64,000 nucleotides of DNA from Eubacteriaceae bacterium (GTDB taxonomy: Bacteria > Bacillota > Clostridia > Peptostreptococcales > Anaerovoracaceae): the NCBI GenBank assembly GCA_022652985.1, contig JALCRY010000003.1:1-64000 (forward strand), written 5' to 3'. The position numbers and the translations under genes are program-made. The notes under the pieces are model-generated. The model searched no databases and was not told the origin of the DNA. It worked only from the letters and a program-made list of their open reading frames with translations. Shown here one piece after another: positions 1 to 64,000 of this stretch (position 1 is the first letter of the stretch; each line of letters begins with the position of its first letter).

Positions 1-745
1 GATCAGGCAGGAGCTGGGACGCACGATCAGGAAGGCGTTTGTGCCGCAGTCGGAAGAATACAAACTGGTAGGAGCTGATTACTCGCAGATAGAGCTGCGT
101 GTGCTGGCGCATATGAGTGAGGACAGCGAGCTTATTGCTTCGTTCAACAACGGAGAAGATATACACAGAGCGACTGCAGCGAGGGTGCTGGGGATACCGG
201 AAGATGAGATCACTCCTCAGCAGAGAAGCAGAGCCAAGGCCGTCAATTTCGGCGTGATTTACGGGATGAGCGCGTTCGGTCTTTCCTCGAATATTCATGT
301 GAGCCGGAAAGAGGCGGATGAGTATATAAAACAGTATTTTGAAAAGCATCAGGCGGTCAAGAAGTTCATGGACGGGAGCGTAGAGTTCTGCCGGGAGAAC
401 GGATATGTCACTACCATTCTGGGGAGGAAGAGGATAATAAAAGAGATCAATGCCTCGCAGTATATGGTAAGACAGCTGGGCGAAAGGCTGGCTATGAACA
501 GTCCGATCCAGGGCAGCGCCGCGGACATCATCAAGATCGCGATGATCCGGGTGCAGGATGCGCTTCGCGGCAGGAAATCACATCTGCTTCTTCAGGTGCA
601 CGACGAACTGATAATTGAAACGCATAAGGACGAAGAGGAAGATGTGAAGAGGATACTGCGGAACTGCATGGAGCATGCGGTCGAACTCAGAGTTGCTCTG
701 AAAGTGGATCTGAGCGAAGGCAGCACCTGGTATGAAATGAAGTAA
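1..745 (+). CDS. polA: DNA polymerase I, C-terminal part (partial at window start)
   Basis: The window opens inside this gene; the reading frame is open from base 2, giving 247 residues of the polymerase (palm/fingers) domain. All three family A motifs are visible: motif A (DYSQIELRVLAH), motif B on the O-helix (RAKAVNFGVIYG) and motif C (QVHDELIIE) with the catalytic Asp. The product fills gaps and replaces primers during replication and repair. The stop is followed 24 bases later by coaE, the usual polA-coaE order in Clostridia, so the two are probably co-transcribed. The 5'-nuclease and any proofreading region lie outside the window and cannot be judged. Confidence 0.97.
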   Translation, partial: IRQELGRTIRKAFVPQSEEYKLVGADYSQIELRVLAHMSEDSELIASFNNGEDIHRATAARVLGIPEDEITPQQRSRAKAVNFGVIYGMSAFGLSSNIHVSRKEADEYIKQYFEKHQAVKKFMDGSVEFCRENGYVTTILGRKRIIKEINASQYMVRQLGERLAMNSPIQGSAADIIKIAMIRVQDALRGRKSHLLLQVHDELIIETHKDEEEDVKRILRNCMEHAVELRVALKVDLSEGSTWYEMK

Positions 746-769
746 TGCGGCTGATTCGGGAGGAACGGT

Positions 770-1351
770 TTGAAGATAGGAATAACAGGAGGCATAGGCA
801 GCGGGAAGTCGACGGTAACGGATTATATTACTGAGCAGGGTTATCAGGTGCTTGATGCCGATAAAATCGCCCGTGATATCGTTATGCCGGACGGCAGCGC
901 GCTGGGGAAACTGGCTGCGGCTTTCGGTGAAGATATTGTCATGAAAGACGGAAATCTTGACAGGAAGGCGCTTGCTGAGATAGTATTCAATGACGAGGAA
1001 AAGAGAAAGATACTCAATGAGATAACACACTCAGAGATACGAGATATAATCCTGGCAGGCCTGGAAAATCCGCAAAGCGATCCGGTGTTTGCGGATGTAC
1101 CGCTGCTTTTTGAGAGCGGATTTTATAAAGAGGTCGACCGCGTGTGGCTGGTGACAGCTTCGGAAAAGACCAGGATCAGAAGGGTATCGGAGCGTGACGG
1201 AGCTTCGGCTGAAGAGGTAAGGGCAAGGATAGGCAGTCAGATGCCGGAAGCGGAAAAACGCGCTCTGGCAGACAATATTATCAACAACGACGGCTCTCTC
1301 GAAGAGCTGTATGCGCAGATAGACAGATTATTGGAAGAAACAGATGGATAG
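770..1351 (+). CDS. coaE: Dephospho-CoA kinase
   Basis: 193 residues, normal for the family. It performs the last step of coenzyme A synthesis, ATP-dependent phosphorylation of the ribose 3'-hydroxyl of dephospho-CoA, in the cytoplasm. The N-terminus has the P-loop GITGGIGSGKST, followed by DADKIAR and, near residue 110, the conserved DVPLLFESG segment. The start is TTG with a GGGAGGAA ribosome-binding site five bases upstream; no ATG lies closer to the P-loop. It follows polA by 24 bases, and its end overlaps the next gene by 8 bases, which suggests translational coupling. Confidence 0.96.
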   Translation: MKIGITGGIGSGKSTVTDYITEQGYQVLDADKIARDIVMPDGSALGKLAAAFGEDIVMKDGNLDRKALAEIVFNDEEKRKILNEITHSEIRDIILAGLENPQSDPVFADVPLLFESGFYKEVDRVWLVTASEKTRIRRVSERDGASAEEVRARIGSQMPEAEKRALADNIINNDGSLEELYAQIDRLLEETDG

Positions 1352-3038
1352 TACTATAAGCAAAAAGAAAATAAAATGGATCATTACTGCCGCGGCGGCG
1401 GTGCTGATCGCGGTATGTCTCACGGGATGCGGGACAGGAAGCAGCACGACGACTTCATCGGGCGGTACCGAGTATCAGACCAAAAATGAAGTCCTGCTGG
1501 CCATGAACAGCGTGAAAACTCTGAACCCGGCAATATCCACGGATGAGGATACATATTACATTTCAAAGCTCATATATGACGGACTGTATTCGCTGGACAA
1601 CAAGCTGACGCCGGCGAAAAACCTGGCCAAGAGAACTGCCGTTAATCAGGCGGCGAAAAGCATTACTGTAGTTCTGGTCAAAACAAACTTCCAGGACGGC
1701 AGACAGCTGACGGCATCAGATGTGAAATTTTCAGTGGAAGCATATAAGGCCGAGGGTTCGAAATGCAGATATTACGATCTTGTTAAAGATATTACATCAG
1801 TAAGGAAAATCAACAGCAGGACCTGCAGGATATATTTCGATTCAGCCAGCGACATGTCGGTCGCACATCTGACGTTCCCGATACTGCCGGCTCACAGATA
1901 TGACTACAGTGTATCGACGCTTCTGGCGGCGAAAAATAATTTCCGGCCTGTAGGGACCGGCCAGTATAAATATTCTTCATTCGACACGACGAGACTGCTG
2001 ACACTGAAGGCATATGCGGATTATCACGGCGAAGCGGCTGTGAATACGGTTAAAATATCCGTAATACCGAACAAGAACGCAGCTTCTGCTTTTAATCTGA
2101 TCCAGTCGAGCACGATATCGCTGCTGATATCGAAAAGTCCGACCCGTGAGGGCAGCATAGAGAAATCGGCTGTGAAGATAAAGAATTTCGCGTCTTCTCA
2201 GATGGAGATGATAGGATTCAATATCAAAAAGACGGAGATGGAAAACAAGACAATAAGGCAGGCTATTGCGACCGCGGTCAACAATAAGGCAATTATCCAG
2301 AACTGCTATTCCGGCAGCGGCATGCGCAACGACAATCTGTATTATCCGGGATATCTCGGAGTAAAGAGCACGGGAGACCGCTATGCCTATGATCTGGACA
2401 AAGCGGCTGTGCTTTTCGAGGACGCCGGATATGCCGATGACGATCATGATGATATGCTCGAAGATGAAGAGGGCAAGGAGCTTACGCTTACGATCCTGGT
2501 CAATAACAGCAGCACCAGATATTCTGCCGTTAAGATCATCAGCCGATCGCTGAAAAGTCTCGGCATACATGTCAATGTGGTCAGGAGCACTTCGGAGAAA
2601 GCTTATCTCAAAGCTCTGAAGAAGGGAGACTATGATCTGTTCTACGGCGGATACAGCATGAACGAGCTGAGCGATCTGCGAGATATTCTGTCGACTGACG
2701 GGACATCGAACTTTATCGGATATTCGAATACGAAACTGGACAGATATCTGAATCAGATGGGCTACGGCATTGAAGAGGATGCCGCCGTCAATAAGTATAA
2801 ACAGATAAAGCAGGTAATAAACAGCGACCTGCCGTATTACTGCGTACTGTACAAGACTTACGGCGCGATCAAGGCACCTGCGCTTGAGGGAACAGTTTCG
2901 CCTGCGTTCAATAATTATTATTACGGATGCGGGAACTGGAAGTGCAGATACGAGGTCACGGGCTCGAGCAGCACCAGTACAAATGCGACTGATAATGCAG
3001 CTGCGAACAAAACAAAGTCGGCTGCAGATAATAATTAA
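1344..3038 (+). CDS. ABC transporter substrate-binding lipoprotein, peptide/nickel family (SBP family 5)
   Basis: 564 residues. A signal peptide with a positive start (SKKKIKW), a hydrophobic core and the lipobox LTGC (Cys29) marks it as a lipoprotein anchored on the outer face of the membrane; a Ser/Thr-rich linker follows. The body matches the DppA/OppA-type family: an early segment MNSVKTLNPAISTDED, a central region predicting a growing pseudo-chain of ligand contacts, and KSLGIHVNVV near residue 410. It would bind oligopeptides or a related solute. No permease or ATPase gene is adjacent, so it either serves a transporter encoded elsewhere or acts as a stand-alone sensor. It overlaps coaE by 8 bases. 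The substrate cannot be read from the sequence. Confidence 0.88.
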   Translation: MDSTISKKKIKWIITAAAAVLIAVCLTGCGTGSSTTTSSGGTEYQTKNEVLLAMNSVKTLNPAISTDEDTYYISKLIYDGLYSLDNKLTPAKNLAKRTAVNQAAKSITVVLVKTNFQDGRQLTASDVKFSVEAYKAEGSKCRYYDLVKDITSVRKINSRTCRIYFDSASDMSVAHLTFPILPAHRYDYSVSTLLAAKNNFRPVGTGQYKYSSFDTTRLLTLKAYADYHGEAAVNTVKISVIPNKNAASAFNLIQSSTISLLISKSPTREGSIEKSAVKIKNFASSQMEMIGFNIKKTEMENKTIRQAIATAVNNKAIIQNCYSGSGMRNDNLYYPGYLGVKSTGDRYAYDLDKAAVLFEDAGYADDDHDDMLEDEEGKELTLTILVNNSSTRYSAVKIISRSLKSLGIHVNVVRSTSEKAYLKALKKGDYDLFYGGYSMNELSDLRDILSTDGTSNFIGYSNTKLDRYLNQMGYGIEEDAAVNKYKQIKQVINSDLPYYCVLYKTYGAIKAPALEGTVSPAFNNYYYGCGNWKCRYEVTGSSSTSTNATDNAAANKTKSAADNN

Positions 3039-3057
3039 AAAAAAGATAAAAAAGGTG

Positions 3058-3091
3058 TTGAAAATGCACTTGAAGAGTGTTATATTATAAT
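3058..3091 (+). promoter_or_regulatory. Promoter of tRNA-Leu(GAG)
   Basis: TTGAAA at 3058-3063 is followed after 17 bases by TATATT (3081-3086), and an overlapping TATAAT lies at 3086-3091. Transcription would begin about 20 bases before the tRNA. It sits just after the stop of the binding-protein gene. Confidence 0.65.
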
Positions 3092-3117
3092 AGCTGTTCG
3101 GGTGAACGGCTATATAT

Positions 3118-3200
3118 GCGCCTGTGGCGGAATCGGCAGACGCGCACGCTTGAGGGGCGTGTGGGAGACCGTATCGGTTCAAATCCGATCAGGCGCACCA
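3118..3200 (+). tRNA. tRNA-Leu, anticodon GAG
   Basis: The acceptor stem GCGCCTG (3118-3124) pairs with CAGGCGC (3190-3196), followed by discriminator A and an encoded CCA (3198-3200). The D arm contains GGCGGAATCGGCAGAC, the anticodon stem CACGC/GCGTG encloses the loop TTGAGGG with anticodon GAG (reads CTC and CTT), there is a long class II variable arm, and the T loop is GGTTCAAATCC. The class II variable arm plus the anticodon identify it as leucine. Confidence 0.95.
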
Positions 3201-3205
3201 TATTG

Positions 3206-3236
3206 ATCAGGAAGCTGAGGCTTCCTGATTTTTTTA
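3206..3236 (+). terminator. Rho-independent terminator after tRNA-Leu(GAG)
   Basis: A perfect 10-base stem, ATCAGGAAGC (3206-3215) and GCTTCCTGAT (3220-3229), closes a TGAG loop and runs into seven T residues. It ends the short tRNA transcript before the RND exporter gene. Confidence 0.92.
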
Positions 3237-3288
3237 TATACAAAAGGCCCTGTTTCTTGATATAATTAAAGATCTACAGGGGGAGAAT

Positions 3289-6200
3289 ATGCTGGCAGGA
3301 TTAAGCGTCAAAAAACCATTCACAGTTCTTGTGGTAATAGTGCTGATAATAGTATTCGGTTTTGTTGCGTTCAGCAAAATGACGCCGGATCTGTTTCCTG
3401 CGTTCGATCTTCCTTATGTCGCGGTCATAACTACAGACAGCGGCGCTGCTCCGGAAGAGGTGGAGAAGACTGTCACATCACCTATGGAAGAGCAGATGGC
3501 AACTCTGGAAAATCTGAAAAGCATCAATTCCATATCGGCGGAAAATTATTCTATGATAATGCTCGAGTTCAACAGTGGAGCAGATCTTAATACTGTGTCG
3601 GTAGATATCAGGGACAAGATAGATATGGTCTCGGGCAAGTTCGGCGATTCGGTAGAAAAGCCGATCATATATAAGCTTAATCCGAATATGATACCTGTCA
3701 CGATCGCGGCTGTCAGCAAAGAAGACACGAAGACTCCGGAGCTTTCCTCGCTGGTCGAAAATACTCTCAGCAGAAAGCTGCAGGGAACTGAAGGGATCGC
3801 AAGCGTTACAGAATCAGGTCTTGTGGAGCAAACGATAAATGTCAGACTCAGTCAGAAGAAAATCGACAAAGCGAACAAGAGGATGAAAGCGGCTGTTTCC
3901 GGACAATACGGCAGCAGTGAATCCGGACTGAAAAAGAATATTGCCGCCGCGGAGAAAAAGCAGAGCCTGCTGGCAAAGTCCAAAAAACAAATAGAAGCGC
4001 AACAGACGCAGCTGGCGGCTTTAAAGGGGACGGCGGGCGAAACGATCGACTCGATAAGGATCCTGGTGTCGAAGAGGGATGATCTGAAAGCTTCCGGGAA
4101 TACCGCGGCAGCGGCAGCAGTTCAGAAGCAGATAGATGCGATGAAGAACAGTCTGACCGCCTATAACGGGCAGCTGAAAAGCATGGGGATCGACCTCGAC
4201 ACTATTGACAGCAGTCTTGCCTCAGTCAGCGCGGCCAAAGCCAGGCTTGCTGTCGGCTGTGATACTGCGCTGCAGAAATTAGCGAATTCGATGTCGGAAG
4301 TGACGTCGGGACAAAGTTCTATATCTTCGGCGATTTCACAGCTGAAATCATCTCTCGCACAGCTTAAAAGCAGCAGCAGCACGGCAGTCAATGCCGTAAA
4401 TCTTGCCGGTTCGCTGACAAAGGCCAACATCGCGCAGCTTTTAGCGGCGCAGAATATAGATATGCCGGCGGGATACATATCGGACAGCGGCTCTGATCTT
4501 ATGGTAAGCATCGGCGACAAGATCGATTCTGTCGATACACTGAAGAATCTGATCATCGCAGACAGCGGCATATCGGGCGTTGAGCCGGTGAGGCTCGGCG
4601 ATGTCGCGTCAGTCAGATATATGAACAACGGCAATGAAGTATACGCGAAAGTCAACGGCAAGGACGGGATACTTCTGACTTTCAACAAACAGTCAGATTA
4701 TTCGACGGCGGAAGCCGCTGACAATGTGCAGACTGAATTCAAAAAACTCGAAAAAGAATACAAGGGGCTTAAGTTCGATACACTTTCAGATCAGGGACAG
4801 TATATACACATGGTCATACGTTCGGTCCTGAATAATATTCTGCTGGGCGCGCTCCTGGCGGTACTCATACTCATATTCTTCCTGAGAGACTGGAGACCGA
4901 CACTGATAACAGCGCTGTCGATACCGATAAGCGTTACATTCGCCATAGCGCTGATGTATTTTACGGGTGTCACTGTGAATGTTATCTCGCTGGCGGGGCT
5001 TGCGGTAGGCGTCGGCATGCTGGTTGATAATTCGATAGTAGTAATAGAGAATATCTACAGGCTCAGGGCGCTGGGATATGGCATGATAAAGGCCGCGGTT
5101 TCTGGCGCGTCACAGGTTGCAGGTGCGATCACGGCGTCTACGCTGACGACTATATGTGTTTTCATACCGATCGTTTTTGTGCAGGGCCTTACCAGGGAAC
5201 TCTTTGTCGATATGGCTCTCACCGTAGCGTATTCGCTGCTGGCAAGCCTTTTCATAGCGCTGACCATGGTGCCTGTGATGGGGTCGGTCATGCTGAAACA
5301 GCCCAAAGAAAATACTGTTCTGTCACATGACAGCAAAACGATGCAGAAATATAAAAAAGCTGTGGAATGGGCACTCGGCCACAAAGCTGCCGTGCTGATA
5401 GTTTCATGCGCGCTGCTTGTTCTTTCCGGCGTCGTTCTTCTCACGAGGGGATTCGTCTTTATGCCGAGCATGGCGACTCAGCAGATCTCGGTGCAGATAA
5501 CCATGCCTGAGGAGACTACGAGGACTCAGGCCGAGAAGACCTGCGACAGCATCAGTTCGAAAGTGCAGGGAATGACGGGAGTTGATACCGTGGGAGTGAT
5601 GCTTTCGAGCACGACAACTTCGATGCTGGGGCTCGATGCGGGCGACAGCGATTATCATGACGTTTCGATGTATATACTGATGGACGATGAACATGTCAAA
5701 GATGCACCGGCGACGGCGCGCAGGATAGAAGCGATGTCGAAGAAGTACAACTGCGACATTACTGCGGTGGGAGCGATGGATATTTCGTCATATTCATCAT
5801 CACTCGGCGGGAACAGTATCAGCATGTACGTGTATTCGGACGATCTCGGCGACCTCAGGAACGCGGCCGTGAAGATCGAGAACAAAATGAGAATGATGAA
5901 GGGCGTAAAGGATGTTTCCAACATCAGCGACAAGTCCACGCCGGAACTTAAAGTTTCGATAAATAAGAACGCAGCTATGAAAAAAGGACTGACGGCCGCG
6001 CAGATATATTCTCAGCTCTCGGCCGCGCTGCAGAAAAAGGTGACGGCGACATCCGTTCAGTATGACGGTGCATCACGCGACGTGATAATAGAGGGCGGCA
6101 TCGGTGCAGGCATGACAGAGAAAAGCCTCGGCAATTTCAAACTTACGGCCGGCAGCAGTTCTGCAGCCGGCAGCAGTTCGTCAGCTGCCTCTTCTTCTGC

Positions 6201-6966
6201 TGCGGCGTCTTCTGTCAGACTGAAGGACGTTGCGGATATTTCGAAGAGCGAGTCGCTGAACGTCATATACAGAGAGAATCAGAAGAGAATGGTCAATGTC
6301 ACCGCTAATGCCGGCGACGGATATAATATAACGAAGACTACAGACAGAATAAAATCAGCGGTCGAAAAGATGGATCTGCCGTCGTCTGTTACGGTGGAAT
6401 TCAGCGGCGAGTATGACACTATAATGGATGCCATGCGCCAGCTGGGCGAAATGCTTCTGCTCGGCATGCTGATGATTTATCTGATCATGGTCGCGCAGTT
6501 CCAGTCGCTGAGGGCTCCGTTCATAGTAATGTTTACTGTTCCGCTGGCGTTCACAGGCGGCATGATAGGTCTGATCATCACGGGATATGAGATAAGCGTG
6601 GTGTCTATGATCGGCTTCATTATGCTGCAGGGCGTTGTCGTCAACAATGCTATCGTTCTGATAGATTATCTCAATCAGCTGAGGATGGGCGGCATGGAGA
6701 AACGGCAGGCCATCATAGAGGCCGGTGCGGCCAGAATAAGGCCGGTGCTGATGACGGCGCTGACGACGGTACTCGGGCTGATACCTCTCGCTGCGGGGAT
6801 AGGGAACGGGTCTGAAATGATGCAGCCGGTAGCTATCGTATGCATAGGCGGACTGCTCTATGCTACGCTTATGACGCTAGTTGTAATTCCGGTAATGTAC
6901 GATATTATGGGGCGCAAAAAATTGCGCATTATTTCGGAGGAGGAGTTGACGATGACGGATGCATAA
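3289..6966 (+). CDS. RND-family efflux transporter (HAE1/AcrB-like), with extra coiled-coil insertion
   Basis: 1225 residues, about 180 longer than AcrB-type pumps. It is an inner-membrane, proton-driven exporter by family. TM1 starts at KKPFTVLVVIVLIIV; the TM4 region has VGMLVDNSIVVIEN, where the first of the two AcrB proton-relay Asp residues is kept and the second is Asn; the second half repeats the layout with GVVVNNAIVLIDYL. Residues about 195-370 hold an alanine/lysine/glutamine-rich predicted coiled-coil insertion in the first extracytoplasmic loop, and a Ser/Ala-only tract lies near residues 958-975 in the second. No membrane-fusion adaptor or outer-membrane partner is next to it. 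The ATG has a GGGGGAG site 5 bases upstream. It is flanked by two tRNA-Leu genes. Substrate unknown. Confidence 0.93.
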   Translation: MLAGLSVKKPFTVLVVIVLIIVFGFVAFSKMTPDLFPAFDLPYVAVITTDSGAAPEEVEKTVTSPMEEQMATLENLKSINSISAENYSMIMLEFNSGADLNTVSVDIRDKIDMVSGKFGDSVEKPIIYKLNPNMIPVTIAAVSKEDTKTPELSSLVENTLSRKLQGTEGIASVTESGLVEQTINVRLSQKKIDKANKRMKAAVSGQYGSSESGLKKNIAAAEKKQSLLAKSKKQIEAQQTQLAALKGTAGETIDSIRILVSKRDDLKASGNTAAAAAVQKQIDAMKNSLTAYNGQLKSMGIDLDTIDSSLASVSAAKARLAVGCDTALQKLANSMSEVTSGQSSISSAISQLKSSLAQLKSSSSTAVNAVNLAGSLTKANIAQLLAAQNIDMPAGYISDSGSDLMVSIGDKIDSVDTLKNLIIADSGISGVEPVRLGDVASVRYMNNGNEVYAKVNGKDGILLTFNKQSDYSTAEAADNVQTEFKKLEKEYKGLKFDTLSDQGQYIHMVIRSVLNNILLGALLAVLILIFFLRDWRPTLITALSIPISVTFAIALMYFTGVTVNVISLAGLAVGVGMLVDNSIVVIENIYRLRALGYGMIKAAVSGASQVAGAITASTLTTICVFIPIVFVQGLTRELFVDMALTVAYSLLASLFIALTMVPVMGSVMLKQPKENTVLSHDSKTMQKYKKAVEWALGHKAAVLIVSCALLVLSGVVLLTRGFVFMPSMATQQISVQITMPEETTRTQAEKTCDSISSKVQGMTGVDTVGVMLSSTTTSMLGLDAGDSDYHDVSMYILMDDEHVKDAPATARRIEAMSKKYNCDITAVGAMDISSYSSSLGGNSISMYVYSDDLGDLRNAAVKIENKMRMMKGVKDVSNISDKSTPELKVSINKNAAMKKGLTAAQIYSQLSAALQKKVTATSVQYDGASRDVIIEGGIGAGMTEKSLGNFKLTAGSSSAAGSSSSAASSSAAASSVRLKDVADISKSESLNVIYRENQKRMVNVTANAGDGYNITKTTDRIKSAVEKMDLPSSVTVEFSGEYDTIMDAMRQLGEMLLLGMLMIYLIMVAQFQSLRAPFIVMFTVPLAFTGGMIGLIITGYEISVVSMIGFIMLQGVVVNNAIVLIDYLNQLRMGGMEKRQAIIEAGAARIRPVLMTALTTVLGLIPLAAGIGNGSEMMQPVAIVCIGGLLYATLMTLVVIPVMYDIMGRKKLRIISEEELTMTDA

Positions 6967-6974
6967 TATATAAT
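6946..6974 (+). promoter_or_regulatory. Promoter of tRNA-Leu(CAA)-yajC
   Basis: TTGACG at 6946-6951 and a perfect TATAAT at 6969-6974 are 17 bases apart. The -35 box lies inside the last codons of the RND gene (stop ends at 6966). The tRNA begins 40 bases after the -10 box. Confidence 0.8.
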
Positions 6975-7014
6975 ATCTCAATGTGCCGTTCTAGTTTATT
7001 TTTAGGCGATTCAG

Positions 7015-7101
7015 GCCGGCGTGATGGAACTGGCAGACGTGCAGGATTCAAAATCCTGTGGTGGCAACACCGTATGGGTTCGATCCCCATCGCCGGCACC
7101 A
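7015..7101 (+). tRNA. tRNA-Leu, anticodon CAA
   Basis: GCCGGCG (7015-7021) pairs with CGCCGGC (7091-7097); discriminator A and encoded CCA follow (7099-7101). The anticodon arm CAGGA/TCCTG encloses TTCAAAA, giving anticodon CAA (reads TTG). The long variable arm TGGTGGCAACACCGT is typical of class II leucine tRNAs, and the T loop is GGTTCGATCC. No terminator separates it from yajC 37 bases downstream, so both are probably on one transcript processed by RNase P and 3' nucleases. Confidence 0.95.
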
Positions 7102-7137
7102 TGATAGAAAAGGTATATTCCAAAGGAGGAAATAATA

Positions 7138-7620
7138 ATGAGTAGTTATGCTGGGCTTATATTTCTGGTTTTGATGATCGCAGTCATGTATTTCTTGATG
7201 ATCAGACCTCAGAAAAAGAAGGAAAAAGCAGTCAATTCGATGAGAAGCGCGCTTCGTGTCGGTGATCAGATCATCACGATAGGGGGCATTTGCGGAAAGA
7301 TCGTAAAAACCAAGGACGAGTCGATCGTGATTCAGGTCGGTGCTGACAAAATCAAGTTTGAAATGATGAGATGGGCAGTATCGAAAGTCGTTAATCCGGC
7401 TGAGAGAGCTCCTGAGAAACCTGAGGAGGAGCCTGAAGAAGAAGAAGTTAAACGCCCTATGCCTAAGAGATTAAAAACAAAGGCAGACCTTGAAGCTGAA
7501 AATGCGAGACTGGCTGAAGAGAAGGCAGCTGAAGAAGCAGATAAAGAACCTGCAGAAGAAAATGCAGAGCCGGCGGAAGAAAACGCGGAGCCTGCAGAAG
7601 AAAACGCAGATAACAAGTAA
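7138..7620 (+). CDS. yajC: Preprotein translocase subunit YajC
   Basis: 160 residues; YajC proteins are usually about 85-115, the excess being an acidic tail. One N-terminal membrane helix (about residues 5-22) leads into the signature MIRPQKKKEK and the conserved beta domain VGDQIITIGGICGKIVK. YajC associates with SecDF and SecYEG at the membrane. After residue 100 the protein is almost wholly charged, ending in three copies of the heptad PAEENAE. A strong AAAGGAGG site precedes the ATG. secDF lies downstream, as in many bacteria, but with its own promoter here. Confidence 0.93.
   Translation: MSSYAGLIFLVLMIAVMYFLMIRPQKKKEKAVNSMRSALRVGDQIITIGGICGKIVKTKDESIVIQVGADKIKFEMMRWAVSKVVNPAERAPEKPEEEPEEEEVKRPMPKRLKTKADLEAENARLAEEKAAEEADKEPAEENAEPAEENAEPAEENADNK
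7549..7611 (+). repeat. Three tandem 21-base repeats coding PAEENAE/D in the YajC tail
   Basis: Units at 7549-7569, 7570-7590 and 7591-7611 each encode PAEENA plus an acidic residue. They differ only at a few third-codon and final positions, so they probably arose by slippage or unequal recombination and then drifted. Confidence 0.85.
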
Positions 7621-7640
7621 GAATATTTTATTTGCAGCTC

Positions 7641-7669
7641 ATAGGCTATCCAGCAGGATAGCCTATTTA
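7641..7669 (+). terminator. Terminator-like hairpin after yajC
   Basis: An 11-base perfect stem, ATAGGCTATCC (7641-7651) and GGATAGCCTAT (7656-7666), closes a four-base loop. The following tract (TTTATTA) is only moderately T-rich, so termination may be partial and some read-through into secDF is possible. Confidence 0.7.
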
Positions 7670-7708
7670 TTACGAATGGGAGAAATGCGGCCTGCGAAAT
7701 GTCGAGGG

Positions 7709-7737
7709 TTGTATACAAGTACCAAAAAGTGTAAAAT
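7709..7737 (+). promoter_or_regulatory. Promoter of secDF
   Basis: TTGTAT at 7709-7714 and TAAAAT at 7732-7737 are separated by 17 bases, 38 bases before the secDF start and just after the yajC hairpin. Confidence 0.65.
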
Positions 7738-7775
7738 ATAAGGTATGCAAAAATAATTTAAAGGCGGGTGCTAAA

Positions 7776-10202
7776 ATGAAAGACAGAACCAGAAAAGTTC
7801 TGGCCATACTTATCGTAGTGGTTACGGTATTAGGCTGGTACGTAACGCTCTTCGGTATCGGCAGTATAAAAGCTGTCAAGGACAGTATAAAGCTGGGCCT
7901 GGATATCAAGGGCGGAGTTTACGTAGTTTTGCAGGCGGATACGAACAAGACCGGATCTGAACTGACAAAACTCATGGAACAGACAAAAGAGGTTATTAAT
8001 AACCGTGTAGATGAGATGGGCATTGCGAATCCTACTGTTGCTATAGAAGGCAGCAAGAGGATCAGAGTCGAACTGCCTGGCGTTACAAATACTCAGGACG
8101 CTATCAAGCAGATCGGTAAAACAGCCAAGCTCGAGTTTACAATGGCTGACGGGACGCACGTGCTCGACGGAGGAGATATCAAAAAAGCTGAATCCGGGCA
8201 GAGTTCACAGAACAGCGGATATGTCGTAAACGTCGAAATGAGCAATAAGGGAGCCAAGGCCTTTGCCAAGGCGACTGAAAAGTGCATGAACGGCGGAACA
8301 TCGAAGAATATTTACGGAGACAGTGCTAAGAAGACGAGCATCGTCATTACGCTTGACGGTGACGTTATTTCCGCACCGGTTCCTAGTGAAGTCATTTCGG
8401 GAGGAAAGTGCGAGATCTCCGGAAACTTCACAAAAGCTTCAGCATCAAATCTCGCAGCTCTCATAAGGGGCGGTTCGCTTCCTGTTTCACTGCATGAAGT
8501 AACATCTTCATCTCAGACTGCGGAAATAGGATACAACGCACTTACTAAGAGCATAGAAGCAGGTATAGTCGGTCTCATCATCATATACCTCATTATGTTA
8601 TTCGGATACAGAATCATGGGCGTCGCTGCAGACCTGGCATTGACATTGTATGTATTGCTTATCGTCATAGCCATGGCAGTGATGGGGAGCGTTCTCACGC
8701 TGCCGGGTATTGCAGGTATCATCCTGGGTATCGGAATGGCCGTAGACGGAAATGTAATCATATTCTCGCGAATAACCGAGGAGATAGTAGCCGGCAAGAC
8801 CGTGAGGGTCGCTGTCCAGACCGGTTATAAACGGGCACTTACTACAATCATCGACTCGCAGGTAACGACACTGATCGCTACGGTGATCCTGTATCAGATA
8901 GGTACGAGCGCAGTCAAAGGCTTCGCCTGGACACTGATGCTCTCCGTTATCGCAAGTATTTTCACGGCAGTATTCATTACGCAGATATTCCTGAATCTGC
9001 TGGCGAACAGTCCGAAATTCGGAACGCCGAAAATGTTCGGAGTGGGTGCCGACGGCAGGCCTGCATTTGATATAAAACGCGAGTTCAACTTCATCGGACG
9101 CAGAAAGATATTCTATTGCTGTTCTGCGGTCGTCATCGGTATCGGACTGATCGCGTTCATCGTCGGCGGCTTCAATTACGGAATCGATTTTACCGGCGGT
9201 ACGATGATGCATATAAATATGCATAAACAGGTCTCAACAGCAGAGATCAAGAATGTCATGAAGGACAACGGAGTCAATACTACGCAGATGTCTATTGTAT
9301 TCTCCGGCACAGGAAATAAAGAGGTCATCATCAAAACGACGACTTCCCTTGACAACGTAGCAAGAGACAAGATCATCAAAGATATGAAGGGCGAGTTCGG
9401 GATCAAGAATTCCGATATACTCGAAATAGAAAACTTCGGTGCGACTATAGGAAAAGAACTGCGGCATAATGCGATCGAGGCACTGCTCCTGGCAGCCCTC
9501 GGTATGCTGATCTATATACGGCTGCGATTCCGGGAATGGAAATTCGGAGCTGCCGCACTGGCGGGACTTCTGCACGATGTGCTTGTCGTGTGTTCGTTCT
9601 ACGCCGTGTTCAGGATCACAGTGAACAACCCGTTCATTGCCGCCATCCTGACGGTTGTAGGATATTCGATCAATGATACGATCGTAATATTTGACAGGAT
9701 CAGGGAAAATAACAGATTCATGAAACGGATCAGTCAGATCGACCTGATAAACAAGAGTATAAACCAGACTCTGACAAGATCGGTCATGACATCATTCACG
9801 ACATTGATAGTCATGGTTCCGCTTCTGGTTATGACGAATGCAACGATCAGAGAATTTATTCTTCCTCTGATGGTAGGTGTAATAACGGGAACATATTCAT
9901 CGATATGCCTGTGCTCACCATTGTATTATCAGATGTCGCGGGCAAGTGAAGAATCATCGTATCAGAAGCAGATCTCCGATTCTTCCAAAAAGAAAAAGAG
10001 CAAATATCAGGGCGCGCCTAAAAAAGAAAAGGCAGCCGATGCAATAGAAGTCAAAGCTGAAAAAGTGAAGATCGAGGGGCAGGAGACTGCTGAACCGGAG
10101 ATCAAACAGGCACCTTCCGGCCAGAATCAGAACAATAACAGCGGCAATTCGAATAAAAAGAAAAAGTCCAAGAACGGAAAGAAAAAAGGAAAGAAGAAGT
10201 AA
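7776..10202 (+). CDS. secDF: SecD-SecF fusion, protein translocase subunit
   Basis: 808 residues joining SecD (about 1-415) and SecF (about 430-720) in one chain, an arrangement also known in Bacillus. SecDF uses the proton gradient to pull exported proteins out of SecYEG. The SecD half starts with one membrane helix, then LGLDIKGGVYVVLQAD, and carries five helices in its C-terminal part including GIAGIILGIGMAVDGNVII. The SecF half begins with NFIGRRKIFY and has NYGIDFTGGTMM, then VGYSINDTIVIFDRIREN. The last 90 residues are a lysine-rich cytoplasmic tail ending in runs of Lys, which could contact the ribosome or lipid head groups (inference). The ATG has an AAGGCGGGTG site eight bases away. 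Confidence 0.95.
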   Translation: MKDRTRKVLAILIVVVTVLGWYVTLFGIGSIKAVKDSIKLGLDIKGGVYVVLQADTNKTGSELTKLMEQTKEVINNRVDEMGIANPTVAIEGSKRIRVELPGVTNTQDAIKQIGKTAKLEFTMADGTHVLDGGDIKKAESGQSSQNSGYVVNVEMSNKGAKAFAKATEKCMNGGTSKNIYGDSAKKTSIVITLDGDVISAPVPSEVISGGKCEISGNFTKASASNLAALIRGGSLPVSLHEVTSSSQTAEIGYNALTKSIEAGIVGLIIIYLIMLFGYRIMGVAADLALTLYVLLIVIAMAVMGSVLTLPGIAGIILGIGMAVDGNVIIFSRITEEIVAGKTVRVAVQTGYKRALTTIIDSQVTTLIATVILYQIGTSAVKGFAWTLMLSVIASIFTAVFITQIFLNLLANSPKFGTPKMFGVGADGRPAFDIKREFNFIGRRKIFYCCSAVVIGIGLIAFIVGGFNYGIDFTGGTMMHINMHKQVSTAEIKNVMKDNGVNTTQMSIVFSGTGNKEVIIKTTTSLDNVARDKIIKDMKGEFGIKNSDILEIENFGATIGKELRHNAIEALLLAALGMLIYIRLRFREWKFGAAALAGLLHDVLVVCSFYAVFRITVNNPFIAAILTVVGYSINDTIVIFDRIRENNRFMKRISQIDLINKSINQTLTRSVMTSFTTLIVMVPLLVMTNATIREFILPLMVGVITGTYSSICLCSPLYYQMSRASEESSYQKQISDSSKKKKSKYQGAPKKEKAADAIEVKAEKVKIEGQETAEPEIKQAPSGQNQNNNSGNSNKKKKSKNGKKKGKKK

Positions 10203-10226
10203 TATTATTTTGAAGGGAAAGAGTTA

Positions 10227-12425
10227 ATGGAGACCAGGCAGGAATTTCTGGACAGCATCACAGCAATAAATCCGAACTATGATATAGATTTTATATCACG
10301 GGCTTATGATGTCGCGGAAAAAATGCATACAGGTCAGCTCAGAAAATCCGGAGAACCGTATATCATACATCCCATGGCAGTCGCGAAAATACTGGCTGAC
10401 CTTGGGATGGATGAAGCAACGGTCGCTGCCGGACTCCTTCACGATATAGTGGAAGATACAGATTATTCCAAAGAACAGCTTACAGCTGATTTCGGAGAAG
10501 AGATCGCTCTTCTGGTCGACGGCGTGACAAAACTCAGTTCTCTGGTGGCCGACAGCAAGGAAATAAGGCAGGCAGAGAGCATGAGAAAGATGTTCCTGGC
10601 CATGAGCAAGGACATCAGAGTACTGATAATCAAACTCGCCGACAGACTGCATAATCTCAGAACGATAAACTACATGAGCGAGAAGAAGATCCATGACAAA
10701 TGTCAGGAGACGCTGGATATATATGCACCGCTGGCCAGCCGTCTCGGGATCTTCGCCATGAAGTTCGAACTTGAAGATATTGCGATGAAACATCTTTATC
10801 CCGAAGCTTACCGGGATATTGAGACGAAGCTCAATGCAAAGAAAGACGAGCGGCAGGCTGCTCTCGATCATGTGATTGCGGAAATAAAGGGCGCGCTGGA
10901 AAAGACGGACATCAAGTTTGAAATATACGGGCGTTCAAAGCATTTCTACAGCATATACCGCAAAATGGTTTATCAGAAAAAGGACATCGATGAGATTTTC
11001 GACCTGATGGCTGTCAGAGTCATAGTAGAAAACATCAAGGACTGCTATGCCGTTCTCGGTACAGTACACACTATGTGGACGCCGATACCGGGACGATTCA
11101 AAGATTACATAGCTATGCCAAAGCCTAATATGTACCAGTCTCTTCATACAACTGTTATGGGAGACAGCGGAAGACCGTTCGAAGTGCAGATACGTACTTA
11201 CGAGATGCACCGCATCGCTGAATACGGCATCGCCGCGCACTGGAAATATAAAGAGGGCATTTCCAAAGACAAGGAAGAAGTCAAGCTGGCGTGGCTCAGG
11301 CAGGCGCTGGAGTGGCAGGCCGACACCAAAGATCCGAAAGAGTTCATGGATACTCTGAAGGTCGATCTTTTTGCGTCTCAGGTATTTGTATTCACACCGG
11401 CAGGTGACGTCATGGAACTGCCGGCGGGGGCGACACCGCTGGATTTTGCGTTTAAAGTCCATACGGATGTCGGCGTGAAGTGCATAGGTGCAAAAGTAAA
11501 CGGGAAAATGGTCACTATTGATCATAAGCTGGAAAACGGAGACATCGTTGAGATACTGACAAACCCGAATTCCGGCGGGCCGTCGATAGACTGGCTGAAT
11601 ATTGCCAAATCTACCACGGCCAGAAACAAGATACGTCAGTGGCTCAAGAAGGAGTCGAAATCCGACAACGTCGAAAGAGGCAAGGACGCTCTTGACAAAT
11701 ACATCAGGAAAAGAGGATATGATGTCAGAGACATCATAAAGAATGCCTATATCCTGAAATGTACCAAGGAAATGAATTTCAACAGCCCGGACGAGCTGTA
11801 CAATCAGTTGTCCAACGGAGGCACTTTCGTTGCCAAGACAGGCAAGATACTCATAGGATATTACGAGCAGGAAAATGCCGAGGCTAAGAAAAAAGAAGAA
11901 AACACAGAAGATGTTTTAGTAAACGAGGAAAAAGTAAGGAACCGGGCCAAAGAGCGCGCGAAAGCGAAGCGCGACAATCCGGGCGTCATCGTCAAGGGCA
12001 TGGACAACCTGCTGATCAGGATGGCGCATTGCTGCAATCCTGTCCCGGGTGATGATATCGTAGGATTCATAACCAAAGGACGGGGCATTTCCGTACACAG
12101 AAAAGACTGTGTCAATATACAGGCTATGCCTCCGGATGAGAGAGCGAGATTCATTGAGGTTGAATGGGATCTCAGCCGGGGCAAGGAATATGATGCTGAT
12201 GTTACGGTAGTTTGCGATGACAGAAAAGGATTATTTTCGGATATCTCGAAAGTATGCGAAAGTATGGATGTACGTATCGTAGGCGTCAATACCAAAATGG
12301 ATCCGGATCAGGTCGTCACGATAATACTGACACTGTCGATTTCGGATACTGCACAGATGGCGAAGCTGCTTTTGAATCTCAAGAGCGTGCCGAGCGTTCT
12401 GGAAGTGTACAGAACGAACGCATAG
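10227..12425 (+). CDS. relA: Bifunctional (p)ppGpp synthetase/hydrolase (RelA/SpoT homologue)
   Basis: 732 residues, full length for a long RSH protein. Order of domains: HD hydrolase (about 25-180) with intact LLHDIVEDT and KLADRLHNLRTI; synthetase (about 220-345) with GRSKHFYSIYRKM and YQSLHTTVMG; TGS (about 385-450); a zinc/helical region with HCCNPVPGDDIVGFITKGRG; and a C-terminal ACT domain from about residue 655. The synthetase carries RFKD, the RxKD signature of enzymes that both make and degrade (p)ppGpp. It sets the stringent response level. It follows secDF by 24 bases and precedes the metallo-hydrolase by 10. Confidence 0.97.
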   Translation: METRQEFLDSITAINPNYDIDFISRAYDVAEKMHTGQLRKSGEPYIIHPMAVAKILADLGMDEATVAAGLLHDIVEDTDYSKEQLTADFGEEIALLVDGVTKLSSLVADSKEIRQAESMRKMFLAMSKDIRVLIIKLADRLHNLRTINYMSEKKIHDKCQETLDIYAPLASRLGIFAMKFELEDIAMKHLYPEAYRDIETKLNAKKDERQAALDHVIAEIKGALEKTDIKFEIYGRSKHFYSIYRKMVYQKKDIDEIFDLMAVRVIVENIKDCYAVLGTVHTMWTPIPGRFKDYIAMPKPNMYQSLHTTVMGDSGRPFEVQIRTYEMHRIAEYGIAAHWKYKEGISKDKEEVKLAWLRQALEWQADTKDPKEFMDTLKVDLFASQVFVFTPAGDVMELPAGATPLDFAFKVHTDVGVKCIGAKVNGKMVTIDHKLENGDIVEILTNPNSGGPSIDWLNIAKSTTARNKIRQWLKKESKSDNVERGKDALDKYIRKRGYDVRDIIKNAYILKCTKEMNFNSPDELYNQLSNGGTFVAKTGKILIGYYEQENAEAKKKEENTEDVLVNEEKVRNRAKERAKAKRDNPGVIVKGMDNLLIRMAHCCNPVPGDDIVGFITKGRGISVHRKDCVNIQAMPPDERARFIEVEWDLSRGKEYDADVTVVCDDRKGLFSDISKVCESMDVRIVGVNTKMDPDQVVTIILTLSISDTAQMAKLLLNLKSVPSVLEVYRTNA

Positions 12426-12435
12426 GAGAATAGAA

Positions 12436-13056
12436 ATGAATATCGAAAACATGCCGAGCGGATTTCTTATGGTCAACACATATCTCGTTACGGATGAGAA
12501 GACAAATAAGGGCTTTATAGTCGATCCTGGCGGATATGATACGAATATGACAAAAAAGATCAGAGATGGAAAAATCGATCTTGAATATATAATACTGACA
12601 CACGGGCACTCTGACCATATAGGCGGTGTCGCGGAATATCAGAAGGAATTTCCGGATGTGAAAGTCGTTGCGTCGAAATATGAAACCGAGATGCTCGGTG
12701 ATCCTGACATTAACCAGTCCAAAATGTGGACCGGTGTCGCGGTCGCTGTGCAGGCTGATATTACAGTCGATGAGGGGGATACTCTTGATGTGGGCGGCAT
12801 CAGACTCAGATTTACGATGACTCCCGGCCATACAAAGGGCGGAATGTGCATTATTACAGACGGTGTTGTTTTCAGCGGCGATACGCTTTTCTGCGCTTCT
12901 GTAGGCAGGACGGATTTCGCCGGCGGATCATTTGACGATCTGGCAAAGTCGGTACGTGAGAAGCTGTTCGTGCTTCCGGATGAAACGAAGGTGCTTCCGG
13001 GGCATATGGGCCCGACGACTATCGGATTTGAAAAGGAGCATAATCCTTTTGTATAA
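12436..13056 (+). CDS. Metallo-beta-lactamase-fold hydrolase, glyoxalase II-like
   Basis: 206 residues. The zinc-binding motif THGHSDHIGG, then GHTKGGMC, FSGDTLF and a final LPGHMGPTT define the MBL fold of the YqgX/glyoxalase II-like group. These cytoplasmic enzymes hydrolyse thioesters, but the true substrate here is unknown. Start at ATG with an AGGAGAA site. It lies directly between relA and hemZ, a common clostridial neighbourhood (relA-MBL-hemZ-hisS), and overlaps hemZ by 8 bases. Confidence 0.92.
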   Translation: MNIENMPSGFLMVNTYLVTDEKTNKGFIVDPGGYDTNMTKKIRDGKIDLEYIILTHGHSDHIGGVAEYQKEFPDVKVVASKYETEMLGDPDINQSKMWTGVAVAVQADITVDEGDTLDVGGIRLRFTMTPGHTKGGMCIITDGVVFSGDTLFCASVGRTDFAGGSFDDLAKSVREKLFVLPDETKVLPGHMGPTTIGFEKEHNPFV

Positions 13057-14434
13057 GATAGTACTGCAGGGTGTAAGCAACAATCATGAATATGAGGAAC
13101 TGATAAAGCTGTTCCTTCGTCCGGACGAATATGAGATCTGCGGGGCGGGAGACGCTTCCGATGCGGATTTTGTATTTGTTGATCAGGGCGATAAGAACAT
13201 CGTTAAGAGTGAGATATATGATGAGCTCACGCAGCTTACAGGTATCCGGCCGGTATGGGGGATACTGACAGGCATCAGGCCTGTCAAGCTGGCGGGAGAA
13301 CTCGTGAGAGATGCGGAAAGGCATTATGAGAGAGATGCATATGCTGCGGCGCGCCGGAAAATGGTGTCTTATTATCGCACGAGCGGCGAGAAGGCGGACC
13401 TGGCGCTGGATATGTACAGGCTCCAGCAGGAAACATTCGGGGTCCCGCCGGATAAAACTGTCGGGGTGTATATAGATATTCCTTTCTGTCCGACAAGGTG
13501 TCTTTACTGCAGTTTTGCCTCAAATCAGACGGACTACAGCGAGACGCTCAGGTATATGGAAGCCCTTTACAGAGAAATGAATTTCGTGGCTGACGGAATG
13601 AAGGAAAAAGGCTGGTCAGCCGAGTCGATATATATTGGGGGAGGAACACCATCCACGCTGGAAGCAGCGGATTTTCGAAAGTTTCTTCTGAAAGTAAAGG
13701 ATATGTTCGGAGGACCGCAACTGGCCGAATTTACCGTAGAAATGGGACGGCCGGATACTATTACTGCCGAGAAGCTCGAAGCTGTGAAAGAAGCGGGGGC
13801 GCAAAGAATAAGCATCAATCCTCAGACTATGAAGGACGAAACGCTGGAACTGATCGGCAGAAAGCATGACAGCACAGCTGTCAGAGAGGCTTTCGCAGAA
13901 GCGCAGAACGCAGGTATCAGGGTCATAAACGCGGATCTGATCGCGGGACTTCCGCTGGAAACTGCGGAGGATTTCGACAATACTCTGAAGGAAGTCAGGC
14001 AGCTCGGACCGCAGAACATAACTGTGCATTCGCTGTCTGTGAAAAGAGCTTCGAAGCTCGTGGAGATCGATAAGGATTTTCATTATAAACAGGCGGGTCT
14101 CGTAACGGAGATGCTTGAACAGGCGAGGTCATATCTTGCGGGATGCGGATACAGACCGTATTATCTCTACAGGCAGAAGCATATGTCTGGAGCTCAGGAA
14201 AATACGGGATATGCGCTTCCGGGAACTGAAGGACTGTACAATGTCAGGATCATGGATGAGACGCAGACTATAATCGCCATGGGCGCTTCCGGGATGACAA
14301 AAGTGTATTTCCCGGAGGAGAACAGGCTTGAACGCGTGCCGAACGTGTCGAATTATGAAATATACATCGAGAGGATCGATGAGATGATAAACAGAAAGAA
14401 AGAAGGATTATTCAATGCTTACGAACGCACCTAA
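13049..14434 (+). CDS. hemZ: HemZ-type oxygen-independent coproporphyrinogen dehydrogenase-like radical SAM enzyme
   Basis: 461 residues from a TTG start at 13049, chosen because AAGGAG lies ten bases upstream and the protein then begins LYKIVLQGV, as HemZ proteins do; the open frame runs further upstream but only inside the previous gene. The radical SAM cluster motif is CPTRCLYCSF (Cys x3 Cys x2 Cys) near residue 150, followed by YIGGGTPSTL and, late, YRQKHMSGAQENTGYA, typical of HemZ. Members are assigned to oxygen-independent conversion of coproporphyrinogen III, though no other haem genes are nearby and the role may differ. It overlaps the preceding gene by 8 bases and hisS by 20. Confidence 0.9.
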   Translation: MYKIVLQGVSNNHEYEELIKLFLRPDEYEICGAGDASDADFVFVDQGDKNIVKSEIYDELTQLTGIRPVWGILTGIRPVKLAGELVRDAERHYERDAYAAARRKMVSYYRTSGEKADLALDMYRLQQETFGVPPDKTVGVYIDIPFCPTRCLYCSFASNQTDYSETLRYMEALYREMNFVADGMKEKGWSAESIYIGGGTPSTLEAADFRKFLLKVKDMFGGPQLAEFTVEMGRPDTITAEKLEAVKEAGAQRISINPQTMKDETLELIGRKHDSTAVREAFAEAQNAGIRVINADLIAGLPLETAEDFDNTLKEVRQLGPQNITVHSLSVKRASKLVEIDKDFHYKQAGLVTEMLEQARSYLAGCGYRPYYLYRQKHMSGAQENTGYALPGTEGLYNVRIMDETQTIIAMGASGMTKVYFPEENRLERVPNVSNYEIYIERIDEMINRKKEGLFNAYERT

Positions 14435-15662
14435 AGGCACCAAGGATATGCTGCCGAAGGACGCATACAAATGGCACTATGTGGAAAAAGCTTTTGAGGA
14501 GCTCTGCAGACGTTACGGATTCAGGGAAATACGGACGCCTGTCTTTGAGCATACAGAGCTTTTTGTACGCGGAGTCGGCGGTACGACGGATGTTGTCCAG
14601 AAGGAAATGTATACGTGGGAACAGGCAAAAAGAAGCCTGAGCCTCAGACCTGAGGGAACATCGCCCGTGGTCAGAGCGCTGGTCGAAAACAAGCTGTATG
14701 CGGAAGTGCAGCCTACCAAGGTTTATTACAACATATCTTGTTTCCGTTATGAGAAGCCTCAGTCCGGCAGACTGAGAGAATTCCATCAGTTCGGCATCGA
14801 GACATTCGGGACGGATGACATGATGGCTGATGCGGAAATAATCGCTATGGCGGATGAGTTCCTGAAGATGATGGGGATAACCGATGTCAAACTCAGGATC
14901 AACAGCATCGGCTGCCCGGAGTGCAGGGAAAACTACAGAAAGGTGCTTAAGGAATGGCTGGCGCCTAAATACGATCAGCTGTGCGATACCTGCAAGAGCA
15001 GATATGAAACGAATCCGATGAGGATACTCGACTGCAAATCGCCGGAAGATCAGAAGCTGGTCGAAGGCGCGCCGGTAATGCTTGATTATTTGTGCGATGA
15101 CTGCCGGGAGGCGTTTGAGGAACTCAAATCCGATCTGGAGGCTATGGATATCGCGTATACTGTAGATCCGGGGATCGTCAGAGGCCTGGATTATTATACA
15201 AAGACAGCGTTCGAATTCATTTCGGAAAACATAGGAGCGCAGAGTACCGTCTGCGGCGGCGGCAGATATGATTACCTGACCGAAGAGATCGGCGGACCTC
15301 ATATGCCGGGTGTCGGATTCGGACTGGGGATAGAGAGGCTTCTCATCACCATGGAGGAAAACGGTTTTGTTATTCCCGAGCCAGAGGGGCCGGATGCATT
15401 TATCGCCTTTATGGGTGACAGGGCAAAAAAATATGTCATAAAACTTGTATCGGAACTCAGGAAAGCCGGTTTCTCGATTGAGATGGATTCGCTGGCGAGA
15501 AATCTGAAAGGCCAGTTCAAGTACGCGGACAGAGTCAGAGCCAGGAGGACGATCGTGATCGGAGATGACGAACTGGATTCCGGCAGGGCGACTGTCAAGG
15601 ATATGATGAGCGGAGAACAGCAGACTGTGGCATTTGAGGATATCACAGCATTACTTAAATAG
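14415..15662 (+). CDS. hisS: Histidyl-tRNA synthetase
   Basis: 415 residues, the usual bacterial length. Class II core: motif 1 around FREIRTPVFEHTELF, motif 2 CFRYEKPQSGRLREFHQFG, the histidine-specific signatures RGLDYYTKTAFEF and GGGRYDYL, and motif 3 GVGFGLGIERL; a short anticodon-binding domain ends the protein. It charges tRNA-His with histidine. Its start overlaps the end of hemZ by 20 bases, so translation is probably coupled. aspS follows directly, the widespread hisS-aspS pair. Confidence 0.97.
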   Translation: MLTNAPKGTKDMLPKDAYKWHYVEKAFEELCRRYGFREIRTPVFEHTELFVRGVGGTTDVVQKEMYTWEQAKRSLSLRPEGTSPVVRALVENKLYAEVQPTKVYYNISCFRYEKPQSGRLREFHQFGIETFGTDDMMADAEIIAMADEFLKMMGITDVKLRINSIGCPECRENYRKVLKEWLAPKYDQLCDTCKSRYETNPMRILDCKSPEDQKLVEGAPVMLDYLCDDCREAFEELKSDLEAMDIAYTVDPGIVRGLDYYTKTAFEFISENIGAQSTVCGGGRYDYLTEEIGGPHMPGVGFGLGIERLLITMEENGFVIPEPEGPDAFIAFMGDRAKKYVIKLVSELRKAGFSIEMDSLARNLKGQFKYADRVRARRTIVIGDDELDSGRATVKDMMSGEQQTVAFEDITALLK

Positions 15663-15683
15663 ATGATTACTGAAGGTGGAACA

Positions 15684-17462
15684 ATGGAAAGCATTTTTAA
15701 AAGAACGCATATGTGCGGTCAGCTCCGCGCAGGAGATATCGGAAAAGACGTTGTCCTCAACGGATGGGTGGCAAAGAGAAGGGACCTCGGAGGGCTTATA
15801 TTCTGTGATATCAGGGATAAAACAGGCATCACGCAGGTAGTATTTGACGATAAGATCCCTAAGGAACTTTTTGAGAAAGCGGATTCGCTTCGAAGCGAAT
15901 ATGTCGTGGGCGTCAAAGGAAAAGTCAGAGAAAGAGAGTCAGCAAATCCCGATCTTCCGACCGGAGATGTCGAGATCTTTGCTAATGATCTTATTCTGTA
16001 CGCAAAATCGGAAACGCCGCCGATCTATATCAAGGATGATGACAAGGTCGATATGAATCTGAGACTGAAATATAGATATCTTGATCTCAGAAAGAAGAAA
16101 ATGCAGGACAACCTTGCTTTCAGAGGCAAAGTATGCAAGATCGCCAGAGACTATTTCTATGAAAACGGATTCACAGAAGTGGAAACGCCTGATCTGCAGA
16201 AGCCGACTCCGGAAGGGTCGAGAGATTATCTGGTCCCGAGCAGAGTTCAGAAGGGATGCTTCTATTCTCTGCCTCAGTCGCCTCAGCTTTTCAAACAGCT
16301 GCTGATGGTCGGAGGTACTGACAGATATATACAGATCGCCAGATGCTTCCGTGATGAGGACCTCCGTGCTGACAGACAGCCGGAATTCACGCAGATAGAC
16401 ATGGAGATGTCTTTTATTGACGAGGACGATATCATTGCCGTAAACGAGGGCTTTTTGAAGATGCTTTTCAAGGAAACAATGAATATCGATATACAGATAC
16501 CTCTGCCGCGCATGAAGTGGGATGAGGCTATGACGAGATACGGAAGCGACAAGCCTGATACGAGATTCGGATTCGAGCTTCATGATCTGGCACAGATGGA
16601 TATTATCAGAAATACTGAATTCAAAGTTTTTGCCGATGCACTGGCAGGCGGCGGAAGCGTCAGAGGGATATGCATAACTGACGGAGCGGATAAATACAGC
16701 AGAAAACAGATCGACAAGATGACAGATCACATTAAGAGTTTCGGAGCAAAAGGTATGGTCTGGATCAAAAAGACCGCTGACGGGATCACTTCGTCTGTCA
16801 ATAAGTTCTTTGATGAAGAAATGCTGTCGCAGATCGCGGCTGAATTTGAGGCCGGAGACAATGACCTTATTCTCATCGTTGCCGACAAGCCGAAAGTCGT
16901 ATTTGACAGTCTCGGCTATCTGAGACGCGCGATCGCTGATGAGATGGGGCTGCTGGACCCTGAAGTATTTAACATGTTATGGGTCGTGGATTTCCCGTTG
17001 TTCGAGTACAGCGAGGAAGAGCAGAGATATGTGGCGGAACATCATCCGTTCACACATCCGAATATCGAAGATATAGACAAGCTGGAAGAGCATCCGGAAC
17101 TGTGCCATGCGAGAGCGTATGATATCGTAATCAACGGCGTCGAAGCAGGCGGCGGAAGTATAAGGATACATGACAAGGATCTGCAGGACAAGATGTTCAA
17201 AGTTCTGGGAATGGACGACCGGACGATCGAGGAAAAATTCGGATTCCTGGTCGAAGCATTCAAATACGGAGCACCTCCTCACGGCGGTCTGGCCTACGGT
17301 CTTGACAGACTGGTCATGCTGATGCTGGGAGAAGAAACGATCAGGGATGTCATAGCATTCCCGAAGAATCAGGCTGCGCAGTGCATGGTATCCGGAGCGC
17401 CGGGACCGGCGGCCGAAGAAGATCTCGACGAACTCGGGATAGAACTTGAGAAACAGGAATAG
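15684..17462 (+). CDS. aspS: Aspartyl-tRNA synthetase
   Basis: 592 residues, bacterial-type AspRS with the extra GAD insertion. The start at 15684 gives MESIFKRTHMCGQL, matches the family N-terminus and has GAAGGTGG eight bases upstream; an in-frame ATG touching the hisS stop at 15663 is less likely. Visible parts: N-terminal OB fold (VVLNGWVAKRRDLGG), class II motif 2 (CFRDEDLRADRQPEFTQID), GAD region and motif 3 (GGLAYGLDRLVMLM). It attaches aspartate to tRNA-Asp; whether it also charges tRNA-Asn cannot be told from sequence inspection alone. Confidence 0.97.
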   Translation: MESIFKRTHMCGQLRAGDIGKDVVLNGWVAKRRDLGGLIFCDIRDKTGITQVVFDDKIPKELFEKADSLRSEYVVGVKGKVRERESANPDLPTGDVEIFANDLILYAKSETPPIYIKDDDKVDMNLRLKYRYLDLRKKKMQDNLAFRGKVCKIARDYFYENGFTEVETPDLQKPTPEGSRDYLVPSRVQKGCFYSLPQSPQLFKQLLMVGGTDRYIQIARCFRDEDLRADRQPEFTQIDMEMSFIDEDDIIAVNEGFLKMLFKETMNIDIQIPLPRMKWDEAMTRYGSDKPDTRFGFELHDLAQMDIIRNTEFKVFADALAGGGSVRGICITDGADKYSRKQIDKMTDHIKSFGAKGMVWIKKTADGITSSVNKFFDEEMLSQIAAEFEAGDNDLILIVADKPKVVFDSLGYLRRAIADEMGLLDPEVFNMLWVVDFPLFEYSEEEQRYVAEHHPFTHPNIEDIDKLEEHPELCHARAYDIVINGVEAGGGSIRIHDKDLQDKMFKVLGMDDRTIEEKFGFLVEAFKYGAPPHGGLAYGLDRLVMLMLGEETIRDVIAFPKNQAAQCMVSGAPGPAAEEDLDELGIELEKQE

Positions 17463-17466
17463 TACA

Positions 17467-18072
17467 GTGAAAAGAGTAGGAGTGCTGGGCGGATCGTTCG
17501 ATCCTGTGCATTACGGACATTTATGCCTCGCGCAGGATGCAAGAGATCTGGCCGGACTTGATGAAGTAATACTGATGCCGGCAAAGCTGCAGCCGTTCAA
17601 GTTGGACAAGCGTCTGACAGAGCCTGCGGACAGGCTGACGATGCTGAAGATCGCGGCGATGAGGCTGGAAAACATTTCGGTATCTTCCCGGGAACTGGAT
17701 TCGGACAGGATCTCATACACGGCAACGACGCTGGATGAGCTGAGACAGGAACTCGATGACGGAGATAAATTGTATTTTATCACCGGGACAGATTCGTTTA
17801 TTGCTCTGGGAACATGGTACAGGGCCGATGAGATCCTTGCGCATAACGGAATCGTGGTCGGGATAAGGCCGGGATACCGTGAGGACGAGGTGGAGCAGAA
17901 ATCGGCATTATACAGGACCGCATTCGGTACGGAGGTCATGATAATCGAGAACAGAAGGCTGGATATATCATCGACGGAAATAAGAGAAAGGGTAAGAAAA
18001 GGGGAGAGCACAGAGGGGCTTCTCCCGCAGGAAGTAAGAGATTATATTGATGAACACGGAATCTATAAATGA
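17467..18072 (+). CDS. nadD: Nicotinate-nucleotide adenylyltransferase
   Basis: 201 residues from GTG at 17467; the family begins shortly before the nucleotide-binding GGSFDPVHYGHL motif, and this start gives VKRVGVLGGSF. An in-frame ATG at 17446 inside aspS is the alternative. The second signature ISSTEIRERVRKG near the end is intact. It adenylates nicotinate mononucleotide to deamido-NAD, a central step of NAD synthesis. The last 23 bases overlap the following yqeK-rsfS gene; nadD-yqeK-rsfS is a common order in Firmicutes. Confidence 0.95.
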   Translation: MKRVGVLGGSFDPVHYGHLCLAQDARDLAGLDEVILMPAKLQPFKLDKRLTEPADRLTMLKIAAMRLENISVSSRELDSDRISYTATTLDELRQELDDGDKLYFITGTDSFIALGTWYRADEILAHNGIVVGIRPGYREDEVEQKSALYRTAFGTEVMIIENRRLDISSTEIRERVRKGESTEGLLPQEVRDYIDEHGIYK

Positions 18073-18961
18073 TTATATAAAAGAACATTACTCGGAAAAG
18101 CGGAGAGTTCATACGGAAGGTGTCCGGACTACAGCCATAGAAATGGCAAAACGTTTCGGAGCGGATCCGGAAAAGGCTGAAACAGCATCGCTTTTTCATG
18201 ATATGTTCCGCGGTACGCCTGTTGAGGATCTGAACAGATTGATCGATGAGACGGGCATACCCGAAAGATACAAGGGCAATGCCAATCTGGCACACGGCAA
18301 GCTCGCGGCCGCCGTCATGGAGCGTGACTGGGGAATAACCGACCGGGATATCCTGAATGCAGTTTCATTCCATACGACGGGAAGAGCAGGCATGTCGCAG
18401 CTTGAAAAAGTGGTTTTCCTGGCGGATGCCATAGAACCGAACCGGGATTATCCGGGAGTGGACGGTCTGCGGAAACTGGCAGCAGAGGACCTGGACGGCG
18501 CGTGTCTGGCCAGCCTGAGAGGAACAATAAGTTTTTTAGAGGAGCAGGGGAGTTTCATTGACCATGATACTGTAGATGCAATGGAATGGTTCACTGCTTC
18601 GGAAGGAGATAAACGAATGGAAACAAAGGACATCGCACAGCTTGCAGCGGAAGCGATCGACAAAAACAAGGGTTTTGATATAATGATCATTGACATTGCC
18701 TCAAAATCTTCGTTTGCGGACTATTTTGTCCTTGCGTCGGGCGCAAATGAAAGACAGATAGGCGCACTGCAGGAAGATGTTGAAGACGCATTGGCGCAGA
18801 AAGATGTTTTTGCGAAGAATATAGAAGGCAGAAAAGAGTCGGGATGGATACTGATGGATTACGGTGATATCATAGTAAACGTGCTGACAGCTGAAATGAG
18901 AGAAAGATACAACATTGAAAAAGTGTGGGCAGATTGTAAAATGATCACGATGGAGGAGTAG
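18050..18961 (+). CDS. In-frame fusion of YqeK (HD-domain Ap4A hydrolase) and RsfS (ribosome-silencing factor)
   Basis: 303 residues made of two proteins that are normally separate neighbours. Residues 1-180 are YqeK: HD-type metal ligands at His21, His50-Asp51 (LFHDM), His82, His108 (SFHTTG) and Asp126 ([13 protein letters not shown]), the set found in symmetrical diadenosine tetraphosphate hydrolases. Residues 190-303 are Rsf[43 protein letters not shown]. RsfS binds ribosomal protein uL14 and blocks subunit joining. No stop codon separates the halves. An AAGGAGAT ribosome-binding site sits six bases before an in-frame ATG at 18617, exactly where a separate RsfS would start, so a free RsfS may also be made. 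Start taken as ATG 18050, one codon after an alternative TTG. Confidence 0.93.
18603..18619 (+). promoter_or_regulatory. Internal ribosome-binding site and ATG at the YqeK/RsfS junction
   Basis: AAGGAGAT (18603-18610), six-base spacer, ATG at 18617, in frame with the fused gene. It is a stronger site than the one in front of the fused gene itself. Confidence 0.8.
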
Positions 18962-18963
18962 TC

Positions 18964-21438
18964 ATGGAGAATAAATATAATCACGCAGCCGTAGAAAAAA
19001 AGTGGCAGGATATCTGGGAAGCCACAAAACCGGATAAAGTTGAAGTAGATCACGACAAGAAGAAGTATTATGTACTGGAGATGTTCCCGTATCCTTCGGG
19101 AAAACTTCACATGGGTCATGTCAGGAACTATTCAATAGGTGATGTGGTCGCCAGATTCAAGAGAATGCAGGGATACAATGTACTGCATCCGATGGGCTTT
19201 GACTCTTTTGGCCTGCCTGCTGAGAATGCGGCTATACAGCATAATATTCCTCCTGCCAAATGGACATGGGACAACATCCATGAGATGGAAGTGCAGCTCC
19301 GCCAGCTCGGCCTTTCATATGACTGGGACAGAGAAGTACAGACATGTGATCCGAGTTATTACAAGTGGATGCAGTATATTTTCATCCAGTTTTATAAAAA
19401 GGGACTCGCATACAAGAAAGAGACCCAGGTCAACTGGTGCCCGGGCTGCCAGACAGTACTGGCAAACGAGCAGGTAGTTGACGGCAAGTGTGAGAGATGC
19501 AAATCGCTGGTCGGCAAGAAAACATTGTCGCAGTGGTGCTTCAAGATCACAGATTATGCAGATAAGCTTCTCGCGGATCTGGACAATCTGCCGGGCTGGC
19601 CTGAAAAAGTAAAGATCATGCAGAAAAACTGGATAGGCAAGAGCACAGGCGCGGAAGTAACGTTTGAGATCCAGGGATATGACAAAGGCCTGACGGTATT
19701 TACGACACGTCCGGATACACTGTTCGGAACGACATTCATGGTACTCGCTCCTGAGCATCCTTATATCGACGATCTTATTCCGGAAGGCAGCGAATACAGA
19801 GCTGCCGTGGAAAAGTATATCGATGACGCCCAGCACATGACTGAAATCGAAAGAGGCGCAGCGAACAAACCGAAGACAGGTGTGTTCACAGGACGTTACG
19901 CAGTAGATCCTGTAAACGGAGCGATAGTTCCTATATATATTGCTGACTATGTCATGATGGGCTACGGAACCGGCGCGATCATGGGTGTTCCGGCACACGA
20001 CCAGAGAGACTTCGATTTCGCGAAGAAATTCGGCATAGACATTATTCCGGTAGTCGATTCGGATGATCCTTCCATCGATGTGAATGACCTCAAGGAGGCC
20101 TTCGCTGCGGAAGGCAGAATGATCAACTCCGGCGAGTTCGATGGAATGAACAACCGCGATGCCATCCAGAAGATGTTCACATGGCTCGAGGAAAAGGGTA
20201 TCGGTAAAAAAGCGACCACATACAAACTCCGCGACTGGATAATTTCCAGACAGAGATACTGGGGTACGCCTATTCCTATGATATGGTGCGACGACTGCGG
20301 ATGGGTGCCTGAAAACGAGGAAAACCTTCCTGTCCTTCTGCCGGAAGATGTAGAGTTTACCGGCAAGGGTGAATCACCTGTGGCGACAAGCAAGACATTC
20401 GTCGATACTGTCTGCCCGAAGTGCGGGAAACCTGCGAAGAGGGAAGTAGATACTATGGATACATTCCTTGATTCATCATGGTATCAGATCAGATACTGCG
20501 ATCCGCGGAACGATGAAAAGTGCTGGGACAAGGAAACTGCAGATTACTGGATGAACGTCGATCAGTATATCGGCGGCGTTGAGCACGCTATCATGCATCT
20601 GCTTTATGCCAGATTCTTCGAAATGGCTCTGCATGACTGCGGACTTATCGAAGCGACCGAGCCTTTCGAAAACCTCCTGACACAGGGAATGGTAATAAAA
20701 GACGGCAAGAAGATGTCGAAATCGATCGGCAACATTGTCACTCCGCTCGACATCATAGATAAATACGGCGCTGATACTGCAAGATTGTTTATCCTTTTTG
20801 CAGCACCGCCTGACAGAGAGCTCGACTGGTCGGATGCCGGGGTGGAAGGCAGCTACCGTTTTATAAACAGAGTTTACAGACTGGTTTACGATTTCGTCGA
20901 GAAGTACGGCAGCGGTTCCTCTTCGTATACTGTAAAAGACGCACATGACAAGGAACTCAGATTCAGGCTCAATGCGACCTGCAAGAAGGTCGGAGATGAC
21001 ATAGACAAGAGATTCAGTTTCAATACGGCGATAAGCTCGATCATGGAACTGGTAAATGCCATGTATAAGTATAAGGATGAAGACGGTTTCAATGAAGAGC
21101 TGTTCAGATGCGCAATTGAAAATCTTGTTACTATGATGTCGCCTTTCACACCGCATGTCTGCGAAGAAATGTGGCAGCATCTCGGCAAGACCGAATCAGT
21201 GCACAAGGAAAAATGGCCTGTATGGGAAGCTGATGCAATGGAGAGAGACGAAGTCGAAATCGTTATTCAGCTGAACGGCAAAATCAAAAAGAAGATGAAC
21301 GTTAAAACAAATCTTGACAGGGACGGACTCGAAGAAGAAGTCATGGCAAGCGACGAGGTCAAAGAACTGGTAGGCGACAGGAACGTAGTAAAAGTAATCG
21401 CCGTACCGGATAAACTCGTGAATATAGTAGTTAAATAA
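18964..21438 (+). CDS. leuS: Leucyl-tRNA synthetase
   Basis: 824 residues, normal for the bacterial alpha chain. Class I signatures: [20 protein letters not shown] (HIGH motif as HMGH) near residue 45 and KKMSKSIGN near 585. Between them lie a zinc-binding region ([17 protein letters not shown]) and the CP1 editing domain with [20 protein letters not shown], which hydrolyses mischarged tRNA-Leu. The C-terminal anticodon-binding and KOW-like ends are present. The gene starts two bases after rsfS with the site GGAGG in between; no T-box leader is visible in the packed junction. Confidence 0.98.
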
Positions 21439-21456
21439 ATTGAACGGAAGGTATGA

Positions 21457-23145
21457 ATGAACAACAGCAACAATAAAATAAAGTCGGGGAAAAGCGGAAG
21501 TCTGAAGATAATACCGCTGGGCGGTCTGGAAGAGATCGGAAAAAATCTGACGGCCCTGGAATACGGCAATGATATCATGATAATAGACTGCGGAATGTCT
21601 TTTCCTGATGACGACATGTACGGAATTGACGTCGTCATCCCCGATTTCACCTACCTTATCGAGAACGCCAAAAAGATAAGGGGAATCGTGATCACTCACG
21701 GACATGAGGATCACATCGGTGCAATACCGTATCTCGAGAAGAAGCTCAATGTCCCGATATGGGCTACCAAGCTTCCTCTTGGGCTGATCAAAAACAAGCT
21801 TGACGAGCACGGTCTTAAATGCAGACTGCATGCGGTCGAGGCGGGAGACAAGATCAAGCTGGGAGTATTTAAAGTGGAGACGATACGGACGACGCATTCG
21901 ATCGCGGATTCCATATGTCTCTGCATAGATACACCTGTCGGAAAGATATTCCATTCCGGCGATTTCAAAGTCGATTTTACGCCTGTCGACGGTGAACCTA
22001 TAGATCTCGGAAAACTCGCTGAGATCGGCAGAGAAGGCGTCCTGCTGATGATGTGCGACAGTACAAACGCAGTAAGGAGCGGCTTCACAAGGTCGGAAAA
22101 ATTTGTCGGAGACGCGCTTGAAGATATCTTCCGCGCCGCTAAAGACAGGATAATCGTAGCAACATTTTCATCCAATGTGCATAGAATACAGAAGATGATA
22201 GATATTGCGGTGATGTGTCACCGGAAAGTGGCGATATCAGGCAGAAGCATGATCAATGTCGTGACGCTCGCAATAGAGCTGGGATATCTGAAGATACCAA
22301 AAGGCGTACTGATAGATGTCAACAAGACAAAGAACATTTCGGATAAAGAGCTGGTGATCATCACAACAGGAAGCCAGGGTGAACCGATGAGTGCGCTGGC
22401 CAGGATGGCATCAAACGAGCATAAAGCTATAAAGATAAAGAAGGGCGATACAGTAATACTTTCGTCGAATCCTATACCGGGCAACGAAAAGCTGGTTTCG
22501 AATATCGTGAACGAACTGTTCGAACTCGGCGCAGATGTCATATATTCGGACATTGCCGAGACGCATGTTTCGGGACACGCCTGCCAGGAGGAGCTCAAGC
22601 TGATCCACTCGCTGATAAAGCCGAGGTTCTTCATGCCTGTGCACGGAGAATACAGACATCTCAAGGCACACGCTGATCTGGCGCAGGAACTGGGGATGAA
22701 AGAAAAAGACATCTTTATCATGCAGAACGGCGACTGTCTGCAGCTTACGCACAACAGGGCGCGTGTCATACCGAACGTGACGCAGGCTGACGGAGTAATG
22801 GTCGACGGCCTCGGGGTCGGCGATGTCGGGAATATAGTCATGAGAGACAGAAGACTTCTCTCGGAATCCGGATTGATAATCGTCGTGTGTTCGATACAGA
22901 AGGGAACAGGCGAGATCGTATCCGGGCCTGACCTCATTTCCCGAGGATTTGTATATGTCAGAGAAAACGAAGACCTTATGGGAGAAGCCAAGAAAGTGGT
23001 TGAAAAATCACTGGAAAGATGTTCAAAAAACAATAACAGAGACTGGAATTCAATGAAGGGCGCGGTCAGGGATGATCTGAGAAAGTTCATATATAACCGA
23101 ACTGAGAGAAATCCGATCATATTGCCGATATTCATGGAAGTATAA
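21457..23145 (+). CDS. rnj: Ribonuclease J (metallo-beta-lactamase/beta-CASP family)
   Basis: 562 residues, matching RNase J1/J2. The MBL metal motif is VITHGHEDHIGAIPY; HSIADSICLCI and FHSGDFKVD follow; the beta-CASP region has ATFSSNVHRIQ, TTGSQGEPMSAL and FMPVHGEYRHL. It combines 5'-3' exonuclease and endonuclease activity in RNA maturation and decay. With a single copy in the window it cannot be labelled J1 or J2. The next gene, ylbF, belongs to a family that tunes RNase Y, so two RNA-decay functions sit together. ATG at 21457 has GGAAGG eight bases upstream. Confidence 0.95.
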   Translation: MNNSNNKIKSGKSGSLKIIPLGGLEEIGKNLTALEYGNDIMIIDCGMSFPDDDMYGIDVVIPDFTYLIENAKKIRGIVITHGHEDHIGAIPYLEKKLNVPIWATKLPLGLIKNKLDEHGLKCRLHAVEAGDKIKLGVFKVETIRTTHSIADSICLCIDTPVGKIFHSGDFKVDFTPVDGEPIDLGKLAEIGREGVLLMMCDSTNAVRSGFTRSEKFVGDALEDIFRAAKDRIIVATFSSNVHRIQKMIDIAVMCHRKVAISGRSMINVVTLAIELGYLKIPKGVLIDVNKTKNISDKELVIITTGSQGEPMSALARMASNEHKAIKIKKGDTVILSSNPIPGNEKLVSNIVNELFELGADVIYSDIAETHVSGHACQEELKLIHSLIKPRFFMPVHGEYRHLKAHADLAQELGMKEKDIFIMQNGDCLQLTHNRARVIPNVTQADGVMVDGLGVGDVGNIVMRDRRLLSESGLIIVVCSIQKGTGEIVSGPDLISRGFVYVRENEDLMGEAKKVVEKSLERCSKNNNRDWNSMKGAVRDDLRKFIYNRTERNPIILPIFMEV

Positions 23146-23166
23146 CAACCGGAACAGGAGGAAATT

Positions 23167-23502
23167 ATGAACGTATATGATGAAGCTCACAATTTGCAGA
23201 CGGCTATAAAGGAATCGGAAGAATTCAAGCAGTTTGATGCTGCAAGAAGAAAAATCGACGAGAACCCTCAGCTGAGCGGCATGCTGAAGGACTTCAGGGA
23301 GAAACAGATGGCGGTTCAGGCCAAGCAGCTTATCGGTGAAGAAGTAGGAGAAGAACTCATGGGAGCTGTTCAGCAGCTCTACGGCATTATTGCACAGGAT
23401 CCTGCGGCAGCGGAGTACCTGCAGTGCGAAATGAGATTTTCGGTCATGATGAAAGATGTCTACGAGATACTGTCCGAAGTAGTCGGAATACCGCAGGCAT
23501 AG
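23167..23502 (+). CDS. YlbF/YmcA-family protein
   Basis: 111 residues, all alpha-helical in appearance, beginning MNVYDEAHNLQTAIKESEE. The pattern (AHxLxxxIKxSxEF, a central RxxVxxxQ-like helix, then LYGIIAQDPAAAEYLQ) matches the Com_YlbF family. In Bacillus, YlbF, YmcA and YaaT form a complex that directs RNase Y and influences competence and biofilm formation. Close to the RNase J gene (21 bases), supporting a role in RNA turnover. A GGAGGAAATT site precedes the ATG. Confidence 0.88.
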   Translation: MNVYDEAHNLQTAIKESEEFKQFDAARRKIDENPQLSGMLKDFREKQMAVQAKQLIGEEVGEELMGAVQQLYGIIAQDPAAAEYLQCEMRFSVMMKDVYEILSEVVGIPQA

Positions 23503-23509
23503 CGGATAC

Positions 23510-23538
23510 TTGTTATAAGCGGCATTTTTTGTTATAAT
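23510..23538 (+). promoter_or_regulatory. Promoter of efp
   Basis: TTGTTA (23510-23515), 17-base spacer, TATAAT (23533-23538). It lies directly after the ylbF stop and gives efp an untranslated leader of about 70 bases. Confidence 0.8.
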
Positions 23539-23614
23539 ATATCGCGGTCTTTGCAATGGCGGAGCCGCAGATGAAATAAGTAAATAATTTTATAAAGAAA
23601 CGGAGAGATATATA

Positions 23615-24175
23615 ATGATAAGCGCAGGAGAATTCAGAAAGGGTATGACGTTCGAAATGGACGGAGAGCCGAATGTCGTCATCGACTTCCAGCACGTTAA
23701 GCCGGGCAAGGGAGCGGCTTTTGTAAGAACCAAGTATAGAAACATTCTTACAGGAGCAACAAGAGAAGAAGCTTTCAATCCGAACGACAAGTTCCCGAAG
23801 GCTCACATCGAAACAAAGCAGATGCAGTATCTGTATGCAGACGGAGATCTTTATTACTTTATGGATCAGGAGACATACGAGCAGATACCGCTCATGCAGG
23901 AACAGGTAGAAGAAGCTATGAAGTGGCTCAGAGAAAATGATGAAGCCACGATCAAATTCTATAAAGACCAAGCATTTATGGTTGAAGCACCGAACTTCGT
24001 TGATCTCGTTGTTACGGAGACAGAACCGGGCGTAAAGGGCGATACTGCAACAAACGTTACCAAAACGGCGACAGTTGAGACCGGCACCGATGTCCAGGTA
24101 CCGATTTTTATCGAAGAAGGCGAACGCATACAGATAGATACGAGGACAGGCGAATACCTCGGAAGATCAAAATAA
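23615..24175 (+). CDS. efp: Elongation factor P
   Basis: 186 residues, standard length. Three beta-barrel domains: KOW-like N-terminal domain with the loop KPGKGAAF (Lys32, the position modified in many bacteria), OB domain with [16 protein letters not shown], and C-terminal OB domain ending [17 protein letters not shown] relieves ribosome stalling at polyproline stretches. It has its own promoter and terminator, so it is a single-gene unit. The residue after Lys32 and the absence of epmA-like genes here leave the modification state open. Confidence 0.97.
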
Positions 24176-24196
24176 AAATCGAAATCGAAAAAAACC

Positions 24197-24228
24197 GGGA
24201 CGTATGAATAATGCGTCCCCTAGTTTTT
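24197..24228 (+). terminator. Rho-independent terminator after efp
   Basis: GGGACGTAT (24197-24205) pairs with ATGCGTCCC (24211-24219), one wobble pair, five-base loop, then CTAGTTTTT. Confidence 0.85.
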
Positions 24229-24247
24229 GTACAGAGGGAGATAATTT

Positions 24248-25294
24248 ATGGCCAAGAAAGCAGTTATCGGCGTACTGATACTGGCTGTCGTCATCGTCGG
24301 CGGACTTTTCGGATACGTGCGTATCGAAGGCAGAGCGGTAGACAGCACATCAAAGGCAACGCAGATATTTACTGTGGAGCAGGGTACCGGCGCGGCCCAG
24401 ATAGGATCATCGCTTAAGACCAGAGGGCTGATAAGAAGCTACAGAGCTTTTATGCTGCAGGCGAAATTCAGCGGCAGCATAAGCAGGATGCAGGCCGGTT
24501 CTTATGCATTTTCCAAATCGATGAGCATGTCCGAGATGATAGACGATATGGTCAGCGGGGACACTGCGGGGCAGACTTTCACTGTCACTGAAGGCATGAG
24601 CATGGAAAAAATCGCTGTTATGCTGGCGAAGCAGGGCATATGTACCAAGAAGGCTTTCTACGCTGCAGCTGAAAAAAAGAATTTTGAGGGTTATAAGTTC
24701 TCGAAATATCTTTCTGACGATAAGGCCGCAAACAGACTCGAAGGATTTCTGTATCCCGACACTTACGAGGTGGCTATAGGCGCATCGCCGAAAGAAGTGC
24801 TGGATGTGATGCTGAAGAATTTCGACGCGCACGTGACGGACAAGTACTACAAAGAGGCGAAAAAACAGGGGACCAACATATTCAAGATCGTTACTGCAGC
24901 TTCCATAATACAGCGCGAGGCCGGTGTGACGGACGACATGCCTAAAGTAGCCAGCGTGATATATAACAGACTCGATGCCGATATGTACCTGCAGATGGAC
25001 TCGATACTTTCGTATATCACGAATGAAGACAAGGTCATAGCATCATATGGAGATACGAAAATAGATTCAGCGTATAATCCATACAAAAATAAAGGACTTC
25101 CTCCGGGACCGATATGTTCGCCGGGAATAGATGCCATAGAAGCATCTTTGAAACCGGCAGATACAAAATACTTGTATTTTGTGGACAGCGAGAAGCTGGA
25201 CGGCACACTGAATTTCTCAGACAACGAGAAGCAGTTTTACAAAGACAAGGCGGCTTTTGAAAAAGCCTATAAAAAATCACAGGAAAACAAGTAG
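24248..25294 (+). CDS. mltG: Endolytic murein transglycosylase MltG
   Basis: 348 residues. One N-terminal membrane helix (about 4-23), a LysM-like region (IFTVEQGTGAAQIGSSL) and the YceG/MltG catalytic domain with the active-site Glu in SIIQREAG (Glu224), VASVIYNRL and the ending region NKGLPPGPICSPGIDAI. MltG cuts newly made glycan strands at the outer face of the membrane and sets strand length. It is the first of the mltG-trmR-trhP group, the same order as yrrL-yrrM-yrrN/O in Bacillus. Confidence 0.95.
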   Translation: MAKKAVIGVLILAVVIVGGLFGYVRIEGRAVDSTSKATQIFTVEQGTGAAQIGSSLKTRGLIRSYRAFMLQAKFSGSISRMQAGSYAFSKSMSMSEMIDDMVSGDTAGQTFTVTEGMSMEKIAVMLAKQGICTKKAFYAAAEKKNFEGYKFSKYLSDDKAANRLEGFLYPDTYEVAIGASPKEVLDVMLKNFDAHVTDKYYKEAKKQGTNIFKIVTAASIIQREAGVTDDMPKVASVIYNRLDADMYLQMDSILSYITNEDKVIASYGDTKIDSAYNPYKNKGLPPGPICSPGIDAIEASLKPADTKYLYFVDSEKLDGTLNFSDNEKQFYKDKAAFEKAYKKSQENK

Positions 25295-25306
25295 AAAGGC
25301 TGATAA

Positions 25307-25960
25307 TTGGAAATAAGCAAAGATGATGTGCTGGAGTATATCGGCGGGTTTTATGTACCTGAAGATGACGATATGGCGGCACTGAGAGAATTGAATGAAA
25401 AAGAGAATATTCCTCTCATATGGCGCGAGACTGAGATGATAATGGGGATGCTGCTTGATATCGCACAGCCGCATACGATTCTGGAAGTCGGGACCGCCGT
25501 AGGTTATTCGGCATGTTTTATGTCGAAGCACCTGGGAGGGGACGTTAAAGTAACGACTATAGAAAATGATTACGACAGATTCATGCAGGCCAATGAAAAT
25601 GTGTCCAGGCAGAAATGTTCCGAAACAGTTAATCTTATCTGTGACGATGCAGTGCATGCACTGAAGCAGCTGCACGACAGCGGGAGAATGTTCGACTTTG
25701 TGTTCATCGATGCGGCTAAAAGCCATTACAGCGAATTCTGGGACGAGGCGGTCAAGATGGTGCACAGGGGCAGCATCATTGTATGCGATAATGTCCTCAT
25801 GAGGTCTATGACGGTCATACCGCCGGACGAGGCCGAACACAAGCACAGAACGAATATAAGGAACATGAGGAACTTCCTCGAATACATTACAAATCTGGAA
25901 AATGTCAAAACAATAGTGACTGAAGCCGGCGACGGTCTCAGCATAAGTTATATCAGATAG
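25307..25960 (+). CDS. trmR: tRNA 5-hydroxyuridine methyltransferase-type O-methyltransferase (TrmR/YrrM)
   Basis: 217 residues, class I SAM-dependent fold of the catechol O-methyltransferase-like family: ILEVGTAVGYSACFMSK binds SAM, and FVFIDAAKSHYSEFW plus VCDNVLMRS hold the metal-site acidic residues. Bacillus YrrM (TrmR) methylates 5-hydroxyuridine at tRNA wobble position 34 to 5-methoxyuridine. The gene order with mltG before and a U32 protein after is the same as in Bacillus, which supports this over a generic O-methyltransferase. TTG start with GAAAGG six bases upstream. Confidence 0.85.
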   Translation: MEISKDDVLEYIGGFYVPEDDDMAALRELNEKENIPLIWRETEMIMGMLLDIAQPHTILEVGTAVGYSACFMSKHLGGDVKVTTIENDYDRFMQANENVSRQKCSETVNLICDDAVHALKQLHDSGRMFDFVFIDAAKSHYSEFWDEAVKMVHRGSIIVCDNVLMRSMTVIPPDEAEHKHRTNIRNMRNFLEYITNLENVKTIVTEAGDGLSISYIR

Positions 25961-25967
25961 GATAATG

Positions 25968-27197
25968 ATGAATAAGATAGAATTGCTTGCTCCTGCGGGA
26001 GATCTTGAAAAACTGAAAACTGCTGTTGATTATGGGGCGGATGCCGTCTATTTCGGCGGAGAAATGTTCAGTCTGCGGGCCGGAGCGGGAAATTTCAGCG
26101 AAGAGGATATGCTCGAGGGCATAGCATACGCGCATGAGCGCGGTGTAAAATGTCATCTGACGCTCAATATTTTTCCGCATAACGAGGACGTTGAGCCGAT
26201 AGAGGAGTATCTTAAAAGGATCGCCGGATTCGGACTTGATGCATTTATTGTTTCCGATCCGGGTACGATAGCGACTGTTATGGAACTGGTTCCGGATGCG
26301 GAGGTGCATCTTTCGACACAGGCCAATGTGACGAACTGGAAGACGGGAAAGTTCTGGCAGGATATGGGTGTCAAGAGACTCGTGCTGGCGAGAGAGCTGA
26401 CACTGAAAGAAATAACGGAGATCAACAGGAAACTGCCGGGAATGGAAACAGAGTCGTTTGTACACGGCGCAATGTGCATATCTTATTCGGGCAGATGTCT
26501 GCTGTCGAATTTCATGATCGAAAGAGACGCCAACCGCGGGATGTGCGCGCATCCGTGCAGGTGGAAGTACCGTCTGGAAGAAGAAAAACGCCCGGGAGAG
26601 TATTATCCGGTAGAAGAAGACGACCGCGGAACATATATCCTGAACTCGCGCGATCTGTGCATGATAGAGCATATGGATGATCTTATCGGAGCGGGTCTCA
26701 GATCTGTCAAGATAGAGGGCAGGATGAAAAGCATGTTTTATGTGGCGACAACAGTGGGCGCGTACCGGAAAGCCATAGATGCATATTACGATGATCCGGA
26801 AAACTATACGCCTGATCCGTCATGGATGACAGAAGTAAGGAAAGCGAGCCACAGGGAATTTACTACAGGCTTTTATTACAACAAACCGACGAATGAAGAT
26901 CAGAACTATCTTACCAGCGCATATACCAGGGACTATTCGTTTATCGGAAAAGTACTTTCATATGACGAAGAAACCGGAATGGCGGTCGTGGAGCAGCGGA
27001 ACAAGATGAGCACAGGCGAGGAAATAGAGGTGTTCGGACCCGGTACTGATTTCTTCACGCAGACTCTGAGCGAAATGTATGACGAGGAGGGAACGCCTAT
27101 CGGATCGGCGCCTCATCCGCAGCAGATAGTAAGAATAAAACTCGAAAAACCTGCAGGATATAATTTCCTGCTCAGAAAAAGAAAGACAGATATATAA
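25968..27197 (+). CDS. trhP: U32-family protein, probable tRNA wobble-uridine hydroxylation factor (TrhP)
   Basis: About 409 residues. N-terminal ELLAPAGDLEKLKTAVDYGADAVYFGG (here in part) is the U32 signature region; ETESFVHGAMCISYSGRCLLSNFM, followed by RGMCAHPCRW, supplies the cysteines expected for an iron-sulphur site, and YILNSRDLCMI and KIEGRMKS follow. Old annotations call these collagenase-like peptidases; TrhP members instead add the hydroxyl group to U34 of tRNA using prephenate. The neighbour trmR is the next enzyme of that pathway. Bacillus has two such genes (yrrN, yrrO), here one. Start 25968 rather than 25965 because of the AGGAT spacing. Confidence 0.85.
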   Translation: MNKIELLAPAGDLEKLKTAVDYGADAVYFGGEMFSLRAGAGNFSEEDMLEGIAYAHERGVKCHLTLNIFPHNEDVEPIEEYLKRIAGFGLDAFIVSDPGTIATVMELVPDAEVHLSTQANVTNWKTGKFWQDMGVKRLVLARELTLKEITEINRKLPGMETESFVHGAMCISYSGRCLLSNFMIERDANRGMCAHPCRWKYRLEEEKRPGEYYPVEEDDRGTYILNSRDLCMIEHMDDLIGAGLRSVKIEGRMKSMFYVATTVGAYRKAIDAYYDDPENYTPDPSWMTEVRKASHREFTTGFYYNKPTNEDQNYLTSAYTRDYSFIGKVLSYDEETGMAVVEQRNKMSTGEEIEVFGPGTDFFTQTLSEMYDEEGTPIGSAPHPQQIVRIKLEKPAGYNFLLRKRKTDI

Positions 27198-27255
27198 ATT
27201 TAATATATACTATTCGTATAAATATGATGTCAGAGTTACGAAAGGAGATAATCAT

Positions 27256-28623
27256 ATGGACGCAAGTCCTGACCCCGGGTTATTGCCGGAAATAGAAATT
27301 GCACTGTTATTACTTATATTACTGATCAACGGACTGCTGACGGCAGTCGACAAGGCAATCGAATCGGTAAACAGAAACAATATCAGAGAAATGGCGTCAG
27401 ACGGCAGCAAGAGAGCCGTACGCCTTGTAAAAATATTCGATGATTCCAAGAGGTTCATGTCGGCCACAACGGTGACTACGATATTTTTCGCTTTCCTCAC
27501 GAGTGCGGTGGCAATCAGCATGAAACAGTTTTCACTGCATGGTCTGTTCAGCGGCCTTAAGTGCGGCACATATATTGCCGATCTGCTGCTGATAATGATC
27601 GTATCGTGTATTTTCCTCGTTTTCGCAGTATTTCTGCCGAGACAGATAGCGCTTAAACACATTGAAAACACTGCACTGAAGCTTTCGGGGTATGCGGTTT
27701 TCTTTGCGCGCATATGTACGCCTTTTTCGGCATTCGCCAGGGCGGTGACGGCGGTAATACTGAAGCTGACGAGGCAGGGACAGCTGGTGAGCGACGAACA
27801 GTTCTCTGAAGAAGAAGTCATGTCGATGCTCGAAGTCGGGCAGGAACAGGGCGACATAAAAGAAGAAGGCAAAAAGATGATAGACAGTATTTTTGCTTTC
27901 GATGACAAGCTCGCGTATGAGATAATGACTCCGCGTACCGATGTTTTTACGATAGATATCAATGACGATCCCGCGAACTATATGGAACAGTTCATGGAGA
28001 TGAGATATTCCAGAATACCTGTTTACGAGGGAGACCAGGATAATATCATCGGTATTCTCAATATCAAGGATTATCTTGTCCACGCATATGATGAAGGATT
28101 TGAAAATGTCAGGATCAAGGAATTCCTGCGTAAGCCTGTATTCGTTCCGGAAACCAAGAATATCGATTCGCTGTTTTTCGAACTGCAGAATATTTCGCAG
28201 CATATAGCTATTCTGATTGACGAATACGGAGGATTTTCAGGCGTAGTCACTATGGAGGACATCATTGAAGAAATCGTAGGCGATATCGACGATGAGTACG
28301 ACAAAGAAGAACCTGAAATAGAAATGATTGACGATAATACATTTTATGTTGATGGAACGATGTACATCGACGACATCAATGAAGAGCTGGGAACTGATCT
28401 GGAATCCGACAACAGTGAAACGATCGGCGGTCTTCTGATAGATGTACTGGGAGAGATCCCGGACGAGGACGACAGCGAACAGCGCATAGTGGAGATTGAC
28501 AATTACACTTTCACTATCCTTTCGGTGCACGACAGACGTATTGCGCGTGTGAAGATGCATATCGGCGAAAAGAAAACCGATGATGACTCAGATAAGGAAA
28601 GCGCGGAACAGGAGAAAAAATGA
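27256..28623 (+). CDS. CNNM/CorC-type membrane transporter with CBS domains (hemolysin family)
   Basis: 455 residues. DUF21 (CNNM) transmembrane region with three to four helices in residues 8-145, a pair of CBS domains (about 205-320; DKLAYEIMTPRTDVFTID and IAILIDEYGGFSGVVTMEDIIEEIVGDI) and a C-terminal CorC/HlyC domain. Relatives export or regulate magnesium or cobalt; the hemolysin name is historical. Ends in a charged tail. ATG with AAAGGAGAT nine bases upstream. Its stop overlaps the mtaB start as ATGA. Confidence 0.9.
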   Translation: MDASPDPGLLPEIEIALLLLILLINGLLTAVDKAIESVNRNNIREMASDGSKRAVRLVKIFDDSKRFMSATTVTTIFFAFLTSAVAISMKQFSLHGLFSGLKCGTYIADLLLIMIVSCIFLVFAVFLPRQIALKHIENTALKLSGYAVFFARICTPFSAFARAVTAVILKLTRQGQLVSDEQFSEEEVMSMLEVGQEQGDIKEEGKKMIDSIFAFDDKLAYEIMTPRTDVFTIDINDDPANYMEQFMEMRYSRIPVYEGDQDNIIGILNIKDYLVHAYDEGFENVRIKEFLRKPVFVPETKNIDSLFFELQNISQHIAILIDEYGGFSGVVTMEDIIEEIVGDIDDEYDKEEPEIEMIDDNTFYVDGTMYIDDINEELGTDLESDNSETIGGLLIDVLGEIPDEDDSEQRIVEIDNYTFTILSVHDRRIARVKMHIGEKKTDDDSDKESAEQEKK

Positions 28624-29936
28624 AAGCAGCATTCCATACTTTAGGATGCAAAGTGAACCAGTATGAAACGGAGGCTCTGAAGGAAAACTTCAGGGCCGCC
28701 GGTTATGATATCGTGGACGAAAATGATTTCGCCGATGTCTATGTGATAAACACCTGCACTGTGACCGGACTGGCGGACAGAAAGTCGCGCCAGTATATCA
28801 GGCGCATGAAGAAGATAAATCCGGACAGCTGCATCGCTGTGACGGGGTGTTATGTACAGGTGAGTCCCGATGAAGTAATGGATATTCCCGGCGTGAATGT
28901 CGTCGCCGGTACGAACGAGAAGCATAATCTGCTGAAATACATAAGTGAATACCACGGGAATGCCCCGGAAAAGCATGTGCGGGAATATGATGAACTGGCG
29001 GAATACGAAGAGACGGGGATAATCACGTCCATGGAGTCGCGGACGAGGGCCTATATCAAAATCGAAGAAGGGTGCAACCGCTTCTGTTCGTACTGCGTCA
29101 TTCCATACGCGCGCGGTCCTGTAAGAAGCAGAAGTATTGCCGAGATCGCCGAGGAAGCCCGCAGGCTTTCCGAAAACGGTTTCAGGGAAATTATCCTCAC
29201 CGGGATAAATACGGCGCTCTACGGCTCGGATTTTGGCGGTGGTGCCGGTACGGGAAAGCTCATGCTGGAGGAGCTGCTTGCGTGTCTGGAAAATCTTGCA
29301 GGCGATTTCAGGATCCGCCTCAGTTCTCTGGAGCCTACCGTTATAGATGAGAATTATGTCAGGAAGCTGTTCAGATTCAGCAGACTTTGTCATTCAATGC
29401 ACCTTTCGCTGCAGAGCGGCAGCAGTGAGATCCTCGCGTCGATGAACCGCCGGTACGACAGAGAGGGATATCTGCGGATAGTCGAAGCTCTGCGGGAATT
29501 CGATCCGTATTACGGCATCAGCACAGATATAATAACCGGTTTTCCGGGAGAGAGCGAAGAAAATTTCCGGGACAGCCTGTCGCTGGTCGAAAAAGCCGGA
29601 TTCTGCAAGGTGCACGTCTTTAAATATTCGCAGAGGGCAGGCACGGCAGCGGCGGAAATGACCGGACAGGTGCCTCCGCAGGTCAAAAAATCAAGGTCGG
29701 AAAGGCTTATTGAGGCCGGAAAAGAGACGGCTGAGGCTTTCTTTGCCGGGAATGCAGGCAGGACCGAAAAAGTGCTGTTCGAGGAGGAAGGCAGCAGCGG
29801 CGGATACATGACGGGATATACGGGAAATTTCATCCGTGTATATGCCGTTTATGATGATAAAGCGCTGAATGATTTCCGCGATACAGTGCTGATACGGCCG
29901 TTCAGAGACGGAATGCTCGGAGAAATAAAGCGCTGA
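28620..29936 (+). CDS. mtaB: tRNA t6A37 methylthiotransferase MtaB
   Basis: 438 residues. N-terminal MTTase domain with FHTLGCKVNQYETEAL and cysteines in NTCTVTG and VTGCYVQ; radical SAM domain with CNRFCSYCVIPYARG; a short TRAM domain at the end. The GCKVNQYE and VIPYARG forms distinguish MtaB (2-methylthio of threonylcarbamoyladenosine 37) from MiaB and RimO. Starts within the stop of the CNNM gene. HIT and rpsU follow, as in most Firmicutes. Confidence 0.95.
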   Translation: MKAAFHTLGCKVNQYETEALKENFRAAGYDIVDENDFADVYVINTCTVTGLADRKSRQYIRRMKKINPDSCIAVTGCYVQVSPDEVMDIPGVNVVAGTNEKHNLLKYISEYHGNAPEKHVREYDELAEYEETGIITSMESRTRAYIKIEEGCNRFCSYCVIPYARGPVRSRSIAEIAEEARRLSENGFREIILTGINTALYGSDFGGGAGTGKLMLEELLACLENLAGDFRIRLSSLEPTVIDENYVRKLFRFSRLCHSMHLSLQSGSSEILASMNRRYDREGYLRIVEALREFDPYYGISTDIITGFPGESEENFRDSLSLVEKAGFCKVHVFKYSQRAGTAAAEMTGQVPPQVKKSRSERLIEAGKETAEAFFAGNAGRTEKVLFEEEGSSGGYMTGYTGNFIRVYAVYDDKALNDFRDTVLIRPFRDGMLGEIKR

Positions 29937-29942
29937 TTATCC

Positions 29943-29971
29943 TTGCGGCATATCGCCGGATGATGTAGAAT
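29943..29971 (+). promoter_or_regulatory. Probable promoter of the HIT gene
   Basis: TTGCGG (29943-29948), 17 bases, TAGAAT (29966-29971), 49 bases before the HIT start. Confidence 0.5.
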
Positions 29972-30020
29972 GAATGAAACACTTAAAACAATCAGACAAT
30001 TAAGATAGGGGGGACAGCAA

Positions 30021-30362
30021 ATGGAAGACTGCATATTCTGCAAGATCGCCAATAAGGAAATACCTTCGAAAACGGTATATGAAGACGATAAAATTTACAG
30101 TTTCTATGATCTTGAGCCGCAGGCTCCTGTTCATGTACTGATAATCCCGAAGAAGCATATCGCTTCAACGGATGATCTTACAGACGAAGATCAGAAACTG
30201 ATGGGATATATGCTCTGCAAAGTCAAAGATATTGCAAAAGAGCTGGATCTCGTCAATGGATACAGGATCGTTATCAACTGCGGCGAAGATGGATTCCAGA
30301 CAGTAAAACACCTGCATATCCATCTTTTAGGCAAGAGAAAGTTGACATGGCCGCCGGGTTGA
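30021..30362 (+). CDS. HIT-family purine nucleoside phosphoramidase (HinT-like)
   Basis: 113 residues, complete small HIT protein: [20 protein letters not shown] at the start with the zinc cysteines, HVLIIPKKH in the middle and the catalytic histidine triad HLHIHLLG near the end, finishing WPPG as HinT proteins do. It hydrolyses AMP-lysine and aminoacyl-adenylate type phosphoramidates. The last codons also carry the -35 box of the rpsU promoter. Confidence 0.94.
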
Positions 30363-30371
30363 TAGTATAAT
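30342..30371 (+). promoter_or_regulatory. Promoter of rpsU
   Basis: Perfect TTGACA (30342-30347) and TATAAT (30366-30371), 18 bases apart. The -35 box lies in the last codons of the HIT gene, which ends at 30362. Leader of about 45 bases before rpsU. Confidence 0.85.
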
Positions 30372-30420
30372 ATCTAGGCGCTATAGGCATTATTTCGTAA
30401 TGTCAGGAGGTGAAAAAAGA

Positions 30421-30600
30421 ATGGCACAGGTAATTGTAAAAGAAAACGAAAGCTTGGAAAGTGCTCTTAAGAGATTCAAGCGTTCATGCGCAAGAGACGG
30501 CGTTATGGCGGAAGTCAGAAAAAGAGAGCATTATGAAAAGCCGAGTGTTAAGAGAAAGAAGAAATCTGAAGCAGCTAGAAAAAAGGCCAGAAAATATTAA
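30421..30600 (+). CDS. rpsU: 30S ribosomal protein S21
   Basis: 59 residues: [20 protein letters not shown] start, then a very basic helix ending RKKARKY. S21 sits at the mRNA exit/anti-Shine-Dalgarno region of the small subunit. The ATG at 30421 follows AGGAGGTGA closely; an in-frame upstream ATG at 30400 lies before that site and is rejected. yqeY follows, the conserved rpsU-yqeY pair. Confidence 0.97.
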
Positions 30601-30631
30601 TTCAGATCAAATCGGATAGGAAGTGTAAAGC

Positions 30632-31078
30632 TTGACATTAAGCGAAAGACTGATGGATGAGTACAAGAGTGCACTCAAAAGTCATGATGAACTCAGAAAA
30701 AGAACTATCAGTGCCGCCAGGGCTGCAGTGAAGCAGGTCGAGGTGGACGAAAGAAGAGAACTCAGCGATGATGATGTTGTCGCTATCCTGACTAAGCAGG
30801 TCAAGATGAGAAAAGACGCGCTGCCGGACTTTGAAAAAGCAGGGCGTACTGACTTAGCGGATGCCTATAAAGCGGAGATCGGTGTTCTGGCGGAATATCT
30901 TCCCGAACAGCTTTCGGAAGAGGATATCACGAAGATCGTGAAAGAAACGGCAGCTGATCTCGGTATCGACAGCGGGAAAAACAATATGGGGAAACTCATG
31001 GGAACTGTCATGCCGAAGGTCAAAGGCAAAGCCGACGGAAACGCGGTCAGAAAGATCATCGAAAATTTTCTCGGATAG
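30632..31078 (+). CDS. YqeY family protein (GatB/YqeY domain)
   Basis: 148 residues, the standard YqeY length: SLxERLMDEYKSALKSHDELRK start, KQVKMRKDALPDFEKAGRTDLADAY centre, EYLPEQLSEEDI, and the ending MGKLMGTVMPKVKGKADGNAV typical of the GatB/YqeY helical domain. Thought to bind tRNA; exact role unsettled. TTG start with AGGAAGTG ahead. In spore formers yqfC and yqfD follow here; they are absent, and a terminator and phoH come next. Confidence 0.93.
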   Translation: MTLSERLMDEYKSALKSHDELRKRTISAARAAVKQVEVDERRELSDDDVVAILTKQVKMRKDALPDFEKAGRTDLADAYKAEIGVLAEYLPEQLSEEDITKIVKETAADLGIDSGKNNMGKLMGTVMPKVKGKADGNAVRKIIENFLG

Positions 31079-31109
31079 AATTTAAAACAATTGAAAAACA
31101 AGATTTTCT

Positions 31110-31142
31110 CTGCCGGCAGCGAATATACTGCCGGCAGTTTTT
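31110..31142 (+). terminator. Rho-independent terminator after yqeY
   Basis: CTGCCGGCAG (31110-31119) and the same self-complementary word at 31128-31137 pair across an eight-base loop and run into five T residues. Confidence 0.9.
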
Positions 31143-31197
31143 ATCATACGTCCGGCGTAAAAAAATGCATTTCTTAATGCGACAGTATATTCTTTAG

Positions 31198-31206
31198 TGG
31201 TATAAT
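31198..31206 (+). promoter_or_regulatory. Extended -10 promoter of phoH operon
   Basis: TGGTATAAT (31198-31206) is a TGn-extended -10 box; no convincing -35 is seen. It stands 33 bases before phoH and would drive phoH-ybeY-cdd-era-recO. Confidence 0.65.
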
Positions 31207-31239
31207 GAATCATATCTATAAACAGGAGGACCGCGTTTA

Positions 31240-32214
31240 TTGGAGAACATCATCAAGATCAGACTGCACGAGGGGCTCGACAGAGCGGAGCTTTTCGGAA
31301 ATATGGACAAGAATCTGATATCGTTGAAGGACGCTCTTAAAGTCGATATCATCCAGCGTGACAATGAGCTGGTGATCAAAGGAGAAGACACAGGAAAGGC
31401 AGAGACTGTCATAAACGAACTCATCGGCATAATAGATTCCGGCGAGAATCTGGACAGTCAGAAAGTGAGTTATGTCATTTCTCTGGTGGAGAAGGGCCTT
31501 TCATACAAAGACGGAAATATCGACAGGGATATCATCTGTTATACACATATGGGCAAGCCGCTGAAGCCTAAAACGCTCGGACAGAAGGCATATGTGAATG
31601 CCATCAGGAACAAGGATATCGTATTCGGTATCGGGCCTGCGGGCACCGGCAAAACATACATCGCGGTCGCGATGGCTGTTACAGCATATAAGAAAAAACA
31701 AGTACAGAAAATCATACTGACGAGGCCTGCGGTGGAAGCAGGGGAAAGACTCGGGTTCCTGCCCGGAGATCTTCAGGAGAAAGTGGATCCATACCTTCGC
31801 CCGCTTTATGATGCGCTTTATGATGTGCTCGGACGCGACAGTGCAATGAGGCTCAAGGAAAAGGAAGTCATCGAAATCGTTCCGCTCGCATATATGAGAG
31901 GGCGTACTCTGGACAATTCGTTCATTATTCTGGATGAAGCGCAGAATACGACGAAGGAACAGATGAAGATGTCGCTTACGCGTATGGGCTTCGGCTCCAA
32001 ACTTATCGTTACCGGTGACATAACGCAGATAGACCTTCCGCGAGGGAAGAGATCCGGTCTCGTGGAGGCGGCGAAGGTGCTGAAGAATATCGACGATATA
32101 GGTTTCTGCTATCTGAAAGATGTCGACGTTGTGAGGCATCAGCTGGTCAGAAAGATAATCGGTGCATATGAAAGATATTACAGAGAAAATCCGGGAGAAG
32201 ATGAATGGAACTGA
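31240..32214 (+). CDS. PhoH family ATPase
   Basis: 324 residues: N-terminal KH-like stretch, then the P-loop FGIGPAGTGKTYIAVAMAV near residue 135, RPAVEAGERLGFLPGDLQEKVDPYLRPLYDAL (in part) and Walker B FIILDEAQNTT. PhoH proteins are RNA-linked ATPases in the cytoplasm; in Firmicutes they precede ybeY and act with it in rRNA metabolism (inference from context). TTG start with AGGAGG ten bases ahead. Overlaps ybeY by 10 bases. Confidence 0.94.
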   Translation: MENIIKIRLHEGLDRAELFGNMDKNLISLKDALKVDIIQRDNELVIKGEDTGKAETVINELIGIIDSGENLDSQKVSYVISLVEKGLSYKDGNIDRDIICYTHMGKPLKPKTLGQKAYVNAIRNKDIVFGIGPAGTGKTYIAVAMAVTAYKKKQVQKIILTRPAVEAGERLGFLPGDLQEKVDPYLRPLYDALYDVLGRDSAMRLKEKEVIEIVPLAYMRGRTLDNSFIILDEAQNTTKEQMKMSLTRMGFGSKLIVTGDITQIDLPRGKRSGLVEAAKVLKNIDDIGFCYLKDVDVVRHQLVRKIIGAYERYYRENPGEDEWN

Positions 32215-32657
32215 TATTTGACGGAGCGGCTCCGTCCGGGAAAGCAGCTGATCTAATGAAAGAGGCCGCTGAAATGTGTCTTGAACGCGAAGGCGTAAGA
32301 TCGGAGGACACGGAAGTCAGCGTAACCTTTGTCGGACTGGAAGAAATCAAAGAGATCAATAAGGAATTCAGGAATATCGACAGTTCTACGGATGTGCTTT
32401 CTTTTCCGCAGTTCAACGATCCGCAGGAAATCCCCGCGGAAGGCAGGATCAGCATCGGAGATGTCGTGATCTGCACGGAACAGGCATTACTGCAGGCTGA
32501 GGAATTCGGCCATTCGGAGGACCGAGAACTCGTTTATCTGTTCGTGCACAGCATTTTCCATCTGCTCGGATATGATCACATGAACGACGATGACAAGGCT
32601 GAGATGCGCGCGGCGGAAGAAGATATCATGTCTAAGATAGGACTCGAGAGGCAATAA
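32205..32657 (+). CDS. ybeY: rRNA maturation endoribonuclease YbeY
   Basis: 150 residues. The metal-binding motif is HSIFHLLGYDH (His115, His119, His125), with Ser where most family members have Gly in the second position; the three histidines are intact. DVLSFPQF and GDVVICTEQA are the other conserved blocks. YbeY cuts rRNA precursors and supports ribosome quality control. Its stop shares one base with the cdd start (TAATG). The dgkA gene usually found between ybeY and cdd is missing. Confidence 0.95.
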   Translation: MELIFDGAAPSGKAADLMKEAAEMCLEREGVRSEDTEVSVTFVGLEEIKEINKEFRNIDSSTDVLSFPQFNDPQEIPAEGRISIGDVVICTEQALLQAEEFGHSEDRELVYLFVHSIFHLLGYDHMNDDDKAEMRAAEEDIMSKIGLERQ

Positions 32658-33031
32658 TGTACAGAGAATTATATGAAAAAGCAAAGGAAGCATATGTGAA
32701 TGCGTATGCGCCTTATTCGAAGCTGCATGTAGGTGCGGCCATTCTGTGCGGAGACGGGACCGTGTTCACGGGAGTCAATGTGGAGAATGCATCGTATGGT
32801 GCGGGAATATGCGCCGAGCGTTCGGCTGCAGTAACGGCGGTGACGCACGGGCACCGCGATTTCCGGGTGATAGCGATATGCTCGGATGCGGGGGAGGCAT
32901 GGCCGTGCGGGATATGCAGACAGTTCCTCTATGAATTTGCTCCGGACATGAAAGTAGTGACCGGCAGCGATGCGGAGCATCTGGAAATACTTGGACTTGC
33001 AGAATTATTACCGAAAGGATGGACACTGTGA
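32657..33031 (+). CDS. cdd: Cytidine deaminase
   Basis: 124 residues, small tetrameric type. Zinc site: GICAER (Cys52, catalytic Glu54) and PCGICRQ (Cys84, Cys87); substrate loop YSKLHVGAAIL near the start. Converts cytidine and deoxycytidine to uridine forms for salvage. Part of the ybeY-cdd-era cluster. Confidence 0.95.
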   Translation: MYRELYEKAKEAYVNAYAPYSKLHVGAAILCGDGTVFTGVNVENASYGAGICAERSAAVTAVTHGHRDFRVIAICSDAGEAWPCGICRQFLYEFAPDMKVVTGSDAEHLEILGLAELLPKGWTL

Positions 33032-33918
33032 AAAGCGGATTCATAAGCATTATCGGCAGACCGAATGTCGGAAAATCTACTCTGCTCAATGCGATAATCG
33101 GGGAGAAGGTCGCCATAGCGACAAATAAGCCGCAGACGACCAGAAACACGATAAGAGGAATATATACGGATGATAAAAATGAAGTTCAGATGATCTTCAT
33201 CGATACTCCGGGAATACATAAGCCGAGGAACAAGCTCGGTGAATTTATGACAGACAGCGCGCTCGGGACCTTCAGCGAAGTGGATGCGATCCTTTTTCTG
33301 GTCGATGATCTTCTGGAGGCGGGGCCGGGGGACAAATATATAGTCGATCTGCTGAAAGATGTCAAAACACCGAAATTCCTGGTGATAAACAAGATCGACA
33401 TTCTCGGACCGGAAAAATATAAACAGATCTTCGAGGAGTATCAGGAGATTGGAATATTTGAAAATATTTTCGGGGTTTCGGCGGCGAAAGGCACCAATGT
33501 GAGCGATGTCATTTCCCAGACTGAAAGACTGATGCCGGAGGGTCCGATGTTTTTCCCGGCCGATATGATGACGGACTATCCGGAGAGATTTCTCGTAAGC
33601 GAGATCATCAGAGAAAAAACTCTCATGTACCTCGACGAGGAAGTCCCGCACGGAGTTGCGGTGGCTATCGAACAGTACGAGGAGACGGAAACGATCGACA
33701 AAATCAGCGCCGTTATTTACTGCGAGAAAAAATCGCACAAGGGAATAATCATCGGCAAGGGCGGAAGAAAACTGAAAGGCATCGGCAAGGCCGCCAGGCA
33801 GGAGATAGAAGCGCTTCTGGGATGCAAGGTGTATCTGCAGCTGTGGGTGAAGGTCAAGGAGAACTGGAGAGATTCGGATATTGCTCTTTCCAATTTCGGA
33901 TATAAGGAACAGAGATAA
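33028..33918 (+). CDS. era: GTPase Era
   Basis: 296 residues from GTG 33028, which gives VKSGFISIIGRPNVGKSTL, the family N-terminus, and lies eight bases after GAAAGG; ATG 33019 is closer than allowed to that site. G1 GRPNVGKS, G3 DTPG, G4 NKID and G5 SAAKG are intact, and the C-terminal KH domain holds GIIIGKGGRKLKGIG. Era binds the 3' end of 16S rRNA during 30S assembly and checks GTP state. Overlaps cdd by 4 bases at this start. Confidence 0.95.
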   Translation: MKSGFISIIGRPNVGKSTLLNAIIGEKVAIATNKPQTTRNTIRGIYTDDKNEVQMIFIDTPGIHKPRNKLGEFMTDSALGTFSEVDAILFLVDDLLEAGPGDKYIVDLLKDVKTPKFLVINKIDILGPEKYKQIFEEYQEIGIFENIFGVSAAKGTNVSDVISQTERLMPEGPMFFPADMMTDYPERFLVSEIIREKTLMYLDEEVPHGVAVAIEQYEETETIDKISAVIYCEKKSHKGIIIGKGGRKLKGIGKAARQEIEALLGCKVYLQLWVKVKENWRDSDIALSNFGYKEQR

Positions 33919-34668
33919 ATGTTTTCGTACAGCGACGGGATCATTTTAAGACAGACAAAGATTCTGGGAGGACGCAGAATGATCCTCCTGTTTACGCGCG
34001 ATCTGGGCAAGATCAGCGCCGGCACCAGGATAGACGAAAAGAGCAAAAGCAAATCAGCTCTCGCGATGAGGCCTTTTGTTTACGGCAGATACGAGATAAG
34101 AGACGTAAGGGACAATAAGTACATCAGCAGCGGGGAAGTCATCAGAAGTCATTACAAGATAGGCGAGGATATCGATAAGTTCATGATGTGCTCATACGCT
34201 CTTGAATTTGCCGGAAAACTTGCGCTGGAAGACATGCCCATGCCGGGACTTTTCGACATTACTGCCGGCTTCCTGGATGCCATGGAAACGAGAAAGAGCA
34301 GTTTCGGGACGCTGCTGCTGGCGTATATAGTAAAGGCGATGGCGGAAGCGGGGTATACGCCCGAGACCGGGCACTGCGTTTCCTGCGGGAAAGATAAGCC
34401 CGCAGCGGCTTTTTCAGTAAAGGACGGAGGGATAATCTGTGAAGATTGTCTGCGACAAAAGAAAGATACAGAATCGTTGATTTACGAGGTCGATTTTGGT
34501 ATAGTAGGTATATTAAGGTACTTTCTTGATAATCCCTTTGAATCCTTTGAAAGGCTCGCACTCGAAGAGTCGAAGCTCAAGCGGATGAGAGAGATCATGA
34601 AGCAGTATTCCGCTTATTATTTAGACCTCGGAGATCTAAAGAGCGAAAGTTTTTTAGCGGACGAATGA
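33919..34668 (+). CDS. recO: DNA repair protein RecO
   Basis: 249 residues. N-terminal OB fold (DGIILRQTKILGGRRMILLFT in part), helical core, and the zinc module CVSCGKD ... ICEDCLR (four cysteines) near residues 152-178. RecO loads RecA on single-stranded DNA with RecR. Begins on the base after the era stop. The era-recO order is conserved in Firmicutes. Confidence 0.93.
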   Translation: MFSYSDGIILRQTKILGGRRMILLFTRDLGKISAGTRIDEKSKSKSALAMRPFVYGRYEIRDVRDNKYISSGEVIRSHYKIGEDIDKFMMCSYALEFAGKLALEDMPMPGLFDITAGFLDAMETRKSSFGTLLLAYIVKAMAEAGYTPETGHCVSCGKDKPAAAFSVKDGGIICEDCLRQKKDTESLIYEVDFGIVGILRYFLDNPFESFERLALEESKLKRMREIMKQYSAYYLDLGDLKSESFLADE

Positions 34669-34686
34669 TACAAAGGAGGTAGGACC

Positions 34687-35397
34687 ATGGAAATCACATT
34701 AGAAAAAATTGAACTGGTGAAAGACAGAACAGGTGTCACTTATAAAGAGGCGAAAGACGCATTGGAAGCGGCTGACGGAAGCGTTGTTGACGCTATTATC
34801 AATATTGAGGATAATATCGACAACAGAGACAAGAAAAACGTCGGCGAGCAGGGAGCTGCAGTCGTCGAAGCTATCGGCGATGCTGTCAAAAAGGGCAATG
34901 TTTCAAAGATCGTCGTCAAGAACAAGGACGGAGAAGTTCTTCTGAACATCCCGGTCAATGCAGGAATAATCGGCGCTGTTATCGCACCGTGGGGAGTTCT
35001 CGCGGGAGTTATCGCCTCGTTCGGTTTCAAATGCATCGTGGAGATAGTGAAGGATGACGGAACTATTGTCGATGTCAGCGAAAGAGTTACCGAAAAAATC
35101 AACAAGGGCGTTGAAAAGGGTTCTGAGATAGCGGGACAGGTCAAAACAAAGGGCGCCAAGGTATATGAAGATGTCAGAAGCGGCGATGCTATGGATAAAG
35201 CGGCTGATTTAAGAGATAAGGCTGCAGATCTTGCTGCAGGCGCAAAAGACAAATTCGGCAGCAAAGCGGCAGACATAGCGGACGAAGTCAAGGAAAAGGC
35301 GGAAGATGCAGCAGATGACGCGAAAGACGCAGTTGACGAAGTCAAGGATAAGGCAGAGGATATCGCAGACGATATCAAAGATAAATTCGATAAATAA
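34687..35397 (+). CDS. DUF4342 protein with UBA-like start and LEA-like helical tail
   Basis: 236 residues in three parts. Residues 1-40 look like a UBA/TS-N helix bundle (VKDRTGVTYKEAKDALEAADG). Residues about 60-125 fit DUF4342: a VVKNKDGEVLLNIPVNAG strand region and a hydrophobic stretch (IIGAVIAPWGVLAGVIASFGF) that could touch the membrane. Residues 165-236 are lysine/alanine/aspartate-rich with repeated DKAADL-, DEVKEKAED- and DDIKDK-like units, resembling LEA or apolipoprotein amphipathic helices. Strong AAAGGAGG site. Function unknown; the tail suggests a lipid- or stress-related role (inference). Confidence 0.8.
   Translation: MEITLEKIELVKDRTGVTYKEAKDALEAADGSVVDAIINIEDNIDNRDKKNVGEQGAAVVEAIGDAVKKGNVSKIVVKNKDGEVLLNIPVNAGIIGAVIAPWGVLAGVIASFGFKCIVEIVKDDGTIVDVSERVTEKINKGVEKGSEIAGQVKTKGAKVYEDVRSGDAMDKAADLRDKAADLAAGAKDKFGSKAADIADEVKEKAEDAADDAKDAVDEVKDKAEDIADDIKDKFDK
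35195..35394 (+). repeat. LEA-like degenerate repeat region inside the DUF4342 gene
   Basis: Imperfect repeats of about 11 codons built from Lys, Ala, Asp and Glu, with hydrophobic residues spaced every three to four positions. Confidence 0.6.
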
Positions 35398-35421
35398 TAG
35401 AAGGGCAAGGAACATAATAAG

Positions 35422-36825
35422 ATGAGCACAGAAGTTACTATGGATGCTATTGTCGCTCTTGCGAAGAACCGGGGATTTGTTTTCCCCGGCTCTGAGATTT
35501 ACGGAGGATTGGCAAACAGCTGGGATTTCGGACCTTTGGGTGTGGAGTTCTATAACAATATCAAAAAGGCATGGTGGAGAAAATTCGTACAGGAATCAAA
35601 GTACAATGTAGGAATAGACGCCGCGATACTGATGAATCCTAAAACATGGGAAGCATCGGGACATGTCGGAGGGTTCTCGGATCCGCTGATAGACTGCAAA
35701 AATTGCCATTCAAGATTCAGAGCAGACAAACTCATTGAGGAATTCGTACAGAACACAAAAGGCGAGGAAATCATCGTTGACGGCTGGCCAAATGAAAAGC
35801 TGGAAGAATTCATCAGAGAGAACGGAATCACGTGCCCGGACTGCGGAAAAACAGATTTCACGGATATCAGACAGTTCAACCTGATGTACAAGACATATCA
35901 GGGAGTTACCGATGATACCGCATCTCAGATATATCTGAGACCTGAAACAGCTCAGGGAATATTCGTCAATTTCAAAAATGTCCAGAGAACTTCGAGAAAG
36001 AAGCTGCCGTTCGGCATAGCACAGGTCGGCAAAGCATTCAGAAACGAAATCACTCCGGGAAATTTCATCTTCCGTACAAGGGAGTTCGAACAGATGGAGG
36101 TGGAATTCTTCTGCAAACCGGGAACAGACCTCGAGTGGCATGCCTACTGGAAGGATTTCTGCAAAAATTTCCTCCTTTCACTGGGAATGCACGAGGAAAA
36201 CATCAGGCTCAGAGATCACGATCCGGAAGAACTGTCACATTACAGCACGGCGACGACAGATATCGAATATCTCTATCCGTTCGGATGGGGCGAGCTGTGG
36301 GGCATTGCCGACAGAACGGATTTCGATCTTACACAGCACATGAATTTTTCGGGCGAAGATATGAGCTATCTCGAAGCAGATACAAAAGAGAAATACATAC
36401 CTTACTGCATCGAACCGTCGGTCGGGGTAGGAAGGGCTGCGCTGGCATTCCTGCTTGATGCTTACGATCAGGAAACTGTCAAAGATGCCAAGGGCAATGA
36501 TGATACGAGAATAGTGCTTCATCTGCATCCTGCTCTGGCGCCGTATAAGGCAGCGGTGCTCCCGCTTTCCAAGAAGCTTTCGGAGACTGCAGAGCCGATA
36601 TTCGATGAACTGTCGAAGTACTTTAATGTACATTATGACGAAGCGGGTTCGATCGGAAAACGTTACAGAAGAGAAGATGAGGCGGGAACGCCGTTCTCTA
36701 TCTGTGTTGATTTTGACACTGAGAATGACGGGTGTGTTACTATCCGTGACAGGGATACTATGGATCAGGTCAGAGTACCTGTTGCCGAAGTCAGATCTTA
36801 TATCGAGGAAAGACTGGTATTCTAG
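35422..36825 (+). CDS. glyQS: Glycyl-tRNA synthetase, single-chain alpha2 type
   Basis: 467 residues, the length of the archaeal/eukaryal-like bacterial GlyRS rather than the GlyQ/GlyS heterotetramer. Signatures: [24 protein letters not shown] in part at the start, a zinc-like CPDCGK, motif 2 [24 protein letters not shown] in part, and motif 3 [14 protein letters not shown]. Anticodon domain at the end. Charges tRNA-Gly. No T-box leader fits in the 24-base gap before it. Confidence 0.96.
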
Positions 36826-36839
36826 GAAGACGTGTGGAT

Positions 36840-39470
36840 ATGGACAAGCTTGTTTATTCATTCAACGAAGGTTCAAAAGAAATGACATCTCTGCTGGGCA
36901 GCAAAGGAGCTAACCTGGCAGAGATGAATAAAATAGGCCTGCCGGTGCCGTACGGCATCATAGTTACGACAGAAACATGCAGGCAGTATTATGAGGACGG
37001 AGATGCTGTAGTGTCCGCTGTCGAGGACGCTGTTATGGAGAAAATAGAGGATCTGGAGAAGATCGCCGGAAGGGAATTCGGCGACCCTTCAGATCCGCTT
37101 CTTTTGTCTGTAAGGTCGGGCGCGAAGGTCACGATGCCGGGAATGATGCCGACTATTCTTGATCTGGGGCTTAACGATGAGACTGTCAACGGACTGGCGC
37201 GGACATTCGGCGACAGCAAGATGGCCTATGACTGTTACCGCAGATTTATCAGGACTTACAGCCGAGTGGTCATGGGGATCGACCGGTCCGAATTTGATGC
37301 CGTGCTGAATGCATTACTGCAGAGCAGGGGTCTTTCCTATGTCGTGGATCTCGATACCGCCGGTATGAAGGATGTTGTGCATGCATATAAAAGACTTGTT
37401 CTGGCGAAGACCGGAAAGGAATTTCCTCAGAGCACCAGAACGCAGCTGAGAAGCGCCGTGAAGGGTCTTTTTGATTCGTGGTACAGCGAAAAAGCTATGC
37501 TTTACAGGAGGCTGCACAGCATTCCATCGGACATGGGAACGGCAGTGACTATACAGAGGATGGTATACGGAAATCTGGGAGCAAATTCCGGCACCGGCGC
37601 CGTCTTTACGAGGAGCCCGATCACGGGCGATAAAAAACTGTTCGGGGAATTTCTCACACAGGCACAGGGCGAGGACCTGGTGTCCGGACTGCGGACGCCT
37701 GAACCGATCGAGAAGATGGCTGAAGTGTTCCCGGGGATATATAAAAATTTCATTAAAATAGTCGATCTTCTGGAAAAGCATTACACCGATATGCAGGATG
37801 TTGAGTTTACCGTTGAAAACGGCAGATTGTATATCATGCAGACAAAATCGGCCAAGAGGACCGCTGTTTCCGCTGTGAAGATCGCCGTAGACATGGTCGA
37901 CGAAGGACTCATTTCGAAAGATACGGCTATAACCAGAGTCGATCCTATGCAGATAGGACAGCTGCTGGAAAAGACTTTTGTAAAGATGGAAATCGCCAAT
38001 ACGCTCCCGCTGACAAAGGGTCTGCCTTCTTCGCCGGGCGCCGCCTGCGGGGAAATCTGTTTCTCGTCGTTCGACGCGCAGGCAAGAGTTGCTGAGGGAC
38101 GGAAAGTGATCCTCATCAGACAGGAAACTTCACCTGAGGATCTTGCCGGCATGGTCGTGTCGGAAGGAATACTTACCGAACGCGGAGGCATGACATCTCA
38201 TGCCGCCATGATTGCCAGAGGCATGGGCAAGAGTTGTATTTCAGGTGCGAATATCAGAGTAAATGAAAAAGAGAAGCTTATGATGATAGCGGGCGAGCTT
38301 TTCCGTGAGGGCGATATCATATCGATAGACGGTACTACGGGTTTAGTTTACAGAGGCAGGCACAGAATAGAGCAGCCTAAACTGACAGGCGATATCGAAA
38401 CGATCATGGAGTGGGCTGACAAAGTACGGGACATCAAGATCAGAGCGAACGTCGATACCGCCAAGGACGCTGAACAGGCGCTGCAGTTCGGAGCTGAAGG
38501 GATCGGCCTGTGCAGGACCGAAAGAATGTTCCTCGAAGACGATAAAATGCCGCTGATCGCGAAGGTGCTGATAGCCGACAGTCAGAACGAAAGACGAGCG
38601 GTACTGGATGAGCTTTACGGCTGCCAGAAAGAAAAATTCATTGAACTTTTCAGAGTGATGAAAGAAAGGCCTGTTACGATCAGACTACTCGATCCGCCTT
38701 TCCATGAGTTCTTCCCGCAGACGGAAGAAGAAATCACTGCGCTTGCTGATGAGCTCGGCATGAACAGAGATGCGGTCAGAACGAAGATCAGAATGAGGCA
38801 CGAGTTCAATCCTATGCTGGGAGAACGCGGTGTCAGGATCGCAGTCGAGTACCCTGAAATAGCGGAAATGCAGACACATGCTGCTGCGGAAGCAGTAATA
38901 GAAGTCCAGGATGAGCTGGGAATACAGATCGTGCCTGAAATACTCGTACCGCTGATCAGCATGAGCGAGGAGTTCAAGTATACGCGCAGAGTGATCGACA
39001 ATACGATAGAAACGGTTTTTGAGAAAACCGGCAAAAAGTTCAGATACAAAGTCGGAGCTATGATAGAAGTTCCGAGAGCTGCGCTTGTCGCGGACAGGAT
39101 CGCCGAAAAAGCCGATTTCTTCTCCTTCGGGACCAATGATCTTACTCAGATGACATTTGGATTTTCCCGTGACGATACAAACCATATCATACAGGAGTAC
39201 CGAGAAAAAATGATAATGGATTTCGATCCGTTCAAAATACTCGACAGTTCCGGAGTCGGACGCCTTATTAGAAGCGCGGTCAAGATGGGAAGAGATGCGA
39301 AAAGCAATCTCGATCTCGGCCTTTGCGGCAACCATGCCGGCAGTCCGGAAACGATAGCTTTCTGCACGAAACTGGGGTTTGATTATGTATCATGCTCCAC
39401 CTATACCGTACCCGCCGCAAGACTGTCGGCCGGACAGGCTGCAGTTCGTATGAAAAACGAAATGAAATAA
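36840..39470 (+). CDS. ppdK: Pyruvate, phosphate dikinase
   Basis: 876 residues, full length. ATP-grasp N-terminal domain (GSKGANLAEMNKIGLPVP; RSGAKVTMPGMMPTILDLGL), phosphohistidine domain with GGMTSHAAMIARGMGK holding the transferred His, and PEP/pyruvate TIM barrel ending in CGNHAGSPETIAF. The canonical last block is CGEHGGDP; the catalytic Cys is kept but Glu, Gly and Asp nearby are Asn, Ala and Ser. It interconverts pyruvate + ATP + Pi and PEP + AMP + PPi, in anaerobes often to gain ATP from PEP. ATG 36840 has AGGAAG ten bases away; GTG 36834 is the alternative. Confidence 0.95.
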   Translation: MDKLVYSFNEGSKEMTSLLGSKGANLAEMNKIGLPVPYGIIVTTETCRQYYEDGDAVVSAVEDAVMEKIEDLEKIAGREFGDPSDPLLLSVRSGAKVTMPGMMPTILDLGLNDETVNGLARTFGDSKMAYDCYRRFIRTYSRVVMGIDRSEFDAVLNALLQSRGLSYVVDLDTAGMKDVVHAYKRLVLAKTGKEFPQSTRTQLRSAVKGLFDSWYSEKAMLYRRLHSIPSDMGTAVTIQRMVYGNLGANSGTGAVFTRSPITGDKKLFGEFLTQAQGEDLVSGLRTPEPIEKMAEVFPGIYKNFIKIVDLLEKHYTDMQDVEFTVENGRLYIMQTKSAKRTAVSAVKIAVDMVDEGLISKDTAITRVDPMQIGQLLEKTFVKMEIANTLPLTKGLPSSPGAACGEICFSSFDAQARVAEGRKVILIRQETSPEDLAGMVVSEGILTERGGMTSHAAMIARGMGKSCISGANIRVNEKEKLMMIAGELFREGDIISIDGTTGLVYRGRHRIEQPKLTGDIETIMEWADKVRDIKIRANVDTAKDAEQALQFGAEGIGLCRTERMFLEDDKMPLIAKVLIADSQNERRAVLDELYGCQKEKFIELFRVMKERPVTIRLLDPPFHEFFPQTEEEITALADELGMNRDAVRTKIRMRHEFNPMLGERGVRIAVEYPEIAEMQTHAAAEAVIEVQDELGIQIVPEILVPLISMSEEFKYTRRVIDNTIETVFEKTGKKFRYKVGAMIEVPRAALVADRIAEKADFFSFGTNDLTQMTFGFSRDDTNHIIQEYREKMIMDFDPFKILDSSGVGRLIRSAVKMGRDAKSNLDLGLCGNHAGSPETIAFCTKLGFDYVSCSTYTVPAARLSAGQAAVRMKNEMK

Positions 39471-39485
39471 TAAGATCATATCAGA

Positions 39486-39545
39486 GAGCTGACGCATTGA
39501 AGGAAAACATCCTGCGGTGCGCAGCTCCCTTTTTTCATGGCCGAT
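39486..39545 (+). terminator. Probable terminator after ppdK
   Basis: GAGCTG-A-CGC (39486-39495) pairs with GCGCAGCTC (39529-39537) with one bulged A; an inner AGGA/TCCT hairpin fills the loop; T run at 39540-39545. The remaining 100 bases up to the next promoter hold nothing I recognise. Confidence 0.6.
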
Positions 39546-39645
39546 TTTTGCGCCTGATTTGTCAGGCTGATTTGTCGACTGGTTTCTGCATCTGAAAAGT
39601 CGGGTTGCAGCAGCACGTAATAATATGAAAAAGCGAATATCCCAG

Positions 39646-39674
39646 TTGACAAAATATGGAAATTAGCATATCAT
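39646..39674 (+). promoter_or_regulatory. Promoter of the TadZ-like gene
   Basis: Perfect TTGACA (39646-39651), 17 bases, TATCAT (39669-39674). The start codon follows 44 bases later with AGGAGG upstream. Confidence 0.8.
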
Positions 39675-39717
39675 TAATGTAAATATATGGTAATTACAGG
39701 CTTAACAGGAGGTTTAG

Positions 39718-40851
39718 ATGGAAAAGATAAAACTTGCGCTTGTTGCTGAAGATATAGATTACGCTATGGCGCTGTCCGAATCGCTGATGTCGATTCAGGC
39801 ACGGTTTTCGGTAGAGTTGTTCGATCCGGATGATCATATCGATTTCACTGCCTGCGGTGCGGATCTCATAATATTCGATCACCCGGGAACAGGAAGGCCC
39901 GATGATCATATCGAACTGGTCGCGAAAGAATCTCAGGCTGACCGGAACCATTTCAGGTTTTTTAAATACGGCAGCTCGAAGATCCTGGCAAATGAGATAC
40001 TTTTTGTTTACGGTGCTGTCCGGGGGAGGAATGTTATTATCCCTGAAAAGACGGGAGTGAAGATGTATGCTTTCGTTTCAGCCAGAGGAGGTGTAGGATG
40101 CACATCTGTCGCCGTTGCATATGCGCAGGAATCTGTGAGATTCAGAGGGCGGAAAGTACTTTACCTTTCACTTGAAGATATAGAATCGACGGAACAATAC
40201 ATGTACGCAGAAGAAGGCAAGGGCATTACAGAGTTCCTTTACTACCTTTTCAGCGGCAGAGAACATATCTGTTCGTGCATCGAGGATTTTGTCTGCTCTG
40301 ACGAATACGGCACAGAAGCTTTCCGGCCGGGAAAAGGACTGAACCCGCTCAGGAATCTTACAGCAGAAGAATTCGACAAATTCCTCGACTTTCTGATCAT
40401 GTGCGGCAGATATATGATCATAGCGGTCGATATCGGAAATTCGCTGAATCAGCTCAGCATGAGGGCTGTTGACAGGAGCAACACGATATGCTGCATCTCC
40501 GCCGACCGGGCAGGACGCCGTGAAGACCCCGGCGAATTGTGGCTGCTCGAAGGCAGTAATGATCTCGTGTCGGAGGAGAACGAGGAATATGAGGAAACAG
40601 CGGCTGCCGACTGCCGGCAGGAGTCGTATGAACGGTATCTGAAATACAGGATAGGTGAGGATGTACTGGAAAAGTCGGTCACTGTAAAAAATCTCTGCGG
40701 AGCCGGCGAAGAGGCCTGCGGCAAGGGGACAGTCAGTATCGAGAACGATCCTGCGAGTTTTACTGCACACAGGGGCCGGACAAGGATATCGATCGATAAA
40801 AGTTTTGGACTGGGCATAAAGGAACTGGCAGACGAAATGGAACCGATATGA
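39718..40851 (+). CDS. TadZ/CpaE-like protein of the Tad pilus system
   Basis: 377 residues. The first 105 look like an atypical receiver domain (LALVAEDIDYAMALSESL, ADLIIFDHPG), and the rest is a MinD/ParA-like ATPase domain starting MYAFVSARGGVGCTSVAVAY. The P-loop departs from KGGxGKT: the leading Lys is Arg123 and the second is Cys128, so nucleotide hydrolysis is doubtful. TadZ proteins place the Tad machinery at the cell pole. The C-terminal 100 residues match nothing I know. TadA and the rest of the locus start 3.7 kb downstream, so the assignment rests on fold features and neighbourhood. Confidence 0.7.
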   Translation: MEKIKLALVAEDIDYAMALSESLMSIQARFSVELFDPDDHIDFTACGADLIIFDHPGTGRPDDHIELVAKESQADRNHFRFFKYGSSKILANEILFVYGAVRGRNVIIPEKTGVKMYAFVSARGGVGCTSVAVAYAQESVRFRGRKVLYLSLEDIESTEQYMYAEEGKGITEFLYYLFSGREHICSCIEDFVCSDEYGTEAFRPGKGLNPLRNLTAEEFDKFLDFLIMCGRYMIIAVDIGNSLNQLSMRAVDRSNTICCISADRAGRREDPGELWLLEGSNDLVSEENEEYEETAAADCRQESYERYLKYRIGEDVLEKSVTVKNLCGAGEEACGKGTVSIENDPASFTAHRGRTRISIDKSFGLGIKELADEMEPI

Positions 40852-40857
40852 TATAAT
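40849..40857 (+). promoter_or_regulatory. Extended -10 promoter directly before the antiporter gene
   Basis: TGATATAAT (40849-40857) is an ideal TGn-extended -10 box. Six bases separate it from the ATG at 40864, so the first transcribed base should fall on or next to the start codon. Confidence 0.6.
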
Positions 40858-40863
40858 ATTCTC

Positions 40864-43167
40864 ATGGAACATTTAGACCCTTTGATAATCGATCTCGCCA
40901 TGATAATGGTGACAGCTGGAATAGTTACTCTTGTGTTCAAGAAGATCAATATGCCGGTCGTGCTCGGCTATATTATTGCGGGGTTTTTGATAGGACCGCA
41001 TTTCCCGTGGTTCCCTTCTGTTTCCAGTATTTCGAGCATAAATATCTGGGCAAACATCGGCATTATTTTCCTTATGTTCGCGCTCGGTCTGGAGTTCTCC
41101 TTCAAGAAGATAGCAGACATGGGGGCAGGACCGATAATAACCTCGCTGACAGTTGTCATATGTATGGTTTTTGTCGGTTTCGGCGTCGGCGTACTGATGG
41201 GATGGTCGAGGATGGACAGTATCTTCCTCGGCGGCATGCTGTCGATGTCTTCCACAATGATCATATTAAAGGCTTTTGAAGAATACGATATCAAGAATGA
41301 AAAGTCGTCGCAGATAATCCTCGGGGCGCTTGTTATCGAGGATATCTGCGGTATTTTTATGATGATAATTCTTTCCACGATATCAGTGGGGAACAATGTT
41401 TCGGGGATACAGATGATTGCCGAAATAGGCAAGCTGATGCTGTTCCTGGTGATCTGGCTGGCAGCCGGGATATTCATAATACCGACATTCCTCAATAAAG
41501 TAAAGAAACTCATGAATGATGAAACGGCTATAATCGTTTCGCTGGGGATATGCCTGATGATGGTAGTGATCGCGGATAAAATAGGCTTTTCGTCTGCTCT
41601 GGGCGCGTTTCTCGCCGGCTCGATCATCGCGGGTACAGTTTCCGCGGAAAGGATCGAAGGCCTGGTGTCGCCGGTCAAGAATATGTTCGGTGCGATATTC
41701 TTCGTATCGGTCGGCATGCTCGTTCTGCCGGAAATGCTTCTCGAATACTGGCTGCAGATATTGATCCTGACTGTGGTGACGATTTTCGGCCAGATGATTT
41801 TTGCCAGCATCGGGATGCTGCTGGCGGGACAGGATATGCATACTGCTTTTACCGGCGGTTCGGCCATGGTACAGATCGGCGAGTTCTCTTTCATTCTGGC
41901 GACTCTCGGGCAGTCTCTGGGCGTTATCAGCAGCTTCCTCTATCCGATCATCGTATGCGTATCGGTCATTACTATATTCACGACGCCGATATTTATTAAA
42001 TCATCCGAAAGGATATACAGGATCGCGCTGAAAGTAGTACCGGCGAAGCTGCAGGATGCAATCGCAAGGAATGCGTCCGAAGCGCCGGCAAATCCGGAGA
42101 AGGATAACGACTGGAATAGGTATCTGAAAAAGTATATGACAAGGACGCTGATATGCGGCGCCGCCCTGTATTTCATATATTTCACCGGGGCTAATTTCCT
42201 CGGCATCATGAGCAGGGTCATCGGCAACGAAATAACTCCTGCGGTCGAGACAATTGTCGTGCTGGTGGTTATGATCGTTCCGATATCAGTGATGCTTTCG
42301 GGCAGAGGACATCTTTACACCAAGCTGTGGCTGAAGAACCCTGCGAACAGGATACCGCTGATGACGCTGAGAATACTGAGGAGCATGATCGCGCTGTTCT
42401 TTGTGGGCATTACTATAAAACATTTTCTCGGAACATCCTTTGTGATCATGGCGCTGCCGATACTGATACTTTTTATAGTAATAGTCAGGACGGATTATAT
42501 GCGCGGAAGGTCTATCAAGCTCGAGGCGCGTTTCATTGCGAACATCAACGAAAGGGTGCTTCACATGCGCAAGGCGGATCATACCAGTACGGGCAGACAT
42601 GTCTGGCTGGGAGACAAGCTGTTTGTGACGGAGTTCACGATGTCGCACTGCTGCCGCGGGTATGCCATTTCGGATGTGTTCGACAACCGCTTTTTCGATG
42701 TGATGATCATGAAGATAATACGCGGCGGACAGCATATCAATATGCCGGGGCCGGACCAGATGATCGTGGACGGCGACAGGCTGCAGGCCGTGAGCAGCAG
42801 GGATCAGCTGGAAGCATTCGTTATCATGCTGGAAAAACAGGAACATCTGACGACGCCGGGACGCCTTGTGCCGCTGCGCGAATATATGACAATGGAAACT
42901 CTGGAACACGTAGCGCCTGAAAATCAGATAATGTGCGTTGCCGTACCGGTCAAGAAGGAATATTTCTTTACAGACAAGACTATCAAATCATCGGGATTCA
43001 GAAACAGATACAAAGGATTCATTGTCGGACTGGAAAGAAATAATCTGCCGATAATAGATCCCAGCATAAATACAATCATAGAAAAAGGTGATATAATGTG
43101 GGTATTGGGAACAGCCGAAATGGCGGAGATGATGCTGGAGGACGGATTACTGGACGAAACTTTATAA
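40864..43167 (+). CDS. KefB-like cation:proton antiporter with TrkA-C domains
   Basis: 767 residues. Residues 1-390 are the CPA2 Na+/H+ exchanger fold (about 12 helices; MPVVLGYIIAGFLIGPHFPW, FALGLEFSFKK, GAFLAGSIIAGTVSAERIE). Residues 430-540 add four or so further helices. The cytoplasmic end has two RCK_C/TrkA-C-like stretches (DQMIVDGDRLQAVSS and NTIIEKGDIMWVLG), but no NAD-binding TrkA-N domain. Expected to exchange K+ or Na+ for protons. There is no ribosome-binding site before the ATG; instead a -10 box ends six bases upstream. The upstream stop is 12 bases away, so reinitiation is the alternative. Confidence 0.9.
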   Translation: MEHLDPLIIDLAMIMVTAGIVTLVFKKINMPVVLGYIIAGFLIGPHFPWFPSVSSISSINIWANIGIIFLMFALGLEFSFKKIADMGAGPIITSLTVVICMVFVGFGVGVLMGWSRMDSIFLGGMLSMSSTMIILKAFEEYDIKNEKSSQIILGALVIEDICGIFMMIILSTISVGNNVSGIQMIAEIGKLMLFLVIWLAAGIFIIPTFLNKVKKLMNDETAIIVSLGICLMMVVIADKIGFSSALGAFLAGSIIAGTVSAERIEGLVSPVKNMFGAIFFVSVGMLVLPEMLLEYWLQILILTVVTIFGQMIFASIGMLLAGQDMHTAFTGGSAMVQIGEFSFILATLGQSLGVISSFLYPIIVCVSVITIFTTPIFIKSSERIYRIALKVVPAKLQDAIARNASEAPANPEKDNDWNRYLKKYMTRTLICGAALYFIYFTGANFLGIMSRVIGNEITPAVETIVVLVVMIVPISVMLSGRGHLYTKLWLKNPANRIPLMTLRILRSMIALFFVGITIKHFLGTSFVIMALPILILFIVIVRTDYMRGRSIKLEARFIANINERVLHMRKADHTSTGRHVWLGDKLFVTEFTMSHCCRGYAISDVFDNRFFDVMIMKIIRGGQHINMPGPDQMIVDGDRLQAVSSRDQLEAFVIMLEKQEHLTTPGRLVPLREYMTMETLEHVAPENQIMCVAVPVKKEYFFTDKTIKSSGFRNRYKGFIVGLERNNLPIIDPSINTIIEKGDIMWVLGTAEMAEMMLEDGLLDETL

Positions 43168-43222
43168 CATAGTATGTCAGATCAATATTTCTTTTAATAT
43201 TTTTACGATAAGAGGTGGAAAC

Positions 43223-44503
43223 ATGAAAAAAGGAGATCTAAAATACGATGCTTTCGTAAGTATTCTTAACGAAGAGCTCGTACCTGCGATGGGATGTACG
43301 GAGCCGATTTCGCTGGCATTCGTTGCGGCAAAGGCAAGAGAAGTTCTCGGATGCCTGCCTGACAGCGTTGAAGTAGGCGGAAGCGGCAGTATAATCAAAA
43401 ACGTTAAGAGCGTTATTGTGCCCCACACCGGAGGGATGAAGGGCATGGAAGCAGCCGCGGCGATAGGCATAGTTGCCGGCAAGTCGGACCGCGAGCTGGA
43501 AGTTATTGCGGATGTATCAGAGGAACAGATAAAGGAGATGCGTGATTTCCTTGACACTGTACCGATAAAAGTTTATCACCAGAACAGCGGACTTGTTTTT
43601 GACATTGTGGTAAAAGTATCTAAAGGAGATTCTTATGCCGTCGTCAGGGCGGCCAACAATCATACGAATATTGTTCATATAGAAAGAGACGGAGAGGTCC
43701 TTCTGGATCGCGATCCTATGGCAGAGGGAAGCGAACAGCAGACAGACAGATCGCTCCTCAGCATGAAAGACATCTGGGAATTCATCAACGACGTCGATCT
43801 TGATGATATCAGAACTGTACTGGAAACACAGATAAAATATAATACTGCTATTGCTCAGGAAGGCATGGACGGCAACTGGGGTGCGAATATCGGCAAGACA
43901 CTGATCAAGACATATGGAAACGATGTCAGGACCAGGGCCAAGGCATACGCCGCGGCGGGGTCAGATGCGAGAATGAGCGGCTGCGAACTCCCTGTTGTCA
44001 TAAACTCGGGCAGCGGAAACCAGGGCATTACTGTAACGATGCCGGTGGTGGTATACGCAGAAGAACTGCATAAAACAGAGGAAGAAAAACTGAGGGCACT
44101 TGCACTGGCAAATCTGGTTTCAGTTCATATAAAGACACCGATCGGCGTCCTGTCGGCATACTGCGGTGCGGTCAGCGCCGGCGCCGGCGCGGGTGCGGGA
44201 GTAGCATATCTGCTCGATAAGGATTACGAAGAGGTATGCTCAGCGGTCAATAATGCCATATCCGCGATATCCGGTATTGTCTGCGACGGAGCGAAGGCTT
44301 CGTGCGCCATGAAGATCGTCAACGGCATCGAGGCCGGTATTTTCGGAGCCGACATGCATAAGAACGGTCAGGATTTCGTATCGGGAGACGGTATTGTGGG
44401 AACTGACATCGAACAGACTATCGCCAATGTAGGCAAGCTCGGCAAAGAAGGAATGGAAGGGACCAACGAAGAAATAATTGAAATCATGGTAGGCGGAAAA
44501 TAA
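43223..44503 (+). CDS. L-cysteine desulfidase family protein (CyuA/UPF0597)
   Basis: 426 residues, full length. The early block PAMGCTEPISLAFVAAKA, the glycine-rich GSGNQGITVTMPV and the cysteine-bearing SAYCGAVSAGAGAGAG and GIVCDGAKASCAMK define the family related to the iron-sulphur serine dehydratase alpha chain; the cysteines probably hold a [4Fe-4S] cluster. Characterised members break cysteine into pyruvate, ammonia and sulphide. RBS AGAGGTGG. It sits alone between the antiporter and the Tad operon, followed by a terminator. Confidence 0.88.
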   Translation: MKKGDLKYDAFVSILNEELVPAMGCTEPISLAFVAAKAREVLGCLPDSVEVGGSGSIIKNVKSVIVPHTGGMKGMEAAAAIGIVAGKSDRELEVIADVSEEQIKEMRDFLDTVPIKVYHQNSGLVFDIVVKVSKGDSYAVVRAANNHTNIVHIERDGEVLLDRDPMAEGSEQQTDRSLLSMKDIWEFINDVDLDDIRTVLETQIKYNTAIAQEGMDGNWGANIGKTLIKTYGNDVRTRAKAYAAAGSDARMSGCELPVVINSGSGNQGITVTMPVVVYAEELHKTEEEKLRALALANLVSVHIKTPIGVLSAYCGAVSAGAGAGAGVAYLLDKDYEEVCSAVNNAISAISGIVCDGAKASCAMKIVNGIEAGIFGADMHKNGQDFVSGDGIVGTDIEQTIANVGKLGKEGMEGTNEEIIEIMVGGK

Positions 44504-44520
44504 TTACCATAAATTTACAA

Positions 44521-44551
44521 AAAGCGCTTGCGTTATTACGCAGGCGCTTTT
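44521..44551 (+). terminator. Rho-independent terminator after the desulfidase gene
   Basis: AGCGCTTGCGT (44523-44533) pairs with ACGCAGGCGCT (44538-44548), one wobble pair, four-base loop, flanked by AAA and TTTT. Confidence 0.9.
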
Positions 44552-44556
44552 ATAAT
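44528..44556 (+). promoter_or_regulatory. Possible promoter of the tad operon, overlapping the terminator
   Basis: TTGCGT (44528-44533), 17 bases, perfect TATAAT (44551-44556). The -35 box lies in the 5' arm of the terminator and the -10 starts in its T tract. TadA starts 55 bases later. Confidence 0.55.
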
Positions 44557-44611
44557 GGACTAAACGTAATGGAAATATATGGTAATAATGATAAATCAAG
44601 GAAACGATGTG

Positions 44612-45832
44612 ATGGATATGGATGTTAAAAAAATCATAAGCGAAGTCAGACGCGACGTGACGGCAGAAGACAGAGAGGTTTCCGATCAGGAGGTCATGGA
44701 ACTGATAGAAAAGAAAGTGTTCTCATCTGATGCCGTCCGGATGTTTACGCACAGAGAAATCGACAGGATCGTCCGCCGGGCGTTTTACGCTATCAGGAAG
44801 GATCTCGATATAATCGAACCTTACGCGGAAGATCCGGAAGTCACGGAGATAATGATAAACGGCAAGGACAATATTTTCATTGAGAAAAACGGCCGCATAG
44901 AAAAAACGGATATGTATTTCGAAGAAACGGAGGATCTGGAAGAAGTCATCCGCAGAGTTGCGTCCAAGGTGCATCGCGAGATCAATGAACTGAATCCTAT
45001 AGTGGACGCCAGACTTGATGACGGATCGCGTGTGAATGCCGTATACAAGAACGTGGCGTTCGGGGGGCCGACATTTACGATACGGAAGTTCCCGGAAAAA
45101 GCCTACACGATGGATGATATGCTGCGGTTCGGGACTATTACTGCCGAATGCGCCGAATACCTGCATACGCTCGTGCTTACGGGACACAATATTTTCATAA
45201 GCGGCGGGACATCATCGGGAAAGACCACGCTGCTGAACGTACTTTCGAATTACATTCCGAAGCACGAAAGGGTGATCGTGATAGAGGATTCGCTCGAGCT
45301 GCAGATTGAGAATATAGATAATATCGTCAGGCTTGAATGCAAAAATGCAAATGTGTCAGGGCGCGGCGGAGTCACGATGCGCGATCTCATAAAAACCAGT
45401 CTGCGGATGCGGCCGGACAGGATCATCGTGGGCGAAGTGCGGGGCGTGGAGATCGTCGATATGCTGGCGGCCATGAATACGGGACATGACGGGAGTCTCA
45501 GCACCGGGCACGGAAACTCGATCGAAGGAATGCTCAGGCGGCTGGAATCCATGTATCTGCAGGCAGCAAATTTCCCGATCGAGGCCATAAGGTCGCAGAT
45601 AGTTGAAGGAATCGATATAATTGTGCATCTCGGAAGGCTCGACGGGATCGGCCGGAGAGTGCTGGATGTTTCCGAGATCGAAGGGATGAAAGACGGCTGG
45701 ATAAAGGTGAATAAACTGTTTGGGTACCGGCCGGAAACTGGGCTGACCAGAACCGGGAACAGACTGATCAACAGAGAGAAGCTGGAGCTGAGAGGAGGTG
45801 CGGCTGATGGAGACAGATTACGGGAAATATGA
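44612..45832 (+). CDS. tadA: TadA/CpaF secretion ATPase
   Basis: 406 residues from ATG 44612, nine bases after AAGGA; upstream in-frame ATGs at 44579 and 44588 precede that site. GspE/PilT-type hexameric ATPase: N-terminal domain with PEVTEIMINGKDNIFIEKNG, Walker A GGTSSGKTT (198-206), Asp box with VIEDSLELQI, Walker B IIVGEVRG (271-278) and His box TGHDGSLSTGHGNS. It powers assembly of Flp pili at the inner face of the membrane. First gene of the compact tadA-B-C-pilin-TadE group; overlaps tadB by 26 bases. Confidence 0.95.
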   Translation: MDMDVKKIISEVRRDVTAEDREVSDQEVMELIEKKVFSSDAVRMFTHREIDRIVRRAFYAIRKDLDIIEPYAEDPEVTEIMINGKDNIFIEKNGRIEKTDMYFEETEDLEEVIRRVASKVHREINELNPIVDARLDDGSRVNAVYKNVAFGGPTFTIRKFPEKAYTMDDMLRFGTITAECAEYLHTLVLTGHNIFISGGTSSGKTTLLNVLSNYIPKHERVIVIEDSLELQIENIDNIVRLECKNANVSGRGGVTMRDLIKTSLRMRPDRIIVGEVRGVEIVDMLAAMNTGHDGSLSTGHGNSIEGMLRRLESMYLQAANFPIEAIRSQIVEGIDIIVHLGRLDGIGRRVLDVSEIEGMKDGWIKVNKLFGYRPETGLTRTGNRLINREKLELRGGAADGDRLREI

Positions 45833-46553
45833 GCTGTCCGGCAGTGAAAAGAAGCGTTTTTATGCGGTGTCTTACGCAGCGGTATTTGCAGTCTGCATGC
45901 TGTTCTATCACAGTCTGATTCTGTCAGCTGTCTGCGGACTGTCGGTATATTTTTTCCGGGATATATATGCGGATCATCTGGCGGAAAAGAGAAGAACCGA
46001 ACTGGCGCTTCAGTTCCGGGATCTGCTGTATTCTCTGTCTGCTTCGGTGGCTGCGGGGAGACAGATGGGAGAAGCTCTGATCGAAGCCAATGAAAATCTG
46101 GGAGCAATTTACGACAGCGACACTCCGATGATGAATGAGCTCAGGTATTTTGCCCGCAGTATCAGAGAAAATCATGAAAGTGAAGAAGAGCTGCTGATCG
46201 ATTTCGCCATACGGAGCAAGGTGGAGGACATAAAGAATTTTGTCGATGTTTATCTGGCCTGCCGGACAACGGGTGCGGATCTGGAAACCGTGATAGGGAA
46301 TTCGACGGAGATACTGATGGATAAAATAGATATTGAAAAAGAAATACGGGCTCTGACCGCGCAGAAACAGTTTGAAGGGAAAATAATCACGGTCATGCCG
46401 GTCGCCGTAGTGGTGCTGCTCAATATCCTGTCTCCTGATTATCTTTTAGTCATGTATTCGACTCTGACAGGGCGGCTGCTGATGACGCTGTCCCTGGCCG
46501 GCATCGCAGTTTCTTATATCATGACGCAGAAACTTATGAGAATTGAGGTGTAG
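45807..46553 (+). CDS. tadB: TadB-like inner-membrane platform protein (GspF domain)
   Basis: 248 residues from ATG 45807, eight bases after AGGAGG. Two helices near the N-terminus, a cytoplasmic T2SSF domain (LALQFRDLLYSLSASVAAGRQMGEALIEA, in part, to VEDIKNFVDVYLACRTTGADLETVI) and two C-terminal helices (IITVMPVAVVVLLNIL; LLMTLSLAGIAVSYIM). Pairs with TadC to form the pilus assembly platform above TadA. Confidence 0.88.
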   Translation: METDYGKYELSGSEKKRFYAVSYAAVFAVCMLFYHSLILSAVCGLSVYFFRDIYADHLAEKRRTELALQFRDLLYSLSASVAAGRQMGEALIEANENLGAIYDSDTPMMNELRYFARSIRENHESEEELLIDFAIRSKVEDIKNFVDVYLACRTTGADLETVIGNSTEILMDKIDIEKEIRALTAQKQFEGKIITVMPVAVVVLLNILSPDYLLVMYSTLTGRLLMTLSLAGIAVSYIMTQKLMRIEV

Positions 46554-46555
46554 CT

Positions 46556-47632
46556 ATGAAAGCGGAAAGGCTGTTCGGCTCGCAGGAAACGCTGAACAGC
46601 AGATATTACAAGCTGTACGGTGAAAAGGATTTCAGCGGCAGAATAGATGCGGACCGGCAGAGACTGAAGAAGTTATATATCACGGTCGCGGTGATTTTTG
46701 CGGCGGCGGCGGTGATAAGCATCATCGGGTATTTTACCGGCAGCAGCGGTGTACATCTGGACCGGCACGGGAATATTACGTCTGTCGACAGACCTTCTGC
46801 AGACAGCGGCCGTATATACATAGACGCTGACGTTACCGCCGTGCGCGGCAGGCATAAGGCGGAAGGAAAGGAAAGGCTGAAAATCGTGCCCGAAGGGGCG
46901 GAAGGAGAAAGCGCCGGCGGGGGGAGAGACATACTATCTTCAGAGACGGCAGAAGAAAAACTGCAGAGGCAGATATCATCGGAAGTGCGCGCCATAAACA
47001 GCGGGACGGAAGGGCCGGAAATATTACTGCCTTCGGAACTAGATGACGGCACGAAGCTTTACTGGAAGGAGCGGAGGGAAAACGATCTGCCGTATATACT
47101 GCTCGCTTTTTTCATGTCCGTACTGATGATATATAAAACAGCGGACAGCAGACTGAAGAAAGAGGAGGAGGCCGCCCGGGATTCGATAATCAGTGAACTG
47201 CCGGGTTTTATCAATAAGATCGTGCTGCTTCTTGAAGCCGGCATGGTGCTCAGCAAAGCGTTCGTGCAGATAATGGACGACTATGACAGGCTCAGGGAGG
47301 ACGGGCAGAAGTATTATTACGAGCAGTTAAGGACCGTGAGGATACGGATGAGAGATACCAACAGTCCTATGCATGTTGAATTTGCGGCCTTTGCGAAAAG
47401 AAGCGGCGTGCGGGAGCTCATGAGACTCTCAAATATCATAAATGACAATATCAATAAAGGATTTGATCTTGTCGCCAAGCTGCGGAGAGAAAGCGAGGTC
47501 ATGTGGTTCGAGAGAAAGAAGAGGTCTGAGGAAAAAGGCAGGATCGCCGAGACAAAGCTGACTGTGCCGCTGATGATACTGCTTCTGGTGCTGATAACGA
47601 TAACTATTGCGCCGGCTATGATGGAGATGTAG
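46556..47632 (+). CDS. tadC: TadC-like inner-membrane platform protein with large insertion
   Basis: 358 residues. One helix at about 39-60, then some 120 residues of charged, low-conservation sequence likely outside the membrane, a helix at about 180-195, the GspF-like domain (ISELPGFINKIVLLLEAGMVLSKAF in part; FAKRSGVRELMRLSNIINDNINKGFDLV in part) and a final helix LTVPLMILLLVLITITIAPAM. The hydrophilic insertion is longer than in usual TadC proteins. Starts two bases after tadB. Confidence 0.85.
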   Translation: MKAERLFGSQETLNSRYYKLYGEKDFSGRIDADRQRLKKLYITVAVIFAAAAVISIIGYFTGSSGVHLDRHGNITSVDRPSADSGRIYIDADVTAVRGRHKAEGKERLKIVPEGAEGESAGGGRDILSSETAEEKLQRQISSEVRAINSGTEGPEILLPSELDDGTKLYWKERRENDLPYILLAFFMSVLMIYKTADSRLKKEEEAARDSIISELPGFINKIVLLLEAGMVLSKAFVQIMDDYDRLREDGQKYYYEQLRTVRIRMRDTNSPMHVEFAAFAKRSGVRELMRLSNIINDNINKGFDLVAKLRRESEVMWFERKKRSEEKGRIAETKLTVPLMILLLVLITITIAPAMMEM

Positions 47633-47657
47633 CGCCGGCATGTGAAAGGAGAAAACA

Positions 47658-47807
47658 ATGCTGAAAACTGTAAAGAATAAAAAGGGGATGGAGATGGTGC
47701 AGGTTGCTATTCTGGTCGCGATCGCCATAATACTGGGCCTTATTTTCAAATCAGAGATAGTGGAATTCGTCAATAAAGTATTCGACAATCTCAATGCCGG
47801 ATTCTGA
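47658..47807 (+). CDS. Flp-like type IVb pilin (49 residues)
   Basis: Too short for standard ORF cut-offs but clearly coding: ATG with AAAGGAG six bases upstream, stop overlapping the next start (TGATG). The protein begins MLKTVKNKKG, a short basic leader ending in Gly, then MEMVQVAILVAIAIILGLIF, a hydrophobic helix, then a short amphipathic tail ending NAGF. This is the layout of a class IVb/Flp prepilin cut after Gly10. Position +5 of the mature form is Gln, not the usual Glu. It is the most likely structural subunit of the pilus. No prepilin peptidase (TadV) is in the window. Confidence 0.85.
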   Translation: MLKTVKNKKGMEMVQVAILVAIAIILGLIFKSEIVEFVNKVFDNLNAGF

Positions 47808-48190
47808 TGATAAGGAATAGAAGAGGGTCCGCGGTGGTGGAAGCGGCCGTGGCGCTGCCGCTGGTGATCCTGGCAGTAATAACGATGATTTATGTGCTTC
47901 TGAATATGTTCTGCGCCGTCAGATCGGATGTGCGGCTTCATGTCGCGGTCGGTGAGAGTGCAGGTATTTCTTCCGGAACGTGGTACTCATACAGAAATCA
48001 TCCGCGGGATATTTCAACGGCCGGGAGCCGTTACATGCTGAGAAAATGTATATACGGAACGGAAACTCTTCACTTCAGGCGCGCGGGAATGATGGATCAT
48101 TCAATAGACAGGCAGATGGAGACACGGGGGTATATTACCGATGAGAAAAAATATATCAGATACAGCGATTTTTTTGACCGGGGACCGTAA
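47807..48190 (+). CDS. TadE-like pseudopilin
   Basis: 127 residues. Basic start MIRNRRGSAVVEAAVALPLV, then a single helix to about residue 35: the TadE motif with Gly before the mature end and Glu at +5 (SAVVE). The rest is a small extracytoplasmic domain with few conserved features. Start overlaps the pilin stop; the end overlaps the DUF5702 gene by 50 bases, a long overlap for this locus. Confidence 0.85.
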   Translation: MIRNRRGSAVVEAAVALPLVILAVITMIYVLLNMFCAVRSDVRLHVAVGESAGISSGTWYSYRNHPRDISTAGSRYMLRKCIYGTETLHFRRAGMMDHSIDRQMETRGYITDEKKYIRYSDFFDRGP

Positions 48191-49415
48191 GGGGAGTTCG
48201 TCAGTTTTTCTGATGATGATAATGGCTTCGATGGCGGGCCTGGTGATTTCTCTGATTGCAGTAACAAATATTGTTGCCTCGGCGGGAGCTGCGGACAGCG
48301 TGTTTACATTAGCCGGCAGATCGGTGCTTGCCGAATATGACAGAGATCTCAAAGATGATTTCGGCATTTTCGCTTTCAGAGGCAGCTCTCCGGAGATCGA
48401 GGAGAAGGTTTCATTTTATGCCGGATATACTCTGGCTCAAAATCCTTCGTTCAGGATGAAGGATGTCAGAGCGGATACCTGCGAATACACTCTGATGAAT
48501 ACGGAAGCGTTCCGGCATGAGATCATTGGCTGTGCGAAATATGCGGCTGCGCGCGGTCTGGCTGACGGTACGTCAGGAGAAGAAAAAGGCGCGGGAAAAG
48601 AGGTATCATCGGGGACCGGACATCACGGCCGCGACGGGGCGCCGCGTGATTACGTACTGAGGAACAGTATGATAATAAACGGGCTGCCTTCGAAGGAACT
48701 GGGGAAAGGGGGAAGTCTGTGGAAAAAAATCAAGAGGATGATGCCGGAGGCGGGAAAAGTGTTCAGAAAAGGAACTGATAAATACTGGATGAACAAATAC
48801 ATTATGAGTACCTTCAAAAACGCCCAGGATAACAGCGGAGGCAGAGATACATTTTTCAATTACGAGGCCGAGTACATTCTGGAAGGGCATTACAGCGATG
48901 AAAAAAACAGGAAAGCTTTCAAAAGAGAACTTATGCTGCTGCGAAACGCTGTCGATCTTCCCTACATACTGACCGATACGAAAATGATGGCTGAGGTCAC
49001 ATCGCTTGCGGCCAAACTGACTCCGGGGCCGGAGGCTGCGGCAACAGAAGCCGTGCTTATTGAGGCCTGGGCTCTTGCAGAAGCCGAGAACGATATTGAA
49101 ATACTGGTTCACGGCGGGAAAGTGCCGCTGTGGAAAACAGATGAAACCTGGGCCGTGTCGCTGAAAAACGCTGTCAAGGGTACGTCCGGATATATTGATA
49201 CCGGGTCAAAGCACGGTCTTACATATCAGGGATATCTGCAGACGTTCCTGTTTTTCCAGGATGACGAAACAAAGATTGCCAGGATCATGGATCTCATTCA
49301 GATAAATATGAAGGGAACAAGCGACAGGGATTTTCTCATACGCGAATGCAATCTGGGGTTTGCATTCGGTGCAAAGGTCAACGGGAGGTCGTTCAGTTAT
49401 GCGCATAAATACTAA
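48141..49415 (+). CDS. DUF5702 family protein of the Tad locus (TadG-like)
   Basis: 424 residues. N-terminal KGSSSVFLMMIMASMAGLVI begins a single membrane helix (about 19-50), followed by a large extracytoplasmic domain (AGRSVLAEYDRDLKDDFGIFAF near residue 60). This start and the AEYD/LKDDFGIF block are those of DUF5702 proteins, found in clostridial Tad loci where Proteobacteria have TadG. Possibly a minor or tip component (inference). ATG 48141 with a GGGGG site ten bases ahead. Confidence 0.75.
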   Translation: MRKNISDTAIFLTGDRKGSSSVFLMMIMASMAGLVISLIAVTNIVASAGAADSVFTLAGRSVLAEYDRDLKDDFGIFAFRGSSPEIEEKVSFYAGYTLAQNPSFRMKDVRADTCEYTLMNTEAFRHEIIGCAKYAAARGLADGTSGEEKGAGKEVSSGTGHHGRDGAPRDYVLRNSMIINGLPSKELGKGGSLWKKIKRMMPEAGKVFRKGTDKYWMNKYIMSTFKNAQDNSGGRDTFFNYEAEYILEGHYSDEKNRKAFKRELMLLRNAVDLPYILTDTKMMAEVTSLAAKLTPGPEAAATEAVLIEAWALAEAENDIEILVHGGKVPLWKTDETWAVSLKNAVKGTSGYIDTGSKHGLTYQGYLQTFLFFQDDETKIARIMDLIQINMKGTSDRDFLIRECNLGFAFGAKVNGRSFSYAHKY

Positions 49416-50157
49416 GAGAGGTTACTATATGGTGGAGACTGCCGTGTTCCTGCCGGTGTTTATAATAGCTGTAATGACGATCGGCTGTTACATCAATGTG
49501 GTCGGAGCGGATGAAAATGTTATCCATGCCGCGGCAGATGAAGCCAGATATGCTGCACAGGAGTCGTATACAGATAAAGAAGGCAGTGCGCTCGCTTTGC
49601 TGACAGAGGACAGGATACTGACAGAGGACCATGATATAAGGGATGTGAATGTCAGGAACCTGGCATATCTGTACAGTGCGGAAAATATGACGGATCTCAT
49701 TTCGTTTGATATTGACTATGATGTAAAGATCAGGCTTCCGCTTCATATCAGAGATGGGAATGAACACAGTGCTTCGATAAGGTGCAGAGGATTCACCGGC
49801 GCCGGACCGCAGAACAGGCCGATGAGTTTTGCCGCGATGGAGCACGAATACGACTCGAGGACTGTATATGTATTTCCTCATGAGGGTAAATGTTATCACA
49901 AAAAATCATGCACGTATGTTTCATCAAAGCCTGTTCAGATGACACTGAACGATCATGTCAGATCGAAGTACCGTCCGTGCTCGCTGTGCTGCCCGGGTTC
50001 GCTCAGCAACGGCTGCGCTGTTTACTGCTTCACCAGATACGGAGATATGTATCACAGGGGGAACTGTTCCTGCATCGATAAATACTATATTCAGATGGAA
50101 AGATCCGAGGCCGAAGACAAAGGGTATGTTCCATGTTCAAAATGCGGAGGTGTTTGA
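49399..50157 (+). CDS. TadE-like pseudopilin with two tandem zinc-finger-like units
   Basis: 252 residues from ATG 49399, ten bases after GGGAGGT. Residues 1-35 are TadE-like: TKRGYYMVETAVFLPVFIIA, where Gly8 precedes the mature end and Glu13 is at +5. Residues 36-150 form an extracytoplasmic domain. Residues 155-252 hold two copies of H-x3-C-x22-C-x2-C: His167, Cys171, Cys194, Cys197 and His219, Cys223, Cys246, Cys249, both introduced by a YH and closed by PC-x2-C. The unit resembles the Ada-type metal-binding repeat. A pseudopilin with such a double finger is unusual. It overlaps the DUF5702 gene by 17 bases. Confidence 0.82.
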   Translation: MRINTKRGYYMVETAVFLPVFIIAVMTIGCYINVVGADENVIHAAADEARYAAQESYTDKEGSALALLTEDRILTEDHDIRDVNVRNLAYLYSAENMTDLISFDIDYDVKIRLPLHIRDGNEHSASIRCRGFTGAGPQNRPMSFAAMEHEYDSRTVYVFPHEGKCYHKKSCTYVSSKPVQMTLNDHVRSKYRPCSLCCPGSLSNGCAVYCFTRYGDMYHRGNCSCIDKYYIQMERSEAEDKGYVPCSKCGGV

Positions 50158-50158
50158 A

Positions 50159-50692
50159 ATGAATTTGAAGGAAATGAATTATAAAGTGGAATATGAAAGG
50201 GATATGATCCTGCCGTTTGAGGAACTCATGCTCACATCAGGGAAAGGCGATTTTTCGATCCCGATGCATTTCACCTCGTACGGAGACAGAAAGATCGTGA
50301 AATATGACTGCGACGGATATACTGCCCTGAGCGAAATAGTGCCTGCGGGTATCCGCAGCATATTTGAAATTATCGAGATGACGATGATCGTACTGAAGAA
50401 ATCACAGGAATATCTGCTGGATACGCAGAAGATGGTGCTGAGCAGAGATACAGTTTTTATTGATGTTCGTAATTTTGACATCAGGATCGCATATGTTGCC
50501 GGGAATGTATCGCTGCTCAATGATAAGATAGCCTGTTTCATAAAATCGTTTGCTGAGGATTGTGACCGGCAGGCGCGGGGATATCTTGAAAAGACAGCTG
50601 ATACCGCTGCGGAACGGAATCTATCTCTTGACGGCGTGATAAACTGCATAGGAGAAATAAAGAGAGAAATGCATATATGCGGAGTGCAGTAA
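50159..50692 (+). CDS. DUF6382 protein at the end of the Tad locus
   Basis: 177 residues from ATG 50159, six bases after GGAGGTG and directly after the previous stop. The pattern (YERDMILPFEELML, YDCDGYTALSEIVP, MIVLKKSQEYLLDTQKMVL, TVFIDVRNFDIRIAYV) fits the DUF6382 domain, which in clostridial Tad loci usually precedes an FHA domain. Here the protein stops after DUF6382 and no FHA follows in any frame. No membrane helix. Role unknown; phospho-signal linkage of the pilus is possible by family context only. Confidence 0.7.
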   Translation: MNLKEMNYKVEYERDMILPFEELMLTSGKGDFSIPMHFTSYGDRKIVKYDCDGYTALSEIVPAGIRSIFEIIEMTMIVLKKSQEYLLDTQKMVLSRDTVFIDVRNFDIRIAYVAGNVSLLNDKIACFIKSFAEDCDRQARGYLEKTADTAAERNLSLDGVINCIGEIKREMHICGVQ

Positions 50693-50703
50693 AAAATGCA
50701 ATG

Positions 50704-50730
50704 AAAAACGGGATGCCGAGGCATCCCGTT
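50704..50730 (-). terminator. Terminator of the zinc-ribbon gene (minus), shared with the convergent Tad operon
   Basis: AACGGGATGCC (50707-50717) and GGCATCCCGTT (50720-50730) form a near-perfect hairpin. Read on the minus strand it runs into five T residues; on the plus strand the T tract is missing, so stopping of the Tad operon there would be weaker. Confidence 0.8.
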
Positions 50731-50759
50731 CATGCTGTCTTTGGAAATTGTACCTGAGA

Positions 50760-50924
50760 CTATCTGTCTCTCTGAGATCTTCTCTCGTTCTTTTTCCTGT
50801 CTCTGCATGCCTTGCATCTCTTTGGCTCGTTGTCAAATCCCTTTTCTTTGTAGAATTCCTGCTCTCCTACTGTGAATACGAATTCCTGTCCGCAGTCGAC
50901 GCATACTAATGTCTTATCTTCCAT
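50760..50924 (-). CDS. Small zinc-ribbon domain protein
   Basis: 54 residues on the minus strand. MEDKTLVCVDCGQEFVF start, GEQEFYKEKGFDNEPKRCKACRD, and a basic end (KKNERRSQRDR). Two Cys-x2-Cys pairs form a probable zinc ribbon of the zf-trcl type common in Firmicutes, function unknown. GGAGG lies ten bases before the ATG. It is convergent to the Tad locus and has its own terminator. Confidence 0.9.
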   Translation of the reverse strand: MEDKTLVCVDCGQEFVFTVGEQEFYKEKGFDNEPKRCKACRDRKKNERRSQRDR

Positions 50925-51277
50925 GTTTCTATTCCTCCATCATGAAAAAAATAACGTTTTACTAAAAAATTTTTCTTTGCTCTTTTCCTGATGGACCGAT
51001 TGGGTTCCGAATGGATCTATAGGCATATCAAAATTTCTCAAGTACTGTTCCATTATATTCCAATTATTCGCATTTGTCTACTTGATTTTTTAAACCGGGA
51101 AATAGAATTCAAAAAATCATCATTACACCGCAAATATATGCAGCAGGCGCAGTGAAGAGCATCATGGTCACAGCGACGATCCTGAAATAATGGCAGGCAA
51201 AGTATATGATGATTTTTGTACATATATTGTCTTATCCCTTTTATATAATAAAAATAGGTTATTGGGGGCAGCTGCTG
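50925..51277. other. 353-base non-coding stretch
   Basis: Holds the upstream region of the minus-strand zinc-ribbon gene and, near 51244, the -10 box for the next plus-strand gene. AT-rich, with no convincing reading frame, RNA structure or repeat that I can see. Frames crossing it on either strand are short or extend from shadows. Confidence 0.5.
51244..51249 (+). promoter_or_regulatory. Possible -10 box of the unknown 557-residue gene
   Basis: TATAAT at 51244-51249. No -35 at proper spacing (TTGTAC at 51216 is 22 bases away). If used, the transcript starts after 51206 and rules out the most upstream in-frame ATG. Confidence 0.45.
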
Positions 51278-52951
51278 ATGCAGCAGAAAGGGCAGGCATT
51301 TGAAATGAAAGAAAAAATGAAATTTTACCGGGTCCGGGATTACGATCTGATAGGCAAGGAGGAGGACCATAAACATTATCTTTTCCGCGGCGGCCAATGG
51401 CAGGAAGATAATGATAATATTATTTCTGATCGGCTGCATGGATTTGACTCTACTGCCGACCCTGACGATCCGTATGGATACGGCGACGAAGACATGCTTG
51501 AACGGATGGAAGAAATTACTGCGGTCGAGGCCAGCGAAGGTATGCCTCTGGATGAAGTATGCAGGAACGATCAAATGAAAAAGTCAATTATTGCGATTCT
51601 GAAAAAGTACGGCCTGACACATATTGAAAAAGAAGTCATCAGCTGTCATGCTTCAATTGGCGATCTGAAGGATAACATGGGCGGGGGACTTCCGCCTGAT
51701 GCATTATTCGGGATCCGCGACAAGATAAAAGAATATTACTGCAGTCCGGCGAATCACGACGACCGCGGAATGTCGATCCCGGAGAAAATGCCGGAAGATG
51801 TCAGACTGTACGAAAAAGGATGGCCGGGTCTGTATCTGCATCAGGCTGTTTGGCAGGCAAAAAATGCAGGAATAGACAAACTGGCAAAAGCGGCGGAAAC
51901 TGCTGTTATCCTGAAAGAGTGGGGCGCAACGCAGGAAATGGTGATTGCCGCCATTCTTCATAGCTCGCTATATGGCCGTCCGGAAGAAATCGCCGGCATA
52001 TGGAACTTTTATAAAGACGGTGTGACATCGATCCTCAGCGGACTGCATTTCGACAAGGGACGCACCTGGCATCAGAAAATGGATGAGGATTTTATTTGCG
52101 CGAAAGAATCGTCGAGGGAATGCAGAGCGATCATTATGGCCGAGCTGATCACTGAATTAAGAGAACTGGAAAAAGAATTTCTGGATAACGGCGGCATATT
52201 ATACGGAGATGATGAGGAAAGGCTCAGCCATGAAGAATATCTGTCCTGTTTAATTGACGCATTTGAAGACTTGCAGGATGATGAACTGTGGAAAGATGAC
52301 TACTGGATCATGCAGAATCTCTACAAAGAAATTTTTGTGAAATATTATATTTCCAGCGACGGCAATATGCTGTATCAGATGGATGACCTGAACTGTTACG
52401 CCGTTATGAAAGGTGTGTCAGAGTATATCGAGATGGATAGAAAGGACTTTTACTTTGATGCCTGCAGAGAAATAACTCAGGAAAGAGCGGAACAGATCGA
52501 GGAAGAATGGATGCCGGACATATATCCGAAGAATGCGGCGGATGACTTCGCCGATGAAAAGCAGCTGCTGTTATCAGCGATGCATGGTTTCGCGCAGACA
52601 AATTCGGAAGATAATTATAAAACTGTTATAGATATCATAAGCCAGTGTCCGGAGATTTTGTTTTACAGTTACGGTTATATTGATGATCGTGGAAATATCA
52701 TACCTTTTTCAGGGGCAAGTGACGACGGTAATTATTTTCTCCTGTTCTCAGATGAAGATATCTTCGAAAATATTACAGCACCGGAAGGATTTGCTCCTGC
52801 GGAAATATCTTTAGGCGACGCAATAGAAGATATGCTGAACGATATCAATATCCGGGGAATTGCGATCGATCCGGATGGAAGCAATTTTATCGTCTGTCGG
52901 GAATCTTTTGAATTGATGCATACGGGGAGCAGCGGCGGCAAGATATCGTAA
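51278..52951 (+). CDS. Unrecognised protein with degenerate RelA/SpoT-like HD region
   Basis: 557 residues from ATG 51278 (after GGGGG); ATG 51305, giving MKEKMKFYRVRDYD, is nearly as likely. I do not recognise the family. Residues about 195-300 follow the helical pattern of an RSH hydrolase domain: AAETAVILKEWGATQEMVIAAILHSS parallels the relA protein's segment ending in AAGLLHD, and RAIIMAELITELREL parallels its KLADRLHNLRTI. The metal ligands are lost (HD is His228-Ser229; the later Asp is Glu), so it is probably not a hydrolase. The N-terminal 50 residues (GKEEDHKHYLFRGGQW) look like a small separate domain. No signal peptide or helix in the membrane. Stand-alone gene. Confidence 0.7.
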   Translation: MQQKGQAFEMKEKMKFYRVRDYDLIGKEEDHKHYLFRGGQWQEDNDNIISDRLHGFDSTADPDDPYGYGDEDMLERMEEITAVEASEGMPLDEVCRNDQMKKSIIAILKKYGLTHIEKEVISCHASIGDLKDNMGGGLPPDALFGIRDKIKEYYCSPANHDDRGMSIPEKMPEDVRLYEKGWPGLYLHQAVWQAKNAGIDKLAKAAETAVILKEWGATQEMVIAAILHSSLYGRPEEIAGIWNFYKDGVTSILSGLHFDKGRTWHQKMDEDFICAKESSRECRAIIMAELITELRELEKEFLDNGGILYGDDEERLSHEEYLSCLIDAFEDLQDDELWKDDYWIMQNLYKEIFVKYYISSDGNMLYQMDDLNCYAVMKGVSEYIEMDRKDFYFDACREITQERAEQIEEEWMPDIYPKNAADDFADEKQLLLSAMHGFAQTNSEDNYKTVIDIISQCPEILFYSYGYIDDRGNIIPFSGASDDGNYFLLFSDEDIFENITAPEGFAPAEISLGDAIEDMLNDINIRGIAIDPDGSNFIVCRESFELMHTGSSGGKIS

Positions 52952-52978
52952 TGATGATATCATATAGGCAGGCGTCCG

Positions 52979-53038
52979 GTAAGCAGTGAGTACCATACAT
53001 CTTCGAATATCGAGCTGCATATGGTACTAAGTGCTTAC
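52979..53038. repeat. Imperfect inverted repeat
   Basis: GTAAGCA-gtg-AGTACCATA (52979-52997) faces TATGGTACT-aag-TGCTTAC (53020-53038): 7 and 9 paired bases separated by a 3x3 internal loop, 22-base centre. No T tract follows. It may be a weak terminator for the preceding gene or the remnant of a small mobile element. Confidence 0.65.
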
Positions 53039-53126
53039 TGAATTTTGACTCATGACATTCCCGGGGCGGCTGCCGGATCATTCCCAATCGGGGCGCAGAT
53101 ATGCAGGCAGTGCGGAAATACGGATG

Positions 53127-53155
53127 TTGAGTTAAATCCGGCAATGCTCTATAAT
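53127..53155 (+). promoter_or_regulatory. Promoter of the DUF308 gene
   Basis: TTGAGT (53127-53132), 17 bases, perfect TATAAT (53150-53155); start codon 34 bases later. May also drive rarA and ispH-rpsA, which follow without a terminator. Confidence 0.8.
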
Positions 53156-53189
53156 GATAAGATAAGTTGTCAGTAAACGGAGGAATAAA

Positions 53190-53717
53190 ATGAATATAGC
53201 TAAAGGATTCAAAACGTATGCCGTTCTGATTGGTATAGTAATGCTGGTTCTTGGAGCCGTGTGCCTTTTCAGACCGCAGGTTATGGAAAGTCTGATTATC
53301 TGGATAATGGGTGCTGTGGTCATAGTCACAGGCGTGGTATATATTTTTCAGGCAAAATCTGCGGCGGCAGCCGGAGATGGCTCTACAGGCAGGATGATAT
53401 CGGGGATATTGCTGGTAATACTGGGTGTTGTCATGATAATGTGTCAGGTAATTACCAAGACAGCAATCGGAGTAGGGATCGCGGTCATGGCGTTTGCGCT
53501 GGGGATCAACAGACTTATTGCCGCTTCGTCAGTTAAAAAATCGGCCGGCAACAACAAGCCGGCATTCATTTCAGGAGTGCTTCATCTTGTGTTTGCCTGC
53601 CTGATGATTTTCGCAACATTTAAGATGCTCGATCTTATCATGGTTTTCATCGGAGTATATCTGCTGTTCGCAGGACTGACTATTACGCTGGCGGCGGCGA
53701 TGTTCAAGGATATATGA
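53190..53717 (+). CDS. DUF308 membrane protein (HdeD-like)
   Basis: 175 residues with six predicted helices in three pairs (for example YAVLIGIVMLVLGAVCLF, LIIWIMGAVVIVTGVVYIF, MISGILLVILGVVMIM), each pair containing the G-x3-G/A spacing of the DUF308 repeat. HdeD in Escherichia is acid-stress linked, but the clostridial members have no assigned role. GGAGGAATA site ahead of the ATG. Confidence 0.85.
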   Translation: MNIAKGFKTYAVLIGIVMLVLGAVCLFRPQVMESLIIWIMGAVVIVTGVVYIFQAKSAAAAGDGSTGRMISGILLVILGVVMIMCQVITKTAIGVGIAVMAFALGINRLIAASSVKKSAGNNKPAFISGVLHLVFACLMIFATFKMLDLIMVFIGVYLLFAGLTITLAAAMFKDI

Positions 53718-53736
53718 TTTCAGGGAAAGGATTATT

Positions 53737-55011
53737 ATGATACCGCTTTCAACAAGGATGAGGCCCGAGTCTCTGGACGATTTTGTCGGTCAGACTCACT
53801 TTATGTATAAAGGGTCCCTCCTTTACAATTCCATAAAAAACAGGACCTTCGATTCAGCAATTTTTTTCGGACCGTCAGGCACCGGCAAGACGACGCTGGC
53901 GCGTATTGTCGCGCGCGAAATGGATGCGGGATTTGTGGAAATCAATGCTTCCACGACGGGAACAAAAGAACTTAAAGAGCTGCTGGAGAACGCCAGAGTC
54001 AAGTTTTTCGGCCTTGAACAAAAGACGACATACCTTTATGTCGACGAGGTACACAGATGGAACAAGCTGCAGCAGGATTCACTGCTCAAGGCGCTGGAGG
54101 ACGGCGTCATCAGATTCATAGGCAGCACTACGGAAAACCCGTATTTCTCCATCAACAACGCCATATTGAGCCGCGTGGGCAGCATATATGAATTCAAACG
54201 TCTTACAAAAGACGATGTCCTGATGATATTGACAAAAGCCCTGAACGATAAGGACCGGGGACTCGGATCTCTCGGCATAAAATGCGCCGACGGAGCGCTC
54301 GAGGTGCTGGCGGATATGGCGAACGGCGATGCAAGAGTAGCGCTGGACACCCTAGGTTTTATTGCCGACAATCTTTCGGAAGGAAGAGAAATAGACAACG
54401 CTATCGTCGGAGAGGCTATGCAGCAGAGGACGACTTTCTACGATAAGAGCGAGGACAAGTACAATCTGCTGTCAGCGCTGCAGAAGTCTGTGCGCGGGTC
54501 CGATCCCGATGCTGCGGTGCATTATCTCGCGAGACTCATCCAGGGCGGCGCTGATGAGAAAATGATAGGAAGGCGTCTGCTGGTAATGGCGAGCGAGGAT
54601 ATCGGCATGGCGTATCCGAATGCAATCACAGTAGTGAACGCCTGCGTGCAGGCGGCTCTGACAGTAGGGTTCCCGGAAGCGCAGATCAATTTTGCCGAAG
54701 CAGTAATACTGATGGCATCATGCCCGAAGTCGAATCGGGCGGTCGAGGCGCTTTACGCCGCGCAGGCAGATCTGGCATCGAGGGAAATAGATGATGTGCC
54801 GGCACACCTCATGGATTCGCATTACAGCGGAGCGGGAAAGCTCGGCAGGGGCAACGGCTACAAGTATCCACACGCCTACGGCGGATATGTTGAACAGCAG
54901 TATCTGCCGGACAATTTATATAAAGAAGGTGTGGAATATTATCATCCGTCGGAGAACGGGACAGAAGCGTCATTTAAAAAATATCTTGAATCGATAGGAA
55001 AGAAGAAATGA
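53737..55011 (+). CDS. rarA: Replication-associated recombination protein RarA (MgsA)
   Basis: 424 residues. Clamp-loader-like AAA+ ATPase: RPESLDDFVGQTH, Walker A FFGPSGTGKTTLARIV, Walker B YLFVDEVHRWNK-like block (LYVDEVHRWNKLQQD), sensor 1 IGSTTENPYF and the MgsA C-terminal tetramer domain ending with AYGGYVEQQYLPD. Acts at stalled forks. Its stop overlaps the next start (ATGA). Confidence 0.95.
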   Translation: MIPLSTRMRPESLDDFVGQTHFMYKGSLLYNSIKNRTFDSAIFFGPSGTGKTTLARIVAREMDAGFVEINASTTGTKELKELLENARVKFFGLEQKTTYLYVDEVHRWNKLQQDSLLKALEDGVIRFIGSTTENPYFSINNAILSRVGSIYEFKRLTKDDVLMILTKALNDKDRGLGSLGIKCADGALEVLADMANGDARVALDTLGFIADNLSEGREIDNAIVGEAMQQRTTFYDKSEDKYNLLSALQKSVRGSDPDAAVHYLARLIQGGADEKMIGRRLLVMASEDIGMAYPNAITVVNACVQAALTVGFPEAQINFAEAVILMASCPKSNRAVEALYAAQADLASREIDDVPAHLMDSHYSGAGKLGRGNGYKYPHAYGGYVEQQYLPDNLYKEGVEYYHPSENGTEASFKKYLESIGKKK

Positions 55012-57089
55012 AAAAAGAAATAATCAGAGCGCCTCATTCGGGTTTCTGCTTCGGAGTGCAGCAGGCGATAGACAAAGCAGAAGAGACAGCTGCGGCGTTC
55101 AGCGGCAGGAAAATACATACGTGCGGTCAGCTGATACATAATACGATGGTGACAGATCGTCTGGCAGAGAAAGGCGTAACCATTATCGGCGGACCCGAGG
55201 AAGCAGAGGAAGGTTCAGTAGTGATAGTCAGGTCACACGGCGAACCGAAGCGTTTTTACGACGCCGCCGAGGCAAGACATCTCGAAGTCATAGACGCGAC
55301 TTGTCCATATGTTGCGCGTATCCATCAGCTGGTGCACGACGCGCATGAGAACGGCGAGCAGATCGTGATCGTCGGTACGGCGGATCACCCGGAGATAATC
55401 GGAGTAAACGGCTGGTGCGGGGACAGCGCGGTAATAGTCAAAAACGGCAGCGACCCGGCGATAAAGGACATTCCGCACGACAAAGATCTGTTCGTTGTGG
55501 CACAGACTACGCTGAGGAAAAGCTCCCTCGACGAAGTCACAAAGTATCTCGATGAAAATGACTTTCATTACCGCATCGAAAATACGATCTGCAGCGCGAC
55601 GGAAGAGAGGCAGGCGGGATGTCGGGAAACGGCGGAAAAAGTGGATCTGATGCTTGTGGTCGGAGACAGAAAAAGCTCAAATACAGGTAAGCTTTTCGAA
55701 ATTGCCTCAAAATACTGTCAAAAAGCCTTTTTTATTGAGAATAAAGCAGATTTACCATTGCAAGAAATCATGAAATATAATAAAATAGGAGTTGCGGCGG
55801 GTGCTTCGACGCCCGACTACGCAATTAAGGAGGTTATTTCTAACATGAGTGACAACATCACTGAAAACACAAACGAAGAAGAAATGAGTATGGCTGACGT
55901 CATGGACGAGATTGACAAATCTCTGAGACTGCCGCACGCCGGTGAGTTAGTGACCGGAAAAGTTCTTCAGGTAACAGACAAGGAAGTCATCGTTAACCTT
56001 GGCTGCAAAAAAGACGGGATCATCCCTATTAACGAAATAACATTGGAAGGAGAAACGAAGCTCAGCGACCTGTTCAAAGAGGGCGATGAGATCCAGGCGA
56101 AAGTTCTGAAGACCGATGACGGTGACGGAACGATTCTGCTTTCAAAGAAAAAGTTAGAAGCAAGTGAGCACTGGAATGAAATCACCCAGGCTCTTGAAGA
56201 TAAATCTACTATTGAAGTTCAGGTAGTCAGACAGGTAAACGGCGGTGTGATCGCGAACTACAAAGAAGTATCGGGATTCATTCCACTGTCGCAGCTTTCA
56301 GACAGATTTGTAGAGGATCTGACTGAGTTCGTTGGACAGACACTTACTGTCAAGATTTCCAGAGTTGATCCGAGAAGGGGCAAAGCTGTCTTCTCGCACA
56401 AGGCATATCTGAATGAAGAGAGACAGAAGGCTCTGAAGCAGATCTGGGAGAACATCCATGTTGACGATATCGTAGAAGGTACAGTCATGAGATTTACTGA
56501 CTACGGTGCATTCGTAGACATCGGCGGTATTGACGGACTCCTTCACATTTCTGAGATTTCATGGGGCAAGCTCAAGCATCCTCAGGAAGTGCTCAGCATC
56601 GGACAGAAGATTTCAGTCAAGATCTTATCAATGAACGCGGAGAAGGGAAAGATTTCTCTCGGTCTCAAGCAGACTACTCCGGAACCTTGGTCGGTCATCG
56701 ACGAGAAATATCATGTCGGCGATGTAGTAAAGGGCAAAGTTGTACAGATCAAAGAGTATGGATGCTTTGTAGAACTCGAACCGGGACTTGACGGACTTGT
56801 TCATATCTCGGAAGTTCGTCATAAGAGAGTCGCAAATATCAGCGATGAACTTTCTATCGGCGAAAAGGTAGATACGAAGATCCTCGACATCGACAAGGAC
56901 AGAAGAAGAATCAGTCTCAGCATCAAGGAGACGCTCGACGAAAATGATGAGCCTCTCGTAAAGGATGAAGAAGAAGCTGAACCTGCAGAAGAAGCGCCGG
57001 CGGAAGAGCCAGTGGTTGAAGAAGCAGTTGAAGAAGCTCCTGCTGAAGAAACAGCTGAAGCTGCTGAAGAAGCTCCTGAAGAAGAATAA
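55008..57089 (+). CDS. ispH-rpsA: Fusion of IspH (HMBPP reductase) and ribosomal protein S1
   Basis: 693 residues. Residues 1-275 are IspH, the [4Fe-4S] enzyme ending the MEP isoprenoid pathway: HSGFCFGVQQAID with the first cluster Cys, DATCPYVARIH with the second, NTICSATEERQ with the third and the ligand set GDRKSSNTGKL. Residues 310-640 are four S1 RNA-binding repeats (for example GTVMRFTDYGAFVDIGGIDGLLHISEIS in part). The tail is a Glu/Ala/Pro run. The fusion is known from other Clostridia. AAGGAGG (55827-55833) and in-frame ATG 55845 mark the join, so free S1 may be made. Confidence 0.95.
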   Translation: MKKEIIRAPHSGFCFGVQQAIDKAEETAAAFSGRKIHTCGQLIHNTMVTDRLAEKGVTIIGGPEEAEEGSVVIVRSHGEPKRFYDAAEARHLEVIDATCPYVARIHQLVHDAHENGEQIVIVGTADHPEIIGVNGWCGDSAVIVKNGSDPAIKDIPHDKDLFVVAQTTLRKSSLDEVTKYLDENDFHYRIENTICSATEERQAGCRETAEKVDLMLVVGDRKSSNTGKLFEIASKYCQKAFFIENKADLPLQEIMKYNKIGVAAGASTPDYAIKEVISNMSDNITENTNEEEMSMADVMDEIDKSLRLPHAGELVTGKVLQVTDKEVIVNLGCKKDGIIPINEITLEGETKLSDLFKEGDEIQAKVLKTDDGDGTILLSKKKLEASEHWNEITQALEDKSTIEVQVVRQVNGGVIANYKEVSGFIPLSQLSDRFVEDLTEFVGQTLTVKISRVDPRRGKAVFSHKAYLNEERQKALKQIWENIHVDDIVEGTVMRFTDYGAFVDIGGIDGLLHISEISWGKLKHPQEVLSIGQKISVKILSMNAEKGKISLGLKQTTPEPWSVIDEKYHVGDVVKGKVVQIKEYGCFVELEPGLDGLVHISEVRHKRVANISDELSIGEKVDTKILDIDKDRRRISLSIKETLDENDEPLVKDEEEAEPAEEAPAEEPVVEEAVEEAPAEETAEAAEEAPEEE
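55827..55847 (+). promoter_or_regulatory. Internal ribosome-binding site and ATG at the IspH/S1 junction
   Basis: AAGGAGG at 55827-55833, 11-base spacer, ATG 55845 in frame, giving MSDNITENTNEEEMS before the first S1 repeat. Confidence 0.7.
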
Positions 57090-57101
57090 GCAAGAATCAA
57101 G

Positions 57102-57132
57102 GAACGGCCTGCGTAATGCAAGCCGTTCTTTT
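57102..57132 (+). terminator. Terminator between ispH-rpsA and recN
   Basis: GAACGGC (57102-57108) pairs with GCCGTTC (57122-57128); inner TGC/GCA pairs; TTTT follows. It separates convergent genes and, with AAAA-like flanks, may work in both directions. Confidence 0.8.
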
Positions 57133-57176
57133 AAAATTCATATTATTATATTGCTTATCTGAAGCTTATCCTGCAG

Positions 57177-58796
57177 CTATCTGGCGAGACCGATCATTTC
57201 CTTTGCGCTCTTGATGGTGATATCCGAGACACTGATGCCGGAGAGCAGTTTGGCGATTTCGGCTACCTTTTCATCATCATTCAGGTGCTTGATCTGCATA
57301 TATGTCTGATCGCCCTCGGTGCGTTTTTCGATCTTGAAGTTATGATCGGCACAGGCTGCGATCTGCGGCAGGTGAGTAATGGTAATGATCTGATGCCTGT
57401 TGGCCATGACCTGCAGTGCTTTGCCGACGATACTTGCGGTTTCGCCGCTGATGCCGCTGTCTATTTCATCGAATATCATGGTTGAAATGCCGTCGTATTC
57501 GCCGATGATTTTCTTGAACGCCAGCATGATCCTTGACATTTCGCCGCCGGAAGCAATTTTCGAAAGAGGCTTGAGCGGTTCACCTTTATTGGTGCTGATC
57601 AGAAATTCGACTTTGTCCATTCCTTCCTTTGTGTAGTGCGGAAGCTTGCTGAAGTTGATGGAAACCTGGGCATCTTTGAAATTCAGATTCTCCAGCTCGG
57701 CCTGTATCTTGGACTCGAGATCCGAGGCGGCGGCCTTCCTTATTACAGTCAGACGTTCCGTCTCCTCAGCCAGAAGTTCTTCCATCCTTATTTTATCCAC
57801 ACGTGCGGATTCCATATCGGTTTCGATATTGTCGAGAGCATAGAGCTCTTTTTTTCTTTGTTCGGAATGCTCGAGTATACCGTCGATCGTGTCCGCATAT
57901 TTGCGTTTAAGCTCGTTGATATAATTGAGCCTGTCGCGCATCTCTTCTATTTCTCCTTCGGAAAAGGTGATTTTGTATTTAGCGTTTCTGAGACTTCCGG
58001 AAACATCTTCGATTCTGTAATAAAGGTCGGAAAACTCGTCCTCTAGCTGGGCTGCTTCTTTGGAAATATCGGAAATTTCACGCAGGTTTTTCTGGATCCG
58101 CGACAGACCGTCAAGTATAGAGTTGTCGTCTTCGAATGCTTCCTTGTAGCAATTCTCGAAAGCAGTGAAGATCTTTTCACGGTTGGTCTGTTCTTTGATA
58201 TCTTCTTCGAGTCTGATATCTTCGCCTGGTACGAGATTCGCCATATCGATATCGCTGATTTCGTAATTGAGGAATTCTTTTTTTCGTTCATTATCCTTGG
58301 CTTCTTCCACCAGTTCGTCGTATCTGTCGCATAGTTCGTTGAACTGGTCGTAAAGATCGGATATCCTCTGCTTTGTGCTGCTTGTGGCGCCGCTCTCGTA
58401 TTTGTCAACCAGTTTGATGTGACTGTCGACATTGAGAAGCGACTGGTTGTCATATTGCCCGTGTATATCGGCTATTTTGGCGCAAAGCTCTTTGAGCTGA
58501 GCGAGCGGAACGATCTCTCCGTCGATACGGCACAGGTTTTTACCGGTATTTGATATTTCGCGCGAAATAACATATTCGTTATTATGATGATCCGCGGTCA
58601 TCTGGATAACTGCTTTATCGCAGCCGGTGCGCACGAAGTCGGAATCAGCTCTTGCACCTAAAGCAAGGCTGATGGCTTCGACCAGGACTGATTTACCGGA
58701 ACCGGTTTCACCGGTGATTACGTTCAATCCTTTTTGAAAATCTACATCTGCATCTTCAATTATTGCAAAATCCTTGATTGAAATGTGACTTATCAT
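57177..58796 (-). CDS. recN: DNA repair protein RecN
   Basis: 539 residues, slightly short for RecN (about 550-570). SMC-like ATPase for double-strand break repair: N-terminal MISHISIKDFAIIEDADVDF, Walker A GETGSGKSVLVEA, long central coiled coils, signature ASGGEMSRIMLA and Walker B MIFDEIDSGISGETA. Cytoplasmic, acts with RecA. Behind argR by 13 bases: the conserved argR-recN pair. Confidence 0.96.
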   Translation of the reverse strand: MISHISIKDFAIIEDADVDFQKGLNVITGETGSGKSVLVEAISLALGARADSDFVRTGCDKAVIQMTADHHNNEYVISREISNTGKNLCRIDGEIVPLAQLKELCAKIADIHGQYDNQSLLNVDSHIKLVDKYESGATSSTKQRISDLYDQFNELCDRYDELVEEAKDNERKKEFLNYEISDIDMANLVPGEDIRLEEDIKEQTNREKIFTAFENCYKEAFEDDNSILDGLSRIQKNLREISDISKEAAQLEDEFSDLYYRIEDVSGSLRNAKYKITFSEGEIEEMRDRLNYINELKRKYADTIDGILEHSEQRKKELYALDNIETDMESARVDKIRMEELLAEETERLTVIRKAAASDLESKIQAELENLNFKDAQVSINFSKLPHYTKEGMDKVEFLISTNKGEPLKPLSKIASGGEMSRIMLAFKKIIGEYDGISTMIFDEIDSGISGETASIVGKALQVMANRHQIITITHLPQIAACADHNFKIEKRTEGDQTYMQIKHLNDDEKVAEIAKLLSGISVSDITIKSAKEMIGLAR

Positions 58797-58809
58797 TACT
58801 TTAACCTCG

Positions 58810-59256
58810 TTATTTTAATAAACTGCTGAATTCGTCGACAAGATGAGGTGTATTGCTGTCATCATCGACGATTATCATTATTGTATTATCTCCGGCGATA
58901 CTTCCTATGACGTGAGGGAAGCTCATCGAATCGATCGCTTCACCCGCAGCAGGGCCGCATCCGGACAGTGTCTTGACGATTATGAGATTTTTGGCCGATG
59001 CGACGGATGTGATAGTCTCCTTGAATATCTTGATAAAACGGTCAGAGATAGGACCATCGCCGTTGCTCGGTGCATACTTGTATTTTCCCGAAGAGGACAG
59101 TGTCTTGACAAGCTGTAATTCTTTTATGTCCCGGGAAACTGTGGCCTGTGTGACTTCGTATCCCGCAGACTTCAGCATCTGACACAGTTTCTCCTGCGTC
59201 TCGATCTCATATGTGTTGATCAGTTCCAATACTTTGTTTTGTCTGGAATAACGCAT
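58810..59256 (-). CDS. argR: Arginine repressor ArgR
   Basis: 148 residues. Winged-helix N-terminal domain with TQATVSRDIKELQLVK (recognition helix with SR motif) and a C-terminal hexamer/arginine-binding domain with AIDSMSFPHVIGSIAGDNTIMII in part. Represses arginine synthesis and activates catabolism when arginine binds. No arg genes are in the window. Starts at 59256 with GAAAGGAG ten bases upstream. Confidence 0.95.
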   Translation of the reverse strand: MRYSRQNKVLELINTYEIETQEKLCQMLKSAGYEVTQATVSRDIKELQLVKTLSSSGKYKYAPSNGDGPISDRFIKIFKETITSVASAKNLIIVKTLSGCGPAAGEAIDSMSFPHVIGSIAGDNTIMIIVDDDSNTPHLVDEFSSLLK

Positions 59257-59275
59257 ATATCGCTCCTTTCAGTAG

Positions 59276-59293
59276 ATATACTCCTTGGTATAT
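59276..59293 (-). promoter_or_regulatory. Dyad between argR promoter and start, possible operator
   Basis: ATATAC (59276-59281) and GTATAT (59288-59293) around a six-base centre, 18 bases overall. An ARG-box-like TGCATGTTTATTTCA also overlaps the -35 box at 59316-59330. Neither matches the textbook box exactly; autoregulation is inferred. Confidence 0.35.
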
Positions 59294-59301
59294 GCCTAAT
59301 A

Positions 59302-59331
59302 ATTATAACATTAAATGCATGTTTATTTCAA
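59302..59331 (-). promoter_or_regulatory. Promoter of argR-recN
   Basis: On the minus strand: TTGAAA (59331-59326), 18 bases, TATAAT (59307-59302). Confidence 0.75.
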
Positions 59332-59355
59332 CTCATTATTGGCAAACACATGTTC

Positions 59356-59384
59356 TTTACAGTGCGCGCGGCCTGTGTTATAAT
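59356..59384 (+). promoter_or_regulatory. Promoter of ruvC operon
   Basis: TTTACA (59356-59361), 17 bases, TATAAT (59379-59384), back to back with the argR promoter. Confidence 0.8.
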
Positions 59385-59411
59385 GATATAAATTCGGAAG
59401 GAGAATACAGT

Positions 59412-59915
59412 ATGAGGATATTGGGCATAGACCCGGGATATGCTATCATGGGTTACGGGATCCTCGATATGAAAGGCAATCACTTTGATGTAGTCAGTTA
59501 CGGCAGCGTTACAACTGACGCAGGCATGGAGATGCCGGACAGACTTAAGCATCTTTACAGTTCTTTGATGGAGATCATCGCGGAGTACGAACCTGAGGTG
59601 GCGGCTATCGAAGAATTGTTTTATAATACTAACGCCAAAACAGTCATCAAGGTAGGAGAAGCGAGGGGAGTGGCCATTCTCGCCTGTGTCAACTCGGATG
59701 TTCCTGTAGAAGAATACACGCCGCTGCAGATAAAGCAGGCGCTTACGGGAAACGGCAGAGCTGACAAAAAGCAGGTGCAGTTCATGGTCAAGACGATACT
59801 TAATCTTGATGAAGTCCCTAAGCCGGATGACACTGCAGATGCAGTAGCCGCTGCGATCACGCACGGAAATTCAGCGGGCGGACGAGCGTTAATGAGAAAG
59901 GTCAGAGGCAGATGA
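59412..59915 (+). CDS. ruvC: Holliday junction resolvase RuvC
   Basis: 167 residues from ATG 59412, eight bases after GGAAGGAG; the longer open frame upstream crosses the promoter. RNase H-like fold with catalytic acids in ILGIDPG (Asp7), AIEELFYN and DTADAVAAAITH. Cuts Holliday junctions made by RuvAB. Overlaps ruvA by 4 bases. Confidence 0.96.
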   Translation: MRILGIDPGYAIMGYGILDMKGNHFDVVSYGSVTTDAGMEMPDRLKHLYSSLMEIIAEYEPEVAAIEELFYNTNAKTVIKVGEARGVAILACVNSDVPVEEYTPLQIKQALTGNGRADKKQVQFMVKTILNLDEVPKPDDTADAVAAAITHGNSAGGRALMRKVRGR

Positions 59916-60505
59916 TCCATTACATAAAAGGTACTATCGAGGCAAAATTCGAAAACGGAATAGTAGTAGAGACCGGCGGTATCGGATATGAGATATTTGT
60001 TCCGGTCGGGAGCAGTCTTTATCTTGCAAAACAGGGTACTGACGTTCAGGTTTTTATTTCCATGATCGTCAAGGAAGATGACGTCAGCCTGTACGGATTT
60101 CCCTCTGAAAGCAGTCTCAGCCTGTTTAAAAAGCTGATAACTGTAAACAGCGTCGGCGCCAAAGCCGCTATGGCTATATTGTCAGCTGTTCCGGATGAGC
60201 AGCTGAAGAAGGCAATACTGTTTGAGGATGTGGATACCATAACAGCAGCCAAGGGCGTCGGCCGGAAAATGGCTCAGAAAATAGTGCTGGAACTGAAAGA
60301 CAAGCTCGATAAGACGGAACTGTCGGCAGCTGGATTTGAAAGCGGGGAAGTAATCATTCCGGAAGGAGATTCGCGTGCGGAAGCTGTGGATGCTCTTGTT
60401 TCGCTCGGATATTCGCGCAGCGAGGCTACGGAGGCTATGATCGGCATAAAGGAAAAGGACCTTTCAGCTGAGGATTACATAAAGCTGGCACTTAAGAAGA
60501 TATAA
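59912..60505 (+). CDS. ruvA: Holliday junction branch migration protein RuvA
   Basis: 197 residues: OB fold start MIHYIKGTIEAK, two helix-hairpin-helix motifs (LITVNSVGAKAAMAIL; AAKGVGRKMAQKIVLELKDK), acidic linker and C-terminal RuvB-binding three-helix domain. Holds the junction as a tetramer. Confidence 0.96.
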   Translation: MIHYIKGTIEAKFENGIVVETGGIGYEIFVPVGSSLYLAKQGTDVQVFISMIVKEDDVSLYGFPSESSLSLFKKLITVNSVGAKAAMAILSAVPDEQLKKAILFEDVDTITAAKGVGRKMAQKIVLELKDKLDKTELSAAGFESGEVIIPEGDSRAEAVDALVSLGYSRSEATEAMIGIKEKDLSAEDYIKLALKKI

Positions 60506-60523
60506 CGAAAGGCACATGCAGCG

Positions 60524-61582
60524 ATGGATGACAACGAGAGAATAACAGCAGCAAAGGCTGATACAGATGAAGAGCTTCAGGAGGTGACGCTGAGGCCTCA
60601 TTCGCTTGATCAGTATATCGGTCAGAAGAAAGCCACAGATAATCTTAAAGTTTTTATTGAAGCAGCACAGCAGAGAGGTGAACCTCTGGATCATGTGTTG
60701 TTTTACGGTCCTCCGGGACTGGGGAAAACAACGCTGGCGGGCATAATCGCCAACGAGCTGGGCGTCGATATCAGGATAACTTCCGGCCCTGCTATAGGAA
60801 GGGCCGGTGACCTGGCTGCGATTCTTACAAATCTGAATGAGAATGATGTCCTGTTCATAGATGAGATACACAGGCTGAATCGTTCTGTCGAGGAAGTATT
60901 GTATTCTGCCATGGAGGATTACGCGCTGGATATCATTATCGGCAAAGGACCTTCCGCAAGGTCTATCCGCCTCGATCTCGCCAAGTTCACGCTGATAGGA
61001 GCTACCACGAGAGCCGGAAGTCTTTCGGCGCCGTTAAGGGATCGTTTCGGCGTTATATGCAAATTCGAAAACTACGAGATCGATGAACTCATGAAAATCA
61101 TAGATCGTTCTTCGGGCATTCTTGGAGTGCCGATAGATGAGGACTCAAAGAGGGAGCTTGCCATGCGTTCCAGAGGTACCCCGCGTGTGGCCAACAGACT
61201 TCTGAAGCGTGTGAGGGATTTCTCACAGGTCAAAGGCGAAGGGGTAATAACGCCGGAAATCACAGTAAATGCGCTGGAAGCGCTGGGCGTAGATGAAATG
61301 GGCCTTGAACACTTGGACAGAGAGCTTCTTCGTGTTATTATAGAAAGGTTCCACGGCGGGCCGGTAGGCATAGATACAATTGCCGCGGCTATCGGAGAAG
61401 AAAGAATAACGCTGGAAGACATATATGAACCGTATCTGATCCAGACCGGGCTCCTTTACAGGACGCAGAAGGGAAGGATGGTGTCAGATCTCGCTTATAA
61501 ACACATGGGACTTCCTGTGCCTGATGATATCAGCATGACGGAAGAAGGCGAAGATGACGGGGAACAGATAGAGATCGACTGA
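60524..61582 (+). CDS. ruvB: Holliday junction branch migration ATPase RuvB
   Basis: 352 residues. [14 protein letters not shown], Walker [16 protein letters not shown], Walker [12 protein letters not shown], sensor 1 [18 protein letters not shown] and the winged-helix end [17 protein letters not shown]. Drives branch migration on RuvA-bound junctions. Confidence 0.97.
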
Positions 61583-61621
61583 TTACGGCCTCTGTATGTG
61601 TCCGGCTATTGGAAGGGAAAT

Positions 61622-62659
61622 ATGAAAGTAACGGATTTTGATTATGATCTCCCCGAGGAGCTCATAGCGCAGCATCCCAGCGATAAGAGAGACGACTGCA
61701 GGCTCATGGTCGTCGACCGCAGCACAGGAAAGATCGAACATGAGCATTTTTATGATATATTGAAATATCTCAAACCGACGGACTGTCTGGTCATGAATAA
61801 TTCCAAAGTCATACCGGCAAGGCTTTTCGGCACGAAAAAGGAGACCGGAGCGCATATAGAGTTTCTTCTTACGAAGCGGCTTGACGGCGACAGATGGGAA
61901 ACGATGGTAAGACCGGGCAGAAGACTGAAGCCGGGAGATTCCGTGGTATTTTCACCTGATTTCAGTGCAGATATAATTGATTACGGGAAAGACGGCACGA
62001 GGATAGTTGAATTCCATTATGAAGGCGTTTTTATGGAAAGGCTGGAGGAACTGGGCGCAATGCCGCTTCCGCCTTATATAGAAAGACCTAGTACTGCTGA
62101 GGACAAAGACAGGTATCAGACTGTTTACGCAGACCCGGAAGGGTCGGTGGCGGCCCCGACGGCAGGATTACATTTTACAAAGGATCTTCTGCAGCGGGCA
62201 GCAGACATGGGCGTAAAACTTGTTTATGTAACCCTGCATGTGGGGATCGGTACGTTCAGACCTGTGAAAGTCGACAACGTTGAAGATCATGAGATGCATT
62301 TTGAAGAGTATTATATCGATGAAGCATCGGCAGCGGTCATCAATGAAGTCAAGGCCTCGGGCGGCAGGATCATTTCTGTAGGCACAACGTCCACCAGAAC
62401 GCTGGAGAGCGCTGCGAAGCGCTGCGGAGATTCCTGGAAGGTCGAGGCGGGGCACGGCAGCACCGGGATATTTATTTATCCGGGATATGAATGGAAGATC
62501 GTAGACAGCCTTATTACTAACTTTCATCTGCCGAAGTCGACGCTGATGATGCTGATATCAGCACTTTACGACCGGGAAAAGATACTGGCGGCATATCAGG
62601 AAGCGATAGATATGAGATACAGCTTTTTCAGTTACGGCGATGCCATGTTTATAGAATAA
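61622..62659 (+). CDS. queA: S-adenosylmethionine:tRNA ribosyltransferase-isomerase QueA
   Basis: 345 residues from ATG 61622, after GGAAGGG; the frame is open to 61598 but that start lacks a site. [49 protein letters not shown] and TTSTRTLE are the family blocks. Adds the epoxycyclopentanediol group in queuosine synthesis. Next to tgt, the preceding pathway step. Confidence 0.97.
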
Positions 62660-62670
62660 AATAATATTAA

Positions 62671-64000
<1,330 letters not shown>

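Follow-up and report, generated by a model that had tools for sequence, protein, structure and literature searches.

In the window, the 64,000-nucleotide stretch of DNA analyzed here, the genes for YqeK and for the ribosome-silencing factor RsfS form one continuous reading frame that probably acts as a one-gene, two-product unit: it would yield a fused YqeK-RsfS protein and, from the old rsfS start kept within the frame by selection, free RsfS as well, so that loss of the yqeK stop codon is buffered. Comparison of sequences across the family lends good support to a recurrent YqeK-RsfS fusion with a conserved inner start. RsfS binds uL14 and blocks the joining of ribosomal subunits. It has been described as an anti-association factor (PMC10502375), and the role of YqeK as an Ap4A hydrolase has been reviewed (PMC8177086); faulty NAD precursors and 8-oxo-GTP are also cleaved by YqeK (PMC9426524).

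Organization of the fused frame and its operon

The fused yqeK-rsfS frame spans positions 18050 to 18961 of the forward strand, begins with ATG, and specifies 303 amino acids before a TAG codon. The sequence-only reading had proposed a single open frame without a stop between the two parts, and this is borne out by the translation, in which none of the 303 codons is a stop and both domains are full length. The YqeK domain, a symmetrical Ap4A hydrolase of the HD superfamily, occupies 18077 to 18589 on the same strand (amino acids 10–180) and scores 142 bits against TIGR00488 (cut-off, 70 bits), with an hmmscan match to profile positions 1–173 of 173. The RsfS domain, at 18635 to 18928, also on the forward strand (amino acids 196–293), scores 100 bits against PF02410 and 97.5 bits against TIGR00090, where the match covers profile positions 2–99 of 99 and the cut-off is about 57 (56.9) bits. 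The Pfam HD and RsfS models agree with the TIGR calls for the fused protein. The dimetal ligands of YqeK, which follow the H...HD...H...H...D motif described in PMC8177086, are present as H21, H50, D51, H82, H108, and D126 and are invariant in 40 fused proteins. Ten RsfS positions are likewise invariant in that alignment, which takes in members without an ATG at the join. The frame is thus predicted to encode a complete YqeK with its catalytic residues intact, followed by a complete RsfS.

A structure model derived from the 40 fused proteins has a mean pLDDT of 91 and a pTM of 0.63, with pLDDT values below 50 only at residues 187–190. Foldseek matched its first part to the YqeK structures 3ccg, 2o08, and 8wmy and its second part to the RsfS structures 4wcw and 6sj6, of which chain 9 of 6sj6 is the 50S-bound protein from S. 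aureus. The plain reading of the model is that the fused protein would consist of two confident domains joined by a pliable linker.

Upstream, nadD (nicotinate-nucleotide adenylyltransferase; 17467 to 18072, forward strand; 180 bits against NF000840 and 171 bits against TIGR00482; GTG start assigned from the sequence) overlaps the fused frame by 23 bases, so that the yqeK start sits inside the end of nadD. Downstream, the open frame of leuS (leucyl-tRNA synthetase, recognized from its sequence; 18964 to 21438, forward strand) starts two bases past the stop codon of the fused frame, and its Shine-Dalgarno (SD) sequence, GGAGGAG (−9.3 kcal/mol), lies inside the end of that frame. The three genes form a tight operon. 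No second copy of either half was found in the genome of the window, for which the assembly is 82% complete, and the other fused genomes likewise lack one. Elsewhere in the window, a HIT-family gene at 30051 to 30341 on the forward strand (PF01230, 98 bits) is a second candidate dinucleotide hydrolase, and YqeK may therefore not be the only such enzyme.

Distribution and origin of the fusion

The closest comparison comes from a congeneric genome (locus L002), which carries the same uninterrupted fused frame at 82% identity. Beyond it, we read 172 loci, mostly from the family of the window, and called each by HMM, giving 49 distinct fused and 119 split cases. Among the 155 loci placed in trees, 153 of which come from that family, 49 are fused, a ratio that cannot be read as a frequency, since loci were sampled in order of their similarity to a fused query; in a more evenly drawn set, 7 of 36 other genomes of the family carry the fusion. 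A phylum-wide survey of 398 genomes added one further genus with an uninterrupted full-length match (genomes G660 and G748), which is a lower bound. The two loci of this genus belong to a different family, represent an independent YqeK-RsfS fusion, and retain AACGGAGGAAACGATATG, with GGAGG before the ATG. A scan of genome contigs recovered mostly split genes, from Ruminococcus-like genomes. Three further genomes (G051, G053, and G013) had been suspected of carrying the fusion from the equal lengths of their open frames and proved to be split. The search of relatives thus upholds the fused architecture, since they do not all have a stop codon at the junction.

An assembly or sequencing error, with a stop codon or a change of frame at the junction overlooked in a MAG, is an extremely improbable source of the fusion. 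The genome of the window is a MAG, and most split yqeK and rsfS genes overlap out of frame, so that one indel would fuse them. The window reads through, however, with no stop or indel needed, and the congeneric assembly has the same open junction at 18% protein divergence. As most of the genomes are MAGs, fusions seen in a single genome could be indel errors, but those shared by whole clades are not, and several fused clades share the open junction.

On paired-domain trees of the 155 loci (FastTree and quick IQ-TREE), the fused and split states switch 20–21 times, counting gains and losses of the fusion alike, and at least 13–15 of these switches are forced by well-supported branches. Some close pairs indicate how a switch comes about. 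The junction of fused locus L061 reads GAA AAG GAG AAG TTA ATG ACA, and that of its split sisters L080 and L081 reads GAA AAG GAG AAA TGA ATG ACA, so that the state is decided by one base at the stop, TTA vs TGA directly before the ATG. A frame shift can create the fusion as well: fused L087 and two kin differ from split L140 and L143 by one base in length, and the same holds for fused L057 vs split L165. An origin by point change, as proposed, is exact for L061 and its sisters, but L087 and L057 differ from their split sisters in length; for the window, whose nearest split relatives are too distant to decide the matter, such an origin is possible. The codon CGA at 18614, one change from TGA, was considered as the exact lost stop and dropped, as many linker codons are equally near a stop.

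The inner rsfS start across fused genes

At the join in the window, a candidate SD sequence, AAGGAGAT, occupies 18603 to 18610 on the forward strand within codons for linker residues, and an in-frame ATG follows at 18617–18619, with 8 bases separating GGAG from this start codon. The SD sequence and in-frame ATG that the sequence-only reading had placed here are both present, with a duplex energy of −9.4 kcal/mol. In alignments the ATG coincides with the start codon that rsfS has as a separate gene, and initiation from it would produce a free RsfS of 114 amino acids (18617 to 18961, forward strand). The yqeK start at 18050 has a weak SD (−4.1 kcal/mol); the value at a TTG at 18047 is −5.1 kcal/mol. 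Locus L002 carries GGAGAA at the position of AAGGAGAT. The site of the window is thus strong and common to its congener, and synonymous shuffles of these two genes alone gave p = 0.34 and 0.18, two sequences by themselves being too few to indicate constraint.

The wider set of fused genes is more informative. Of its 49 members, 40 still have an ATG where rsfS formerly began, and the median SD energy at the inner starts is −8.95 kcal/mol, vs −8.8 kcal/mol at the starts of split rsfS genes (n = 117). At 295 other in-frame ATGs in fused genes, the median is only −3.3 kcal/mol (Mann-Whitney p = 1.6e-18 vs the inner starts), and the value of −9.4 kcal/mol in the window therefore exceeds chance. Starts of yqeK are generally weak in the family, with a median of −5.3 kcal/mol, vs −8.8 kcal/mol at rsfS starts. 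We also shuffled synonymous codons while keeping the linker protein. Pooled over 25 representatives, the observed energy was −8.6 kcal/mol vs −6.0 kcal/mol in the shuffles (z = −5.45, 0 of 4000), and the same procedure applied to other in-frame ATGs as a control was null (z = +0.3). Gene by gene, 0 of 40 shuffles reached significance at 0.05, so only the pooled test and the comparison of clades carry weight. The 50 bases around the inner starts are also predicted to be open in the mRNA, with mean folding energies of −3.3 and −2.6 kcal/mol in fused and split genes, respectively, vs −10 kcal/mol at control ATGs, a signal that owes part of its size to the A-rich composition of the junction.

A competing account holds that the fused protein is the sole product and that the SD and ATG are functionless relics of a recent loss of the stop codon. 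The pooled shuffle and the open mRNA structure speak against it, but the pooled result would also fit a recent fusion whose site has yet to decay, and only old fused clades can therefore speak to selection. One such clade comprises L008, L009, L100, L108, and L110 (support 99); every member is fused, as are L186, L192, and L193, which belong to the same genera, and by parsimony a single old fusion would lie behind it. Synonymous sites in this clade appear close to saturation, yet the SD codons AAA GGA are invariant. Among its five members, codons are otherwise identical in 6 of 119 conserved columns and in 0 of 11 Gly columns; with seven members counted, the figures are 13 of 139 and 0 of 12, and AAA GGA is still invariant. 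We consider the sole-product account quite unlikely on these grounds, even though the inner site has decayed or is weak in 12 of the 49 fused genes, so that the fused form would suffice somewhere. The view that the inner rsfS start is under nucleotide-level constraint beyond that imposed by the protein is well supported for the family, and a working inner start in most fused lineages is the best reading of the sequences. The earlier suggestion that one gene could give both fused and free RsfS gains from this comparison: given the family-wide SD strength, the shuffles, the AAA GGA codons, and the open mRNA, both products are expected.

Lineages without the inner start and unusual junctions

The 12 exceptions fall into three groups. 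Seven loci from three genera (L005, L086, L089, L090, L091, L075, and L078), which form one clade with support of 100, lack an ATG at the join, and their SD has mostly decayed. Two more, L093 and L107, have also lost the inner ATG, and L055, L069, and L076 keep the ATG with a weak SD. Because the YqeK ligands and the RsfS positions remain invariant in the ATG-less clade, the fused form apparently suffices as a source of RsfS. Two junctions leave room for non-ATG inner starts, which are possible from their sequences: L093 has a very strong SD, AATGGAGGTGCC (−12.9 kcal/mol), ahead of TTG and CTG codons with no ATG, and in L078 a moderate SD (−5.9 kcal/mol) accompanies a GTG.

Other arrangements occur in the same neighborhood. 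At L188, positions 649–2115 encode a 489-residue NadD-YqeK-RsfS triple fusion with a shortened YqeK part, also seen at L109, and the L188 gene keeps AAGGAGGAAATC (−11.2 kcal/mol) ahead of the RsfS ATG. The join of L025 contains an expanded linker rich in Pro and Glu, with ~31 residues vs the usual 5–17. Within the family, NadD-YqeK fusions accompanied by a split rsfS are found at L023, L062, L080, L084, L151, L157, and L160, and the NadD-YqeK fusions of the family keep no strong inner yqeK start. We had considered them as a control for passive decay and set them aside as confounded, because yqeK starts are weak in general.

Discussion

Our preferred explanation is the two-product unit. Initiation at 18050 would give the YqeK-RsfS fusion, whose production we infer from the frame, domains, and model presented above, and ribosome loading at AAGGAGAT with a start at 18617 would give free RsfS. 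The strong inner site and the much weaker yqeK start (−9.4 vs −4.1 kcal/mol) suggest a greater output of RsfS than of YqeK, whether as a fusion or free; judging from these energies, free RsfS is probably in excess of the fusion. The inner start would be the old rsfS start, selected for after the yqeK stop was lost, and its upkeep would make loss or regain of the stop nearly harmless, so that the fused and split states interchange often. In some lineages free RsfS may have become dispensable, with decay of the inner start and a fusion-only state as the outcome. Each part would work as it does in its own family, YqeK on Ap4A and similar dinucleotides and RsfS on uL14, and the fused form may bring YqeK to the 50S subunit.

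This last step invites a more ambitious interpretation, already raised in the sequence-only reading, which would add to the two-product reading: that the fusion exists because YqeK, tethered to the 50S subunit through RsfS, coordinates removal of the alarmone Ap4A with ribosome silencing. Aminoacyl-tRNA synthetases produce Ap4A, and the neighboring leuS encodes one of them. The invariance of catalytic and RsfS residues in the fused proteins and the persistence of the fusion-only clade are consistent with such a coupling. Several observations nevertheless make it unlikely. The state switches frequently with neither gene lost, which argues against an indispensable link; most fused lineages retain the start for free RsfS; NadD and YqeK are also fused in this neighborhood, as expected of tightly packed operons generally; and YqeK has other substrates (PMC9426524). 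With the inner start cushioning a lost yqeK stop, toggling needs no benefit of the fusion, and near-neutral stop loss explains it as well as a link between Ap4A and subunit joining does.

Elements of this arrangement have precedents. That one gene can give a long product and a short C-terminal product is already known, as is the NadD-YqeK fusion. In the mycoplasma NadD-YqeK protein (NF005519; JCVISYN3A_0380, PMC9426524), YqeK is similarly in frame with a neighbor from the nadD-yqeK-rsfS operon, but there the partner lies upstream, whereas in the window the partner is the downstream RsfS and the inner start is kept. CcmM of β-cyanobacteria occurs as M58 and M35, a long multidomain form and a shorter C-terminal form made by internal ribosome entry (PMC8580825); its two forms have been shown experimentally and its domains and pathway are unrelated, whereas the YqeK-RsfS products are predictions from sequence. 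An inner in-frame start within the gene of a larger subunit likewise releases a free C-terminal protein in the experimentally established case of Cas8/Cas11 (PMC11899642 and work cited there), which does not involve a recurrent, toggling fusion between operon genes that are elsewhere separate. The obg-nadD-yqeK-rsfS cluster of Firmicutes (PMC7549365) has the same genes, order, and kind of rsfS start signal, but a stop codon separates the yqeK and rsfS frames and lytR often intervenes. Within the literature searched, which excluded subscription papers, we found no description of a YqeK-RsfS fusion.

The family amounts to a natural, repeated gene-fusion experiment, in which close relatives are split, fused with an inner start, or fused only, and it lets one watch a retained inner start make stop loss tolerable and a bifunctional protein become fixed. 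If the fused frame is annotated as a single protein, free RsfS, a probable second product, goes unnoticed. A further proposal, which we regard as unlikely, is that selection keeps both free and YqeK-tethered RsfS, and that some of the silenced 50S subunits are thereby equipped with a dinucleotide-polyphosphate hydrolase of their own. If true, Ap4A metabolism and ribosome silencing would be linked directly and physically, and the strengths of the two starts would tune that link. The fusion also makes it possible to test whether Ap4A hydrolysis is connected with ribosome silencing.
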